Below the pieces are notes generated by a model. That model worked only from the letters and a program-made list of their open reading frames with translations. It was not told where the DNA came from and did not search any database. From positions 1-42,212 of the forward strand of contig CANQHD010000004.1 of assembly GCA_947623625.1 (NCBI GenBank): a DNA stretch of 42,212 nt. Direction: 5' to 3'. Shown one piece after another: positions 1 through 42,212 of the stretch (the first letter of the stretch is position 1; each line of letters begins with the position of its first letter). The DNA is from an uncultured Bacilli bacterium (GTDB lineage Bacteria; Bacillota_I; Bacilli_A; RF39; UBA660). The translations under genes and the position numbers were made by a program.

Positions 1-378
1 TGCACCAAATATTCCTGTTTCTGTTGGAACAATTTGACTCAGTTGAAAATTCCATTCGTCATATAATTTTTCTGCCTTTTCACTTTTTAAGGCTTTCATA
101 TAACTTGGTCTATTTCCTTTATGGCAATCTGCATAAAGCGTAAATTGTGAAATGGATAAGATGCGACCTCTGACTTCTAAAACAGAACGATTCATAACAC
201 CATTTTCATCTTGAAAAATACGCAAGTTCGCAATCTTTTTTGCCATCCAGAAAATTGTCTCGTTTTCATCCCCTTCTTGAAAAGCAACAAAAACTAAAAG
301 ACCAAAGGGCGTACTTCCCACAATTTTTCCATCTACTTTACAAGTCGCATCTTTAACTTTTTGAACCAAGACTCTCAT
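1..378 (-). CDS. dtd: D-aminoacyl-tRNA deacylase, 3' part cut off by the window edge
   Basis: Hydrolyses D-amino acids from mischarged tRNAs, a cytoplasmic proofreading step. 126 codons are visible, starting MRVLVQKVKDA. The family signature SQFTLYAD followed by KGNRPSY is present, and the visible end (IVPTETGIFGA) matches the loop before the C-terminal catalytic segment, which lies outside the window. The ATG shares one base with the relA stop (TAATG), so translation is probably coupled. relA followed by dtd is the order known in Bacillus. The family call is firm; only the C-terminal roughly 20 residues are missing. Confidence 0.93.
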   Translation of the reverse strand, partial: MRVLVQKVKDATCKVDGKIVGSTPFGLLVFVAFQEGDENETIFWMAKKIANLRIFQDENGVMNRSVLEVRGRILSISQFTLYADCHKGNRPSYMKALKSEKAEKLYDEWNFQLSQIVPTETGIFGA

Positions 379-2519
379 TAGCGATAAACCCTTTCTATAT
401 CATTAATATATGGGAATTTAAGTAATTCTATTTTGATTTTTTCTAAATGTTTTAAATTTCTTACCAAAAGTTGCATCTCAATGACAAGAGATTCGCGATG
501 CATCACTTTTACCTCATCTACTTGAGCGTCAAGTGAGCCTAATTTACTGATAATGTCTCCCAAGTGGTTTTCAAGGGTATTGGTGTATAAAACAATGGAT
601 GTTAAGTATTTTTTTGAAGTTCCTTCACTCATCCAATGAACATCTAAATATCTTTCATCTAAATGAATGAGGTTATGGCATGTTGTTCGATGGACTGTAA
701 TTCCATTTCCTTTTGTAATGTAGCCTACTATTTCATCTCCAGGTATTGGCATACAGCAAGATGCAAGTTGCACTTTGACATTATCAATTCCATCCACTGC
801 AACAGAGGCTCCCTCGACTGTCTTGACAATTTTAATGAGTTTAGGTTTTTCTTCTTGCTTATAAATAACTCGAATCAAAGAAAGAGCGGATATTTTTCCT
901 GTCCCAAGATTATAATACATCTCATCTATGTCTTGAAGCTTAAATTCTTTCAAAATGGTTTTTATGTTGTCTTCTTGAATAAAGTCATGAAAAGATATTT
1001 TTTTCTTGCGAAGTTCTTTTTCAAGGGCATATTTTCCTCTTTCTAAATAAACTTCTTTTTCATTTTTGGTAAAAAAGCTTTTGATTTTATTTTTAGTTGT
1101 CGTGGATTTTACCATATAAATCCATTCTTTGGATGGACAACTATTTTTATTGGTATTGATTTTGACAATGTCATTATTTTGAAGTTCATAGTTGAGTGGA
1201 ACAATATTATTATTTACGATTGCCCCCACTGTTGTTTCCCCTACTTTTGTATGCACTTTGTAAGCAAAATCAAGTGGTGTTGCACCTCGAGGAAGTTCAA
1301 TGACATCTCCTTTGGGGGTAAAACAGTAAATATTGTTATTGAGTACTTCTTCTTTAACACTTTGAACAAATTCTTCACTACTGAGTTGTTCTTTTGAAAG
1401 TTCTATAATGGATTTAAAGAATTGAAGTTTTTGTTCTGTTGTTGTCTGCATTAAACGAGAAGCATCTTTTTGTTCTTTGTATGCCCAATGAGACGCGATT
1501 CCATTTTCTGCAATTTCATCCATTTCATAAGTTCTAATTTGAATTTCAAATAAATAACCATCTACTCCAAAAACAGTGGTATGCAAACTTTGATACATAT
1601 TAGCTTTTGGCATTGCTATATAATCTTTGAATCGATTTGGAAGTGGTCTAAATTTGGAATGAATAATTCCAAGGGCTAAGTAACACTCTTGTTCTGTATT
1701 GACAAAAATACGAAGTGCAAGTAAATCGTAAATATCACTAAATTTTTTTCCCTTATTTAATTTATTATAAATACTATAGATGCTTTTAGCTCTTCCTTTA
1801 ATTTCATGCACAATATTATGTTCACTCAGCAAACTACTGACTTCATCCATCATGGTTGAGACTGTTGCATCTCTTTCAAGTTTTGTCTTATTTAATTTTT
1901 CTGCAATGTCATAAAAAGCAGTAGGTTTTAAATAGCGAAGAGATAAATCTCTTAATTCACTCGTGATTTTATGAATGCCTAAGTGATCTGAAATGGGCGC
2001 TAAAATCTCAAGAGATTCTTTGGCTTTTCTTTTTTGTTTTTCAGGACTTAATGCCCAAAGTGTTCTCATATTATGAAGACGATCTGCAAGTTTAATGATA
2101 ATGACTCTTACATCTTCACTCATCCCAACAATAATTTTTTTGTAATAGTCTATTAAATATTCATTTTCTGTTGAAAAGTGAATTCTGGATAGTTTTGTTA
2201 CTCCACGAAGAAGCTTTAAGACAGTGGGTCCAAATTCTTGTTCAATTTCTTCTTCTGTGACTTCACAGTCTTCAATGGTATCATGCAAAAGAGCTGTGAC
2301 AATACTTTCTTTGTCTGCATAAATCTCCGTTAAAATGATGGCAACATTCAAAGGATGAATAATATAGGGTTCACCACTTTTTCGGTATTGTCCTCGATGT
2401 GCTTCTTCTGCATAATGATAAGCTTTAATAATTTCATTTCTCTCATCTAAATCTTTGATATAGTGATCCGTTCTCTTCAGCAAGTCTTCCAGTGTTGTTG
2501 TATCCTTTTGCTTTGTCAC
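378..2519 (-). CDS. relA: Bifunctional (p)ppGpp synthetase/hydrolase RelA/SpoT
   Basis: Makes and degrades the alarmone (p)ppGpp in the stringent response. About 713 aa. An N-terminal HD hydrolase domain carries HDTIED near residues 79-84. The synthetase domain carries RFKDYIAMPKANMYQSLHTT near 296-315. It is followed by a TGS domain (from about 397), a Cys-containing segment (ASCCMPIPGD, near 590) and a C-terminal ACT-like region. Both catalytic halves look intact, so it should be bifunctional. I chose the GTG start at 2519 because AGAGGGG lies six bases upstream; an in-frame TTG at 2537 has no comparable site. It is the fourth gene of the comN-secDF-unknown-relA-dtd operon. Confidence 0.97.
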   Translation of the reverse strand: MTKQKDTTTLEDLLKRTDHYIKDLDERNEIIKAYHYAEEAHRGQYRKSGEPYIIHPLNVAIILTEIYADKESIVTALLHDTIEDCEVTEEEIEQEFGPTVLKLLRGVTKLSRIHFSTENEYLIDYYKKIIVGMSEDVRVIIIKLADRLHNMRTLWALSPEKQKRKAKESLEILAPISDHLGIHKITSELRDLSLRYLKPTAFYDIAEKLNKTKLERDATVSTMMDEVSSLLSEHNIVHEIKGRAKSIYSIYNKLNKGKKFSDIYDLLALRIFVNTEQECYLALGIIHSKFRPLPNRFKDYIAMPKANMYQSLHTTVFGVDGYLFEIQIRTYEMDEIAENGIASHWAYKEQKDASRLMQTTTEQKLQFFKSIIELSKEQLSSEEFVQSVKEEVLNNNIYCFTPKGDVIELPRGATPLDFAYKVHTKVGETTVGAIVNNNIVPLNYELQNNDIVKINTNKNSCPSKEWIYMVKSTTTKNKIKSFFTKNEKEVYLERGKYALEKELRKKKISFHDFIQEDNIKTILKEFKLQDIDEMYYNLGTGKISALSLIRVIYKQEEKPKLIKIVKTVEGASVAVDGIDNVKVQLASCCMPIPGDEIVGYITKGNGITVHRTTCHNLIHLDERYLDVHWMSEGTSKKYLTSIVLYTNTLENHLGDIISKLGSLDAQVDEVKVMHRESLVIEMQLLVRNLKHLEKIKIELLKFPYINDIERVYR

Positions 2520-2555
2520 TTCAATCCCCTCTTTCAATTTGGAAAGAATTCTCTT

Positions 2556-3230
2556 TTAAAATTTTCTTATTGGTGATGTTTTAAATGGTGCAACTTTTAT
2601 TTTTTGTTTTTCTTCCTTTTTAGTAACAACTATTTTATCTAAAAGCTCGCTCTTATAAGTTTTATCAAAGCGCGTTTCTATATTTTTTGAATCAACGTTG
2701 TGTTCATATTCAGAATACGCCTTTAAAGCTTCTAAAATCATACGTGCTTGAGATAAGTTACGATGTTGTTCTTTTTTAATATCTCCTTTTTTTGTATAAA
2801 CTGTCTGATGATAACTCTGAACTTTGCCACCGATTTTATCAATATATTCAACACTACTTTCTCCATAATCCACTTCGCAATTTTGTTGATTACTATTGAC
2901 TTTATTGTAGACAATTTCTACTTTATTTTCAACTTCCAATGGAAAAGAGCTTACCGTTACAAAAGAAAATCTTTCTTCATAAGAATACTTACTTAAACAG
3001 ATACGATAGTGCACTAATTTCTCTGGTAATTCTATCTCATAAAGATGAGCCCCTTGTTCATCCACATTGTGACAAATCGCTAAGCTAGATGATGAGTATA
3101 CATAATCTTCCTCAACATCTAAAATAGATTCAACCCCATTTAATTTATCCTGTAAAAGTGGTGCAATATGTTGATAAGCAAAAGATGATTTGAATTCTTC
3201 ACTAAAAAAGTGATCCATTAATTTTTTCAT
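2556..3230 (-). CDS. Conserved-looking hypothetical protein, 224 aa
   Basis: No family recognised. It is a soluble, charged protein without a signal peptide or membrane segment. The last 40 residues are very basic (KKEEKQKIKVAPFK) and look disordered. A mixed alpha/beta region around 40-130 contains SSSSLAICHN. It has an excellent ribosome site (GGAGGAATAA-ATG). It sits 19 bases after secDF and 36 bases before relA, on the same strand, so it is surely co-transcribed. In Bacillus subtilis this interval holds recJ, apt and other genes; here only this gene is found. Function unknown; the position gives no direct clue beyond linkage to secretion and stringent-response genes. Confidence 0.8.
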   Translation of the reverse strand: MKKLMDHFFSEEFKSSFAYQHIAPLLQDKLNGVESILDVEEDYVYSSSSLAICHNVDEQGAHLYEIELPEKLVHYRICLSKYSYEERFSFVTVSSFPLEVENKVEIVYNKVNSNQQNCEVDYGESSVEYIDKIGGKVQSYHQTVYTKKGDIKKEQHRNLSQARMILEALKAYSEYEHNVDSKNIETRFDKTYKSELLDKIVVTKKEEKQKIKVAPFKTSPIRKF

Positions 3231-3249
3231 TTATTCCTCCATTATTTTA

Positions 3250-5496
3250 CTAATCATTAATTCCATGGATGATTTTTTCATCAAGTTCTTCATGATAGAC
3301 TGGTCTTTTTTTCTTTTCTTTTCCAACATTTCTTTTTTCAAGAAAATACCAAACTGCTGGGGCAATAAAGATTGAAGAATAAGTACCCGCAACCAGTCCG
3401 ATGAGCATAGCAATATTAAATCCTAATATTTCAGGGCTTCCTAAGAAAATCAGTGCAAGGACAGGAAGAAGTGTTGTAATGGATGTATAAATTGCTCGAA
3501 GCATCATCTGATCGATTGAACGATTGGTAAGAGTTTTTAATTTTTCTTGGGTTATTTTTTTCTCTTCATGATCGATATTTTCACGAATTCTATCAAACAT
3601 AACAATCGTATTATTAATGGAATACCCAATAATCGCTAAAATTGCTGCGATGAACATAACAGAGATTTCTCCTCTTGTAATAGCAAAGACTGCTATCATC
3701 ATGAGTGCATCATGTAAAAGTGCAACGATGGATCCAACTCCATAACTCAATTTAAAACGGAATGAGACATAAATAATGATACCTATTAAAGATAAAATGA
3801 TTGAAAAGAAAGCATTTTTTACCAGTTCTTGTTTAACAAGATTTGAGACGACTTCAATATTGACTTTAGCATTATATTTTTCTTCAAGATGACTTTTAAC
3901 TTCCTCAATTTTCTTATTCTTTAAAACATTTTTAACGCGAATCGTTTTACCGTCTGTTTGATTTTCAATATTTAAAACTGTCAATTTCAAGTCTTTCAAT
4001 TCTTGTTGAATATCTTTACTTTTTATTTTAGTGGATGTCTCAATACTAATGCTTGTTCCTGCTTGATAATCAATACCAAGATGCAATCCTTTAGTTGCGA
4101 AGAACACACCTCCAGTTATTAAAATAATGAGTGAAAAAGCGATAAAGAAACGACTTAATTTTAAAAAGTTATAAGGTTCTTTCTGTACTTTTTCTTCTTT
4201 ATTCTTCTTACAGTCTTCTTCTTTGACATGAATAAAGAAGTTCAGTTTGTCATTAAAGTAGTCTGTTTTTACAAAAAGCTTGAGTAAAACTCTTGTAATA
4301 TAAACCATTGTAAACATAGTCACTGCAATTGTGATAATCAACATTGTTGCAAAGCCCTTGACACTACTTTCTCCAAAAATAAACATGATAATGGCAACCA
4401 AAAGCGTTGTAAGGTTCGAATCAAGAATGGTTTTAAAGCTTGCTTTACTTCCTAAACGAAAGGCTGTTTTTAAACTTTTTCCTTTATAAAGCTCTTCTTT
4501 GATTCTCGCATACATAATGACATTGGCATCCACTGCCATTCCAATTCCAAGAACAAGAGCGGCAATACCTGGAAGCGTTAAAACACCTCCAACAACCCAA
4601 AATGTTAAGAAGACTAAAAAGGTATAAAGAAGAATAGAAACTGCAGATAAAAATCCCGCAAAATGATAAAGAATTATTAAGAAGATAATAATACAAACAA
4701 TTCCAATAACACCTGCTAAAAAGGTTTTTTCTAATGTGGCGTCTCCAAATGAAGCACCAACTGTCTTACTTGAGATTTCTGTTAATTTTGTTGGCAGACT
4801 TCCGGAGTTAATTAAATCTACTAAATTTTGTGCTTCTTCCTTAGAAAAACTTCCTTCAATGATTACATCACTTGCAAATCCTTGAGAGACAGTTGCGGCA
4901 CTTAAGCAGTTTGAATATTTTGTACCACAGTAAGCTTGTTCAATATTGTAACTATTTTTTTCTGCTTCAAAATCAAGCCAAATGACAATGACATTTTTTT
5001 CACTATCCTTGATTCGATTGGTGACTTCATAAAACTTATCTTTATCACGAATACTTAATAAAACAGCAGGATTTCCACTGTTACCAGTTGTAAGTTTTGC
5101 CCCACCTGATTTGAGTACATCACTCGTCATTAATAGATTATTATCAGCATCTCTAAACGAGAGTGATGCAACAGCTGAGAGTTGTTCTCTTGCTGTTTCC
5201 TGATCGGTTACTCCAGCTAATTTCACACGAATCTTATCATTTCCCTCAACGATAATTTCAGGTTCACTAACGCCTAATAAATCAATTCGTTTGCTCATAC
5301 TTTTATAAGTGGCTGTCACTTTTTCTTTTGTTAGTTTTGTCTTATCTATCGACTCTATTTGATAAAGAACTTCAAATCCACCTTGCAAATCAAGCCCAAA
5401 ATTCAAATTTTGTAAAAGTGGAATAAATCCCATACAAATAAGAACTGTTAATACAATTAAGAAGAACGTTCTTCTTATCATTTTTCCTTTTTTCAT
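3250..5496 (-). CDS. secDF: Fused protein-export membrane protein SecDF
   Basis: Accessory subunit of the Sec translocon that uses the proton gradient to pull exported proteins across the membrane. 748 aa, a fusion of SecD (about 1-410) and SecF (about 445-748), as usual in Bacilli. SecD shows GLDLQGG (34-40) and the TM motif AVDANVIMYA (321-330). SecF shows LGIDYQAGTS (473-482) and GYSINNTIVMFDRIRE (624-639). Twelve membrane segments are expected. Oddity: the SecF Asp of the usual SIND motif is Asn here (N629), while SecD D323 is kept. comN lies upstream with a 12-base gap, an arrangement also found in Bacillus. Confidence 0.97.
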   Translation of the reverse strand: MKKGKMIRRTFFLIVLTVLICMGFIPLLQNLNFGLDLQGGFEVLYQIESIDKTKLTKEKVTATYKSMSKRIDLLGVSEPEIIVEGNDKIRVKLAGVTDQETAREQLSAVASLSFRDADNNLLMTSDVLKSGGAKLTTGNSGNPAVLLSIRDKDKFYEVTNRIKDSEKNVIVIWLDFEAEKNSYNIEQAYCGTKYSNCLSAATVSQGFASDVIIEGSFSKEEAQNLVDLINSGSLPTKLTEISSKTVGASFGDATLEKTFLAGVIGIVCIIIFLIILYHFAGFLSAVSILLYTFLVFLTFWVVGGVLTLPGIAALVLGIGMAVDANVIMYARIKEELYKGKSLKTAFRLGSKASFKTILDSNLTTLLVAIIMFIFGESSVKGFATMLIITIAVTMFTMVYITRVLLKLFVKTDYFNDKLNFFIHVKEEDCKKNKEEKVQKEPYNFLKLSRFFIAFSLIILITGGVFFATKGLHLGIDYQAGTSISIETSTKIKSKDIQQELKDLKLTVLNIENQTDGKTIRVKNVLKNKKIEEVKSHLEEKYNAKVNIEVVSNLVKQELVKNAFFSIILSLIGIIIYVSFRFKLSYGVGSIVALLHDALMMIAVFAITRGEISVMFIAAILAIIGYSINNTIVMFDRIRENIDHEEKKITQEKLKTLTNRSIDQMMLRAIYTSITTLLPVLALIFLGSPEILGFNIAMLIGLVAGTYSSIFIAPAVWYFLEKRNVGKEKKKRPVYHEELDEKIIHGIND

Positions 5497-5508
5497 CTAC
5501 TTCACCTC

Positions 5509-5802
5509 TTAAATTAGTTCTAACTCTTGAAACCTATCAACTCTTGTTTCTTTCTCTAACTTTTCTTTAACGTATTGATCGAGTATATTGCAATCCATAT
5601 GTAAAATATCAGACACAACATCCGATAACATCAAAGAAGTTTTTTCTCTCCATTTATTTTCAACAAGATAGTTCCAAATATCAATCTCTCGTATATAAGG
5701 AAATCCAACTCTTCTTAACTCTTCTCTTTTGGTACTTAAAGCTGGGCGTATTCTCTTATAAAGTTCTTCTCTTGATGAAAAAAATAGATCCATCCATCTC
5801 AT
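5509..5802 (-). CDS. comN: ComN-like post-transcriptional regulator family protein
   Basis: Small soluble protein of the ComN/YrzD family. In B. subtilis it interacts with DivIVA and affects comE mRNA. 97 aa, close to the family length. The central motif (REIDIWNYLVENKWR, about 39-53) matches the family's DIW-Y-L--KW pattern. It lies directly before secDF, the same synteny as in Bacillus, which strengthens the call. The start is uncertain: ATG 5802 has GAAAG four bases upstream, and M4 at 5793 is nearly as good. First gene of the secDF-relA-dtd operon, with a sigma-A promoter just upstream. Confidence 0.78.
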   Translation of the reverse strand: MRWMDLFFSSREELYKRIRPALSTKREELRRVGFPYIREIDIWNYLVENKWREKTSLMLSDVVSDILHMDCNILDQYVKEKLEKETRVDRFQELELI

Positions 5803-5822
5803 CTCTCTTTCAGACTAATATC

Positions 5823-5850
5823 ATTATAGCGCAGTTTCTTAGAAAAACAA
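5823..5850 (-). promoter_or_regulatory. Sigma-A promoter of the comN-secDF-relA operon
   Basis: On the minus strand, TTGTTT (5845-5850), 16 bases, TATAAT (5823-5828), about 20 bases before the comN start. The -10 is a perfect consensus. It overlaps the T-tract of the terminator of the upstream prepilin-like gene. Confidence 0.65.
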
Positions 5851-5880
5851 AAGAAAAATCGAAGATTTCTCCGATTTTCC
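5843..5880 (-). terminator. Rho-independent terminator of the prepilin-like gene
   Basis: Inverted repeat GAAAATCG/CGATTTTC with arms near 5853-5861 and 5872-5879, followed on the minus strand by a T-rich run. It lies six bases after the stop codon of the upstream gene. Confidence 0.7.
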
Positions 5881-5885
5881 AATAT

Positions 5886-6293
5886 TTATTCTATCTTTGT
5901 TTGATACTGAGTAAATGGACAAACTAAATAAGTTTGATAAGTGTATTTTTTCCCCTCTTCTAGCGTGACAATGACTTTGCTTTTTTCATGACTACAAGGC
6001 TTCTTTTGAACATCTAAAATCTCATCCGTTAAATAAGACTCTTCTTTTAAAGTTTGAACAGAAACCTCTCCTTGCTCCAAAATATTCTTTGGAAGGCGAC
6101 TTGGATAATCGCTAAAGTAGTCTTTTGCTGCTAATGCAATAAAGTCTTCTTGTTTTTGATAATAAACCTGATTACTCTTTCTTAATGTATCACTCACCTT
6201 TAGAACAACAAGAGAAGAAAGCATTCCAATAAGCGCTAATATTGCAAGTAACTCTATCAAAGTAAATCCTTGATTTGTTTTTCTACTTTTCAT
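5886..6293 (-). CDS. Type IV prepilin-like (pseudopilin) protein
   Basis: 135 aa with a classic class III signal: basic N-terminus MKSRKTNQ, then G-FTLIELLA with the cleavage Gly and Glu+5, and a hydrophobic stalk helix (LAILALIGMLSSLVVLKV). Prepilin peptidase would cleave after the Gly. The C-terminal part has two cysteines (KPCSHE, YLVCPF) that could form the disulfide loop seen in pseudopilins. I chose the start at 6293 rather than 6341 because it gives a normal short leader; it overlaps the upstream stop by 11 bases, so translational coupling is likely. No pilus ATPase, platform or peptidase gene is in the window, so its machinery must lie elsewhere. Confidence 0.8.
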   Translation of the reverse strand: MKSRKTNQGFTLIELLAILALIGMLSSLVVLKVSDTLRKSNQVYYQKQEDFIALAAKDYFSDYPSRLPKNILEQGEVSVQTLKEESYLTDEILDVQKKPCSHEKSKVIVTLEEGKKYTYQTYLVCPFTQYQTKIE

Positions 6294-6891
6294 TCTTAGT
6301 GAGTTTACGATAAACTTTAGGTTCAATTTTCTTATTGTCAAAAAGAATTAAAATAATAGAAATGGCTGCTTGAATTAAGATAATTGCAAGAAAACTTTTC
6401 CAGAAGCTTCTTAAAAGCACCATTCTAGATGCAAAAAGCATTGCAATAAAATTATTAATCATCATAACAAACACATAATTGGCTAATAAAACAAATTTAC
6501 CCATAAGTGTATTCATATATAAATAGAAATAAATTGAAAGATTCACAGCTTGGCTCATCATATATCCAAATAACTCTCCCGTTAAAGGAATATAGTCAAT
6601 TTCTTGTTCTGTTAAAATACCAGCAACCATTGCAAATAAAAGCATCAATCCAGCTGAATAAGTAATGGCATTAATAGATTCTTTAACTCCATATTTTTTG
6701 GTAATAATGTTGGCAATAAAATATAAAAATGGATAGACAAAGACTGCCAGTGTTAAAGTGACTTTACCAAATTCAAAATCGAATTTGTTTAAAACCCAAG
6801 CAAGAATTGTTGTGGATGAAAGTAACAAGATATAAACCCAACTTCCAACTTCTTCTTCATTTTTTCGTTTTTTCAATGGCTTCTTTTCCAT
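6283..6891 (-). CDS. VUT family (YhhQ-like) putative transporter
   Basis: 202-aa integral membrane protein with about six hydrophobic segments. The pattern VYPFLYFIANIITKKYG (about 53-69) is typical of the VUT/YhhQ family, whose characterised members take up queuosine precursors. The charged N-terminus (MEKKPLKKRK) and C-terminus (KLTKNEK) are probably cytosolic. The start is supported by AGGAGAGGTGAACT-ATG. The substrate cannot be read from the sequence, and no queuosine gene or riboswitch is nearby. The downstream prepilin-like gene overlaps its end. Confidence 0.75.
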   Translation of the reverse strand: MEKKPLKKRKNEEEVGSWVYILLLSSTTILAWVLNKFDFEFGKVTLTLAVFVYPFLYFIANIITKKYGVKESINAITYSAGLMLLFAMVAGILTEQEIDYIPLTGELFGYMMSQAVNLSIYFYLYMNTLMGKFVLLANYVFVMMINNFIAMLFASRMVLLRSFWKSFLAIILIQAAISIILILFDNKKIEPKVYRKLTKNEK

Positions 6892-6997
6892 AGTTCACCT
6901 CTCCTTTATTCTTATAGAAATAGTATAGCATTCTTTTTTTTAAAAATAAAGTAAAAATGTTCTTTCTTTTTGACATTTTGCGGAAACTTTTATTTTT

Positions 6998-7028
6998 TTG
7001 AATGTTTACTGTCTTCCCCTGCTATGCT
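6998..7028 (+). promoter_or_regulatory. Possible extended -10 promoter of the phosphoesterase gene
   Basis: TGC-TATGCT (-10 at 7023-7028) is an extended -10 element. TTGAAT lies at 6998-7003 with a long 19-base spacer. On the other strand TATACT near 6922-6927 could serve the divergent VUT gene. Confidence 0.4.
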
Positions 7029-7049
7029 AAAATAAAACTAGGTGAGATA

Positions 7050-7967
7050 ATGGAGACACGTTCAAAAAGATTTAAAGAAAAACAAGATAAAATTATCAAA
7101 AAAGAAAAGCTAGATACGCGTAAAAAAATAGCCAAACGAATTTTTACTTTTTTATTGATTCTATTTATTTTGTTCTCTGCTTTTATCTATTATGTTTTAA
7201 ATATTGGGACAACTTCTCTTTTAGTTAAAGAAAAAAAAATAACAACCGAGAGAATGCCATCTGCTTTTCATGGATTAAAAGTGATTGTCTTTTCCGATCT
7301 TCATTATCCAACTACTTTTCTTGAGAAACAATTACAAAATTTACAAAAAGAAATCAATATTAGAAAACCCGATTTAATTTTTTTCGTGGGAGATTTAATT
7401 GAAAGTAAAGAAAAAATTTCTTCAAAGCAAGAAAAAACGATTCAAAATTTTTTATCGTCTTTAGAAGCCAAACTTGGAAAATATGCTGTTTTAGGTGAAG
7501 AAGATAATGAAAATACCAAGAATATTTTAACCTCTTCCGCGTTTCGAGTATTAGAAGATGACTATGACTTAATCTATCAAAAAGAGATGAGTCCTATCTT
7601 ATTAATTGGTCTTGACTCTAGAAAAAAAGTGCCTGATTTTGAAAAAGCTCTTGCTTATTTTAAAGAAGAAAATGCTTATCAAGATATTTTTAGTATCGCA
7701 CTATTTCATCATCCAGATACCATTACATCCCTCCTTCAAACAACAAAAGTCGATTTTGCTTTTGCAGGACATTCTCATAATGGTCAAATAAGAATTCCAT
7801 ATCTTGCACCCCTTATAAAAAAAGAAGGAGCAACGACTTATTATGATCCTTATTATAAAATAGAAAACACCGAGCTTTATATTTCATCAGGACTTGGAAG
7901 TAGTAATAGTCCATATCGCTTCTTTTCAAGACCATCGATTTTCTTTTTTCGATTTACGACTTCGTAA
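7050..7967 (+). CDS. Membrane-anchored calcineurin-like metallophosphoesterase
   Basis: 305 aa: a basic N-terminus, one membrane anchor (about 30-52), then a metallophosphoesterase domain resembling the YkuE group. Motifs in order: SDLH (82-85), VGDL (113-116), FHHPD (about 219-223) and GHSHNGQ (240-246). The expected GNHD/E motif is replaced by GEED (149-152), so the Asn and His that normally bind metal and phosphate are Glu. Its hydrolase activity or metal use may therefore differ. Start chosen at 7050 because AGGTGAG precedes it; an upstream in-frame ATG at 7002 overlaps the promoter. Its 3' end overlaps the convergent carboxypeptidase gene by 14 bases. Confidence 0.85.
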   Translation: METRSKRFKEKQDKIIKKEKLDTRKKIAKRIFTFLLILFILFSAFIYYVLNIGTTSLLVKEKKITTERMPSAFHGLKVIVFSDLHYPTTFLEKQLQNLQKEINIRKPDLIFFVGDLIESKEKISSKQEKTIQNFLSSLEAKLGKYAVLGEEDNENTKNILTSSAFRVLEDDYDLIYQKEMSPILLIGLDSRKKVPDFEKALAYFKEENAYQDIFSIALFHHPDTITSLLQTTKVDFAFAGHSHNGQIRIPYLAPLIKKEGATTYYDPYYKIENTELYISSGLGSSNSPYRFFSRPSIFFFRFTTS

Positions 7968-9027
7968 AGAAAAGCTTTATTCGTTCTAAAAGGCTTTTCT
8001 TTTTTTTCTTATCAACACTCTGATAAATTGGGATTTCTTTTAAAAGTTCATTTCCTAATTTGATAGATACCACTCCTACTTTTCCACTTTGAAGTGTTTT
8101 TTCTTTTGGAATTTTTGCAATCACTCTGATTTTTTTCTTTTCCTCTTCTTTTAGTGGATACCAATAACTCTCTTCGATATAAGCATTTCCTAAGACAAAA
8201 GGAGATGTGAGTTGAAAAGTTTTTTGATCCACTATTTTATAGGAGTGGTATTCTTCGAAAATCTTCTCATAAAGTTTTTTGTGATTTTCAAACGGATCAC
8301 TATCTTTTAAGGTTACGATTGTTAGGCGAAGTCCGTCTTTTTCTGCTGTAGTAACAAGAGTCTTTCCAGCACTTGGAGTATAGCCATTTTTTCCTCCTGT
8401 AACATATGGATATGTTTTTAAAAGTTTATTTCTATTGTACCAAAGATAAGTTTTGTCTTTTGTTGAGACAACATATTTATATGTTTTAGTGATTTTGCGA
8501 TATTCTTCTAGTTGATAAGCATATCGAGATAAAAGTGCCATATCTCTTGCTGTCGATTGATTTTTTGTCTCTTCATCCAGTCCATGAGGATTTTCGAAAG
8601 TTGTATTCTTCATCCCAATCATCTTTGCTTTTTCATTCATCATTGCAACAAACTTTTCTTCTGTACCCCCTAAATACTTCGCAATCACAACGCTGGCATC
8701 ATTTCCACTTCGAAGAAGAAGACCATAAACTAAATCTCTTAAAGACATTTTCTCACCCGGAGTTATATAAATACTTGTTCCATACATCTTTAAAACTTCA
8801 TCCCCTACCGTGACTTCATTATCTAGCTTTCCAGATTCAATCGCAAGAACACTTGTCATTATTTTAGTTGTCGATGCAATAAGACGTACATCATCTGGAT
8901 GCGAACTATAAAGGACTCTACCACTATCAATATCCATGATGATACTACTTTTAGCTGTATCTGCAAAAACGCAGTGTGGAAAGAGAAAAAAAAGGACAAA
9001 AAACAAAATAAAAAGATATTTCTTCAA
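7954..9027 (-). CDS. D-alanyl-D-alanine carboxypeptidase (PBP, peptidase S11)
   Basis: Removes the terminal D-Ala from peptidoglycan stem peptides outside the membrane. 357 aa with a signal peptide (MKKYLFILFF..., cleavage near VFA-DT). Catalytic motifs: STTK (52-55), SGN (107-109) and K-N-G (213-215) in the place of the usual K-T-G. A C-terminal beta domain (about 265-335) and a basic amphipathic tail (KKKKKSLLERIKLFF) for membrane attachment follow. It starts with TTG, supported by AGGTG seven bases upstream. A perfect sigma-E-like -10 (CATACATT) lies just upstream, so it could be a sporulation-type DacB/DacF enzyme; this is uncertain because no good -35 is visible. Confidence 0.93.
   Translation of the reverse strand: MKKYLFILFFVLFFLFPHCVFADTAKSSIIMDIDSGRVLYSSHPDDVRLIASTTKIMTSVLAIESGKLDNEVTVGDEVLKMYGTSIYITPGEKMSLRDLVYGLLLRSGNDASVVIAKYLGGTEEKFVAMMNEKAKMIGMKNTTFENPHGLDEETKNQSTARDMALLSRYAYQLEEYRKITKTYKYVVSTKDKTYLWYNRNKLLKTYPYVTGGKNGYTPSAGKTLVTTAEKDGLRLTIVTLKDSDPFENHKKLYEKIFEEYHSYKIVDQKTFQLTSPFVLGNAYIEESYWYPLKEEEKKKIRVIAKIPKEKTLQSGKVGVVSIKLGNELLKEIPIYQSVDKKKKKSLLERIKLFFTKS
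7966..8009 (+). terminator. Terminator of the phosphoesterase gene
   Basis: Perfect 8-bp stem AGAAAAGC (7968-7975) / GCTTTTCT (7993-8000) followed by a T-run. It lies inside the 3' end of the convergent carboxypeptidase coding sequence. Confidence 0.7.
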
Positions 9028-9044
9028 AGGTTATCACCTTTTAA

Positions 9045-9052
9045 AATGTATG
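9045..9052 (-). promoter_or_regulatory. Possible sigma-E -10 element before the carboxypeptidase
   Basis: CATACATT on the minus strand matches the sigma-E -10 consensus CATACANT. No convincing -35 (KMATATT) is found 13-15 bases further upstream, so this is only a candidate. Confidence 0.25.
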
Positions 9053-9074
9053 CAAAAAGAAAAGAAAAAAGTCA

Positions 9075-11054
9075 TTATTTTTCTTGTATCTTTTTGATAT
9101 AATCACAAATAATTTCTGCCGTTTTTTCTTTTCCTATACTTGAGTCAATACACAAATCATAATTGGATGGATTTCCAAAAGTTTTTCCTGAAATGAGTTC
9201 ATAATAATTGGCACGATTTTTATCGGATTTTTCAACATATTTTTTGGAAGATGCGATGCTATCATGATACATCTCACTTACCCTTTGAATACGGTAGTCA
9301 ACTGGAGCATAAATAAAGATTCTAACAACATTTTTATATTCTCTTAGTACATAGTCAGCTGCTCTTCCAACAAGGACACAAGATCCTTTATCTGCAATCA
9401 TTTTAATGACTTTCTCTTGTGCTTCAATGGCATACTTTACTGGAGAAGTTGTCAGATATAACTCGTGCATAGCATCTTGACTTTGATCTATTTTTGAAAT
9501 AAATAAAGATGAGATGCCACTTTCTTTCGCAACCAGTGCTGCAACTTCTTTATAATAACATGGAATTTTTAAAGTCTTTGCTACCAACTCCCCAATTGCT
9601 TTTCCTTGACTTCCATGCATTCGAGAAATTGTAATGATAACACCCTCTTTTGAAGGCTTTAAAACGACATCTTCTTTTTCTAAAGTATCCTCATTCGCCA
9701 TATTTTTAAAGAAATTTCTAACGAGAACAGCCGTAACAATGATGCCTAGAAAATCTGCGATAGGACTTGCTAGTAAAACACCCTGAATTCCTAAGTATCT
9801 TGGAAGGATAAGAACAAGTGGGACAAAAAAGACAATATCACGTGCTAATGAGACAACTGCGGATTTGAATGGTTGTCCAACAGCTTGAAAAAAAATTGAA
9901 ACCATTTTGATAACACATGTTAGAGGAACAAGCAAGAGGAAAAGTCGGAAAGTTAACACAGCAAATTCCATATAAAGTTTTTCATTGGACCCAAATATTT
10001 TGATAATAATTTCTGGTGTCAGTTCAAAAATAAAGACAGAAATAACTCCAATTATAAAGGAAAAAGTCAATACTTTCTTAAATGTTTCTTTTACTCGATC
10101 TAAATTTTTAGCACCATAATTATAACCTAAAATAGGTTGTGCTCCTAATATAAGACCAACGACAATATTAATAACAATTGAAAATACTTTCATCACAATT
10201 CCAATCACTGCAATTGGAATATCAGATCCATATGAACTACGTGCTCCATATTGAGCCAACATCATATTACATACTAATGAAATGATGACAATGCTCATCT
10301 GAGTTATAAAAGTTGAAATACCTAATTTGAGGACATTTTTTAAAAGATGAAAATTGATTTTAAAACTTTCTTTACAGAGGCGAAATGTTTTGGACTGTGT
10401 ATAATAAATGATTGAAACTATCAACGATAAAATTTGTCCAATAACCGTCGCATAAGCAGCTCCTTGAATTCCCCAATGGAAAATAAAAATAAAGATAGGA
10501 TCTAAAATGATATTGATGATGGCACCGAGTGCTGTAGCGAGCATTGAAAACTTTGGTGATCCATCTGCTCGAATGACTGCATTCATACTATTTCCAAGCA
10601 TGTAGATAGGAATAGCTGCCAAAATAATAACATAATATTCACTCGCTAAGTGGATACTTTTCGAACTTGCTCCAAACAAATAGAGCAATGGTTCTTTAAA
10701 CATAAACCCTAAAATAAGGAAGAGAATACTAATAATAAATGTTACTAAAATACTGTTTCCAATGGACTTATGGGCATTTTCAGTATCTTTTCTTCCTTGA
10801 CAAAGTGACAAATAAGCAGCAGCACCATCTCCAAAACACCAAGCAAAAGCTACGGCAATAATCGTAATCGGATAAACGATTCCAGTCGCTGCATTTCCTA
10901 AATATCCTAAATCACTATTCCCAATAAATATTTGATCAACAATATTATAAAGAGAGCTAATCAACAGTGATAAAATACAAGGTATTGAAAACTTTAAAAG
11001 TAATTTTCCAATTTTTTCTTCACCTAAAAATTGGGTATTTTCTTCATTTTTCAT
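9075..11054 (-). CDS. MATE-family efflux transporter fused to a cytidylate-kinase-like domain
   Basis: 659 aa. Residues 1 to about 450 form a twelve-helix MATE transporter (for example ISSLYNIVDQIFIG near 32-45, and LGAQPILGYNYGA near 303-315), normally a cation-coupled exporter of drugs or metabolites. A charged linker leads to a soluble domain (about 470-659) of the cytidylate-kinase-like P-loop family. Its first strand and loop, ITISRMHGSQGKAIGE, correspond to the IGREYGSGG motif of the free kinase encoded next upstream. The Gly-Arg-Glu of that motif is Ser-Arg-Met here, so catalysis is doubtful and a regulatory nucleotide-binding role is possible. Start supported by AAGGAGATG. It has its own promoter and is separated from the upstream gene by a terminator. 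Confidence 0.88.
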   Translation of the reverse strand: MKNEENTQFLGEEKIGKLLLKFSIPCILSLLISSLYNIVDQIFIGNSDLGYLGNAATGIVYPITIIAVAFAWCFGDGAAAYLSLCQGRKDTENAHKSIGNSILVTFIISILFLILGFMFKEPLLYLFGASSKSIHLASEYYVIILAAIPIYMLGNSMNAVIRADGSPKFSMLATALGAIINIILDPIFIFIFHWGIQGAAYATVIGQILSLIVSIIYYTQSKTFRLCKESFKINFHLLKNVLKLGISTFITQMSIVIISLVCNMMLAQYGARSSYGSDIPIAVIGIVMKVFSIVINIVVGLILGAQPILGYNYGAKNLDRVKETFKKVLTFSFIIGVISVFIFELTPEIIIKIFGSNEKLYMEFAVLTFRLFLLLVPLTCVIKMVSIFFQAVGQPFKSAVVSLARDIVFFVPLVLILPRYLGIQGVLLASPIADFLGIIVTAVLVRNFFKNMANEDTLEKEDVVLKPSKEGVIITISRMHGSQGKAIGELVAKTLKIPCYYKEVAALVAKESGISSLFISKIDQSQDAMHELYLTTSPVKYAIEAQEKVIKMIADKGSCVLVGRAADYVLREYKNVVRIFIYAPVDYRIQRVSEMYHDSIASSKKYVEKSDKNRANYYELISGKTFGNPSNYDLCIDSSIGKEKTAEIICDYIKKIQEK

Positions 11055-11074
11055 TTTTTACATCTCCTTTTTCT

Positions 11075-11104
11075 ATTATTTGTTTATGGTATCTTTTCCG
11101 TCAA
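11075..11104 (-). promoter_or_regulatory. Promoter of the MATE-kinase fusion gene
   Basis: On the minus strand TTGACG (11099-11104), 18 bases, AATAAT (11075-11080), 21 bases before the ATG. It starts right after the upstream gene's terminator. Confidence 0.5.
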
Positions 11105-11145
11105 AAAAAATATGCATAAAAACAAATGTCTTGTTTTTACGCATA
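11103..11145 (-). terminator. Strong terminator after the cytidylate-kinase-like gene
   Basis: A 15-bp stem between 11111-11125 and 11131-11145 (TATGCATAAAAACAA arm, one G-U type mismatch) with a five-base loop, then eight T on the minus strand (11103-11110). Confidence 0.8.
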
Positions 11146-11222
11146 TATTGCTGGATCAGACTCACTTATTATACAACTTTTTTTCAAAAAATTTCAAGAA
11201 AGAATTTTTAAAAATTTTATCT

Positions 11223-11840
11223 TTACTTGCTTTGAAGTTGTTCTGCTTTTGCTTGATATATTTTCACGATTAAGTCAATCGTTCCTTCAATTCCTAAAAT
11301 AGATGAGTCGATTAAATAATCATATCCAAGTCGACTTCCCCACTTTAAATTTTCATTATTGGCTTCATAATATCTCTTCCTGTTTTTATCGACTTGCCTC
11401 ATCTTTTTTAGAGCTTCTTCTCTTGTAAGATTTTCTCGTTTCATTTTTCTTTCTAATTTAAACTCTAAGTCATTTGAATAGATAAAAATATGAATCACAT
11501 TTTCATAATCTTTTAAAATATTATTAGAATTTCTTCCTAAAATAACACAAGACTCATATTGACCTAAGTCTTTAATTACTTTATCCATCATCCATTGATA
11601 TTGACTTGAAGTAAAAGTATTGCCACCATTAATATAATTGAAACTTTTTAAAGTATCATTTCGATATTTTTCATCATAATCTTGTAAATTAGAATACGTC
11701 ACATTATATTTTAAATCATATGCTTTTTGAATAAGCTCTTTATCATAGAATGAAATATTGAGTCTTTTTGCCACTTCTTCTCCAATATATTTTCCACCAC
11801 TTCCATATTCTCTTCCGATTGTTAATACAATATTTTTCAT
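11223..11840 (-). CDS. Cytidylate-kinase-like family protein
   Basis: 205 aa, cytoplasmic P-loop protein. The nucleotide-binding signature LTIGREYGSGGKYIGEEVA (about 6-24) is typical of the cytidylate-kinase-like family (Cytidylate_kin2/AAA_26). That family differs from true Cmk, which has GxxGxGKG[ST]. CVILGRNSN (about 98-106) and basic helices (KLERKMKRENLTREEALK) form the lid region. The true substrate of this family is unknown to me. The ATG overlaps the stop of the lipid kinase gene (ATGA), indicating an operon. The same domain occurs at the C-terminus of the next gene, suggesting duplication and fusion. Confidence 0.85.
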   Translation of the reverse strand: MKNIVLTIGREYGSGGKYIGEEVAKRLNISFYDKELIQKAYDLKYNVTYSNLQDYDEKYRNDTLKSFNYINGGNTFTSSQYQWMMDKVIKDLGQYESCVILGRNSNNILKDYENVIHIFIYSNDLEFKLERKMKRENLTREEALKKMRQVDKNRKRYYEANNENLKWGSRLGYDYLIDSSILGIEGTIDLIVKIYQAKAEQLQSK

Positions 11841-12745
11841 TCAACAAACAATCTCCTTTCACTTGCTCTTCTAGGAGTTAATACTTTCATTTTTGAATTG
11901 ACTTTAATTGTATAGTTTGCACTTTTATCGTCTAATCTTTCACCATCAACACACCAATCCGTTGCTTTTTCATCGATTTTTATATCAATGGTATGACCAT
12001 TTAAAGAAATGATTTTATCGGTTTTAATCCCTAAATAAAATTTAACAAATTGAATAGCCATATCTGCGATATTTTCAGCTTTGCAAAGTAGAATTTCAAA
12101 GATATCATCATTTAACGCAATATCTTTATAAAAATGATGAATGCCGGCAATATGATTTGAATTAGAGACCATAATTAATGAATATTTCCCATCTAGACGT
12201 TTTCCATCCACTGTTACTTTTGTCTTATATCTTTTCATTTTCTTCACGACTTCTTTCGCTCCTAATTTAATATAAGACAAGTAGCCTAGCTTCTTTTTTT
12301 CTTCCCGATCAGCTTCATATGGAATATTCATAAATTTGCCATAGCCAACAACATAAGCAAAGGGTTGATCGTTAATGGTTCCAACATCAAAATCATGGAG
12401 TTCTCCTTCTAGAGCATCTTCTAAATTTTTTTTAGGATCTCTACCATATCCTAACATGGATGCGACATCATTACAACTACCACTAGGAAGAGGACAGATG
12501 TTTAGTTTATCCTCTCTTTCATAATTACCGGAGATAACTTCATTTAAAGTTCCATCTCCACCAATTGAAAAAACAATATCGTAGTGTTTACATTTCTTTA
12601 CTATTTCCTTGGCATGATTTGGATACTCTGTCTTAACAAGAGTAACATCATAGCCATATTCTTTTAAAACTTCATCACATATTTTACATAAATCATAACC
12701 TGTTTTTTTTCCACTATTTGGATTATAAATTACCAACGCTTCCAT
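11837..12745 (-). CDS. Diacylglycerol kinase-like lipid kinase (YegS/DgkB family)
   Basis: 302 aa. DAGK catalytic domain with NPNSGKKTG near the N-terminus, GGDGTLNEVISG (about 62-73), and PLPSGSCNDVASMLG, a variant of the usual P-x-GTxNDFA. It probably phosphorylates diacylglycerol, recycling lipid released during lipoteichoic acid synthesis, as DgkB does in Bacillus; substrate is inferred. Start at ATG 12745, because GGGGGAG lies six bases upstream; the in-frame ATG at 12760 contains that site. It follows the ABC exporter pair by 17 bases and overlaps the kinase-like gene by four, so the three activities appear co-expressed. Confidence 0.88.
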   Translation of the reverse strand: MEALVIYNPNSGKKTGYDLCKICDEVLKEYGYDVTLVKTEYPNHAKEIVKKCKHYDIVFSIGGDGTLNEVISGNYEREDKLNICPLPSGSCNDVASMLGYGRDPKKNLEDALEGELHDFDVGTINDQPFAYVVGYGKFMNIPYEADREEKKKLGYLSYIKLGAKEVVKKMKRYKTKVTVDGKRLDGKYSLIMVSNSNHIAGIHHFYKDIALNDDIFEILLCKAENIADMAIQFVKFYLGIKTDKIISLNGHTIDIKIDEKATDWCVDGERLDDKSANYTIKVNSKMKVLTPRRASERRLFVE

Positions 12746-12762
12746 ATTTGTCTCCCCCATAT

Positions 12763-14898
12763 CTATCGTTCAAATTGCGAATTGTATAATTTTGAATAAA
12801 AACCATTTTCTCTCATCAATTCTTCATGATTTCCCTGTTCAATAATATTTCCATCTTTCATAACAAGAATTAAGTCTGCATTTTTAATTGTTGATAAGCG
12901 ATGCGCAATAATAAAGGATGTTTTTCCATCTGTTAACTTATCCATTGCTTTTTGGACAAGCTCTTCTGTTCTTGTATCTACATTACTCGTTGCTTCATCT
13001 AAAATTAAGAATGGTGCATCTTCAATCATACCACGAGCGATTGTAATCAGCTGCTTTTGCCCAGATGAGATAGCATCATTTTCACTTAATACTGTATCTA
13101 ATCCTGCTGGCAAGGTTTTAATAAAATGACGAATACCAACGGTTTCACAAACTTCCATAATTCTTTCATCTGTAACATTTTCTCGATTGTAGGCAATATT
13201 TTCTCGAATGGTTCCATTAAACAACCACGTATCTTGTAAAACCATCGTAAATAATGAATGAATATTCGCACGACTCAAATTGCGAATTGAAATATTATCA
13301 ATTTTAATATCACCCGAATGAATTTCATAAAACTTCATGAGCAAATTAACCAGTGTTGTTTTTCCTGCTCCTGTTGGACCAACAATTGCGATTTTTTCTC
13401 CTTTTTTAGCAGAAGCACTAAAGTTATGAATAATTTCTTTTTGAGCATCATACCCAAATGAAACATTTTCAAAAACAATATTTCCTTCTACTTTAGATTT
13501 ATCTAATGATTCTTTGATATTTTCTTCTGAAGTCATTTCCTCTTCATCTAAAAATGCAAAGACTCTCTCACTGGCTGCTGCAGTTGACTGTAGTGCTGTC
13601 ATAGCTTGAGCAATTTGAGAAAGCGGATTGGTAAACAATCTTACATAAGTCATAAAAGCAACAATAACTCCAAAAGTAATCAACTCTTTTTGAACAAGAA
13701 GCGCACCCACAACACAAACTGCTACATATCCTAAATTACCAACAAACATCATAATAGGCATCATAAGCCCTGATAAAAATTGACTCTTACGATTTGTCTC
13801 ATAAACTCTTGTATTAAACTCATCAAATTTCTCATCAGAAATTTTCTTTCCATTATAAGCTTTTACAACCAACAATCCAGAGTAAGTCTCTTCAATATGT
13901 GCATTGAGCTTTCCAAGTTCTACTTGTCTTGCAACAAAGTATTTTTGAGACTTTTTTAAAATTGTAAACATAAATGCAAACCCCAACAAACTTGCTATAA
14001 TTGCTGTAAAAGACATAATCCAGTTGGTTACAAACATCATAATAATCGTTCCAACAAACAGTGTTACAGCACTAACAAGTGTTGATAAAGATTGATTCAT
14101 AGATTGCGCAATCGTATCTACATCATTGGTGACTCTAGATAAAGTATCACCCGTTTGATTTTTGTCAAAATAATTAAGCGGTAAATTGTTAATTTTTTTA
14201 GATATCTTGGTCCGAAGTGTTTGCGCAAAACGATTAGATACAACGGTCATTAAGATAGACTCAATATAGGAAAATAACGCTGAACAAACATATAAAGCAA
14301 TTAAAAATAAGGCGATGTTTTGGATTGTTTTTCCATGCATTTTAGGTTCAATAACTTTTTGAATAGACTGAGGCATTTTATCTATTTGTTTATACAATGC
14401 TTCTACTTGAGTATCTTGACTTAATGAAGTGAATAATTCTAAATATTTAACTTGATCTTTTGCTGATATGACTTCACCATCTATTTTTATTTCTTTAAAA
14501 ATAAGGGAGAGTGCATCCGAAGATAAATCTTTTAAATCTTGAATTCCCTTAGAATTTGTTGAAGCACTTTCCATGATTTCTAAAAATTTTTGTTTTTCTT
14601 GAGGTTGTAGGTCTGATTCTAAAATGTTTTTAGGATCCATATTTTTTAGATTTGCTTCAATTTTTTCTGTCAAAGTTTTCATATTGCTTTGATTGACAAC
14701 CAATCCCTTTGAAATCTCATCCGTCAAATCGGATAATTTATTGGGTGCAATAATGGACAAAATGGATCCTGTTGCAGCAAGGATGAGTGCAATCATAATT
14801 GCAACTTGAAAAGATTTGAGCTCTTTGAATAATCTTTTGATAGATCCTGTAAAATCTTTAGATTTTTCAAAATTTCTTGGTCCTCCTGGTCTAGGCAT
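12763..14898 (-). CDS. ABC exporter half-transporter, catalytically complete partner
   Basis: 711 aa: six-helix exporter domain plus C-terminal ATPase. Walker A GPTGAGKTT, signature SSGQKQ, Walker B LILDEATSNVD with the catalytic Glu, and H-loop IAHRLS are all present. A long extracytoplasmic insert of about 130 residues separates TM1 from TM2 (about 55-190), longer than in most half-transporters. It overlaps the end of the partner gene by eight bases, so the two proteins should form a heterodimer of the TM287/288 or LmrCD kind. Substrate unknown; multidrug or lipid-like export is the usual role. Confidence 0.93.
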   Translation of the reverse strand: MPRPGGPRNFEKSKDFTGSIKRLFKELKSFQVAIMIALILAATGSILSIIAPNKLSDLTDEISKGLVVNQSNMKTLTEKIEANLKNMDPKNILESDLQPQEKQKFLEIMESASTNSKGIQDLKDLSSDALSLIFKEIKIDGEVISAKDQVKYLELFTSLSQDTQVEALYKQIDKMPQSIQKVIEPKMHGKTIQNIALFLIALYVCSALFSYIESILMTVVSNRFAQTLRTKISKKINNLPLNYFDKNQTGDTLSRVTNDVDTIAQSMNQSLSTLVSAVTLFVGTIIMMFVTNWIMSFTAIIASLLGFAFMFTILKKSQKYFVARQVELGKLNAHIEETYSGLLVVKAYNGKKISDEKFDEFNTRVYETNRKSQFLSGLMMPIMMFVGNLGYVAVCVVGALLVQKELITFGVIVAFMTYVRLFTNPLSQIAQAMTALQSTAAASERVFAFLDEEEMTSEENIKESLDKSKVEGNIVFENVSFGYDAQKEIIHNFSASAKKGEKIAIVGPTGAGKTTLVNLLMKFYEIHSGDIKIDNISIRNLSRANIHSLFTMVLQDTWLFNGTIRENIAYNRENVTDERIMEVCETVGIRHFIKTLPAGLDTVLSENDAISSGQKQLITIARGMIEDAPFLILDEATSNVDTRTEELVQKAMDKLTDGKTSFIIAHRLSTIKNADLILVMKDGNIIEQGNHEELMRENGFYSKLYNSQFER

Positions 14899-16654
14899 TT
14901 TCTAACTCCTCCTTACTAAGCTGTGATAAAGCAATCTGCTTATATACATCACATGACTTTAATAAATCTTGATGTTTTCCCATTCCAACACACTTTCCAT
15001 TTTCCAAGACAATAATTTTATCTGCATTCATAATTGTTCCAATTCTCTGAGCAACGATTAACTGTGTTGAATTCTTGGTATGTTTTTTAAGGGCTTGTCT
15101 TAATATTGCATCTGTTTTATAGTCAAGTGCACTAAAAGTATCATCAAAGATGTAAATTTCCGGATCTTTTGCAATCGCCCGAGCAATCGATAATCTTTGT
15201 TTTTGACCGCCTGAGACGTTACTACCACCTTGGGCAATATGAGAGTCATATTGATCTTTCATTTTCAAGACAAATTCTGTTGCTTGAGCAACATCGATTG
15301 CTTCTTTGATTTTATCCTTTGAAATTGCACCTTTACCATTATCTCCATAAGAGACATTGTTTGCAATTGTATCATCAAAAATAATCGCCTTTTGAGAAAC
15401 ATACCCAATTTTATTTCTTAATGCTTCTTGCGTATACTCTTTTACATCAACACCATCCACTAAAACACAACCATCTGTTGCATCATAAAACCTTGGAACT
15501 AAATTAATTAAAGTAGACTTTCCACTTCCAGTTGAACCAATAAATGCAATGGTCTCTCCTTTATTGGCTTTAAAAGAAATATTTTTGAGTAAATACTCAT
15601 CTGCATCTGGATATTTGAAAGAAACATCTTTAAATTCTACAGTTCCCTCTTCCTTTGTATTTAACCCATCAAAATTTCCATCTTGAATACTCAAAGGTGT
15701 ATCAAGAACTTCATTAATACGATTTGCAGATACCTGTGCTCTTGGTAACATCATAAATATCATCGTAAGCATTAAAAATGACATAATAACTTGCATGGAA
15801 TAACTTGAGAAGACAACCATATCACTAAAAATAGCTAGCTTATCAGACATCATAGCACTTTGAATTAAAGAAGCCCCAATTAAATAGATACCAAGCGTTA
15901 AAAAATACATGACTAAATACATAACAGGTTGCATAACAGAAAACGTTTTTTGATTGAAAAGTTGTGTTTTTGTCAATTCATTATTTGTTTTTTCAAATTT
16001 CTCTTCTTGATAACTTTCAGCATTAAATGCCCGAACAACTCGAATACCCGTTAAATTATCACGCGTATCATTATTTAGGCGATCAATTAAAATTTGAACT
16101 TTCTTAAATCTAGGCAAGACAACAATTAAAATGATGAAAATAACACTTAACAATATCAAAACAGCAATTGCAGTTAAAATACTCCATTGTAAATTTTTAT
16201 TTAAAATTTTTGTAATTGCCCAAACAGCAGTAATGGGTGCCTTGATTAATAGTTGCAGTCCCATTGCAATGAACATCTGAATTTGAGTAATATCATTGGT
16301 CGTTCTTGTAATTAGACTACTCGTCGAAAACTGCTTTATCTCATGTAGACCTAAGTTTTCAATCTTATCAAATAGTTTTTTTCGAGTATTCATTGAAAAA
16401 CGAGCGGACACATTGGATGCTAAATAACCAACAAAAATGGCAGATAACAAGCTTCCAAATGCACACAATAACATATATCCTCCATTCTTAAGAATTTCAG
16501 ACATTTCACTTCCAGTTGTTTGTACTAATCTTGTTATTTCACTCATATAATCTGGCAATTTTAAATCAAGACGAACTTGAAAAACAATTAATAAAATCGC
16601 AACAAGAATAAAACAAACATCTTTTTTTGTTAAATTTTTGAATAGCTTTATCAT
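14891..16654 (-). CDS. ABC exporter half-transporter with a degenerate ATP site
   Basis: 587 aa: exporter domain (about 1-310) and ATPase domain (about 335-587). Walker A GSTGSGKST and signature VSGGQKQR are intact. Walker B ends in FDDTFSALD, with Asp in place of the catalytic Glu, and the H-loop reads VAQRIGT with Gln in place of His. These are the changes expected for the non-hydrolysing site of a heterodimeric exporter such as TM287/288. First gene of the ABC-ABC-lipid kinase-kinase operon, with GGGAGGAAAAA before the ATG. Confidence 0.93.
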   Translation of the reverse strand: MIKLFKNLTKKDVCFILVAILLIVFQVRLDLKLPDYMSEITRLVQTTGSEMSEILKNGGYMLLCAFGSLLSAIFVGYLASNVSARFSMNTRKKLFDKIENLGLHEIKQFSTSSLITRTTNDITQIQMFIAMGLQLLIKAPITAVWAITKILNKNLQWSILTAIAVLILLSVIFIILIVVLPRFKKVQILIDRLNNDTRDNLTGIRVVRAFNAESYQEEKFEKTNNELTKTQLFNQKTFSVMQPVMYLVMYFLTLGIYLIGASLIQSAMMSDKLAIFSDMVVFSSYSMQVIMSFLMLTMIFMMLPRAQVSANRINEVLDTPLSIQDGNFDGLNTKEEGTVEFKDVSFKYPDADEYLLKNISFKANKGETIAFIGSTGSGKSTLINLVPRFYDATDGCVLVDGVDVKEYTQEALRNKIGYVSQKAIIFDDTIANNVSYGDNGKGAISKDKIKEAIDVAQATEFVLKMKDQYDSHIAQGGSNVSGGQKQRLSIARAIAKDPEIYIFDDTFSALDYKTDAILRQALKKHTKNSTQLIVAQRIGTIMNADKIIVLENGKCVGMGKHQDLLKSCDVYKQIALSQLSKEELENA

Positions 16655-16685
16655 TTTTTCCTCCCTTTATAATCATTATCTATAC

Positions 16686-16709
16686 AGTGGCAAGTACTAT
16701 TGTACCACT
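16686..16709 (-). promoter_or_regulatory. Imperfect dyad, possible operator of the ABC exporter operon
   Basis: AGTG and GTAC on one side, GTAC-CACT on the other, around a short centre; on the minus strand it contains TACAAT, a possible -10. It lies about 30 bases before the operon start. A repressor site is plausible, but no regulator gene is adjacent. Confidence 0.3.
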
Positions 16710-16812
16710 TTTTTTATAATATGATGAAAATTTTTAAAAGACGACTTTTATCTCATCATGAAGTCTATTTATCAATATGCTTGAGCCCAATAATTGGTTC
16801 TTATTTTTAGAT

Positions 16813-16850
16813 AAAAAAAGATTTTCTAATTTCTTACAAAATCTTTTTTT
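16813..16850 (-). terminator. Terminator of the lemA-DUF2207-glycosyltransferase operon
   Basis: Perfect 13-bp stem AAAAAAAGATTTT (16813-16825) / AAAATCTTTTTTT (16838-16850). One arm lies in the last codons of the glycosyltransferase gene. Its A/T-rich arms could work in both directions. Confidence 0.75.
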
Positions 16851-17848
16851 TCTGCTTTATTGTACCTTCCTAAAAGACAAAACATTCCTATTTCAACGAC
16901 TACTTTCGCAAGTAAAGCAGGGATTTTTAACCCTTTTATAAAAAGAACGAGAAAGACTGTATTTATTAGGAAAATAAAGAAAGATTTAAAAAAGGAAGTG
17001 AAAAAACCTTGTTTTTTCGCTGTATAGAGAAAAACAACTCTTCTACTGATTTGGTAGTTCAACAGCACACTGACACATCGTGATATCACATTAGAAAAAA
17101 CCACTTTATGAGAAAATATAAAAAGAAGACTATAAAGCAAGTAATCTACTATTAAAGTTAATACTTCTTGATAATTAGATAGAATAATTTCTTTATAGAT
17201 TAAAAGAGAATCTTTTACTGCACGAAAGTGACTTAAGCTGTTGTGATTGATATAAATGGTCTCTATTTCAACTTCTTTTATAGGAATTTGATTTTTACAA
17301 CAAGCAAGAAGCATATTCATTTCATATTCAAATCTATCTCCTTTCACTTGAAGAAGATAGAAAAGCATTTTCTCATGAAAAGCTCGAAGTCCTGTTTGTG
17401 TATCATAAATATCTGTTCCTGTTAACATATAATAAACGCCTCGCGTTAAAATATTGCCAAACTTGCTTGCGAAAGGTGTATTTTTTCCTCGTTTTCTTTT
17501 TCCTAATACAAGCGTATCTGGATTTTTTTCAAGATAAGCAAATAATTTTTTTGCGTCTTTTACAGTGTGTTGTCCATCACAATCCATTGTAACAATGAAA
17601 GCATCTTGATAATGCTGTTCAATATACTCAAACCCTGTTTTTAATGCTTTTCCTTTTCCAAGATTTGCTGGATGTGTTAAAACAGTTGCGTACTCTTGAA
17701 CCTTTTTAAAGATAGATTGATAGCTTTTCCCACTTCCATCATCCACAACGATGACAATCCATTCTTCTTTTTGTAATTTTTTCAATAGCTTAATCATTTC
17801 AATCGTTGGTTCATAAGCTGGAATTAAAATAATTTTTTTGTTCAACAT
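16826..17848 (-). CDS. Glycosyltransferase family 2 fused to a GtrA-like membrane domain
   Basis: 340 aa. Residues 1-220 form a GT-A fold of the dolichyl-phosphate mannose synthase type: IPAYEPT, VVDDGSGK, NLGKGKALKTG, DCDGQHT (metal-binding) and QTGLRAF. Residues about 225-340 are four hydrophobic helices of the GtrA type, including NVISRCVSVLLNYQISRRVVF. It probably loads a sugar on undecaprenyl phosphate and moves it across the membrane for cell-surface glycosylation. Start at ATG 17848, supported by AAAGGGTGG; an in-frame GTG at 17857 is less likely. It follows the DUF2207 gene by 15 bases. Confidence 0.9.
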   Translation of the reverse strand: MLNKKIILIPAYEPTIEMIKLLKKLQKEEWIVIVVDDGSGKSYQSIFKKVQEYATVLTHPANLGKGKALKTGFEYIEQHYQDAFIVTMDCDGQHTVKDAKKLFAYLEKNPDTLVLGKRKRGKNTPFASKFGNILTRGVYYMLTGTDIYDTQTGLRAFHEKMLFYLLQVKGDRFEYEMNMLLACCKNQIPIKEVEIETIYINHNSLSHFRAVKDSLLIYKEIILSNYQEVLTLIVDYLLYSLLFIFSHKVVFSNVISRCVSVLLNYQISRRVVFLYTAKKQGFFTSFFKSFFIFLINTVFLVLFIKGLKIPALLAKVVVEIGMFCLLGRYNKAEKKDFVRN

Positions 17849-17863
17849 CGAAACCACCCTTTA

Positions 17864-19768
17864 CTAGAAGCGACCGCCTCCACCGCCGCCTCCAAAACTT
17901 CCACCACCAAATGATGCTCCTCCACCAGAGCCACCACCAGATGAACTGCGACTTGCTGCAATGGAACTTCGACTAGATGCGACTGCTGTATGAACACTCT
18001 GACTAATTGAATGACTCATCGTATGGTAAAGATAAACTCGGTCTATCAAGATTGGATCATAGTTATAAATATCACTCTGATTCATCGTATCTAGTTTTAA
18101 TTTCATTTGTTTTTGCAAAGTTTCAGCACAGCCTAAAACAGAGGCATAAACTAAATATTTATTCCAAAGTGGAACTTCTGGAAGCTCTTTTTCATCAAAT
18201 GTTGAAAAGTCCTCTAAAAATTTCTTGAAAGCGTTCCATTTGGCAAGATCTTCTCTTCCCTTTGCTGTATAAAAATAAATGGATAGAGCATAAAGTAGTG
18301 CCAGTAGCGATAAAGCAAAGATTGCAATAACAGCAAAGAACATATCAAACGTACTGACAACAAAAGCAATTAAAATTCCAAGGAATGCAAGAATAATCGT
18401 TAAAATTTTCGAAAGTGGAGTCTGTTGGAAAAAGTTTTCTTCTTTGGCTTTTTCTACTGATATATCGATGAAGTTTTGATAAGCATCCATCATTTTTTCA
18501 GCATGCCTTGTACTTTTTCCATATTTTTTAAAGGCTTCTAATGAAACTTCTTTTCCATTTCCAACATCTTTAATCAAAAGATCTAAAACTTGTTTTTCTG
18601 CTTGTCCTAAATTTTCTTCTTTGCCATTCCACGTTAAAATATAGTCTGTTTTATTTTTATTTTTTTCTTCTTGAACAGTAAGAACTTTTTTATCAACTAA
18701 CGATAGAATTGTTGCCGAAAAGGATGCTTCCGAAACATTTTTTTCCAAAAGATACTCTAAGACTTCAGGCCCATAAGCTGCTGGAAACTCTCGTAAATAT
18801 TCTTGTTGGAAATCTGCTTTTTTATTTTTAGAAGAAGTAATTTTAAGATAGCATATAGAAGCAAAAAGACAAATAAACCAAATAAATAAAATTGCTTTAA
18901 TTCTTGAATATGAAGCTTTGTATTCTTCTCTTTCTTGATTGGCTTTTTCTGCTGCTGCTTGTTCCGTCTTTAAAATATAACTTTTTCCATAGGTATAACT
19001 TTTTTTCGTGGCAGATGAGACTAAGTCTTTGTCAAACATAAGACGAATACTTACAGGATTACGAGCTCCTAAAAAGTCATATGTTGCGACTGCTGTTCGA
19101 TTATCCTTTTTCTCAACTTCTCCATTTAAAGGTCCTTTTAACCAAACTCGATAATCATCGTCAGCTCGTGGTAAATGGACTCGGACTTCAAAAGTTCCAA
19201 TATTTTCTTCGTATTGATCTCCTAGTAAGTTCCAAGCAAGCTCTGCTACATCTTCATGGACAACAACAGCATCTTTAATTGTATATTCAATATAAAATGC
19301 AGTCTTCATTCTATCTGGATTGTAGATTTTCAAACTTGTTGCATACGAAGTATCTTCTTGCTCATAAACTTGATAAGCAACTTGTGGTGTTTCGTAACTT
19401 CTTGTAAAAATACGATTGAGATGATTCATTGAATCAAAGGAAAAATTTTTATCAATTACCACATCTGCGACTTTATCAATTGTAATGCCGCTACCATTAT
19501 AAATTGAACTACCATCAAAATCACTTTGCTGTCCTGTAAAAAGTTGAGCATCAGAATTGATATACTCAATCGTTCTTGTTCTTCCATGATAACTTCCTGT
19601 TAACTTAGCCAGTTCTTTTACTTTGATATCCCCGTTTTCTAAAATCGTTACATCCATGTAAAACTTGTCTGTTGGTTCACTATTAAAATGATTAGAAAAT
19701 GCAACAAAAATGGCAGATACCATCAATATTACAAAGAGTGCAATGATGAATATTTTCCACTTTTTCAT
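17864..19768 (-). CDS. DUF2207 family membrane protein with a Gly-rich tail
   Basis: 634 aa. N-terminal signal anchor (about 5-25), an extracytoplasmic beta-rich domain (about 35-265), a transmembrane helix (near 288-305), a cytosolic region, two further helices (about 450-500) and a C-terminal tail SSGGGSGGGASFGGG rich in Gly, Ser and Phe. This architecture is the DUF2207/YciQ-like family, commonly encoded beside lemA. Biochemical role unknown. Start supported by AGGAGGAACT-ATG. A terminator-like hairpin separates it from lemA, so its level may be lower than that of LemA. Confidence 0.85.
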   Translation of the reverse strand: MKKWKIFIIALFVILMVSAIFVAFSNHFNSEPTDKFYMDVTILENGDIKVKELAKLTGSYHGRTRTIEYINSDAQLFTGQQSDFDGSSIYNGSGITIDKVADVVIDKNFSFDSMNHLNRIFTRSYETPQVAYQVYEQEDTSYATSLKIYNPDRMKTAFYIEYTIKDAVVVHEDVAELAWNLLGDQYEENIGTFEVRVHLPRADDDYRVWLKGPLNGEVEKKDNRTAVATYDFLGARNPVSIRLMFDKDLVSSATKKSYTYGKSYILKTEQAAAEKANQEREEYKASYSRIKAILFIWFICLFASICYLKITSSKNKKADFQQEYLREFPAAYGPEVLEYLLEKNVSEASFSATILSLVDKKVLTVQEEKNKNKTDYILTWNGKEENLGQAEKQVLDLLIKDVGNGKEVSLEAFKKYGKSTRHAEKMMDAYQNFIDISVEKAKEENFFQQTPLSKILTIILAFLGILIAFVVSTFDMFFAVIAIFALSLLALLYALSIYFYTAKGREDLAKWNAFKKFLEDFSTFDEKELPEVPLWNKYLVYASVLGCAETLQKQMKLKLDTMNQSDIYNYDPILIDRVYLYHTMSHSISQSVHTAVASSRSSIAASRSSSGGGSGGGASFGGGSFGGGGGGGRF

Positions 19769-19782
19769 AGTTCCTCCTTTTC

Positions 19783-19810
19783 AAAAAAGACTTGTATCAA
19801 AACAAGTCTT
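19783..19810 (-). terminator. Terminator or attenuator between lemA and the DUF2207 gene
   Basis: 8-bp perfect stem AAGACTTG (19787-19794) / CAAGTCTT (19803-19810) followed by T on the minus strand. It covers the lemA stop codon and lies 15 bases before the next start codon, so partial read-through is likely. Confidence 0.65.
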
Positions 19811-20366
19811 ATTCAAATGATACAGTTGGTACTTCTTTATCTTTTTCTGTTGCTTCAAAGAAAGAAGCTTGTTTAAAGTTGCTTATTGAAGCAACAATAT
19901 TGGATGGAATTGTCTCAATTTTATTATTGTACTTCATAACAACATCATTATAAAACTGTCGCATTATACTAATTTTATCCTCAGCATCTTTTAAATCTGC
20001 TTGCAAAGATAAGAAATTATCATTTGCCTTTAATTCTGGATAGCTTTCCGTTAGAGCAAACAACTTACTAATCGTTTTCTCAAGTTCTCCTGCAGCTTTC
20101 ATCTCATCTTCAGGTGTTGTTGCAGATACAAAAGTATTTCTTGCTTTAACAACATCTTCAAATGTTCCTTTTTCATGTTTTGCATATCCTTTAACAGTCT
20201 CTACAAGATTTGGAATTAAATCTGCACGTCGCTTTAACTGCACATCAATTTGTGCCCATTGATCTTTTACTTTATTTCTTAATCCAACCAAGCTATTATA
20301 TGTTCCAACAAACCAAAGAATAATGATAACAATAATGGCAATAACAACAATTAACCAAACTGGCAT
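19809..20366 (-). CDS. lemA: LemA family protein
   Basis: 185 aa. One N-terminal membrane helix (MPVWLIVVIAIIVIIILWF) and a cytosolic or extracytoplasmic helical bundle with the family pattern NSLVGLRNKV, WAQIDVQLKRRADLIPNLVE, VKGYAKHE and the downstream SYPELKAN. Function of LemA in bacteria is not established. Start at ATG 20366, because AAGGAGGAGAG lies just upstream; an ORF extension to 20450 lacks any site. It leads a lemA-DUF2207-GT2/GtrA gene set. Confidence 0.95.
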   Translation of the reverse strand: MPVWLIVVIAIIVIIILWFVGTYNSLVGLRNKVKDQWAQIDVQLKRRADLIPNLVETVKGYAKHEKGTFEDVVKARNTFVSATTPEDEMKAAGELEKTISKLFALTESYPELKANDNFLSLQADLKDAEDKISIMRQFYNDVVMKYNNKIETIPSNIVASISNFKQASFFEATEKDKEVPTVSFE

Positions 20367-20456
20367 ATATCTCTCCTCCTTAATTACAAGGATACCATAT
20401 TTTATGTTTTTAGAACAGATAAATGAAAAATAAACCTTTAAAATTGACATTTTTTT

Positions 20457-20486
20457 GTATATTTTATAAAAAAGAAGTTCATCTTA
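20457..20486 (+). promoter_or_regulatory. Sigma-G-type (forespore) promoter of sspI
   Basis: GTATA (20457-20461), 18 bases, CATCTTA (20480-20486). This matches the sigma-F/G consensus GNATR and CATNNTA at the right spacing. It lies 18 bases before the sspI start, and sspI is a known forespore gene. Confidence 0.6.
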
Positions 20487-20504
20487 TGGATAGGAGATGA
20501 AAAT

Positions 20505-20726
20505 ATGGATATAAAAATTAGAGATCATATCATTAATAATTTTAAAGGAGACGACTATGAAGCACTAAAAAGAGCCATTGATGAATCTGTTAAAGAACAA
20601 GATGAGGTAACTCTTCCGGGACTTGGTGTTTTTTTTGAACTTGTTTGGGAAGATGCAACAAATGTCATGAAAGATGATATTATTAAAATGATTGAAAAAA
20701 GAGTCAATCAAGCACAAAGCTCTTAA
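20505..20726 (+). CDS. sspI: Small acid-soluble spore protein SspI
   Basis: 73-aa minor small acid-soluble protein made in the forespore. The run TLPGLGVFFELVWEDA (about 44-59) matches the SspI hallmark LPGLGVLFEVIW, and the length equals the family's. Start supported by GGAGATGAAAAT-ATG. A sigma-G-like promoter upstream and a terminator downstream make it monocistronic. Proteins of this family are retained in the spore core; the precise role of SspI is not well established. Confidence 0.9.
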   Translation: MDIKIRDHIINNFKGDDYEALKRAIDESVKEQDEVTLPGLGVFFELVWEDATNVMKDDIIKMIEKRVNQAQSS

Positions 20727-20760
20727 AAAAACTCACTACTTTTCGTAATGAGTTTTTTTT
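20727..20760 (+). terminator. Terminator of sspI, shared with convergent rpsU
   Basis: Stem AAAACTCA (20727-20734) / TGAGTTTT (20749-20756) with extra TAC/GTA pairing inside and T-runs on both strands. It can stop transcription from both sides. Confidence 0.8.
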
Positions 20761-20962
20761 AGTTTTCTTTATTATGTGATTTTCGGGCATTCTTTCGAGC
20801 ATTCTTAATTGCTTCTTTTTTCGCATTTCTTCTTCGAACACCTGGTTTGTCGTAACATTCGCGTTTCTTGCATTCAGAAGGGACACCATCTCTTGCAACT
20901 TTTTGCTTAAATTTTCTTAATGCCATATCTAAGTTACCATTTTTTACTGTTACCTGTGTCAT
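20759..20962 (-). CDS. rpsU: 30S ribosomal protein S21
   Basis: 67 aa, small basic 30S subunit protein. It begins MTQVTVKNGNLDMALRKFKQ and ends in the basic tail typical of S21 (GVRRRNAKKEAIKNARK). Ribosome site GGGAGGGATAAAGT before the ATG. Monocistronic here, with a strong sigma-A promoter; in many Bacilli it precedes yqeY, which is absent. Confidence 0.97.
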   Translation of the reverse strand: MTQVTVKNGNLDMALRKFKQKVARDGVPSECKKRECYDKPGVRRRNAKKEAIKNARKNARKSHNKEN

Positions 20963-20995
20963 ACTTTATCCCTCCCTTCGCTTTTTCTACCTCCG

Positions 20996-21024
20996 ATTAT
21001 AGCACTTGTTTTTACTTGTTACAA
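20996..21024 (-). promoter_or_regulatory. Strong sigma-A promoter of rpsU
   Basis: TTGTAA (21019-21024), 17 bases, TATAAT (20996-21001) with the extended TG-C element just upstream of the -10. It sits 34 bases before the rpsU start and 42 bases after the bacteriocin operon end. Confidence 0.8.
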
Positions 21025-21065
21025 CAAAATTTTACATTTTTTCACGTTTTTTTACTTAAAATTAC

Positions 21066-21236
21066 TCATTTTAATGGACAAATGGCATTTTCATCCAACC
21101 TTCTAATAGAAGAGCCGAGCGCTCTACCAGCATCTAATAAAACTTTTAAAAGGCTTGTAAATGAATTTAAAAGAGTTCCTGATAAAGTAATGCCACCTTT
21201 TATTTTTCTTAACTCTTGCTCTTGTAGCTTCTTCAT
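21066..21236 (-). CDS. Bacteriocin-like peptide 2 with double-glycine leader
   Basis: 56 aa. A 15-residue leader MKKLQEQELRKIKGG ends in Gly-Gly, the cleavage site for C39 peptidases. The predicted mature peptide has 41 residues and begins ITLSGTLLNSFTSLLKVLL. It contains one GxxxG motif (GRALG) and a single Cys three residues from the end of the run AICPLK. It is amphipathic and cationic (RR, K). AAGGAG lies seven bases before the ATG, and the start overlaps the stop of peptide 1 (ATGA). It is the last gene of the operon; no separate immunity gene follows before rpsU. Confidence 0.82.
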   Translation of the reverse strand: MKKLQEQELRKIKGGITLSGTLLNSFTSLLKVLLDAGRALGSSIRRLDENAICPLK

Positions 21237-21382
21237 CTCGTTTCTCCTTCACAAGTTTTTGGATGGACAAGCCCATCAATAATTCCTGAGATAAAAACTG
21301 CTAAAGCACCAATGCCAACGCCTAACCAAACTGAAATACCCCCATGAATATTCTTTAACTCTTTCATTGTTAACTGCTTCAT
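21233..21382 (-). CDS. Bacteriocin-like peptide 1 with double-glycine leader
   Basis: 49 aa. Leader MKQLTMKELKNIHGG (15 residues) is a textbook double-glycine leader with the conserved Leu/Met/Leu/Ile positions. The mature peptide of 34 residues begins ISVWLGVGIGALAVFISG, contains GxxxG (GVGIG), and ends HPKTCEGETR with one Cys. This resembles class IIb two-peptide bacteriocins. Start at ATG 21382, because GGAGG lies five bases upstream; a longer frame from 21415 runs inside the preceding gene. Both ends overlap neighbours by ATGA. Confidence 0.85.
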   Translation of the reverse strand: MKQLTMKELKNIHGGISVWLGVGIGALAVFISGIIDGLVHPKTCEGETR

Positions 21383-21726
21383 TGAATCCTCCATTCTTTT
21401 TCTAATAATTTCCAAAGACTTTTTTCTTTGTCTTTAAAATAAATTGTAAATGATTGATGCATTTGTTTTTTCTTAAAAAAAACTTCTAAATAATATAGAT
21501 CATCTTCTTTTTTTGTTTTCATAATTGTCAGTTGATATTTTTGATTTTCAATATACCCAACTTTATGAATTTGTTTTTTTGAACAGACTAAAATCGCTTC
21601 TTTTCCTCCAAGCATTTTACCACTACAAGAAGAATAAGGATAGAACTTAAAAGGCTCTTTTACAAACAGTAAAATGAGAAAAGCATATAAAACAAATAAG
21701 AAAATCAAACTTTTTTTTCGATTCAT
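21379..21726 (-). CDS. Small membrane-anchored protein of the bacteriocin operon
   Basis: 115 aa. Basic N-terminus MNRKKS, one membrane helix (about 6-22), then an extracytoplasmic domain of about 90 residues with two Cys (SSCSGK, LVCSKK) and alternating beta-like strands (KYQLTIMKTKKE, LYYLEVFFKKK). No family recognised. Position between transporter and peptides, with ATGA overlaps on both sides, suggests an accessory factor for secretion (replacing the usual HlyD-type protein, which is absent) or the immunity protein. I cannot decide between these two. Confidence 0.7.
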   Translation of the reverse strand: MNRKKSLIFLFVLYAFLILLFVKEPFKFYPYSSCSGKMLGGKEAILVCSKKQIHKVGYIENQKYQLTIMKTKKEDDLYYLEVFFKKKQMHQSFTIYFKDKEKSLWKLLEKEWRIQ

Positions 21727-23780
21727 TTTTCCACCTTTAATGTATATACCTTCTTAAATAAACAATCTAGTTGCTTATTATGAGATACGACGAGGACTAT
21801 CTTATCTTTTAAATAAGTTAATACATTCTTAGTAAGTTCAACTACTTCTTCCTCAGAAATACTTTCAAAAATTTCGTCCAATAAGTAAATATCTCTTTTT
21901 AAAAGAAGGGCTCTTGCAAGAAGAATTTTCTTTCTCTCTCCTCCACTAAAAATAGATGTATAAGTAGATAGTTGAAAGTCAAGAGTCATTTGTTTTTCAT
22001 CTAAAATTGGCTTGACATGCGTTAGTGATAAAACTTCGAAAAGCTCTTTTTCTTTAATCTTTTTTCCTAAAGTAATATTTTCTAAAATTGTTCCTGAAAA
22101 AAGTCCTTCTTCTTGTGATAGATAACATATCCTTGTTCTAATATCTTCTAAATTTAAATAATTAATATCCATATTATTTAAATAAATTCGTTTTTTCTGA
22201 ACAGGATAAAGCCGTAAAATACTTTTACAAAGAGTACTTTTCCCACATCCTGAAGCACCATGTAAAATCATGGAATCACCCTTTCTTAATTCAAATGAAA
22301 TAGTGGATGTAATTTCTCTTCCTTCCATTCGATATGAAAAATTGAAAACTTTTACTACTTTAAAGTGTTTGAATGGAGTGATGCTTTCCTTAGGAAAAAG
22401 TTCAACTTCACTTGAAAAAGAATCTAAAGCCTTTTTGGCTTCTTCACACACTCTTGGAAAAAGATAGAAAACTTCTAATATTTTTTGATAACTATTAAGT
22501 AACAATTCAAAAAATACATCCATTAAAAAATAGTGATATAAGCTTACTCTCTTTTTAAAATAAGCCACTAAAAAGAAAAATAAAAATAGAAATTTCAACG
22601 TTTTATGAACTATTTTTTGAAAGAAAGCTTTTTCAACATAGGCAAGCTGAAAACGATAATTTGCATTTTGATATTGAAATTCCTCTTTTTTTAATTTTGA
22701 CAAAAAACTTGTTTCCAAATGAAGTCCTTTTATCACTTCTAATTTTTCAAAGCTATCAATCAATAAATGATCTCTTCTTTCTTTATGAGAAAGATACTTT
22801 TGGATATAGAAAGAAACACGGTGAAATATTAAAAAGAAAAGAAGGAAAAGAATCCAAAAGAAAAAAGTAAAAATTAAAAGGAAATAAATGCTTTCCATCC
22901 CTATAAAAACAAGTCCCATTATAAAAATAGGAAGTTCTAAAAAGAAGCACTCCAAAGTGGTATAAAAATAAAGATAGACTTCTTCAAGTGATGTTGCAAT
23001 TGATAAAATTTCGCTTTTTGAATGCTGTTCAAAATAATAATAAGGGAGATGTAGATGCAGCTTTATCCACCGTCTTATAAGAAAGTAATAAGATTGATAT
23101 TGAATTTTTAAGAAGAACCATCGAAAAAGAAATAGACCCCCTTCTATTAAAAAATAAAAGCAAAAAAAGAAAGTAAAATAGATAAAAATATTCCAACTAT
23201 CATATGTTGTTAAAAGGTAGGAAAAGAAAATTTTTGTCTCTAACAATCCAAAGATTTCTAAAATAGATAAACTTAAATTTCCAACTAAGAAGAAGATAAG
23301 TTTTTTGGATAGAATATTTTGAGGAAATAAAAGTTTCAAATAATGTGTCTCTTTTTCATGTATTAATACACGATTTACTTTGAAAAATAAGTAAATTCCT
23401 GTACAAATTTCTTCCCAATATGTTAAAGATACATTATGATATCCTATAGAAGGATCCATTAAAAACACTTTATTTTGTTTGAGATTATATTCCATTACGA
23501 CAACAAAATGATAGTAACCATCTTTTTTTATATGGGCAATACAAGGATATTCTAGGGGTAGAATTTGTTGAATCACTCCTTTCTTTCCTTCTACTTTAAA
23601 CCCTAATTGTTCTCCTACTTTCAATAAGGAATAGGCACTTGTACCATTTTCTTTTGTAAGAAGCATCTTTTTTAATTTACTATAGCGAATATTTCCACCA
23701 TAGTATTTTAATATAGAAAGAAGACAAGCTGCAGCACAATCCATCATCTCATCTTGCAAAACTTTTGGTACTTTTCTCAT
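21723..23780 (-). CDS. Bacteriocin ABC transporter with N-terminal C39 peptidase
   Basis: 685 aa. It cleaves double-glycine leaders and exports the mature peptides. C39 peptidase domain (1 to about 130): Q9, catalytic C15 in MMDCAAACLLSILKYYGG, H91 in YYHFVVV and D109 in LMDPS. Then a six-helix exporter domain (about 155-440) rich in Phe and Leu. Then an ATPase with Walker A GASGCGKST, signature FSGGERKK, Walker B YLLDEI and H-loop VSHNK. All catalytic residues are present. Start supported by GGGGATTTAG-ATG. First gene of the operon, divergent from the HTH regulator. Substrates are clearly the two double-glycine peptides downstream. Confidence 0.93.
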   Translation of the reverse strand: MRKVPKVLQDEMMDCAAACLLSILKYYGGNIRYSKLKKMLLTKENGTSAYSLLKVGEQLGFKVEGKKGVIQQILPLEYPCIAHIKKDGYYHFVVVMEYNLKQNKVFLMDPSIGYHNVSLTYWEEICTGIYLFFKVNRVLIHEKETHYLKLLFPQNILSKKLIFFLVGNLSLSILEIFGLLETKIFFSYLLTTYDSWNIFIYFTFFFCFYFLIEGGLFLFRWFFLKIQYQSYYFLIRRWIKLHLHLPYYYFEQHSKSEILSIATSLEEVYLYFYTTLECFFLELPIFIMGLVFIGMESIYFLLIFTFFFWILFLLFFLIFHRVSFYIQKYLSHKERRDHLLIDSFEKLEVIKGLHLETSFLSKLKKEEFQYQNANYRFQLAYVEKAFFQKIVHKTLKFLFLFFFLVAYFKKRVSLYHYFLMDVFFELLLNSYQKILEVFYLFPRVCEEAKKALDSFSSEVELFPKESITPFKHFKVVKVFNFSYRMEGREITSTISFELRKGDSMILHGASGCGKSTLCKSILRLYPVQKKRIYLNNMDINYLNLEDIRTRICYLSQEEGLFSGTILENITLGKKIKEKELFEVLSLTHVKPILDEKQMTLDFQLSTYTSIFSGGERKKILLARALLLKRDIYLLDEIFESISEEEVVELTKNVLTYLKDKIVLVVSHNKQLDCLFKKVYTLKVEK

Positions 23781-23912
23781 CTAAATCCCCCTATTAGTAT
23801 TATGATAGCTTTTTTCAATTTTCTCCTTTTTTTGGGAAAGTTTATCAATTATTTTGACAAATAAAGAGGAAAAAGAATACCTGTAATAAAATTATGGTGA
23901 GTGGGTGGTATA
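23781..23912 (+). promoter_or_regulatory. Divergent control region between bacteriocin operon and regulator
   Basis: Holds TTGACA (23854-23859) for the plus-strand regulator without a clear -10 at standard spacing. A related pair of sequences, TTTTTCAATTTTCT and TTTATCAATTATTT (about 23811-23824 and 23841-23854), could be regulator sites. No clean promoter is visible for the bacteriocin strand, consistent with a need for activation. Confidence 0.35.
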
Positions 23913-24365
23913 ATGCAGTACATCAAAATTAGAAACTTACGAGAAGATAGTGATATGACGCAGAAAGATGTTGCAACCCTTCTAAAAGTCCAACGCTCTA
24001 CTTACACAATGTGGGAACTAGGAGATGTAAACTTTCCAATTACAAAAATTGTCAAACTTGCAGAAATCTTTGATACAAATGTGGAATACCTTTTAGGCGT
24101 TTCTTCAAATAAGCGTAAAGTACACTATCGGAAAGAACTTAATTATATTTATGTTGGAAACGCTCTAAAATTAGAGCGAATTAAAAGAGGAAAAACACAA
24201 AAAGAATTTGCAGATTGCATTGGAGTAAGACAGTCGAGTTATTCCTATTATGAAGATGGTAAAACAAAAATACCAACTGACAAGTTGGTATCTCTTGCAA
24301 AGGAATATCATATATCTTTGAATCAAGTGTGCGGTGAAATCAAAGAAGACATCTTTGCAATATAA
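23913..24365 (+). CDS. Transcriptional regulator with two tandem XRE-type HTH domains
   Basis: 150 aa. First HTH about 5-60 (DMTQKDVATLLKVQRSTYTMWE, positions about 14-35). Second HTH about 80-140 (GKTQKEFADCIGVRQSSY, about 93-110). No other domain is present. Two DNA-binding domains in one chain suggest binding to a long or direct-repeat site. It is divergent from the bacteriocin operon by 130 bases, so it is the likely local regulator. ATG 23913 chosen because GGTGG lies four bases upstream; a GTG at 23901 is also in frame. Confidence 0.85.
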   Translation: MQYIKIRNLREDSDMTQKDVATLLKVQRSTYTMWELGDVNFPITKIVKLAEIFDTNVEYLLGVSSNKRKVHYRKELNYIYVGNALKLERIKRGKTQKEFADCIGVRQSSYSYYEDGKTKIPTDKLVSLAKEYHISLNQVCGEIKEDIFAI

Positions 24366-24381
24366 TTATTATAAAAAACAA

Positions 24382-24415
24382 AAGTGCGTTTCGTAAATAG
24401 ATTCGCCCTTTTTTC
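24382..24415 (+). terminator. Weak terminator after the regulator gene
   Basis: AAAGTGCG / CGCCCTTT arms with one mismatch, followed by TTTTTTC. The rest of the 131-base gap before the next gene shows only a promoter. Confidence 0.4.
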
Positions 24416-24470
24416 TTGTTGGTAATTTTTTCCATTGAATTTTTTTCTTTTTATTTTTCAAATTATCTCT

Positions 24471-24476
24471 TATAAT
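24471..24476 (+). promoter_or_regulatory. -10 element of the hexosaminidase gene
   Basis: Perfect TATAAT, 20 bases before the ATG. The -35 region is only T-rich, so strength is uncertain. Confidence 0.45.
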
Positions 24477-24496
24477 AAAGATAAGGATGTGAAGAT

Positions 24497-25711
24497 ATGA
24501 AAATAAAAGTTACAATTATTCTTTCATTAATATTAGTGATTATTGGTGGTACAGGGGTTTACTTTTATTTACAAAAAGTTCCAAGCACTCTTCCAAAAGA
24601 AAAATACTCAAGTGTTGGAAAAGATTTTATATCTAAAAAAATTGCTTCGATGTCTTTAGAAGAAAAAATTGGACAAATGATATTTATGGATTATAGAAAG
24701 ACAGATTATGAAAATGGATTTTTTAATGATGTAGAGACTTATCAACCAGGTGGATTTATCCTCTTTAAAGAAAATATCACGTCATATCAAGATGTTAAAA
24801 ATTTAAACCAAAGACTTCAAAAATTATCTAAAATCCCTCTTTTTATTGGAACAGATCAAGAAGGTGGACGTGTTCAAAGGTTTGCTGCTATGCCTGATCA
24901 AAGTTTCACGATTATTCCTTCCATGGAACGTGTTGGAGCAACAAATGATCCTTTAATTGCAAAACAAATTGGTACAATATTAGGAAGTGAACTTGCAACA
25001 GTTGGTATCAATGTGGATTTTGCTCCCGTTTTAGATATCAATAGTAATTTAGAAAATACGGTCATTGGGGATCGAAGCTTTGGTTCAACAAAAGAACTGG
25101 TAACAACAATGGGAACTGCTCTTGCAAAAGGGCTTAAAAAAGTAGGCGTGATTCCAGTTTACAAACATTTTCCAGGACATGGAGATACTGTTGAAGATTC
25201 ACATTATTCATTTGCAAATATTTACAAAACAAAAGAACAACTGATGGATTTAGAACTTTATCCTTTTAAATCCGTTGCCCATGAAGATGATGCAATGATT
25301 ATGGTTGGGCACTTGTCTTTACCAAACATTTTAAATGATCAAACACCGGCGACTCTATCTCCAACTATCATTCAAATTTTAAAAGAAGAATTAGGTTATG
25401 ATGGTGTTATCATTAGTGATGCATTAAATATGGGAGCATTAACCAATCATTATAGTGAAGAAGAAATCATCATCAACGCAATAAAAGCAGGTATTGATAT
25501 TCTTCTAATGCCATCTAGTCTTTCAAATACTGTCGCAACCATTAAAAAGGCAATTGATGATGGAAAAATCAAAGAATCTAGAATTGAAGAATCTGTTTAT
25601 AAAATATTAAAGTTAAAAAATCAATATCGTATTTTAGATGAAGCAAAAGAAAAAAGTTTAACCGAAAAAGAATGGACTGAACATCAAGAATATATCAATT
25701 CTCTTTTCTAA
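24497..25711 (+). CDS. nagZ: Beta-N-acetylhexosaminidase, GH3 family (NagZ-like)
   Basis: 404 aa. N-terminal signal anchor (about 4-26), then a GH3 TIM barrel. GTDQEGGRVQRF (substrate pocket), VIGDRSFG, KHFPGHGDT with the His general acid typical of NagZ, and ISDALNMGAL with the Asp nucleophile are all in place. It should cleave GlcNAc from muropeptides outside the membrane during wall turnover. The single-domain form, without the C-terminal GH3 domain of YbbD, is complete. AAGGATGTGAAGAT precedes the start. The small membrane protein gene follows by 16 bases. Confidence 0.92.
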   Translation: MKIKVTIILSLILVIIGGTGVYFYLQKVPSTLPKEKYSSVGKDFISKKIASMSLEEKIGQMIFMDYRKTDYENGFFNDVETYQPGGFILFKENITSYQDVKNLNQRLQKLSKIPLFIGTDQEGGRVQRFAAMPDQSFTIIPSMERVGATNDPLIAKQIGTILGSELATVGINVDFAPVLDINSNLENTVIGDRSFGSTKELVTTMGTALAKGLKKVGVIPVYKHFPGHGDTVEDSHYSFANIYKTKEQLMDLELYPFKSVAHEDDAMIMVGHLSLPNILNDQTPATLSPTIIQILKEELGYDGVIISDALNMGALTNHYSEEEIIINAIKAGIDILLMPSSLSNTVATIKKAIDDGKIKESRIEESVYKILKLKNQYRILDEAKEKSLTEKEWTEHQEYINSLF

Positions 25712-25727
25712 AAAGAAAGGAAAAAAC

Positions 25728-26069
25728 ATGAAACAATATTTAACTACTTATTACCAAGAAATCAATCAAAAATTAATAACTCAAAAAAATTTTACAAAAG
25801 ATGAAATAAAAGATCACTTAACTAAAATCCAATTTTTTCAACACGAAAGACTCATTCATTTAATAGTAACTTTATTTTATGCTTTGTTTGCTCTTCTTTC
25901 TTTTCTTCTTGCTTTTATCCACCCTCTTCTTTTAATAATTCCTACTCTACTTTTGATATTTCTTATTTTCTATGTAGTACACTATTTCTTTTTAGAAAAC
26001 ACTGTTCAAGCTTTATATAAGCAATATGATCAAATGAAAGCCTGTGAAAAAAAGCGTTCAATTTTCTAG
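25728..26069 (+). CDS. Small membrane protein with two TM segments
   Basis: 113 aa, not recognised. A charged N-terminal 40 residues, two membrane helices (about 43-64 and 66-88) and a short charged tail (YDQMKACEKKRS). Ribosome site AAAGGAAAAAAC. Co-transcribed with the GH3 hexosaminidase and ended by a terminator overlapping its stop codon, so a supporting role at the cell surface is possible. Confidence 0.72.
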   Translation: MKQYLTTYYQEINQKLITQKNFTKDEIKDHLTKIQFFQHERLIHLIVTLFYALFALLSFLLAFIHPLLLIIPTLLLIFLIFYVVHYFFLENTVQALYKQYDQMKACEKKRSIF

Positions 26070-26081
26070 GGCTTTTTTCAT
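26045..26081 (+). terminator. Terminator of the hexosaminidase operon
   Basis: Stem TGAAAAAAAGC (26045-26055) / GCTTTTTTCA (26071-26080), one A bulge. It straddles the upstream stop codon. Confidence 0.65.
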
Positions 26082-26090
26082 CAGTAAATC

Positions 26091-26119
26091 TTTACAAATG
26101 ATAAAGTTTATGTTAAATT
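26091..26119 (+). promoter_or_regulatory. Promoter of tRNA-Arg
   Basis: TTTACA (26091-26096), 17 bases, TAAATT (26114-26119), 19 bases before the tRNA. Confidence 0.55.
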
Positions 26120-26138
26120 ATAAATGTTCCTGAGAAAT

Positions 26139-26215
26139 GTCTTCGTAGCTCAGTCGGATAGAGCAATCGCCTTCTAAGCGATCGGTCAGGCGTTCGAATC
26201 GCCTCGAAGACACCA
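26139..26215 (+). tRNA. tRNA-Arg (anticodon UCU)
   Basis: Full cloverleaf: acceptor GTCTTCG/CGAAGAC, D-arm GCTC...GAGC, anticodon stem ATCGC/GCGAT with loop CTTCTAA (anticodon TCT), T-arm AGGCG-TTCGAAT-CGCCT, discriminator A and an encoded CCA. It decodes AGA, the preferred Arg codon in this AT-rich genome. Confidence 0.97.
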
Positions 26216-26229
26216 TTATGAATATAAAT

Positions 26230-26254
26230 TCCTTATCTATTAAGGAGTTTTTTT
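26230..26254 (+). terminator. Terminator of tRNA-Arg
   Basis: TCCTTA / TAAGGA 6-bp stem with five-base loop followed by seven T. Confidence 0.65.
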
Positions 26255-26283
26255 ATTGTATATTTTATTTTGGATGATTATGC

Positions 26284-26289
26284 TATAAT
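26284..26289 (+). promoter_or_regulatory. Extended -10 promoter of the deaminase-FemX operon
   Basis: TGC-TATAAT, a perfect extended -10, 17 bases before the ATG. The -35 is poor (TATTTT at 17 bases). Confidence 0.55.
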
Positions 26290-26306
26290 ACTTTTAAGGA
26301 TGTGAA

Positions 26307-26792
26307 ATGATGCAAACAAGCGAAGATAAAAAATATATGCACCTTGCCTTTAAAGAAGCAAGTCATAATAACTGTATCAAAGGAAAAGTTGGAGCCATAA
26401 TTGTTAAGGATGGTAAAATTCTAGGAAAAGGAAACAATTTTATTCCAGATGGAATAACACCTTGTACAGAAAAAACATGTCTTCGTAAAATAAATCACAT
26501 TCATCAAGGACAAAATCAAGAACTCTGTCGTGCAATTCATGCAGAACAAAGTGCAATTTTAAATGCTCTTTTAAAAAAGAATTCTTTGAAAGGCAGTACA
26601 CTTTATACAACAAAATTTCCTTGTACTATTTGTACTAGAATGATTATTTATATGGGAGTTAAAAAAGTGATTTACTACGCACCCTATCCAGATGAAGAAG
26701 CGATGAAAATGCTGAATGAAGCTAAAATAGAACTGGTGCAATTTAAAGATGAAAAGACGGATAAACTAATAAAGAAAGAAGGAATAAAATGA
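26307..26792 (+). CDS. dCMP deaminase-like zinc cytidine deaminase family protein
   Basis: 161 aa. Catalytic HAEQ (His zinc ligand and Glu proton shuttle) and PCTICTRM (two Cys ligands), as in dCMP deaminase/ComEB. A second set of Cys/His (PCTEKTCLRKINHIH, about 49-63) lies in the insert typical of dCMP deaminases and may bind a structural zinc. Supplies dUMP for thymidylate synthesis if it acts on dCMP. Overlaps the FemX gene by ATGA. The start has AAGGATG six bases upstream. Confidence 0.83.
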   Translation: MMQTSEDKKYMHLAFKEASHNNCIKGKVGAIIVKDGKILGKGNNFIPDGITPCTEKTCLRKINHIHQGQNQELCRAIHAEQSAILNALLKKNSLKGSTLYTTKFPCTICTRMIIYMGVKKVIYYAPYPDEEAMKMLNEAKIELVQFKDEKTDKLIKKEGIK

Positions 26793-28003
26793 TTTTTTGT
26801 GAGCTGGAAAAAGAAGAATTTATGGAATTTTTAAAAAATCATCCTCTTAATGATTTTACACAATCACCTCAGATGGAAGAAATTGGAAAATTAAGCCATT
26901 ATTCTTCTTATTATGTTGGTGTTAAGAAAAATGAAAAAATCGTTGCAGCTGGTAGAATCATGCTTCAAAAAGGCAAGTTTGGAATGCACTGTTATTCTCC
27001 AAGAGGTCTTATTTTAGATTATCATGACAAAGAACTTCTAACATTTTTTGTAAAAGAGTTGAAAAAGTATCTTAAAAAGAAAAAGGGATATGTTTTAACA
27101 ATTGATCCAAAAATCCCATATAAAGAAAGAGATATTAATGGAAATTTCGTTCAAAATGGCTATGACAATACAGATATTATTGAATCATTAAAGTCTGTTG
27201 GATTTATTCATGAAGGATTCGATAAAGGAATGGATACTTCTAAACAAGTAAGGTGGGTTTTCGTTCTTCCCCTTTTAGAAAAAAGCGAGGAAGATGTTTG
27301 GAAAGAGATGGATGCAAATACTAGAAATTTAATCCGTAAGGCTGAAAAAATCGGTGTAGAAATTCGTGAATTGTCTTACGATGAGTTAGAACTGTTTAAA
27401 AAAATTACCGAAAATACAAGCCAAAGAAGAAATTTTCATGATCGAACTCTTGCCTATTATCAGAAAATGTATCAACTATTTAAAGAAAAAGATGAAGTTC
27501 ATTTTTTACTTGCAACCCTTCCCATAAAAAAATATAGACAATCTTTGGAGGATGAAAAACAAAAGGAAATTGAAAAGTTAAATCACTTAAAAGTAGAATC
27601 CAAAAGAAAAAATAGTGAAGAATTGATTCATACGCTTGAGAAAAATATCAAAGAAGCAGAGCGCCTAGAACAAGAAGAAGGCGAAAATATTTATCTTTCT
27701 GCTTCAATGTTCATGACTTATGGAAACGAAGTCATCTATCTTTTCTGTGGAAATATTGATAAGTATATGAAGTTTAATGCACAATATCTTATGCAATGGC
27801 ACATGATAAAATACGCAATCCAACATCATTTTCCTGTTTATAACTTTTATGGTATTTCAGGTATTTTTGATAAAAAAGACAAAGACTATGGTATTTATGA
27901 ATTTAAAAAGAAATTTAATGGAGTTGTCGTCGAATATATTGGAAGCTTTCATCTTCCACTCTCACCCTTGTATAAAATGAAACTATCTCTAAAAAAGAAC
28001 TAA
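26789..28003 (+). CDS. FemX/FemAB-family aminoacyltransferase (peptidoglycan bridge)
   Basis: 404 aa. Uses aminoacyl-tRNA to add the first residue(s) of the peptidoglycan interpeptide bridge to lipid II, on the cytosolic face. Two GNAT-like halves: N-terminal (TQSPQMEEIGK, AAGRIMLQKG, YSPRGLILD) and C-terminal (YLFCGN, NAQYLMQWHMIKYAI, YNFYGISG). Between them a charged coiled-coil pair (about 240-300: EDEKQKEIEKLNHLK, NSEELIHTLEKNIKEAE) matches the tRNA-binding arm of FemA. Only one Fem protein is present, so a short bridge is likely. The residue added cannot be read from sequence. Confidence 0.92.
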   Translation: MIFCELEKEEFMEFLKNHPLNDFTQSPQMEEIGKLSHYSSYYVGVKKNEKIVAAGRIMLQKGKFGMHCYSPRGLILDYHDKELLTFFVKELKKYLKKKKGYVLTIDPKIPYKERDINGNFVQNGYDNTDIIESLKSVGFIHEGFDKGMDTSKQVRWVFVLPLLEKSEEDVWKEMDANTRNLIRKAEKIGVEIRELSYDELELFKKITENTSQRRNFHDRTLAYYQKMYQLFKEKDEVHFLLATLPIKKYRQSLEDEKQKEIEKLNHLKVESKRKNSEELIHTLEKNIKEAERLEQEEGENIYLSASMFMTYGNEVIYLFCGNIDKYMKFNAQYLMQWHMIKYAIQHHFPVYNFYGISGIFDKKDKDYGIYEFKKKFNGVVVEYIGSFHLPLSPLYKMKLSLKKN

Positions 28004-28038
28004 AAAATGTAGAATCAACGTAGAGACCTACATTTTTT
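28002..28038. terminator. Bidirectional terminator between femX and gerM
   Basis: Perfect 11-bp stem AAAAAATGTAG (28002-28012) / CTACATTTTTT (28028-28038) with T-runs in both orientations, between two convergent genes. Confidence 0.75.
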
Positions 28039-28090
28039 ACTTTTAGAAAATAAGTATCCCTTTCTTGAGAAAAAGGAAGCACTTCATAAA

Positions 28091-29035
28091 TTAAGGAATA
28101 TCCTTTGCTTGAATCAGTGCCTTTTCAACACCTCCCACTTGAAAAGAAATCGTATTGATATTATAGTTATCAAAGCAAGACATTGCAAATGTATATAAAA
28201 CTTCTTCTTTAATTTTTCCATCTTGTAAAAAAGATTCATTAAAGTTCAAAATCAATAAATCATCATCTATTTCATGACTAATCAGTTCAACATCTTCTTT
28301 AGCAAGACTCATTAAATTAGGCTCATAAATATAGTTACTTGTTAATTCATCTACAACAATTTCTACCTTCTCTCTTGAATCATTTAAATACTTTGTAACA
28401 GGAACATAATAATTTTCGTTTTCTATTTGTTCTAAATAATAAATCACTACTTTTTGAGTATTTTTATAATCATCAATATCAAAAACTTGATTGATTGCAA
28501 AATTTTTCGTATAAATTTCAGGTAATTTTTCTAAAGAATTAGGATATGCCTTTAAAGTTTCGCCTTCTACTTGAATAGATACGGAACGAATTCCTTCAAT
28601 ATCTAATACACTGTGAACAATGCTTTCAATCATTCTTTTTTCTTGGCTTTTTTCAACAGATAAAAGCTCTTTAGAAAAATTAATGACTGCAAAGTCTTCT
28701 TCTAATTTAATCCCATCTACTTTTGTTCCTTTTGGAATTGTTGAATGAAGCCCTATTGGAAATTTAGAAGAATCTTGCATTGTTAAGTTTGACAAAAGCA
28801 TTTTAATCTTTGCTTCTTTTGTTTTCTCATCTAACAAAATTTTTGTACGTACCAAATAACCATTGTCGTTCATAAGATAAATATGATTATTCCCAATACC
28901 TGTTATATATTCGAGTTCTAAATTGGTATGAAGAGTTCTTTCTTTCGATGTTGTTGGAATTAAGTAAAGCATTAAAATAATAAAAACGGACATCGTTGTG
29001 ACAATCATTTTTCGAATCGCCTTTTTTTTAAGCAT
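28091..29035 (-). CDS. gerM: GerM-like sporulation/germination lipoprotein-type protein
   Basis: 314 aa. A membrane anchor at about 10-27 (VTTMSVFIILMLYLIP) and then two GerMN domains. The first runs about 70-170 (IPKGTKVDGIKLEEDFAVIN, VHSVLDIEGIRSVSIQVEG) and the second about 195-305 (VIYYLEQIENENYYVPVTKYL, NTISFQVGG). B. subtilis GerM is needed for sporulation and anchors the SpoIIIA-SpoIIQ assembly; here spoIIIAH lies two genes upstream. Unlike B. subtilis GerM, no lipobox Cys is visible, so it is anchored by a helix. AGGTGAAGAATA-ATG. A sigma-E-type promoter precedes it. Confidence 0.85.
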   Translation of the reverse strand: MLKKKAIRKMIVTTMSVFIILMLYLIPTTSKERTLHTNLELEYITGIGNNHIYLMNDNGYLVRTKILLDEKTKEAKIKMLLSNLTMQDSSKFPIGLHSTIPKGTKVDGIKLEEDFAVINFSKELLSVEKSQEKRMIESIVHSVLDIEGIRSVSIQVEGETLKAYPNSLEKLPEIYTKNFAINQVFDIDDYKNTQKVVIYYLEQIENENYYVPVTKYLNDSREKVEIVVDELTSNYIYEPNLMSLAKEDVELISHEIDDDLLILNFNESFLQDGKIKEEVLYTFAMSCFDNYNINTISFQVGGVEKALIQAKDIP

Positions 29036-29052
29036 TATTCTTCACCTGTTTT

Positions 29053-29081
29053 ACTATATGAAAAGTCGTACTAAAATAGTA
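29053..29081 (-). promoter_or_regulatory. Sigma-E-type promoter of gerM
   Basis: On the minus strand TACTATT (29075-29081), 14 bases, CATATAGT (29053-29060). It fits the sigma-E consensus KMATATT and CATACANT with two changes. The -35 lies within the gerE terminator hairpin. Confidence 0.5.
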
Positions 29082-29088
29082 CGACTAA
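29062..29088 (-). terminator. Terminator of gerE
   Basis: Perfect 10-bp stem AGTCGTACTA (29064-29073) / TAGTACGACT (29077-29086) with a three-base loop, then TTTT. It includes the gerE stop codon. Confidence 0.75.
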
Positions 29089-29291
29089 AACGAAATTTCT
29101 TTGAGTTTCAACAGTTCTATAACAGCACTTGCTCTTCCTTTAACACCGAGCTTTTGCATCGCATTAGAAATATGATTACGTACTGTTTTTTCACTAATTC
29201 CAAGTTGTTTTGCAATTTCTTTTGTTGTCTTATTCTGGACAAGCTGTTCAAATACTTCCCGTTCACGGGGCGTTAAAATTCCTCTTTGCAT
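29085..29291 (-). CDS. gerE: LuxR-type spore regulator GerE
   Basis: 68 aa (73 if GTG 29306 is used). It is a lone LuxR/GerE helix-turn-helix. LTPREREVFEQLVQNKTTKE and ISEKTVRNHISNAMQKLGVK are nearly identical to B. subtilis GerE, the last mother-cell transcription factor, which activates or represses sigma-K coat genes. I favour ATG 29291 because AAAGGGG lies five bases upstream. An upstream sigma-K-type promoter matches the known control of gerE. Confidence 0.93.
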   Translation of the reverse strand: MQRGILTPREREVFEQLVQNKTTKEIAKQLGISEKTVRNHISNAMQKLGVKGRASAVIELLKLKEISF

Positions 29292-29326
29292 AAATTCCCC
29301 TTTCACTTAACTGTTATACTCAATAG

Positions 29327-29353
29327 TATCTTATGAAGAAGCAATAAGAGTGT
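29327..29353 (-). promoter_or_regulatory. Sigma-K-type promoter of gerE
   Basis: AC (29352-29353), 16 bases, CATAAGATA (29327-29335). It fits the sigma-K consensus AC and CATANNNTA exactly. Predicted start of transcription about 29320. Confidence 0.6.
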
Positions 29354-29366
29354 TCGGGGATTAGCC

Positions 29367-29398
29367 TAAAAAAACTGTCACTTTTCAAATCGGACAGT
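29367..29398 (-). terminator. Terminator of spoIIIAH
   Basis: ACTGTC (29374-29379) / GACAGT (29393-29398) stem followed by seven T on the minus strand. One arm lies in the last codons. Confidence 0.65.
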
Positions 29399-29899
29399 AA
29401 TGTTTTTTTTCTCTTTATATTCTCCTTGAATTGTTCTCATAATATTATTGGCAAGAGATGTATCATGTTTTTTAGAAACCGCTACAACTTTTATTTTTGT
29501 CGTATCAACTTGAATAAAACAGTTTAATTTATAGGTATCTAAAATTAATTTTTCTAGTTTTTCTTCTTCTCCTTCAACAGCTTCTAAATATTTTAACTGT
29601 TCATAGGCATTATTTTTTTCTTCTAAAGATGCTTCTTCACTTGTCATCGTTTTTTTCAAACTTTCTTTTTCTTCGTCTCTTGTTTCTTCAAGACTGACTC
29701 GGAGTGCCGTTAAATTATCACTTTCTTCAATCGTAACTTTTAGCTGATCATCATTTTCTGTTTCATTCTCTTTCACTTCAGAAGAGTCTGTTTTTCCTTT
29801 TGATGTTAGCAAATCATTTGGCATGGTAATATAATAAACACTTAATACCAAAATAAGACTAAAGAGCGTTAAAAACCATAAATTTTGTTTGTTAATCAT
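29378..29899 (-). CDS. spoIIIAH: Stage III sporulation protein AH (SpoIIIAH)
   Basis: 173 aa. Mother-cell membrane protein whose extracellular domain forms a ring and binds SpoIIQ in the channel linking mother cell and forespore. N-terminus INKQNLWFLTLFSLILVLSVYYI closely follows B. subtilis SpoIIIAH, one helix at about 7-25. A Glu-rich linker (about 35-75) is followed by the ring-building domain (LEETRDEEKESL, KLEKLILDTY, KKNITVRFE). It is not in a spoIIIA operon here; neighbours on both sides have other functions. AAGGGAGGAAGAAGT-ATG; sigma-E-type promoter upstream. Confidence 0.92.
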   Translation of the reverse strand: MINKQNLWFLTLFSLILVLSVYYITMPNDLLTSKGKTDSSEVKENETENDDQLKVTIEESDNLTALRVSLEETRDEEKESLKKTMTSEEASLEEKNNAYEQLKYLEAVEGEEEKLEKLILDTYKLNCFIQVDTTKIKVVAVSKKHDTSLANNIMRTIQGEYKEKKNITVRFEK

Positions 29900-29921
29900 A
29901 CTTCTTCCTCCCTTTTACTTT

Positions 29922-29949
29922 ACTATATGAGAAAGTTTTACAAGTATGA
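29922..29949 (-). promoter_or_regulatory. Sigma-E-type promoter of spoIIIAH
   Basis: TCATACT (29943-29949), 13 bases, CATATAGT (29922-29929). It resembles the sigma-E consensus and shares its -10 octamer exactly with the gerM promoter. It lies 23 bases before the start codon. Confidence 0.6.
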
Positions 29950-29950
29950 C

Positions 29951-31168
29951 TTATTTTAAATGTTCAAGAACTCTCATCACTGCAAGACGACCATAGGCAT
30001 AGGTAAGACTTCCTTGCTGATAAGCAATATATGGACTTCTTAGTGGTCCATCACAAGAAAGCTCAATAGAACTTCCTTGAGTAAAGCTTCCACTTGCCAT
30101 AATAACTTCATCTTGATAACCAGGCATTGGTGCTGGAATAGGTTTTACAAAACTATCCACTACAGAAGCACTTTGGATTGCACTGACATATTGAATAAGT
30201 TTTTCACGATCAAAGAGTGTAATCGTCTGAACAATATCAGATCGATGTTCTTGATACTTTGGACTTACTTCATAGCCTTCTTTCTCAAGTAAGTAACTTG
30301 TCAAAACAGCTGTTTTTAAGCTAGAAGCAACTGCACTCGGTGCAAAATAAAGTCCCATTAAAATTTGCTTATTAATACCAAGACTTGGTCCCACTTCCAG
30401 TCCTTCTCCTGGAAGCGTTAAGCGTTCTCCAGCTAAATGAATCAATTCTTTTGATCCAGCAATATAAGCGCCATTTGGAGCAATTCCACCGCCTAAATTC
30501 TTAATAAGGCTCCCAACAATAACATCGGCACCTACAGTAAGAGGCGTTTTTTCTTCAACAAATTCACAGTAACAATTGTCAACCATAATAATTGTAGATG
30601 GCGATATTTTTCGGATGAGTTGAATGACTTTTTCTAGTTTTGAAATATCCAGTGACTTGCGTGTTGAATATCCACGAGATCTTTGAATCTCAATTAAACG
30701 AGGAGACACACTCTCAAGGTACTTTAAAATTTTATCATAATCAAAATCATCATTCACTAAATCAATCTGTTCATAAGTAATACCAAATGATTTAAGAGAG
30801 GATGAATTTTCTACAATACCTATCACTTCATCTAGTGTGTCATATGGTTTTCCAGTAATGGATAGAAGAATATCACCTGGTCTTAAGTAAGCAAAAAAAG
30901 CAACAGTTAAAGCATGACTTCCAGAAATAAACTGACTACGAACAATAGAAGCTTCTGCATCCAAGACTTGGGCAAAAATTTTTTCAATCTTCCCACGCCC
31001 AATATCATTATATCCATAACCTGTTGTTGCTGAAAAATCACTTTCTTCAATTTGATTATCCTGAAAAGCTTTTAATACTTTAGCACTGTTTTTCCTTTCA
31101 TTTGAATCGATTTTTGAAAAAATAGGCGCTAAGACTTTTTCAGCATTTTCTATCTTTTCTTCTATCAT
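29951..31168 (-). CDS. Methionine gamma-lyase family (YnbB-type) PLP enzyme
   Basis: 405 aa. Fold-type I PLP protein of the family once called aluminium-resistance protein. ATTGYGYNDIGRGKIEKIFA (about 43-62), RSQFISGSHAL and the PLP-lysine region VGSLIKNLGGGIAPNGAYIAG (Lys near 223) are characteristic. Physiological substrate is uncertain; it probably acts in sulfur amino-acid metabolism. GGAGGTG lies seven bases upstream of the start. The ATG overlaps the SDR stop (ATGA), so both proteins are co-translated. Confidence 0.85.
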   Translation of the reverse strand: MIEEKIENAEKVLAPIFSKIDSNERKNSAKVLKAFQDNQIEESDFSATTGYGYNDIGRGKIEKIFAQVLDAEASIVRSQFISGSHALTVAFFAYLRPGDILLSITGKPYDTLDEVIGIVENSSSLKSFGITYEQIDLVNDDFDYDKILKYLESVSPRLIEIQRSRGYSTRKSLDISKLEKVIQLIRKISPSTIIMVDNCYCEFVEEKTPLTVGADVIVGSLIKNLGGGIAPNGAYIAGSKELIHLAGERLTLPGEGLEVGPSLGINKQILMGLYFAPSAVASSLKTAVLTSYLLEKEGYEVSPKYQEHRSDIVQTITLFDREKLIQYVSAIQSASVVDSFVKPIPAPMPGYQDEVIMASGSFTQGSSIELSCDGPLRSPYIAYQQGSLTYAYGRLAVMRVLEHLK

Positions 31169-31902
31169 CTTTTAACACCTCCATCCACTCTTATGATTGT
31201 ATCATTAATATAACTAGCATCACTACTTGCAAGAAAGTAAACAACTTTTGCAATCTCATCTGGATCTGCAAACCGATGTAATAAAATTTTGTCTTCCTCT
31301 TGGGAGATAAATTCACTTTCCAAATTTTGATTCATTTCAGTAGAAACCCATCCTGGTGCAACAGCATTCACCCGAATTTTTCCCTGATAATAATTTGCTA
31401 AATTATGCGTAAGTGAGATAAGACCTGCTTTTGAAGCATCATAGTCGATACTTTCTGGATAAAATGTGTCTATTCCATTCGTACTTGTTATATTGATAAT
31501 AACATGATCTCCCGTCTGTTTTTGCATTTTCTTCCCTATTGCTCGACTCAAAAGAAAAGGACCAATTAAATTAACATCTAAAGTTTTCATAAAATTTTCT
31601 TTTGTTTTATCTTCTATTGTTGTATCAATTGCAAGCCCTGCATTATTAATAAGGCAATCAATATTTGAAAAAGTTTGCTCCATTTCAAATACCATTCTTT
31701 CAATATCTTCTTCCTTAGAAATATCACCTTGAACTAATAAAACGGATATTCCATATTTTTCCTCTAAGTCTTTTTTTATTTTTTCCCCTTGATCTTTTGT
31801 TTTCAAATAGTTGAGAACAAGATTATAATGATTTTTGGCAAAAAGATAAGCAATACTTTTTCCAATTCCTCTTGTTCCACCCGTAATCAATACTGTCTTC
31901 AT
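31165..31902 (-). CDS. Short-chain dehydrogenase/reductase, FabG-like
   Basis: 245 aa. Classical SDR: NAD(P)-binding GGTRGIGKS (about 8-16), NNAG (about 87-90), catalytic Ser in ITSTNG, YxxxK as YDASK (about 153-157), PGWVSTEM and the C-terminal DGG. It is likely NADPH dependent (Arg in the first loop). No fatty-acid gene is near; it is paired with the methionine gamma-lyase family gene. It could be FabG or another SDR. Confidence 0.85.
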   Translation of the reverse strand: MKTVLITGGTRGIGKSIAYLFAKNHYNLVLNYLKTKDQGEKIKKDLEEKYGISVLLVQGDISKEEDIERMVFEMEQTFSNIDCLINNAGLAIDTTIEDKTKENFMKTLDVNLIGPFLLSRAIGKKMQKQTGDHVIINITSTNGIDTFYPESIDYDASKAGLISLTHNLANYYQGKIRVNAVAPGWVSTEMNQNLESEFISQEEDKILLHRFADPDEIAKVVYFLASSDASYINDTIIRVDGGVKR

Positions 31903-31933
31903 TAAAACATCCCTTTTCTTTTTTTATAGTGCT

Positions 31934-31961
31934 ATTATAAAAAATTTTTTCTTATTTGAAA
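31934..31961 (-). promoter_or_regulatory. Promoter of the SDR operon
   Basis: TTTCAA (31956-31961), 16 bases, TATAAT (31934-31939) on the minus strand. Confidence 0.45.
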
Positions 31962-31963
31962 AG

Positions 31964-31991
31964 AAAAAAGAGATTATTTCAGCTCTTTTTT
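31964..31991 (-). terminator. Terminator of the cotJ operon
   Basis: Stem AAAAAAGAG (31964-31972) / CTCTTTTTT (31983-31991), at the stop codon of cotJC, with a T-rich run after it. Confidence 0.7.
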
Positions 31992-32531
31992 ATAAGCATC
32001 ATAAAGTTCTTTAAATCGATTAAAATGCACAACTTCTCTTTGTCTTAACCATAAAAGTGGACCTAAAACATCTGGATCAGTTGTTAAATCAATTAAGTTT
32101 TCATAAACTGCACGTGCTTTTTGTTCTGCAGCCATATCTTCCGAGAGATCTGCTAGTGGATCCCCTGTTGTTGCAAAATAAGTAACCGTAAAAGGAACAC
32201 CATTTGCATCTGTTGGATAAAGTGCATTCTTATGTTCTGCGTAGTGTGGGTCTAATCCAGCCGCTTTTATCTCAGCTGGAGTTGCACCTTTTAAGAGTTG
32301 ATAAATCATGGCAGATATGATTTCAATATGGGCAAGTTCTTCCGTGCCAATATCTGTAAGAAGAGCTTTGCCACGGTTATCTGGCATTGTATAACGCTGA
32401 TTTAAATATCGAAGTGCTGCAGCTAACTCACCATTTGAGCCACCATACTGTGTCACTAAAATTTTAGCAAGGCGAATATCTTTATTTTTTATATTGACAG
32501 GATACTGTAGTCTCTTTTCATACTTCCACAT
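31974..32531 (-). CDS. cotJC: Spore coat protein CotJC (manganese-catalase-like)
   Basis: 185 aa. Ferritin-like four-helix protein with the di-manganese ligands of Mn catalase, E-L in GELAAALRYLNQRY, EELAHIE, DMAAEQKARAVYENL and REVVHFNRF. Starts MWKYEKRLQYPV like CotJC. It is packed in the spore coat and may remove peroxide. Start at 32531 overlaps the cotJB stop (TAATG); GGGAGG precedes it by nine bases. Confidence 0.93.
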   Translation of the reverse strand: MWKYEKRLQYPVNIKNKDIRLAKILVTQYGGSNGELAAALRYLNQRYTMPDNRGKALLTDIGTEELAHIEIISAMIYQLLKGATPAEIKAAGLDPHYAEHKNALYPTDANGVPFTVTYFATTGDPLADLSEDMAAEQKARAVYENLIDLTTDPDVLGPLLWLRQREVVHFNRFKELYDAYKKELK

Positions 32532-32998
32532 TACTGTATACCTCCCTTCCATGGAAAAGGTAATTCTTCCCATAAAAATGGACTATTGTCAAGAACATTC
32601 GCATTAATAGATATAGGTCCATATTGATTTTCATACTGTGTTCTAAGTTCATTTGCTTTTTTTCGAAATTGATTAAACATTTTTAACTTTGCTTGATCTG
32701 TTGGATGTAAATCCAAATATAAATTTAATTCATGAGCTGCAAAAGCAACCTCAGACATTTGTAAAAATAATGCCTCCTGTTCATTATGTGCGACTAATTT
32801 CTGAGGCATATAATTTTTATATGGAATATAAGTATTAACAAATAAATTTCCTAAAGTATATCCCTCTTTTGGTGTTCCTATTTCATCTTTTTTCATAGGC
32901 ATTTCATTCTTCATCTCATGCATTTGAGCTTGAGGATATAAATCTTCAGGATTAAAAAAATTAGACATGATGTTGTTCATCATATTATAATCGTTCAT
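32531..32998 (-). CDS. cotJB: CotJA-CotJB fusion spore coat protein
   Basis: 155 aa. The C-terminal 80 residues are CotJB: LNLYLDLHPTDQAKLKMFN, YENQYGPI, and FLWEELPFPWKGG. The N-terminal part contains a CotJA-like segment (GYTLGNLFVNTYIPYKNYMP, about 45-65) that in B. subtilis is on a separate protein. Fusion of CotJA and CotJB is unusual, or CotJA was reduced and linked to it. Start at ATG 32998 with AAGGAGG five bases upstream; a GTG at 33013 has no site. Operon partner of cotJC. Confidence 0.8.
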   Translation of the reverse strand: MNDYNMMNNIMSNFFNPEDLYPQAQMHEMKNEMPMKKDEIGTPKEGYTLGNLFVNTYIPYKNYMPQKLVAHNEQEALFLQMSEVAFAAHELNLYLDLHPTDQAKLKMFNQFRKKANELRTQYENQYGPISINANVLDNSPFLWEELPFPWKGGIQ

Positions 32999-33015
32999 AA
33001 ATTCCTCCTTCACTT

Positions 33016-33042
33016 TAACTTATGAAAAAAAAATTCCTTGGT
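33016..33042 (-). promoter_or_regulatory. Sigma-K-type promoter of the cotJ operon
   Basis: AC (33041-33042), 16 bases, CATAAGTTA (33016-33024), matching the sigma-K pattern. The leader would be short. In B. subtilis cotJ is sigma-E controlled, so the assignment is open. Confidence 0.45.
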
Positions 33043-33260
33043 ATGGGTATGTGTCTAGGTCTTTTACGTTTCTTTAATAATAATTCATTAAAAATTTTTT
33101 TCCAATTTTAATGTCATTTTATTTCAAAAGTTTTAAATAACTAGTGACATCTACTTAATACTGTCAAATTTAAAATTTTTCTATTATTAACACATTTTGT
33201 GTGTTATACTAATATTAAGAATAGATAATTACCTCCTATTCTTTAAAATATTTTTTATTT
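33043..33260. other. Intergenic stretch upstream of the antisense RNA
   Basis: No gene seen. It contains TATACT at 33205-33210 and a dyad AAGAATAG / CTATTCTT (33217-33224 and 33236-33243) whose loop carries CCTCC on the plus strand (GGAGG on the minus). Function unknown. Confidence 0.4.
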
Positions 33261-33263
33261 CAT

Positions 33264-33291
33264 TTGACTTTTTAGAAATTGGCTGTATAAT
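33264..33291 (+). promoter_or_regulatory. Promoter of the antisense RNA
   Basis: TTGACT (33264-33269), 16 bases, TATAAT (33286-33291) on the plus strand, one of the strongest sigma-A promoters in the window, with no protein gene directly after it. Confidence 0.7.
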
Positions 33292-33303
33292 AAAGTCATT
33301 TCT

Positions 33304-33339
33304 AAAAAAAATTCTATTTTATTTTTTCATAAAATAGAA
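33304..33339 (-). terminator. Terminator of the toxin mRNA
   Basis: Perfect 11-bp stem TTCTATTTTAT (33312-33322) / ATAAAATAGAA (33329-33339) followed on the minus strand by eight T (33304-33311). No other minus-strand gene ends here. Confidence 0.7.
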
Positions 33340-33400
33340 AAAGAGACATATCTATTTTACCAGTAGATACTTCTCTGCTCAATTAATTTCTTAATTGCAA

Positions 33401-33449
33401 AGAAAAGTACCAATCATTTGCTGATAGGTACTTTTCTATTAGTTTTTTT
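33401..33449 (+). terminator. Terminator of the antisense RNA
   Basis: Perfect 11-bp stem AGAAAAGTACC (33401-33411) / GGTACTTTTCT (33427-33437), followed by a run of seven T. Confidence 0.75.
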
Positions 33450-33507
33450 GTTTCAAAGCAATAATTGCTAGGAGTGTAATAAAAGCAAATGCTAATACTG
33501 CTTCCAT
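33439..33507 (-). CDS. Putative type I toxin, short hydrophobic peptide
   Basis: 22 aa, MEAVLAFAFITLLAIIALKQ plus two residues, a single membrane helix ending in Lys, like the holin-like type I toxins of Gram-positive bacteria. AAAGGAG lies eight bases upstream. An in-frame ATG at 33534, with a near-perfect site GGAGGTGAT, would add MIIKKGEKL at the front (31 aa). I cannot choose for certain. A promoter, terminator and antisense RNA surround it. The function is inferred from size, hydrophobicity and layout, not from a recognised family. Confidence 0.6.
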   Translation of the reverse strand: MEAVLAFAFITLLAIIALKQKN

Positions 33508-33627
33508 CAGCTTTTCTCCTTTTTTTATTATCATTCATTGAACATCACCTCCGTTCTTTTTAATATCCAATAAAACTTATTAAATTGAACAGAGGAAAGT
33601 ACCTACATAAATATATCTCTATCTTAG

Positions 33628-33656
33628 ATAATACACTTGTAAAATGAATTTGTCGA
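33628..33656 (-). promoter_or_regulatory. Promoter of the toxin mRNA
   Basis: TCGACA (33651-33656), 17 bases, TATTAT (33628-33633) on the minus strand; start near 33621, giving a leader of about 110 nt and an mRNA of about 318 nt. Confidence 0.5.
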
Positions 33657-33776
33657 GAAGAAAATAAATTTGAAAGACCAGATTGTAAATTTTGAAAAGG
33701 AATAAAACTTCTATAGTACATTTAAAAATTCATTTGAATAATAAGAAATTATATATAATTGTTCGTAAAAAATTGC

Positions 33777-33782
33777 TATAAT
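33777..33782 (+). promoter_or_regulatory. Extended -10 promoter of the 190-aa gene
   Basis: TTGC-TATAAT, with TG at the extended position, 37 bases before the ATG. No good -35. Confidence 0.5.
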
Positions 33783-33818
33783 AATATTAGAAAAATTTAA
33801 TAAAAAGGAAGTAGACTT

Positions 33819-34391
33819 ATGAGTAAATATTTAAAAGTAATGTTTGGGAATAAAGGTGCTAATTTTAATTATAAAATAGATGAAGTAAATGTTGCAGATA
33901 ATTGGAATCCAAATACATTTGATCCAAAGGAAATGGGTGGTTTTAATTTTAGTACAGAAGATAAAATATTGAGATGGCTAGTTCGTGGGGATACAATTTA
34001 TGATGTAATAATACCCGAAGATGCTGAAATTATCGATTGTCCTAGTGAATCAGCACCACATGGAGTATTTAGAAGTAATAAAATAATATTAACAAACCCT
34101 AAACCAATGACGGATGAACTTGCGATGAGTTTCTATCTAAAATCAGATTTGCCAGAAAAGTCATACTACAAGTCTTTAGCAGGATGCGCAATTAGAGGTT
34201 ATAAAAATACTTGCTTAAAAATAATTAATGATAGAGTTAATAAGGATAATATTGATTTAGTTTTAAGTGAATTTGATGACTTTACTAAACCTTACCAAGG
34301 TGCGGAAGAAAATGATAATATATTAGAAGTATACAATGAAGTAATGGATTTACTTAATGATATTAAAGATAGAAAATTTAGAAAAAAATAG
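33819..34391 (+). CDS. Hypothetical protein, 190 aa
   Basis: Not recognised. Soluble, acidic, without signal or membrane segments. Distinct features: GGFNFSTEDKILRWLVRGDT (about 40-59), YDVIIPEDAEIIDCPSE (about 61-77), HGVFRSNKIIL (about 81-91) and helical C-terminal half with repeated acidic stretches. The start is supported by AAAGGAAG. Codon usage is more AT-rich than its neighbours. It is monocistronic, next to a tRNA and the toxin-antitoxin locus, a setting typical of accessory or recently acquired genes. Confidence 0.7.
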   Translation: MSKYLKVMFGNKGANFNYKIDEVNVADNWNPNTFDPKEMGGFNFSTEDKILRWLVRGDTIYDVIIPEDAEIIDCPSESAPHGVFRSNKIILTNPKPMTDELAMSFYLKSDLPEKSYYKSLAGCAIRGYKNTCLKIINDRVNKDNIDLVLSEFDDFTKPYQGAEENDNILEVYNEVMDLLNDIKDRKFRKK

Positions 34392-34484
34392 AAATAGATT
34401 TAAAAGTTAGTTCATGTGCTAAAAACATATATTTCAATATGAACAAAATAATTTGAGATGCATTGAATTTAATATAAAAAATAC

Positions 34485-34513
34485 TTGTCAAATCAACTTT
34501 TTATTGATAAAAT
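34485..34513 (+). promoter_or_regulatory. Promoter of tRNA-His
   Basis: TTGTCA (34485-34490), 17 bases, TAAAAT (34508-34513), 21 bases before the tRNA. Confidence 0.65.
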
Positions 34514-34534
34514 AAGTATGTCTTTTAAAGAAAT

Positions 34535-34608
34535 GGCGAAATTGGTGAAGTGGTTAACACGCCGGATTGTGGCTCCGGTATGCATGGGTTCGATTCCCAT
34601 ATTTCGCC
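34535..34608 (+). tRNA. tRNA-His (anticodon GUG)
   Basis: Acceptor GCGAAAT/ATTTCGC with the extra G-1 opposite C73 that identifies tRNA-His. D-arm GTG...CAC, anticodon stem CCGGA/TCCGG, loop TTGTGGC (anticodon GTG), T-arm ATGGG-TTCGATT-CCCAT. CCA is not encoded, unlike in tRNA-Arg above. Confidence 0.96.
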
Positions 34609-34621
34609 ACATACTAAAATT

Positions 34622-34648
34622 AAACATGTAACTAAAATGCATGTTTTT
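34622..34648 (+). terminator. Terminator of tRNA-His
   Basis: AAACATG (34622-34628) / CATGTTT (34640-34646) stem and a T-run. Confidence 0.65.
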
Positions 34649-34724
34649 TTTATTTTTTGTTTATCACTTAAAATTTTTTCATTAAAATGCACTCTACTTT
34701 TCTTTTAGAAAGGAAAAAAAATGA

Positions 34725-34730
34725 TATACT
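34725..34730 (+). promoter_or_regulatory. Extended -10 promoter of ldh
   Basis: TGA-TATACT, 20 bases before the start codon; -35 weak. Confidence 0.5.
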
Positions 34731-34750
34731 AATAGAAAGGAGGATGAATC

Positions 34751-35668
34751 ATGAATAAAGTTGTCGTAATCGGTTGTGGAAAAGTTGGAATGACTTATAT
34801 TTATGCGCTTATTAATCAAATGAACAATGTTGATCAAATTATTATGATTGATGTTGATAAGGAAAAACTTGAAGGAGAACGTCTTGATTTATGTCATACT
34901 CTACAATTCGCTCCAAATAATATTTTAGTCAAAGTTGGAGATTATAATGATTGTAATGATGCAGCTATCATTGTTATTACTGCAGGTATTCCACAATCAT
35001 CCAATGATCGGCTAGACGATTTAGAAAAAAATAATGTTATTTATAAAAATATCTTAACAGAAATCAACAAAACAAATTTCAATGGAATTTTGCTCATCGC
35101 ATCCAATCCACTAGATGTGATGACTTATCTTGCTTATCACTATTCCAAACTAAAACCCCATCAGGTATTAGGAACAGGAACAAGCCTTGATAGTGCAAGA
35201 CTTTCTTACTATATAGCTGAAAAACTTGAAGTAAGTCCAAAAAGCATTCATGCATACGTACTAGGAGAACATGGTGCTTCACAATTTGTTGCATGGAGTA
35301 AAGCAAATATTGCTCAACAAAATATGAGCCGCTTTTTAGATGAAAAAGAAAAACAGGAGCTTGAAGAAAAAACGAAAAATGCTGCTTATGAAATTATTAA
35401 GCGCAAAGGATCTACATATTACGGAATTGCGATGGCATTGCAACGAATTACAAATGCAATTCTGAAAGACGAAGAAATTATCTTACCCGTTTCGAATTAT
35501 GATCAGGAAAACGATGTTTATATATCGACTCCATGTATTTTAGGAAAAAATGGAGTTAAAGAAAGAATTTTTATGGACTTAGACAAGCAAGAAGAAGAAA
35601 AACTCACCCATTCTATTTCGATTATAAAAAATGCAATTCAAAGTGTTACAAACAAAAAAGAGCATTAA
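34751..35668 (+). CDS. ldh: L-lactate dehydrogenase
   Basis: 305 aa. Reduces pyruvate to L-lactate to regenerate NAD+ in fermentation. NAD-binding GCGKVG (8-13), AGIPQ with Gln82 at the substrate-specificity site (malate dehydrogenase has Arg there), Arg87 of the active-site loop, GTSLDSARL (143-151) and catalytic His174 in LGEHG. Start supported by AAGGAGGATGAATC. Monocistronic, with its own terminator. The family call is firm; hydroxyisocaproate dehydrogenase activity is a possible alternative. Confidence 0.9.
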   Translation: MNKVVVIGCGKVGMTYIYALINQMNNVDQIIMIDVDKEKLEGERLDLCHTLQFAPNNILVKVGDYNDCNDAAIIVITAGIPQSSNDRLDDLEKNNVIYKNILTEINKTNFNGILLIASNPLDVMTYLAYHYSKLKPHQVLGTGTSLDSARLSYYIAEKLEVSPKSIHAYVLGEHGASQFVAWSKANIAQQNMSRFLDEKEKQELEEKTKNAAYEIIKRKGSTYYGIAMALQRITNAILKDEEIILPVSNYDQENDVYISTPCILGKNGVKERIFMDLDKQEEEKLTHSISIIKNAIQSVTNKKEH

Positions 35669-35680
35669 CTACTCTTTTTT
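35654..35680. terminator. Bidirectional terminator between ldh and the membrane protein
   Basis: AAAAAAGAG (35654-35662) / CTCTTTTTT (35672-35680), nine perfect base pairs, in the convergent region and overlapping both coding ends. Confidence 0.75.
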
Positions 35681-36090
35681 ATTTTACTACTCTCATCATC
35701 TTCCGTTGCAAGAGCCAGTAAAATTGTATTTAAAATCATACCAAGTATAATTAAACTTAATAAAAAGAAATTGTTTTTACAATAATCAATATTAATAGTA
35801 TACAAACTACTCTTTATTCTTGTATCCAGTAAAATTCTAGCGGTAATAAGTCCAAAATATAAAAATATACAAATCATAATAAGATTATAACTAATTGTTT
35901 CTTGATACACGGGATTTTTTTGAATCAAAGTCCAAAGAAGCATCCCAATATAAATAAAAACCATTCCTAAAAATAAAAATCCTTGCCATGATGATTCATA
36001 AATATAAGGAAGCATAAAAATGAGTAACACTAAGAAAAAAATATTTGAAATAATTCTGATAAAATAGAGCGTTCGTCTGAATATTTTCAT
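35665..36090 (-). CDS. Hypothetical membrane protein with four TM segments
   Basis: 141 aa. Four hydrophobic helices (about 7-27, 31-52, 63-86, 108-128), a basic N-terminus and a Ser/Lys-rich tail. Not recognised. I prefer the start at 36090 (MKIFRR), since GGGGAT lies seven bases upstream. ATG 36105 is an alternative and would overlap the upstream gene. Co-transcribed with the AAA ATPase before it. Confidence 0.65.
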   Translation of the reverse strand: MKIFRRTLYFIRIISNIFFLVLLIFMLPYIYESSWQGFLFLGMVFIYIGMLLWTLIQKNPVYQETISYNLIMICIFLYFGLITARILLDTRIKSSLYTINIDYCKNNFFLLSLIILGMILNTILLALATEDDESSKIKKSS

Positions 36091-36091
36091 T

Positions 36092-37006
36092 TTAATTATC
36101 CCCATTTTTTCCTAATTCTTTTTGAAAAACTGTTTCAAATCGAGCAAGTTCTTTCTCAACAACATCTGGATAGACATTTTTTGTATTTTGAATAGCTTTT
36201 TTTATGTCTTCAATATTGACTTCACTTCGATTATCAAAAACAGCATATGAAAATGCTTGTTGTAAAAGCGTTAAAGTAATATCAGGATATCTTGAACCTA
36301 TCTCATAAATTCTTTTATATTCACTGGTAAGATCCGTTAAAAATGCCATGATTTTTTCTTTGACATAATCACTATATAATAGTTTCGCACCTGTTTTTTT
36401 CTCTATTTTAGGAAGAGTTCCAAGTAAAATGGCAATGGTCTCCTCTCTTGTAGGTTCACTGATTTCTACTTTTTGAAACCTTCTTACAAATGCTTTATCT
36501 CTTAAAATATAGCGTTCATACTCTTCTGTTGTTGTGGCTCCAATAACTTTAATATCTCCTCTATCAAGACCTGGTTTAAACATATTTGCAAAATCCAATG
36601 CTTCTCCCTTAGAACCCATTAATGTATGAATTTCATCAATAAATAAAATAAGATTATGGTATTGCTTAAGTTCATCTAATAACATTTGAATCTTACTCTC
36701 GCCTGTTTCTTGATTCACTCCTAATAAAGCAGAAGTATTCACTTTAATAATATTATACCCTTTTAAATAATTAGGAACATTTCCAATTTGGATACGATAA
36801 GCAAGACCTTCGACAATCGCTGTTTTTCCAACACCTGGTTTACCAACCAAAATAGCACTTTTCTCTGGTGTTAGCAAAATGAGAACTAATTGCTTGATGG
36901 CTTCTTCACGGCCAATTGCAGGATTCGTAATAAAATTTTTTTTAGTAAAATTTTCTCCATAAGTTTCTAAAATGCTTATATTTTTCTTTTCTTGACTTTG
37001 CTCCAT
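36092..37006 (-). CDS. Stand-alone AAA+ ATPase resembling ClpA/B/C first module
   Basis: 304 aa. NPAIGREEAIKQLVLIL, Walker A GKPGVGKT (55-62), Walker B LILFIDEIHTLMG, sensor-1 IGATTTEEY and an arginine finger region AFVRRFQKV are all typical of Clp NBD1. There is no N-domain, middle domain or second ATPase, and no ClpP-binding loop, so it is not an ordinary Clp unfoldase. Its substrate is unknown. Start at ATG 37006 supported by AAGGAGG seven bases upstream; the ORF extends to 37066 without support. Confidence 0.85.
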   Translation of the reverse strand: MEQSQEKKNISILETYGENFTKKNFITNPAIGREEAIKQLVLILLTPEKSAILVGKPGVGKTAIVEGLAYRIQIGNVPNYLKGYNIIKVNTSALLGVNQETGESKIQMLLDELKQYHNLILFIDEIHTLMGSKGEALDFANMFKPGLDRGDIKVIGATTTEEYERYILRDKAFVRRFQKVEISEPTREETIAILLGTLPKIEKKTGAKLLYSDYVKEKIMAFLTDLTSEYKRIYEIGSRYPDITLTLLQQAFSYAVFDNRSEVNIEDIKKAIQNTKNVYPDVVEKELARFETVFQKELGKNGDN

Positions 37007-37027
37007 GAAGTAGCCTCCTTCATTTTT

Positions 37028-37056
37028 AGTATAGCACAAAATCAAAAGAAGTCCAA
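37028..37056 (-). promoter_or_regulatory. Promoter of the AAA ATPase operon
   Basis: TTGGAC (37051-37056), 17 bases, TATACT (37028-37033) with extended TG-C, on the minus strand. Confidence 0.6.
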
Positions 37057-37103
37057 GTCTGTTCAAATTCTTGTGATTTACAATTCAAAATGTCTATTGC
37101 TAC

Positions 37104-37562
37104 TTAAAGAAACTTCACATCTATTCCTTTTATATTTTTTAATTTCATCACAATCGTCAATGGAAGATATGCATCTATTTTTTCTAAAACAACGCCATTT
37201 CTTTGTATTTGTTCGCTTGCATCAAAAAATCCATAAGATTCTAATTTTTTTCTAAAGAGCCGTTCATATTCTTGAAGACTAGAACTATAAATACGGGATA
37301 AATTCTCACGCATTGTCTCATCTAAATATGGAAGATTATTCTGAAAAGAAATTGTAATAATTTTTCCAGTATCTTCTAAAAAAGAAGAAATCGTCTTTGT
37401 CGTCACTGTTTTATTTTTAAATATTAATTCTACTTTTCTTTCCATCATTTGATCCGTCTCTTCTAGATAAACTTGGTCTTTAGCATTTCCTATATTTAAT
37501 GGAAATAGGAAAATACTACACAAGAAAAACAAAAGAAAACTACAGTAACATACTTTCTTCAT
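37104..37562 (-). CDS. Secreted hypothetical protein, 152 aa
   Basis: Signal peptide (MKKVCYCSFLLFFLCSIFLF, cleavage near GNA-KD) followed by about 120 residues of predicted helix/strand mix (MMERKVELIFKNKTV, RLFRKKLESYGFF). Not recognised. Start at 37562 because GAGGTG lies seven bases upstream. It follows the YcxB-like gene at 86 bases, with a possible terminator between. The AAA ATPase promoter lies downstream. Confidence 0.7.
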   Translation of the reverse strand: MKKVCYCSFLLFFLCSIFLFPLNIGNAKDQVYLEETDQMMERKVELIFKNKTVTTKTISSFLEDTGKIITISFQNNLPYLDETMRENLSRIYSSSLQEYERLFRKKLESYGFFDASEQIQRNGVVLEKIDAYLPLTIVMKLKNIKGIDVKFL

Positions 37563-37631
37563 ATTTCGACACCTCGTTATTAGTATCTCCATTCCTAAGA
37601 AATTATGCTTACTTGAAATTAGCAATTTTTG

Positions 37632-37664
37632 GAAAGAAAAAAGATAAATTATTTTTTACCTTTT
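37632..37664 (-). terminator. Possible terminator after the YcxB-like gene
   Basis: AAAGGTAAA / TTTATCTTT pairing with one G-U, followed by TTTTCTTT on the minus strand. Confidence 0.4.
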
Positions 37665-38209
37665 TCTGTATCATCTAATATCAAAGTATTTTTATGATAT
37701 TTTTTTATAGTACTTATAATTTTTTTCTTTTGAGAAATCGGAAAGTAAAAATAGCAAGGTGTATCTGTAAGAATTGTTACTGAATATTTATGAACAACAA
37801 CGGCTTTTATTTTATTCCAAGAAAAATTCATTTGAATATCGTAATAAGATTGATCGGTTAATCCTTCTTCATTTAAAATGATTGTTTTCTTCCCACTCAC
37901 TTTTTTCACATAATAAAGATTTGTAATGCTAACAATTCTTCCAGTCAAATAACATAACCCAATGAGGAAAACAATACTTGCATAAAAATAAGCATTATTT
38001 TTCAAAAATAATATCAATAAAAACACAACAAATAAAGCAAGTGCAAATATCAGCAAGCTCTCTTCCATTGCATTAAAAAGATTCTTCTTTTTCTTCTTTA
38101 AAATGGACTTTTTGTGTTTAGATACAGCAACGGCTTCTGAAGTACATTCAAAAAAATTTTCTTTTGGATCACAGGTAATTTTCACTTTTTCACACCCCAA
38201 TTTCGACAT
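37649..38209 (-). CDS. YcxB-like domain membrane protein
   Basis: 186 aa. A basic N-terminal region, two TM helices (about 53-70 and 72-92), and a C-terminal domain typical of YcxB (ILNEEGLTDQSY, FSWNKIKAVVVHKYSVTIL, CYFYFPISQ). Function unknown. A GTG at 38185 with GGGGTG seven bases upstream is an alternative start. Confidence 0.65.
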   Translation of the reverse strand: MSKLGCEKVKITCDPKENFFECTSEAVAVSKHKKSILKKKKKNLFNAMEESLLIFALALFVVFLLILFLKNNAYFYASIVFLIGLCYLTGRIVSITNLYYVKKVSGKKTIILNEEGLTDQSYYDIQMNFSWNKIKAVVVHKYSVTILTDTPCYFYFPISQKKKIISTIKKYHKNTLILDDTEKGKK

Positions 38210-38271
38210 TCTTCTCTTTTTATTATACTTTAACTTTTAGAAAAAAATCAAGGTATTCAAGATGCTTTTTA

Positions 38272-38412
38272 ATAGACTTTTTTTCCATTTTCTATTTCTT
38301 GACTGACTTCTAATAAAGTAACTCCTTTTTTTGTATCTACCACTAACACAAGAACTTCACTTTTACATGAGGCGATTTTAATCGGTGGAAAATTTACAAC
38401 TGTCACTATCGC
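38272..38412 (-). pseudogene. Truncated duplicate of the csaA 3' end
   Basis: About 140 bases nearly identical to the last part of csaA 1.3 kb downstream on the plus map (39563-39703). The copy reads in frame as IVTVVNFPPIKIASCKSEVL and on to KKVY and a stop, about 46 codons with five amino-acid differences. It has no start codon, and homology ends abruptly near 38412. It is a dead partial duplication. Confidence 0.8.
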
Positions 38413-38455
38413 GAGAATTTAGCAGTTTTGAAACTTTATAGGATGATTATCCTTT

Positions 38456-39217
38456 TTAATTATTTTCGTATTGTAACGTCTTTAAAATCTCTAAAATATA
38501 CTCTTCTGTAAAAATATCTCCCTTTGGAAAAACCAGTAAAAACTCATCATCTTTGTTGTAAAGCCGAATGATAAAACTTTCCTCGCTTTTCACTATAAAC
38601 CCTATTAAATCTTTTTCAAAGTATTTTTCTGCCTGGTAAGAGGACATTGCTAAAAGATTTTCAAAAAAGTTATTCTCTTTCATTCGTGATACAGGTGTAA
38701 AAATGGTAGTTGGAGCATACTTATAGCTTTTAATATATTTAAATGCATCTACTCCATTCTTTATTTTTTTCTTTTGCAGAGATTGATAAAATTTTTCTAA
38801 TTCTTGTTTTTCATTTTCTTCAGGATAAAGATGTAACAATCTATTACTATCAAGATAGATATTTTTATTTCTTTCTATCATAAAACGCTCTTTTTGATTT
38901 CCATCTTCATCCAAAAGAATATAAGTTTGGTCGCTATATTTACCCCAATTAGGGTGTTCTTCTTTAAAATCTTTCAAAGAATTTTCAAGTAACAGTCCAT
39001 TGAAGTGAAGATACTCGTTATCTTTTAGTTTTTGCGATTGAATCGTTATTTTTTCAGAATAAAGTATTTCCCTTTGGGCACTTTTAATTGCTTCATAACT
39101 CATAGTTTCTTTATATTTGTGCAAATAGTATCCATGATAAATAAAATAAGTGCCTACAATAAGAATAATTACTAAAACAATAAGCGTTATTTTTCTCTTT
39201 TTTAAGTTTTTTTTCAT
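38456..39217 (-). CDS. Hypothetical membrane-anchored protein, 253 aa
   Basis: Basic N-terminus (MKKNLKKRK), one TM helix (about 10-27), then an extracytoplasmic domain of about 220 residues (YLHFNGLLLENSLKDF, YAPTTIFTPVSRM, EYILEILKTLQ). Not recognised. Good site CTAGGAGAGAACTC before the ATG. It lies between the two csaA copies, so it may have been inserted or duplicated with them. Confidence 0.72.
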   Translation of the reverse strand: MKKNLKKRKITLIVLVIILIVGTYFIYHGYYLHKYKETMSYEAIKSAQREILYSEKITIQSQKLKDNEYLHFNGLLLENSLKDFKEEHPNWGKYSDQTYILLDEDGNQKERFMIERNKNIYLDSNRLLHLYPEENEKQELEKFYQSLQKKKIKNGVDAFKYIKSYKYAPTTIFTPVSRMKENNFFENLLAMSSYQAEKYFEKDLIGFIVKSEESFIIRLYNKDDEFLLVFPKGDIFTEEYILEILKTLQYENN

Positions 39218-39235
39218 GAGTTCTCTCCTAGTATC

Positions 39236-39265
39236 AATATATCACACTTATTCACAAAAAAACAA
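39236..39265 (-). promoter_or_regulatory. Promoter of the 253-aa gene
   Basis: TTGTTT (39260-39265), 18 bases, TATATT (39236-39241) on the minus strand. Confidence 0.5.
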
Positions 39266-39392
39266 TTAGGCATTTTATTACCATAATTAAAGAAATGATA
39301 GCAAAATAATCAGATTAATTAAAATAAAGTAAAAAGTAGTACATATAACAAAATGTGTATTACCTTTTAGCTTTTCTTTGTTATTTTAGCAA

Positions 39393-39556
39393 TTTAACTG
39401 CAAACGGATTTTTAGAGAAAGTTTGACTTGGAAATGCTGAAATAACACTTTCTATTTTCCCATAACATTGAGTAAATATGAATTTGACTCATAAGCATTT
39501 GCTGTTAAAGTTTTATAGTCAGATGCAATGCTAACAATAGGTTCTACACCGTTTTT
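39393..39556 (-). pseudogene. Frameshifted coding remnant downstream of csaA
   Basis: In the 345-base gap between csaA and the next gene the minus strand reads NGVEPIVSIASDYKTLTANA and continues to NVMGK, then stops at TAG. A one-base shift restores IESVISAFPSQTFSKNPFA and a second stop. It looks like the C-terminus of a lost gene. Family not recognised. The rest of the gap shows only the promoter. Confidence 0.45.
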
Positions 39557-39562
39557 TAAATT

Positions 39563-39892
39563 TTAGTAAACCCTTTTCCCATTTTCTACTTCTTGACTGA
39601 CTTCTAATAAAGCAACTCCTTTTTTTGTATCTACACCTAACACAAGAACTTCACTTTTGCATGAGGCGATTTTAATCGGTGGAAAATTTACAACTGCCAC
39701 TATCTTTTTACCAATTAAGTCTTCTGGTTGATAAAGATCTGTAATTTGAGCAGATGTGTTTTTTACTCCGAGTTCTTCTCCAAAATCAACTGTTAAGAAA
39801 TAAGCTTTTTTTCTTGCACCTTGATTGATTTTTGCTTGTTTTATTTCTCCTATTCGCATATCAATTTTTTGAAAATCTTCCATTTGAATCAT
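39563..39892 (-). CDS. csaA: CsaA-type tRNA-binding domain protein
   Basis: 109 aa, the OB-fold tRNA-binding/CsaA family. DMRIGEIKQA, FLTVDFGEELG, SAQITDLY, VAVVNFPPIKIA and VLVLGVD are all in family positions. CsaA in Bacillus is a secretion-related chaperone that also resembles tRNA-binding domains; here it is an intact stand-alone copy. Start at 39892 with GGAAG seven bases upstream. A partial duplicate lies at 38272-38412. Confidence 0.9.
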   Translation of the reverse strand: MIQMEDFQKIDMRIGEIKQAKINQGARKKAYFLTVDFGEELGVKNTSAQITDLYQPEDLIGKKIVAVVNFPPIKIASCKSEVLVLGVDTKKGVALLEVSQEVENGKRVY

Positions 39893-39908
39893 TTTTTTAC
39901 TTCCTTTC

Positions 39909-40622
39909 TTATTGATAATTAATATTTGCTTTTCTTGCTTGATCTAGTTGTAGCTTTCGTGGAACATTATATATTTTACCATCTTTTAAGAACTTAGCTC
40001 CAGTTTGTTTAAAATAAAAAGGCACATGATACTTAACACACTGTTCTTTTGTACTTAGTATCCAATCATAATTACATATTCTGGCATTACTACCAGACTC
40101 ACCACCACATGTTACTTTTTCAATCAATCCACTTTTTAAATATTTTTCAATTTCTATTTTTTCAAGCATAGGTTCATGAATAATTTCACGGTGTTTTATA
40201 GGAAACTTTAATAATAGTGGAAGCCGTTCATCTGCCATTTTTTGGTTTTCACATGTAGCACAAATAGTAACATTTTCATATCCATTTTCCCAATCTTTTG
40301 GAAGAGAGCTGAAAAAACGCTCTATTCTTTTGGTAATGATATAAAAATGTAAGTCACATCTTTCTTTTATCATCTGCCATATTTCGTCACGCCAATTATC
40401 TGCTTCTTCAATAAAAAAATCGGAAGTCATACAAGTATAGACCACTTCTCCACTTGGAATAACATATTCTCCATCTTTTTTCTTTCGAATTGCTAAAGAA
40501 AAATCTCTTGTCTTCATAATTTCATTGCTATCTTTTTCATACATACTATCACGTCTAAACATATAACAATGAAGGCATCCTGCACTTTTTTTATGACAGC
40601 CATGCCAAGGATTCCAAATCAT
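39909..40622 (-). CDS. DUF5131 (phage Gp37/Gp68-like) protein
   Basis: 237 aa. N-terminal NPWHGCHKKSAGCLHCYM carries a Cys cluster (C9, C16, C19) that suggests an Fe-S site, as in radical-SAM-like proteins; the middle has YTCMTSDFF, LHFYIITKRIERF and VTCGGESGSNAR. This is the DUF5131 family, found in phages and bacteria with unknown reaction. AGGTGATTGA precedes the ATG. It lies 16 bases before csaA and is probably co-transcribed with it. Confidence 0.85.
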   Translation of the reverse strand: MIWNPWHGCHKKSAGCLHCYMFRRDSMYEKDSNEIMKTRDFSLAIRKKKDGEYVIPSGEVVYTCMTSDFFIEEADNWRDEIWQMIKERCDLHFYIITKRIERFFSSLPKDWENGYENVTICATCENQKMADERLPLLLKFPIKHREIIHEPMLEKIEIEKYLKSGLIEKVTCGGESGSNARICNYDWILSTKEQCVKYHVPFYFKQTGAKFLKDGKIYNVPRKLQLDQARKANINYQ

Positions 40623-40647
40623 TCAATCACCTGTTTTCTAAGACCTC

Positions 40648-40653
40648 ATTATA
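40648..40653 (-). promoter_or_regulatory. -10 of the DUF5131-csaA operon
   Basis: Perfect TATAAT, 25 bases before the start, on the minus strand; -35 weak. Confidence 0.45.
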
Positions 40654-40680
40654 ACATATTTCCCAGAAAAACATATAGTA
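40654..40680 (+). promoter_or_regulatory. Sigma-K-type promoter of the collagen-like gene
   Basis: AC (40654-40655), 16 bases, CATATAGTA (40672-40680), same geometry as the gerE and cotJ promoters. It overlaps the divergent sigma-A -10. Confidence 0.55.
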
Positions 40681-40682
40681 TA

Positions 40683-40701
40683 TTGATAACTTAATTATCA
40701 A
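40683..40701. repeat. Perfect palindrome before the collagen-like gene
   Basis: TTGATAA (40683-40689), five bases, TTATCAA (40695-40701). It is either an operator or a 5' hairpin, since the predicted transcription start lies inside it and the ribosome site follows directly. Confidence 0.5.
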
Positions 40702-40713
40702 AGGAGAATGCAT

Positions 40714-40944
40714 ATGGCTTGTCAAAATTTTTCATATTGTAATGGTTGCTATCTTCTAGGACCAACAGGTCCGACTGGACCTAGTGGGGAAAATGGTTCA
40801 ATTCCTGTTTTAGTAATTGGTTCTGTAACGACTGGGAATCCTGGGACGGAAGCAAGTGTTACTATTACACCATTCAATGAAAATGGCAATTTAGATACTG
40901 ACAGGACAACTCCAATATATAATGAAAGGAAAAATGATAAATGA
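40714..40944 (+). CDS. Collagen-like spore surface protein, N-terminal part of a split gene
   Basis: 76 aa. [20 protein letters not shown] with G-x-y repeats, then the beta module [20 protein letters not shown] found in collagen-like proteins of Clostridia and Bacilli. It stops early in a poorly conserved tail ([10 protein letters not shown]). The next gene continues the same module, so both parts seem to come from one gene. Start at ATG 40714 because GGAG lies seven bases upstream. Sigma-K promoter predicts an exosporium or coat role. Confidence 0.72.
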
Positions 40945-41102
40945 ATGAGAATCCAAGTGGGTATATTTTAAATTTTGTAATTCCACAGGGACCAACGGGT
41001 CCTAGTGGTGCAACGGGAGTAGATGGAGCAACGGGTCCTACCGGTCCTCAAGGAATTGCAGGTATAGCTGGAGCAACAGGTGCCACTGCTCCGATGACAT
41101 AA
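40941..41102 (+). CDS. Collagen-like spore surface protein, C-terminal part
   Basis: 53 aa. [20 protein letters not shown] then G-x-y repeats ([25 protein letters not shown]) and an abrupt stop after APMT. It starts at ATGA overlapping the first part's stop. [13 protein letters not shown] is the normal continuation of the [13 protein letters not shown] module in related collagen-like proteins. The short C-terminus, without a globular domain, suggests further truncation. Confidence 0.7.
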
Positions 41103-41140
41103 ACCAAGAGAAATAATAGCGAAATTTACTGATAACATAA

Positions 41141-41170
41141 AAGACATAGAATAATTGAGTTCTATGTCTT
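41141..41170 (+). terminator. Terminator of the collagen-like gene
   Basis: Perfect 11-bp stem AAGACATAGAA (41141-41151) / TTCTATGTCTT (41160-41170); T-tract moderate. Confidence 0.6.
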
Positions 41171-41241
41171 AAATATTTTTATATACTTTTTACTTGATGA
41201 TCTTATTCATATAAATTGTAATTTGCACTTATTAAAATTGT

Positions 41242-42036
41242 TTAATCCACATTTACACCTTTCTTGAATACTTTTATATCTATGAAATAATAGATACCAA
41301 TTAAAATGATATATAAGCATATTCCTAAAGTTAAAGCTGTTTTTACAATATCAACTGAAAGTGTATTACTATTTGAATTAAATAAAGCCATAATATTTGG
41401 ATTAAATAAGCCAATGATATAAATAATTAAAACGGATATTGCAACAACAAATAGGTAGTTTAAGAAACCATAAAGAATTGATTTAGCCATTTTTAAATTA
41501 TTAGATCTGTGTCCTAATAATAAACCAGTAAAACCTGCTTGTAATATAGTCGTAAATTCTAAAAATATAACAAAGAAAGCAGTAAGAATTACTTTTATTG
41601 TTGTACTATTCATAACTGTTGCAAAAAATTGCAAAGTATTTTTTAAAACTTCTAAATTTTCTTTTGAATAATAAGCAATAAATACACATAATATAATAAC
41701 TAATATACTTGTAAACATTGTAATAATAGAAGATAAAAATTTAGATGTATAAATGGTACTTTTACTTATTGGTAAAGTATGAGTTAAGTAAGATTCATCT
41801 CCATATACATTTTTAACAAATCTAGCCCATACTCGCATTAAATTATTTATAATAATACTAAACATAAAAGAGATTGTCGTTCCACTTGATATAAGTGCAA
41901 GAATATGTAACATAAAAGAATTATCAAAAGAGAATAAAATTCTTGTAAAAATAGCAAATACAATATCAATTAAATAGAATACTATTAAAACCTTATAAAC
42001 ATATTTTAAATCATATTTTAAACATTTACCTAACAT
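41242..42036 (-). CDS. ABC-2-type transporter permease
   Basis: 264 aa with six membrane helices (about 15-35, 45-65, 100-122, 145-175, 192-212, 232-254). DESYLTHTLPISKSTIYTSK (about 79-98) is the conserved cytosolic loop of ABC-2 export permeases that act with a separate ATPase. It overlaps the upstream ATPase gene by seven bases. AGGAGG lies eight bases upstream. Substrate unknown, often bacteriocin immunity, lipid or drug export. Confidence 0.85.
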   Translation of the reverse strand: MLGKCLKYDLKYVYKVLIVFYLIDIVFAIFTRILFSFDNSFMLHILALISSGTTISFMFSIIINNLMRVWARFVKNVYGDESYLTHTLPISKSTIYTSKFLSSIITMFTSILVIILCVFIAYYSKENLEVLKNTLQFFATVMNSTTIKVILTAFFVIFLEFTTILQAGFTGLLLGHRSNNLKMAKSILYGFLNYLFVVAISVLIIYIIGLFNPNIMALFNSNSNTLSVDIVKTALTLGICLYIILIGIYYFIDIKVFKKGVNVD

Positions 42037-42212
42037 TTGAACATCCTCCTAAATATTTCATCAATAGATCCTTTTTCTTTTTCTCTTAACTTATCAGCAT
42101 TAGAGGAAAGGATTATTTTTCCTTTATCTATAAATATAACTTCATCAAGTATTCTTTCTATATCACTAATAAGATGAGTAGAAATTATGACACTAGCATC
42201 TTCATTAAAATT
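42030..42212 (-). CDS. ABC transporter ATP-binding protein, C-terminal fragment at window edge
   Basis: 60 codons of the end of an ABC ATPase: SVIISTHLISDIERILDE with the H-loop His, VIFIDKGKII and a charged tail ending RRMFKC. The Walker and signature motifs lie outside the window. It pairs with the ABC-2 permease that follows. Confidence 0.85.
   Translation of the reverse strand, partial: NFNEDASVIISTHLISDIERILDEVIFIDKGKIILSSNADKLREKEKGSIDEIFRRMFKC

Follow-up and report, generated by a model that had tools for sequence, protein, structure and literature searches.

Class IIb bacteriocins such as lactococcin G, lactobin A/cerein 7B and thermophilin 13 are made as adjacent peptides with double-glycine (GG) leaders and GxxxG motifs, and are served by a cognate C39 exporter. 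Such bacteriocins permeabilise membranes and need both peptides for full activity. The usual division of labour within a pair is between a hydrophobic alpha peptide and an amphipathic, cationic beta peptide, and an HlyD-type accessory protein beside the exporter is usual, though not universal. Class IIb systems are strain-specific, and bacteriocin loci in general are seen as patchy, fast-diversifying accessory weapons. Among solved exporters, PCAT1 (4ry2) and ComA (8hf4) combine the C39, transmembrane (TM) and ABC regions in one chain; the mycoplasma Mbov_0121 transporters (NF045998) come from reduced genomes. The locus described here shares much of this anatomy, but it is a near-universal core trait of a single bacterial order.

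The locus lies in a window of 42,212 nucleotides (contig CANQHD010000004.1 of assembly GCA_947623625.1) from an uncultured RF39-type member of the Bacilli, and all coordinates refer to this stretch. It is an operon of four genes read on the minus strand from 23780 to 21066: a C39-peptidase ABC exporter of 685 aa (21723 to 23780), a 115-aa protein with an amino-terminal TM helix (21379 to 21726), the 49-aa alpha precursor (21233 to 21382) and the 56-aa beta precursor (21066 to 21236). The first-pass annotation had proposed these four open reading frames (ORFs), as an exporter, a small membrane protein and two GG peptides coupled by ATGA overlaps, and our analysis confirms both the ORFs with their positions and the coupling, since three 4-nt ATGA overlaps make up all three gene junctions. 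Good Shine-Dalgarno sites precede both alpha and beta. An alternative start for alpha at an upstream TTG (a mechanical 60-aa ORF) was dropped, as the ATG at 21382 has both a Shine-Dalgarno sequence (GGAGG) and ATGA coupling. Synonymous sites have almost saturated among members of the genus (pS about 0.46-0.85), whereas pN in the peptides is 0.15-0.26, and the ORFs of the operon are therefore coding.

The exporter exceeds the Pfam cutoffs for both C39 (PF03412, 96 bits against 22) and ABC_tran (PF00005, 84.7 against 25), and judged by these profiles its identity as a C39 peptidase is certain. The full catalytic set claimed for it is indeed intact (Q9, C15, H91 and D109), as are the Walker A Lys, the Walker B Asp, the catalytic Glu and the H-switch, and the catalytic residues are kept across the family wherever the column is present (49-51 of 51 members). 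The closest solved structures are ComA (8hf4, 1.6e-49) and PCAT1 (4ry2, 1.4e-45), which share its single-chain architecture and its catalytic residues; unlike these, the exporter is partnered with one fixed peptide pair, and it is distant from them in sequence. It also falls below the cutoff of the peptide cleavage/export ABC transporter model TIGR01193 (186.1 against 523.85). Its best NCBIfam score is to the Mbov_0121 model NF045998, and although the two share an origin in reduced genomes, that score (230.2 bits) is well under the cutoff of 500. The exporter presumably clips the GG leaders and exports both peptides.

The alpha precursor consists of the leader MKQLTMKELKNIHGG and the mature peptide ISVWLGVGIGALAVFISGIIDGLVHPKTCEGETR, a TM-like helix with a conserved GxxxG followed by P-x-x-C; the beta precursor consists of the leader MKKLQEQELRKIKGG and the mature peptide ITLSGTLLNSFTSLLKVLLDAGRALGSSIRRLDENAICPLK, an amphipathic cationic helix with an invariant GxxxG, an RR pair and a carboxy-terminal Cys. 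Mature peptides of both kinds are about 30-41 aa long, with a mean peak hydropathy of 2.3 in alpha and a mean hydrophobic moment of 0.67 and charge of +2.8 in beta. In an alignment of 45 alpha sequences, GG, G37, P41 and C44 are invariant, with F30 and G33 at ≥90%; in 40 beta sequences, GG, G37, G41 and C53 are invariant, with R45 and R46 at ≥90%. Similarity between alpha and beta is detectable in the leaders only, and the alpha, beta and third-protein (see below) sets were separated by position, since iterative HMMs drifted together through the shared leader. GxxxG had been put forward as the class IIb hallmark of this locus. Both mature peptides do carry it, but the window alone lends the motif little weight, because shuffled versions of the mature peptides contain one in 61% (alpha) and 14% (beta) of cases. 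The family-wide evidence, by contrast, is strong: the motif occurs in 47 of 48 alpha (22.7 expected) and 48 of 48 beta sequences (11.9 expected), in columns that are invariant or conserved at ≥90%.

The precursors differ in how they relate to described families. The window's alpha precursor passes TIGR03949 (lactobin A/cerein 7B family; 23.1 against a cutoff of 21.5), while beta scores 12.8 on the same model and reaches no NCBIfam or Pfam cutoff. Across the family, alpha precursors match TIGR03949 in 42 of 45 cases and the lactococcin G-beta model NF038034 in 32 of 45, weakly, at E≤0.1. These matches lean on the leader, because mature alpha and mature beta searched on their own match no NCBIfam model. 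Beta, unlike its class IIb counterparts, represents a new sequence family. A further difference from class IIb is the invariant carboxy-terminal Cys of each peptide, which is usually its sole Cys: exactly one is present in 43 of 48 mature alpha and 44 of 48 mature beta sequences, and the last Cys is ≤8 residues from the end in every one. An alpha-beta disulfide would be the simplest reading of these cysteines; we treat it as hypothetical, because the window's genome yielded no DsbA-like PF13462 protein and the bond would therefore need another route. Disulfide bridge formation by single cysteines was described as not reported in bacteriocins in a paper on thermophilin 13 (PMC10059821).

The first-pass annotation had made its proposal depend on conserved homologues of the peptides beside C39 transporters in other genomes, and such homologues are found decisively. 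Of 98 genomes sampled, 52 contain the exporter at E≤1e-40, and 51 of the 52, with one match each, belong to the window's own family (f1; 59 genomes sampled, genome size about 0.6-1.9 Mb). Alpha and beta lie beside the exporter at 47 loci, nearly always as one of each, in the order transporter, 115-150 aa TM protein (where present), alpha, beta and, in some loci, a third small membrane protein. The order was sampled as a single large family, and the beta profile has matches in 227 of its 241 genomes (about 94%) and in 87 of 92 genera. When samples of the class (395 genomes) and of the phylum (392 genomes) were searched, genomes outside the family gave no beta match at E≤1e-6, save one leader-like match (G656, 1.3e-7), which was set aside as it is of leader type, sits among ribosomal-protein genes and has no exporter in the stretch read. 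Plasmid and phage collections contained no beta match, no beta peptide next to an exporter turned up in small genomes from other families of the class, and a scan of the genome collection with a single transporter query returned generic ABC matches only. Some loci depart from the usual arrangement: one (L086, G049) has four GG peptides in a row 3' of the exporter, as two alpha/beta-like pairs, the second of which lacks the carboxy-terminal cysteines and is a duplicated, diverged cassette; in another (L075, G020) a methyltransferase-like gene separates alpha from beta, at +594 to +1277 past the exporter.

Distances between loci follow those of the housekeeping protein RelA, with Mantel correlations of 0.50 for the transporter, 0.53 for alpha and 0.60 for beta (0 of 2000 permutations as high), and of 0.42-0.45 (p≤0.0015) when congeners are removed. 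Also, 26 of the 40 loci with enough contig have rpsU or yqeY on their downstream side; in the window this conserved neighbour, outside the operon's function, is rpsU (20759 to 20962, minus strand; PF01165). The RelA-correlated distances and the conserved position indicate that the locus is ancestral and mainly vertically inherited. Loss seems to have occurred in some genomes, such as that of the congener G004, in which no transporter and no alpha match was found, these being draft assemblies. Compared with the window, other members of the genus are 73-84% identical in RelA, 73-90% in mature beta and 62-65% in mature alpha, but 49-58% in the transporter, 38-46% in the beta leader and 36-39% in the 115-aa protein. 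Mature beta is thus as conserved as RelA and more so than its own transporter. These identities, together with the lowest pN among the operon parts, show that within the operon the peptides are under the tightest constraint, and point to strong purifying selection on them. A toxin-immunity arms race usually gives the opposite pattern.

In 22 of 47 loci the 3' end of beta is overlapped by the start of the third protein, a leaderless membrane protein of 34-62 aa. A profile made from the third proteins alone matches 30 of 48 mature beta peptides at E<0.01, but none of 960 shuffled beta sequences and none of 48 alpha peptides; the test used leaderless sequences only, with the shuffles as control, and the part in common is the GxxxG-plus-Arg segment. 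The set had been chosen with a loose G-x2-3-[GA] filter, and a recheck without the filter added three short ORFs only. The third protein looks like a membrane-anchored beta homologue and, as a possible decoy, is the best candidate for immunity. Next to the operon of the window's genus this protein is missing, and a search there for an unlinked beta-like immunity gene gave no convincing match. In the window, an ATG overlapping the beta stop opens a five-codon ORF (MSNFK; 21069-21052, minus strand) near the usual third-protein start of other genera, possibly a remnant.

The protein of the 115-aa type (115-150 aa) keeps the same position and layout in 36 of 47 loci and is the fastest-evolving component. 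A low-confidence fold predicted from a single sequence (pLDDT 56), of insufficient quality for a structure search, suggests a TM helix, a small beta-rich domain and a carboxy-terminal helix, and the protein has no significant Pfam match. The idea of a truncated HlyD found no support (hhalign probability 0.4% against three LcnD-type accessory proteins), and the protein remains a candidate export accessory or immunity protein. The first-pass annotation's claim that the operon lacks an HlyD-type gene holds for the whole genome, where TIGR01000 and PF13437 match nothing, and no such protein was found in the other genomes of the family that were searched. Pfam recognised no immunity candidate beside the loci, and eight of the 47 consist of transporter, alpha and beta only, with neither the third protein nor the 115-aa type; these three genes are therefore the only obligatory ones. 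A locus with no adjacent immunity candidate is unusual for a bacteriocin, and immunity in the minimal loci may be encoded elsewhere, redundant or unnecessary. Thus, of the earlier description as a compact bacteriocin operon, the dedicated C39 exporter encoded together with two GG peptides stands, but the label is too narrow and in part misleading for a mainly vertical core trait of an order, as opposed to a sporadic weapon, with strong purifying selection on the peptides and many loci without an adjacent immunity candidate.

Downstream of beta, no terminator scored above shuffles, and a TATAAT-type promoter-like site precedes rpsU (21024-20996). One genus member (L053, G005), unlike the others read, has a RelB/DinJ-like antitoxin-type ORF between beta and rpsU, at +745 to +1044 past the transporter. 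The window also encodes the small acid-soluble spore protein SspI (20505-20726) and, at 31974-33013, ORFs that by eye resemble the spore coat proteins CotJC/CotJB, so this reduced-genome organism may sporulate. RF39 bacteria are thin-walled and include both sporulating and non-sporulating species (PMC10868615).

The distribution raises the question of whether the peptides act mainly on other species at all. Retention throughout an order with reduced genomes (227 of 241 genomes, 87 of 92 genera) would make sense for a core physiological pair that targets the envelope or population of the producer itself, as in lysis of kin, killing linked to sporulation or remodelling of the membrane, and such a role agrees with the RelA congruence, the RelA-like conservation of mature beta within the genus, the fixed rpsU/yqeY position, the eight loci without an immunity candidate and the presence of sspI. 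However, a GG leader, GxxxG and a TM plus amphipathic pair are the class IIb antimicrobial design, about 6% of genomes and the congener G004 seemingly manage without the system, and an always-useful weapon would show the same retention; we regard the own-population role as a tentative alternative, serious but on balance unlikely. Its most specific form, a disulfide-linked core pair that is mainly population- or self-directed and is protected, where so, by the membrane-tethered beta homologue, seems to us distinctly less probable.

The operon is preceded by a divergent intergenic region (23781 to 23912) that by its position presumably holds promoter and operator, although a promoter scan found nothing above shuffles. 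Beyond it, on the plus strand, lies a candidate operon regulator of 150 aa from its ATG (23913 to 24365), with two HTH_3 domains (PF01381, 85 bits) each resembling a full Cro/CI-type domain; an HTH regulator occupies the opposite strand upstream in all five genus members read and in L066. This conserved neighbour, and the fact that the exporter's best solved match is pneumococcal ComA, could suggest that one or both of the peptides serve as GG pheromones. A pheromone role is quite improbable, because the loci that were read showed neither a histidine kinase nor a response regulator next to the exporter, on an unsystematic annotation of the flanks; in addition, the mature peptides are long, membrane-type and paired, and the HTH regulator is not family-wide. 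Equally doubtful is an ordinary class IIb member of the lactobin A/cerein 7B type, special in its host taxon only, which the TIGR03949 score of alpha and the two-peptide plus C39 layout would allow, but which is largely answered by the order-wide core distribution and the atypical beta family, together with the paired cysteines, the beta-homologous third protein and the lack of HlyD and of a shared or standard immunity gene.

The class IIb anatomy therefore leads us to favour, with little more than even confidence, a class-IIb-like heterodimeric, membrane-active peptide pair that is probably antimicrobial, even though the core, vertical distribution and the loci without an immunity candidate count against a bacteriocin-type reading. 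We infer the following steps of cleavage, pairing, disulfide formation, antimicrobial activity and immunity from the features above. The exporter would remove both GG leaders and secrete alpha and beta as an obligate pair of a hydrophobic TM-type helix and an amphipathic cationic helix. Their GxxxG faces would form the contact between them, as has been proposed for class IIb pairs, and a disulfide between the carboxy-terminal cysteines may lock the pair. The heterodimer would then insert into membranes of nearby bacteria, probably relatives, and permeabilise them. Producer tolerance may come from the leaderless, membrane-anchored beta homologue where it is present and, elsewhere, from the 115-aa protein or from differences in the target.

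No paper found, in the portions of the literature available, names this system or ties such peptides to RF39-type bacteria, and it is plausible that it is undescribed so far; the IIBacFinder gut atlas, which mined about 280,000 gut genomes (PMC12648078, available in part), could contain its sequences. The dozens of natural alpha/beta pairs are open to testing, and specific, cheap predictions on assembly and immunity follow from the pairing of cysteines and from the beta-like membrane protein. A two-peptide cassette that is kept by about 94% of sampled genomes, with beta constrained like a housekeeping protein, would, if this reading is true, make secreted peptide pairs central to the life of these uncultured bacteria.
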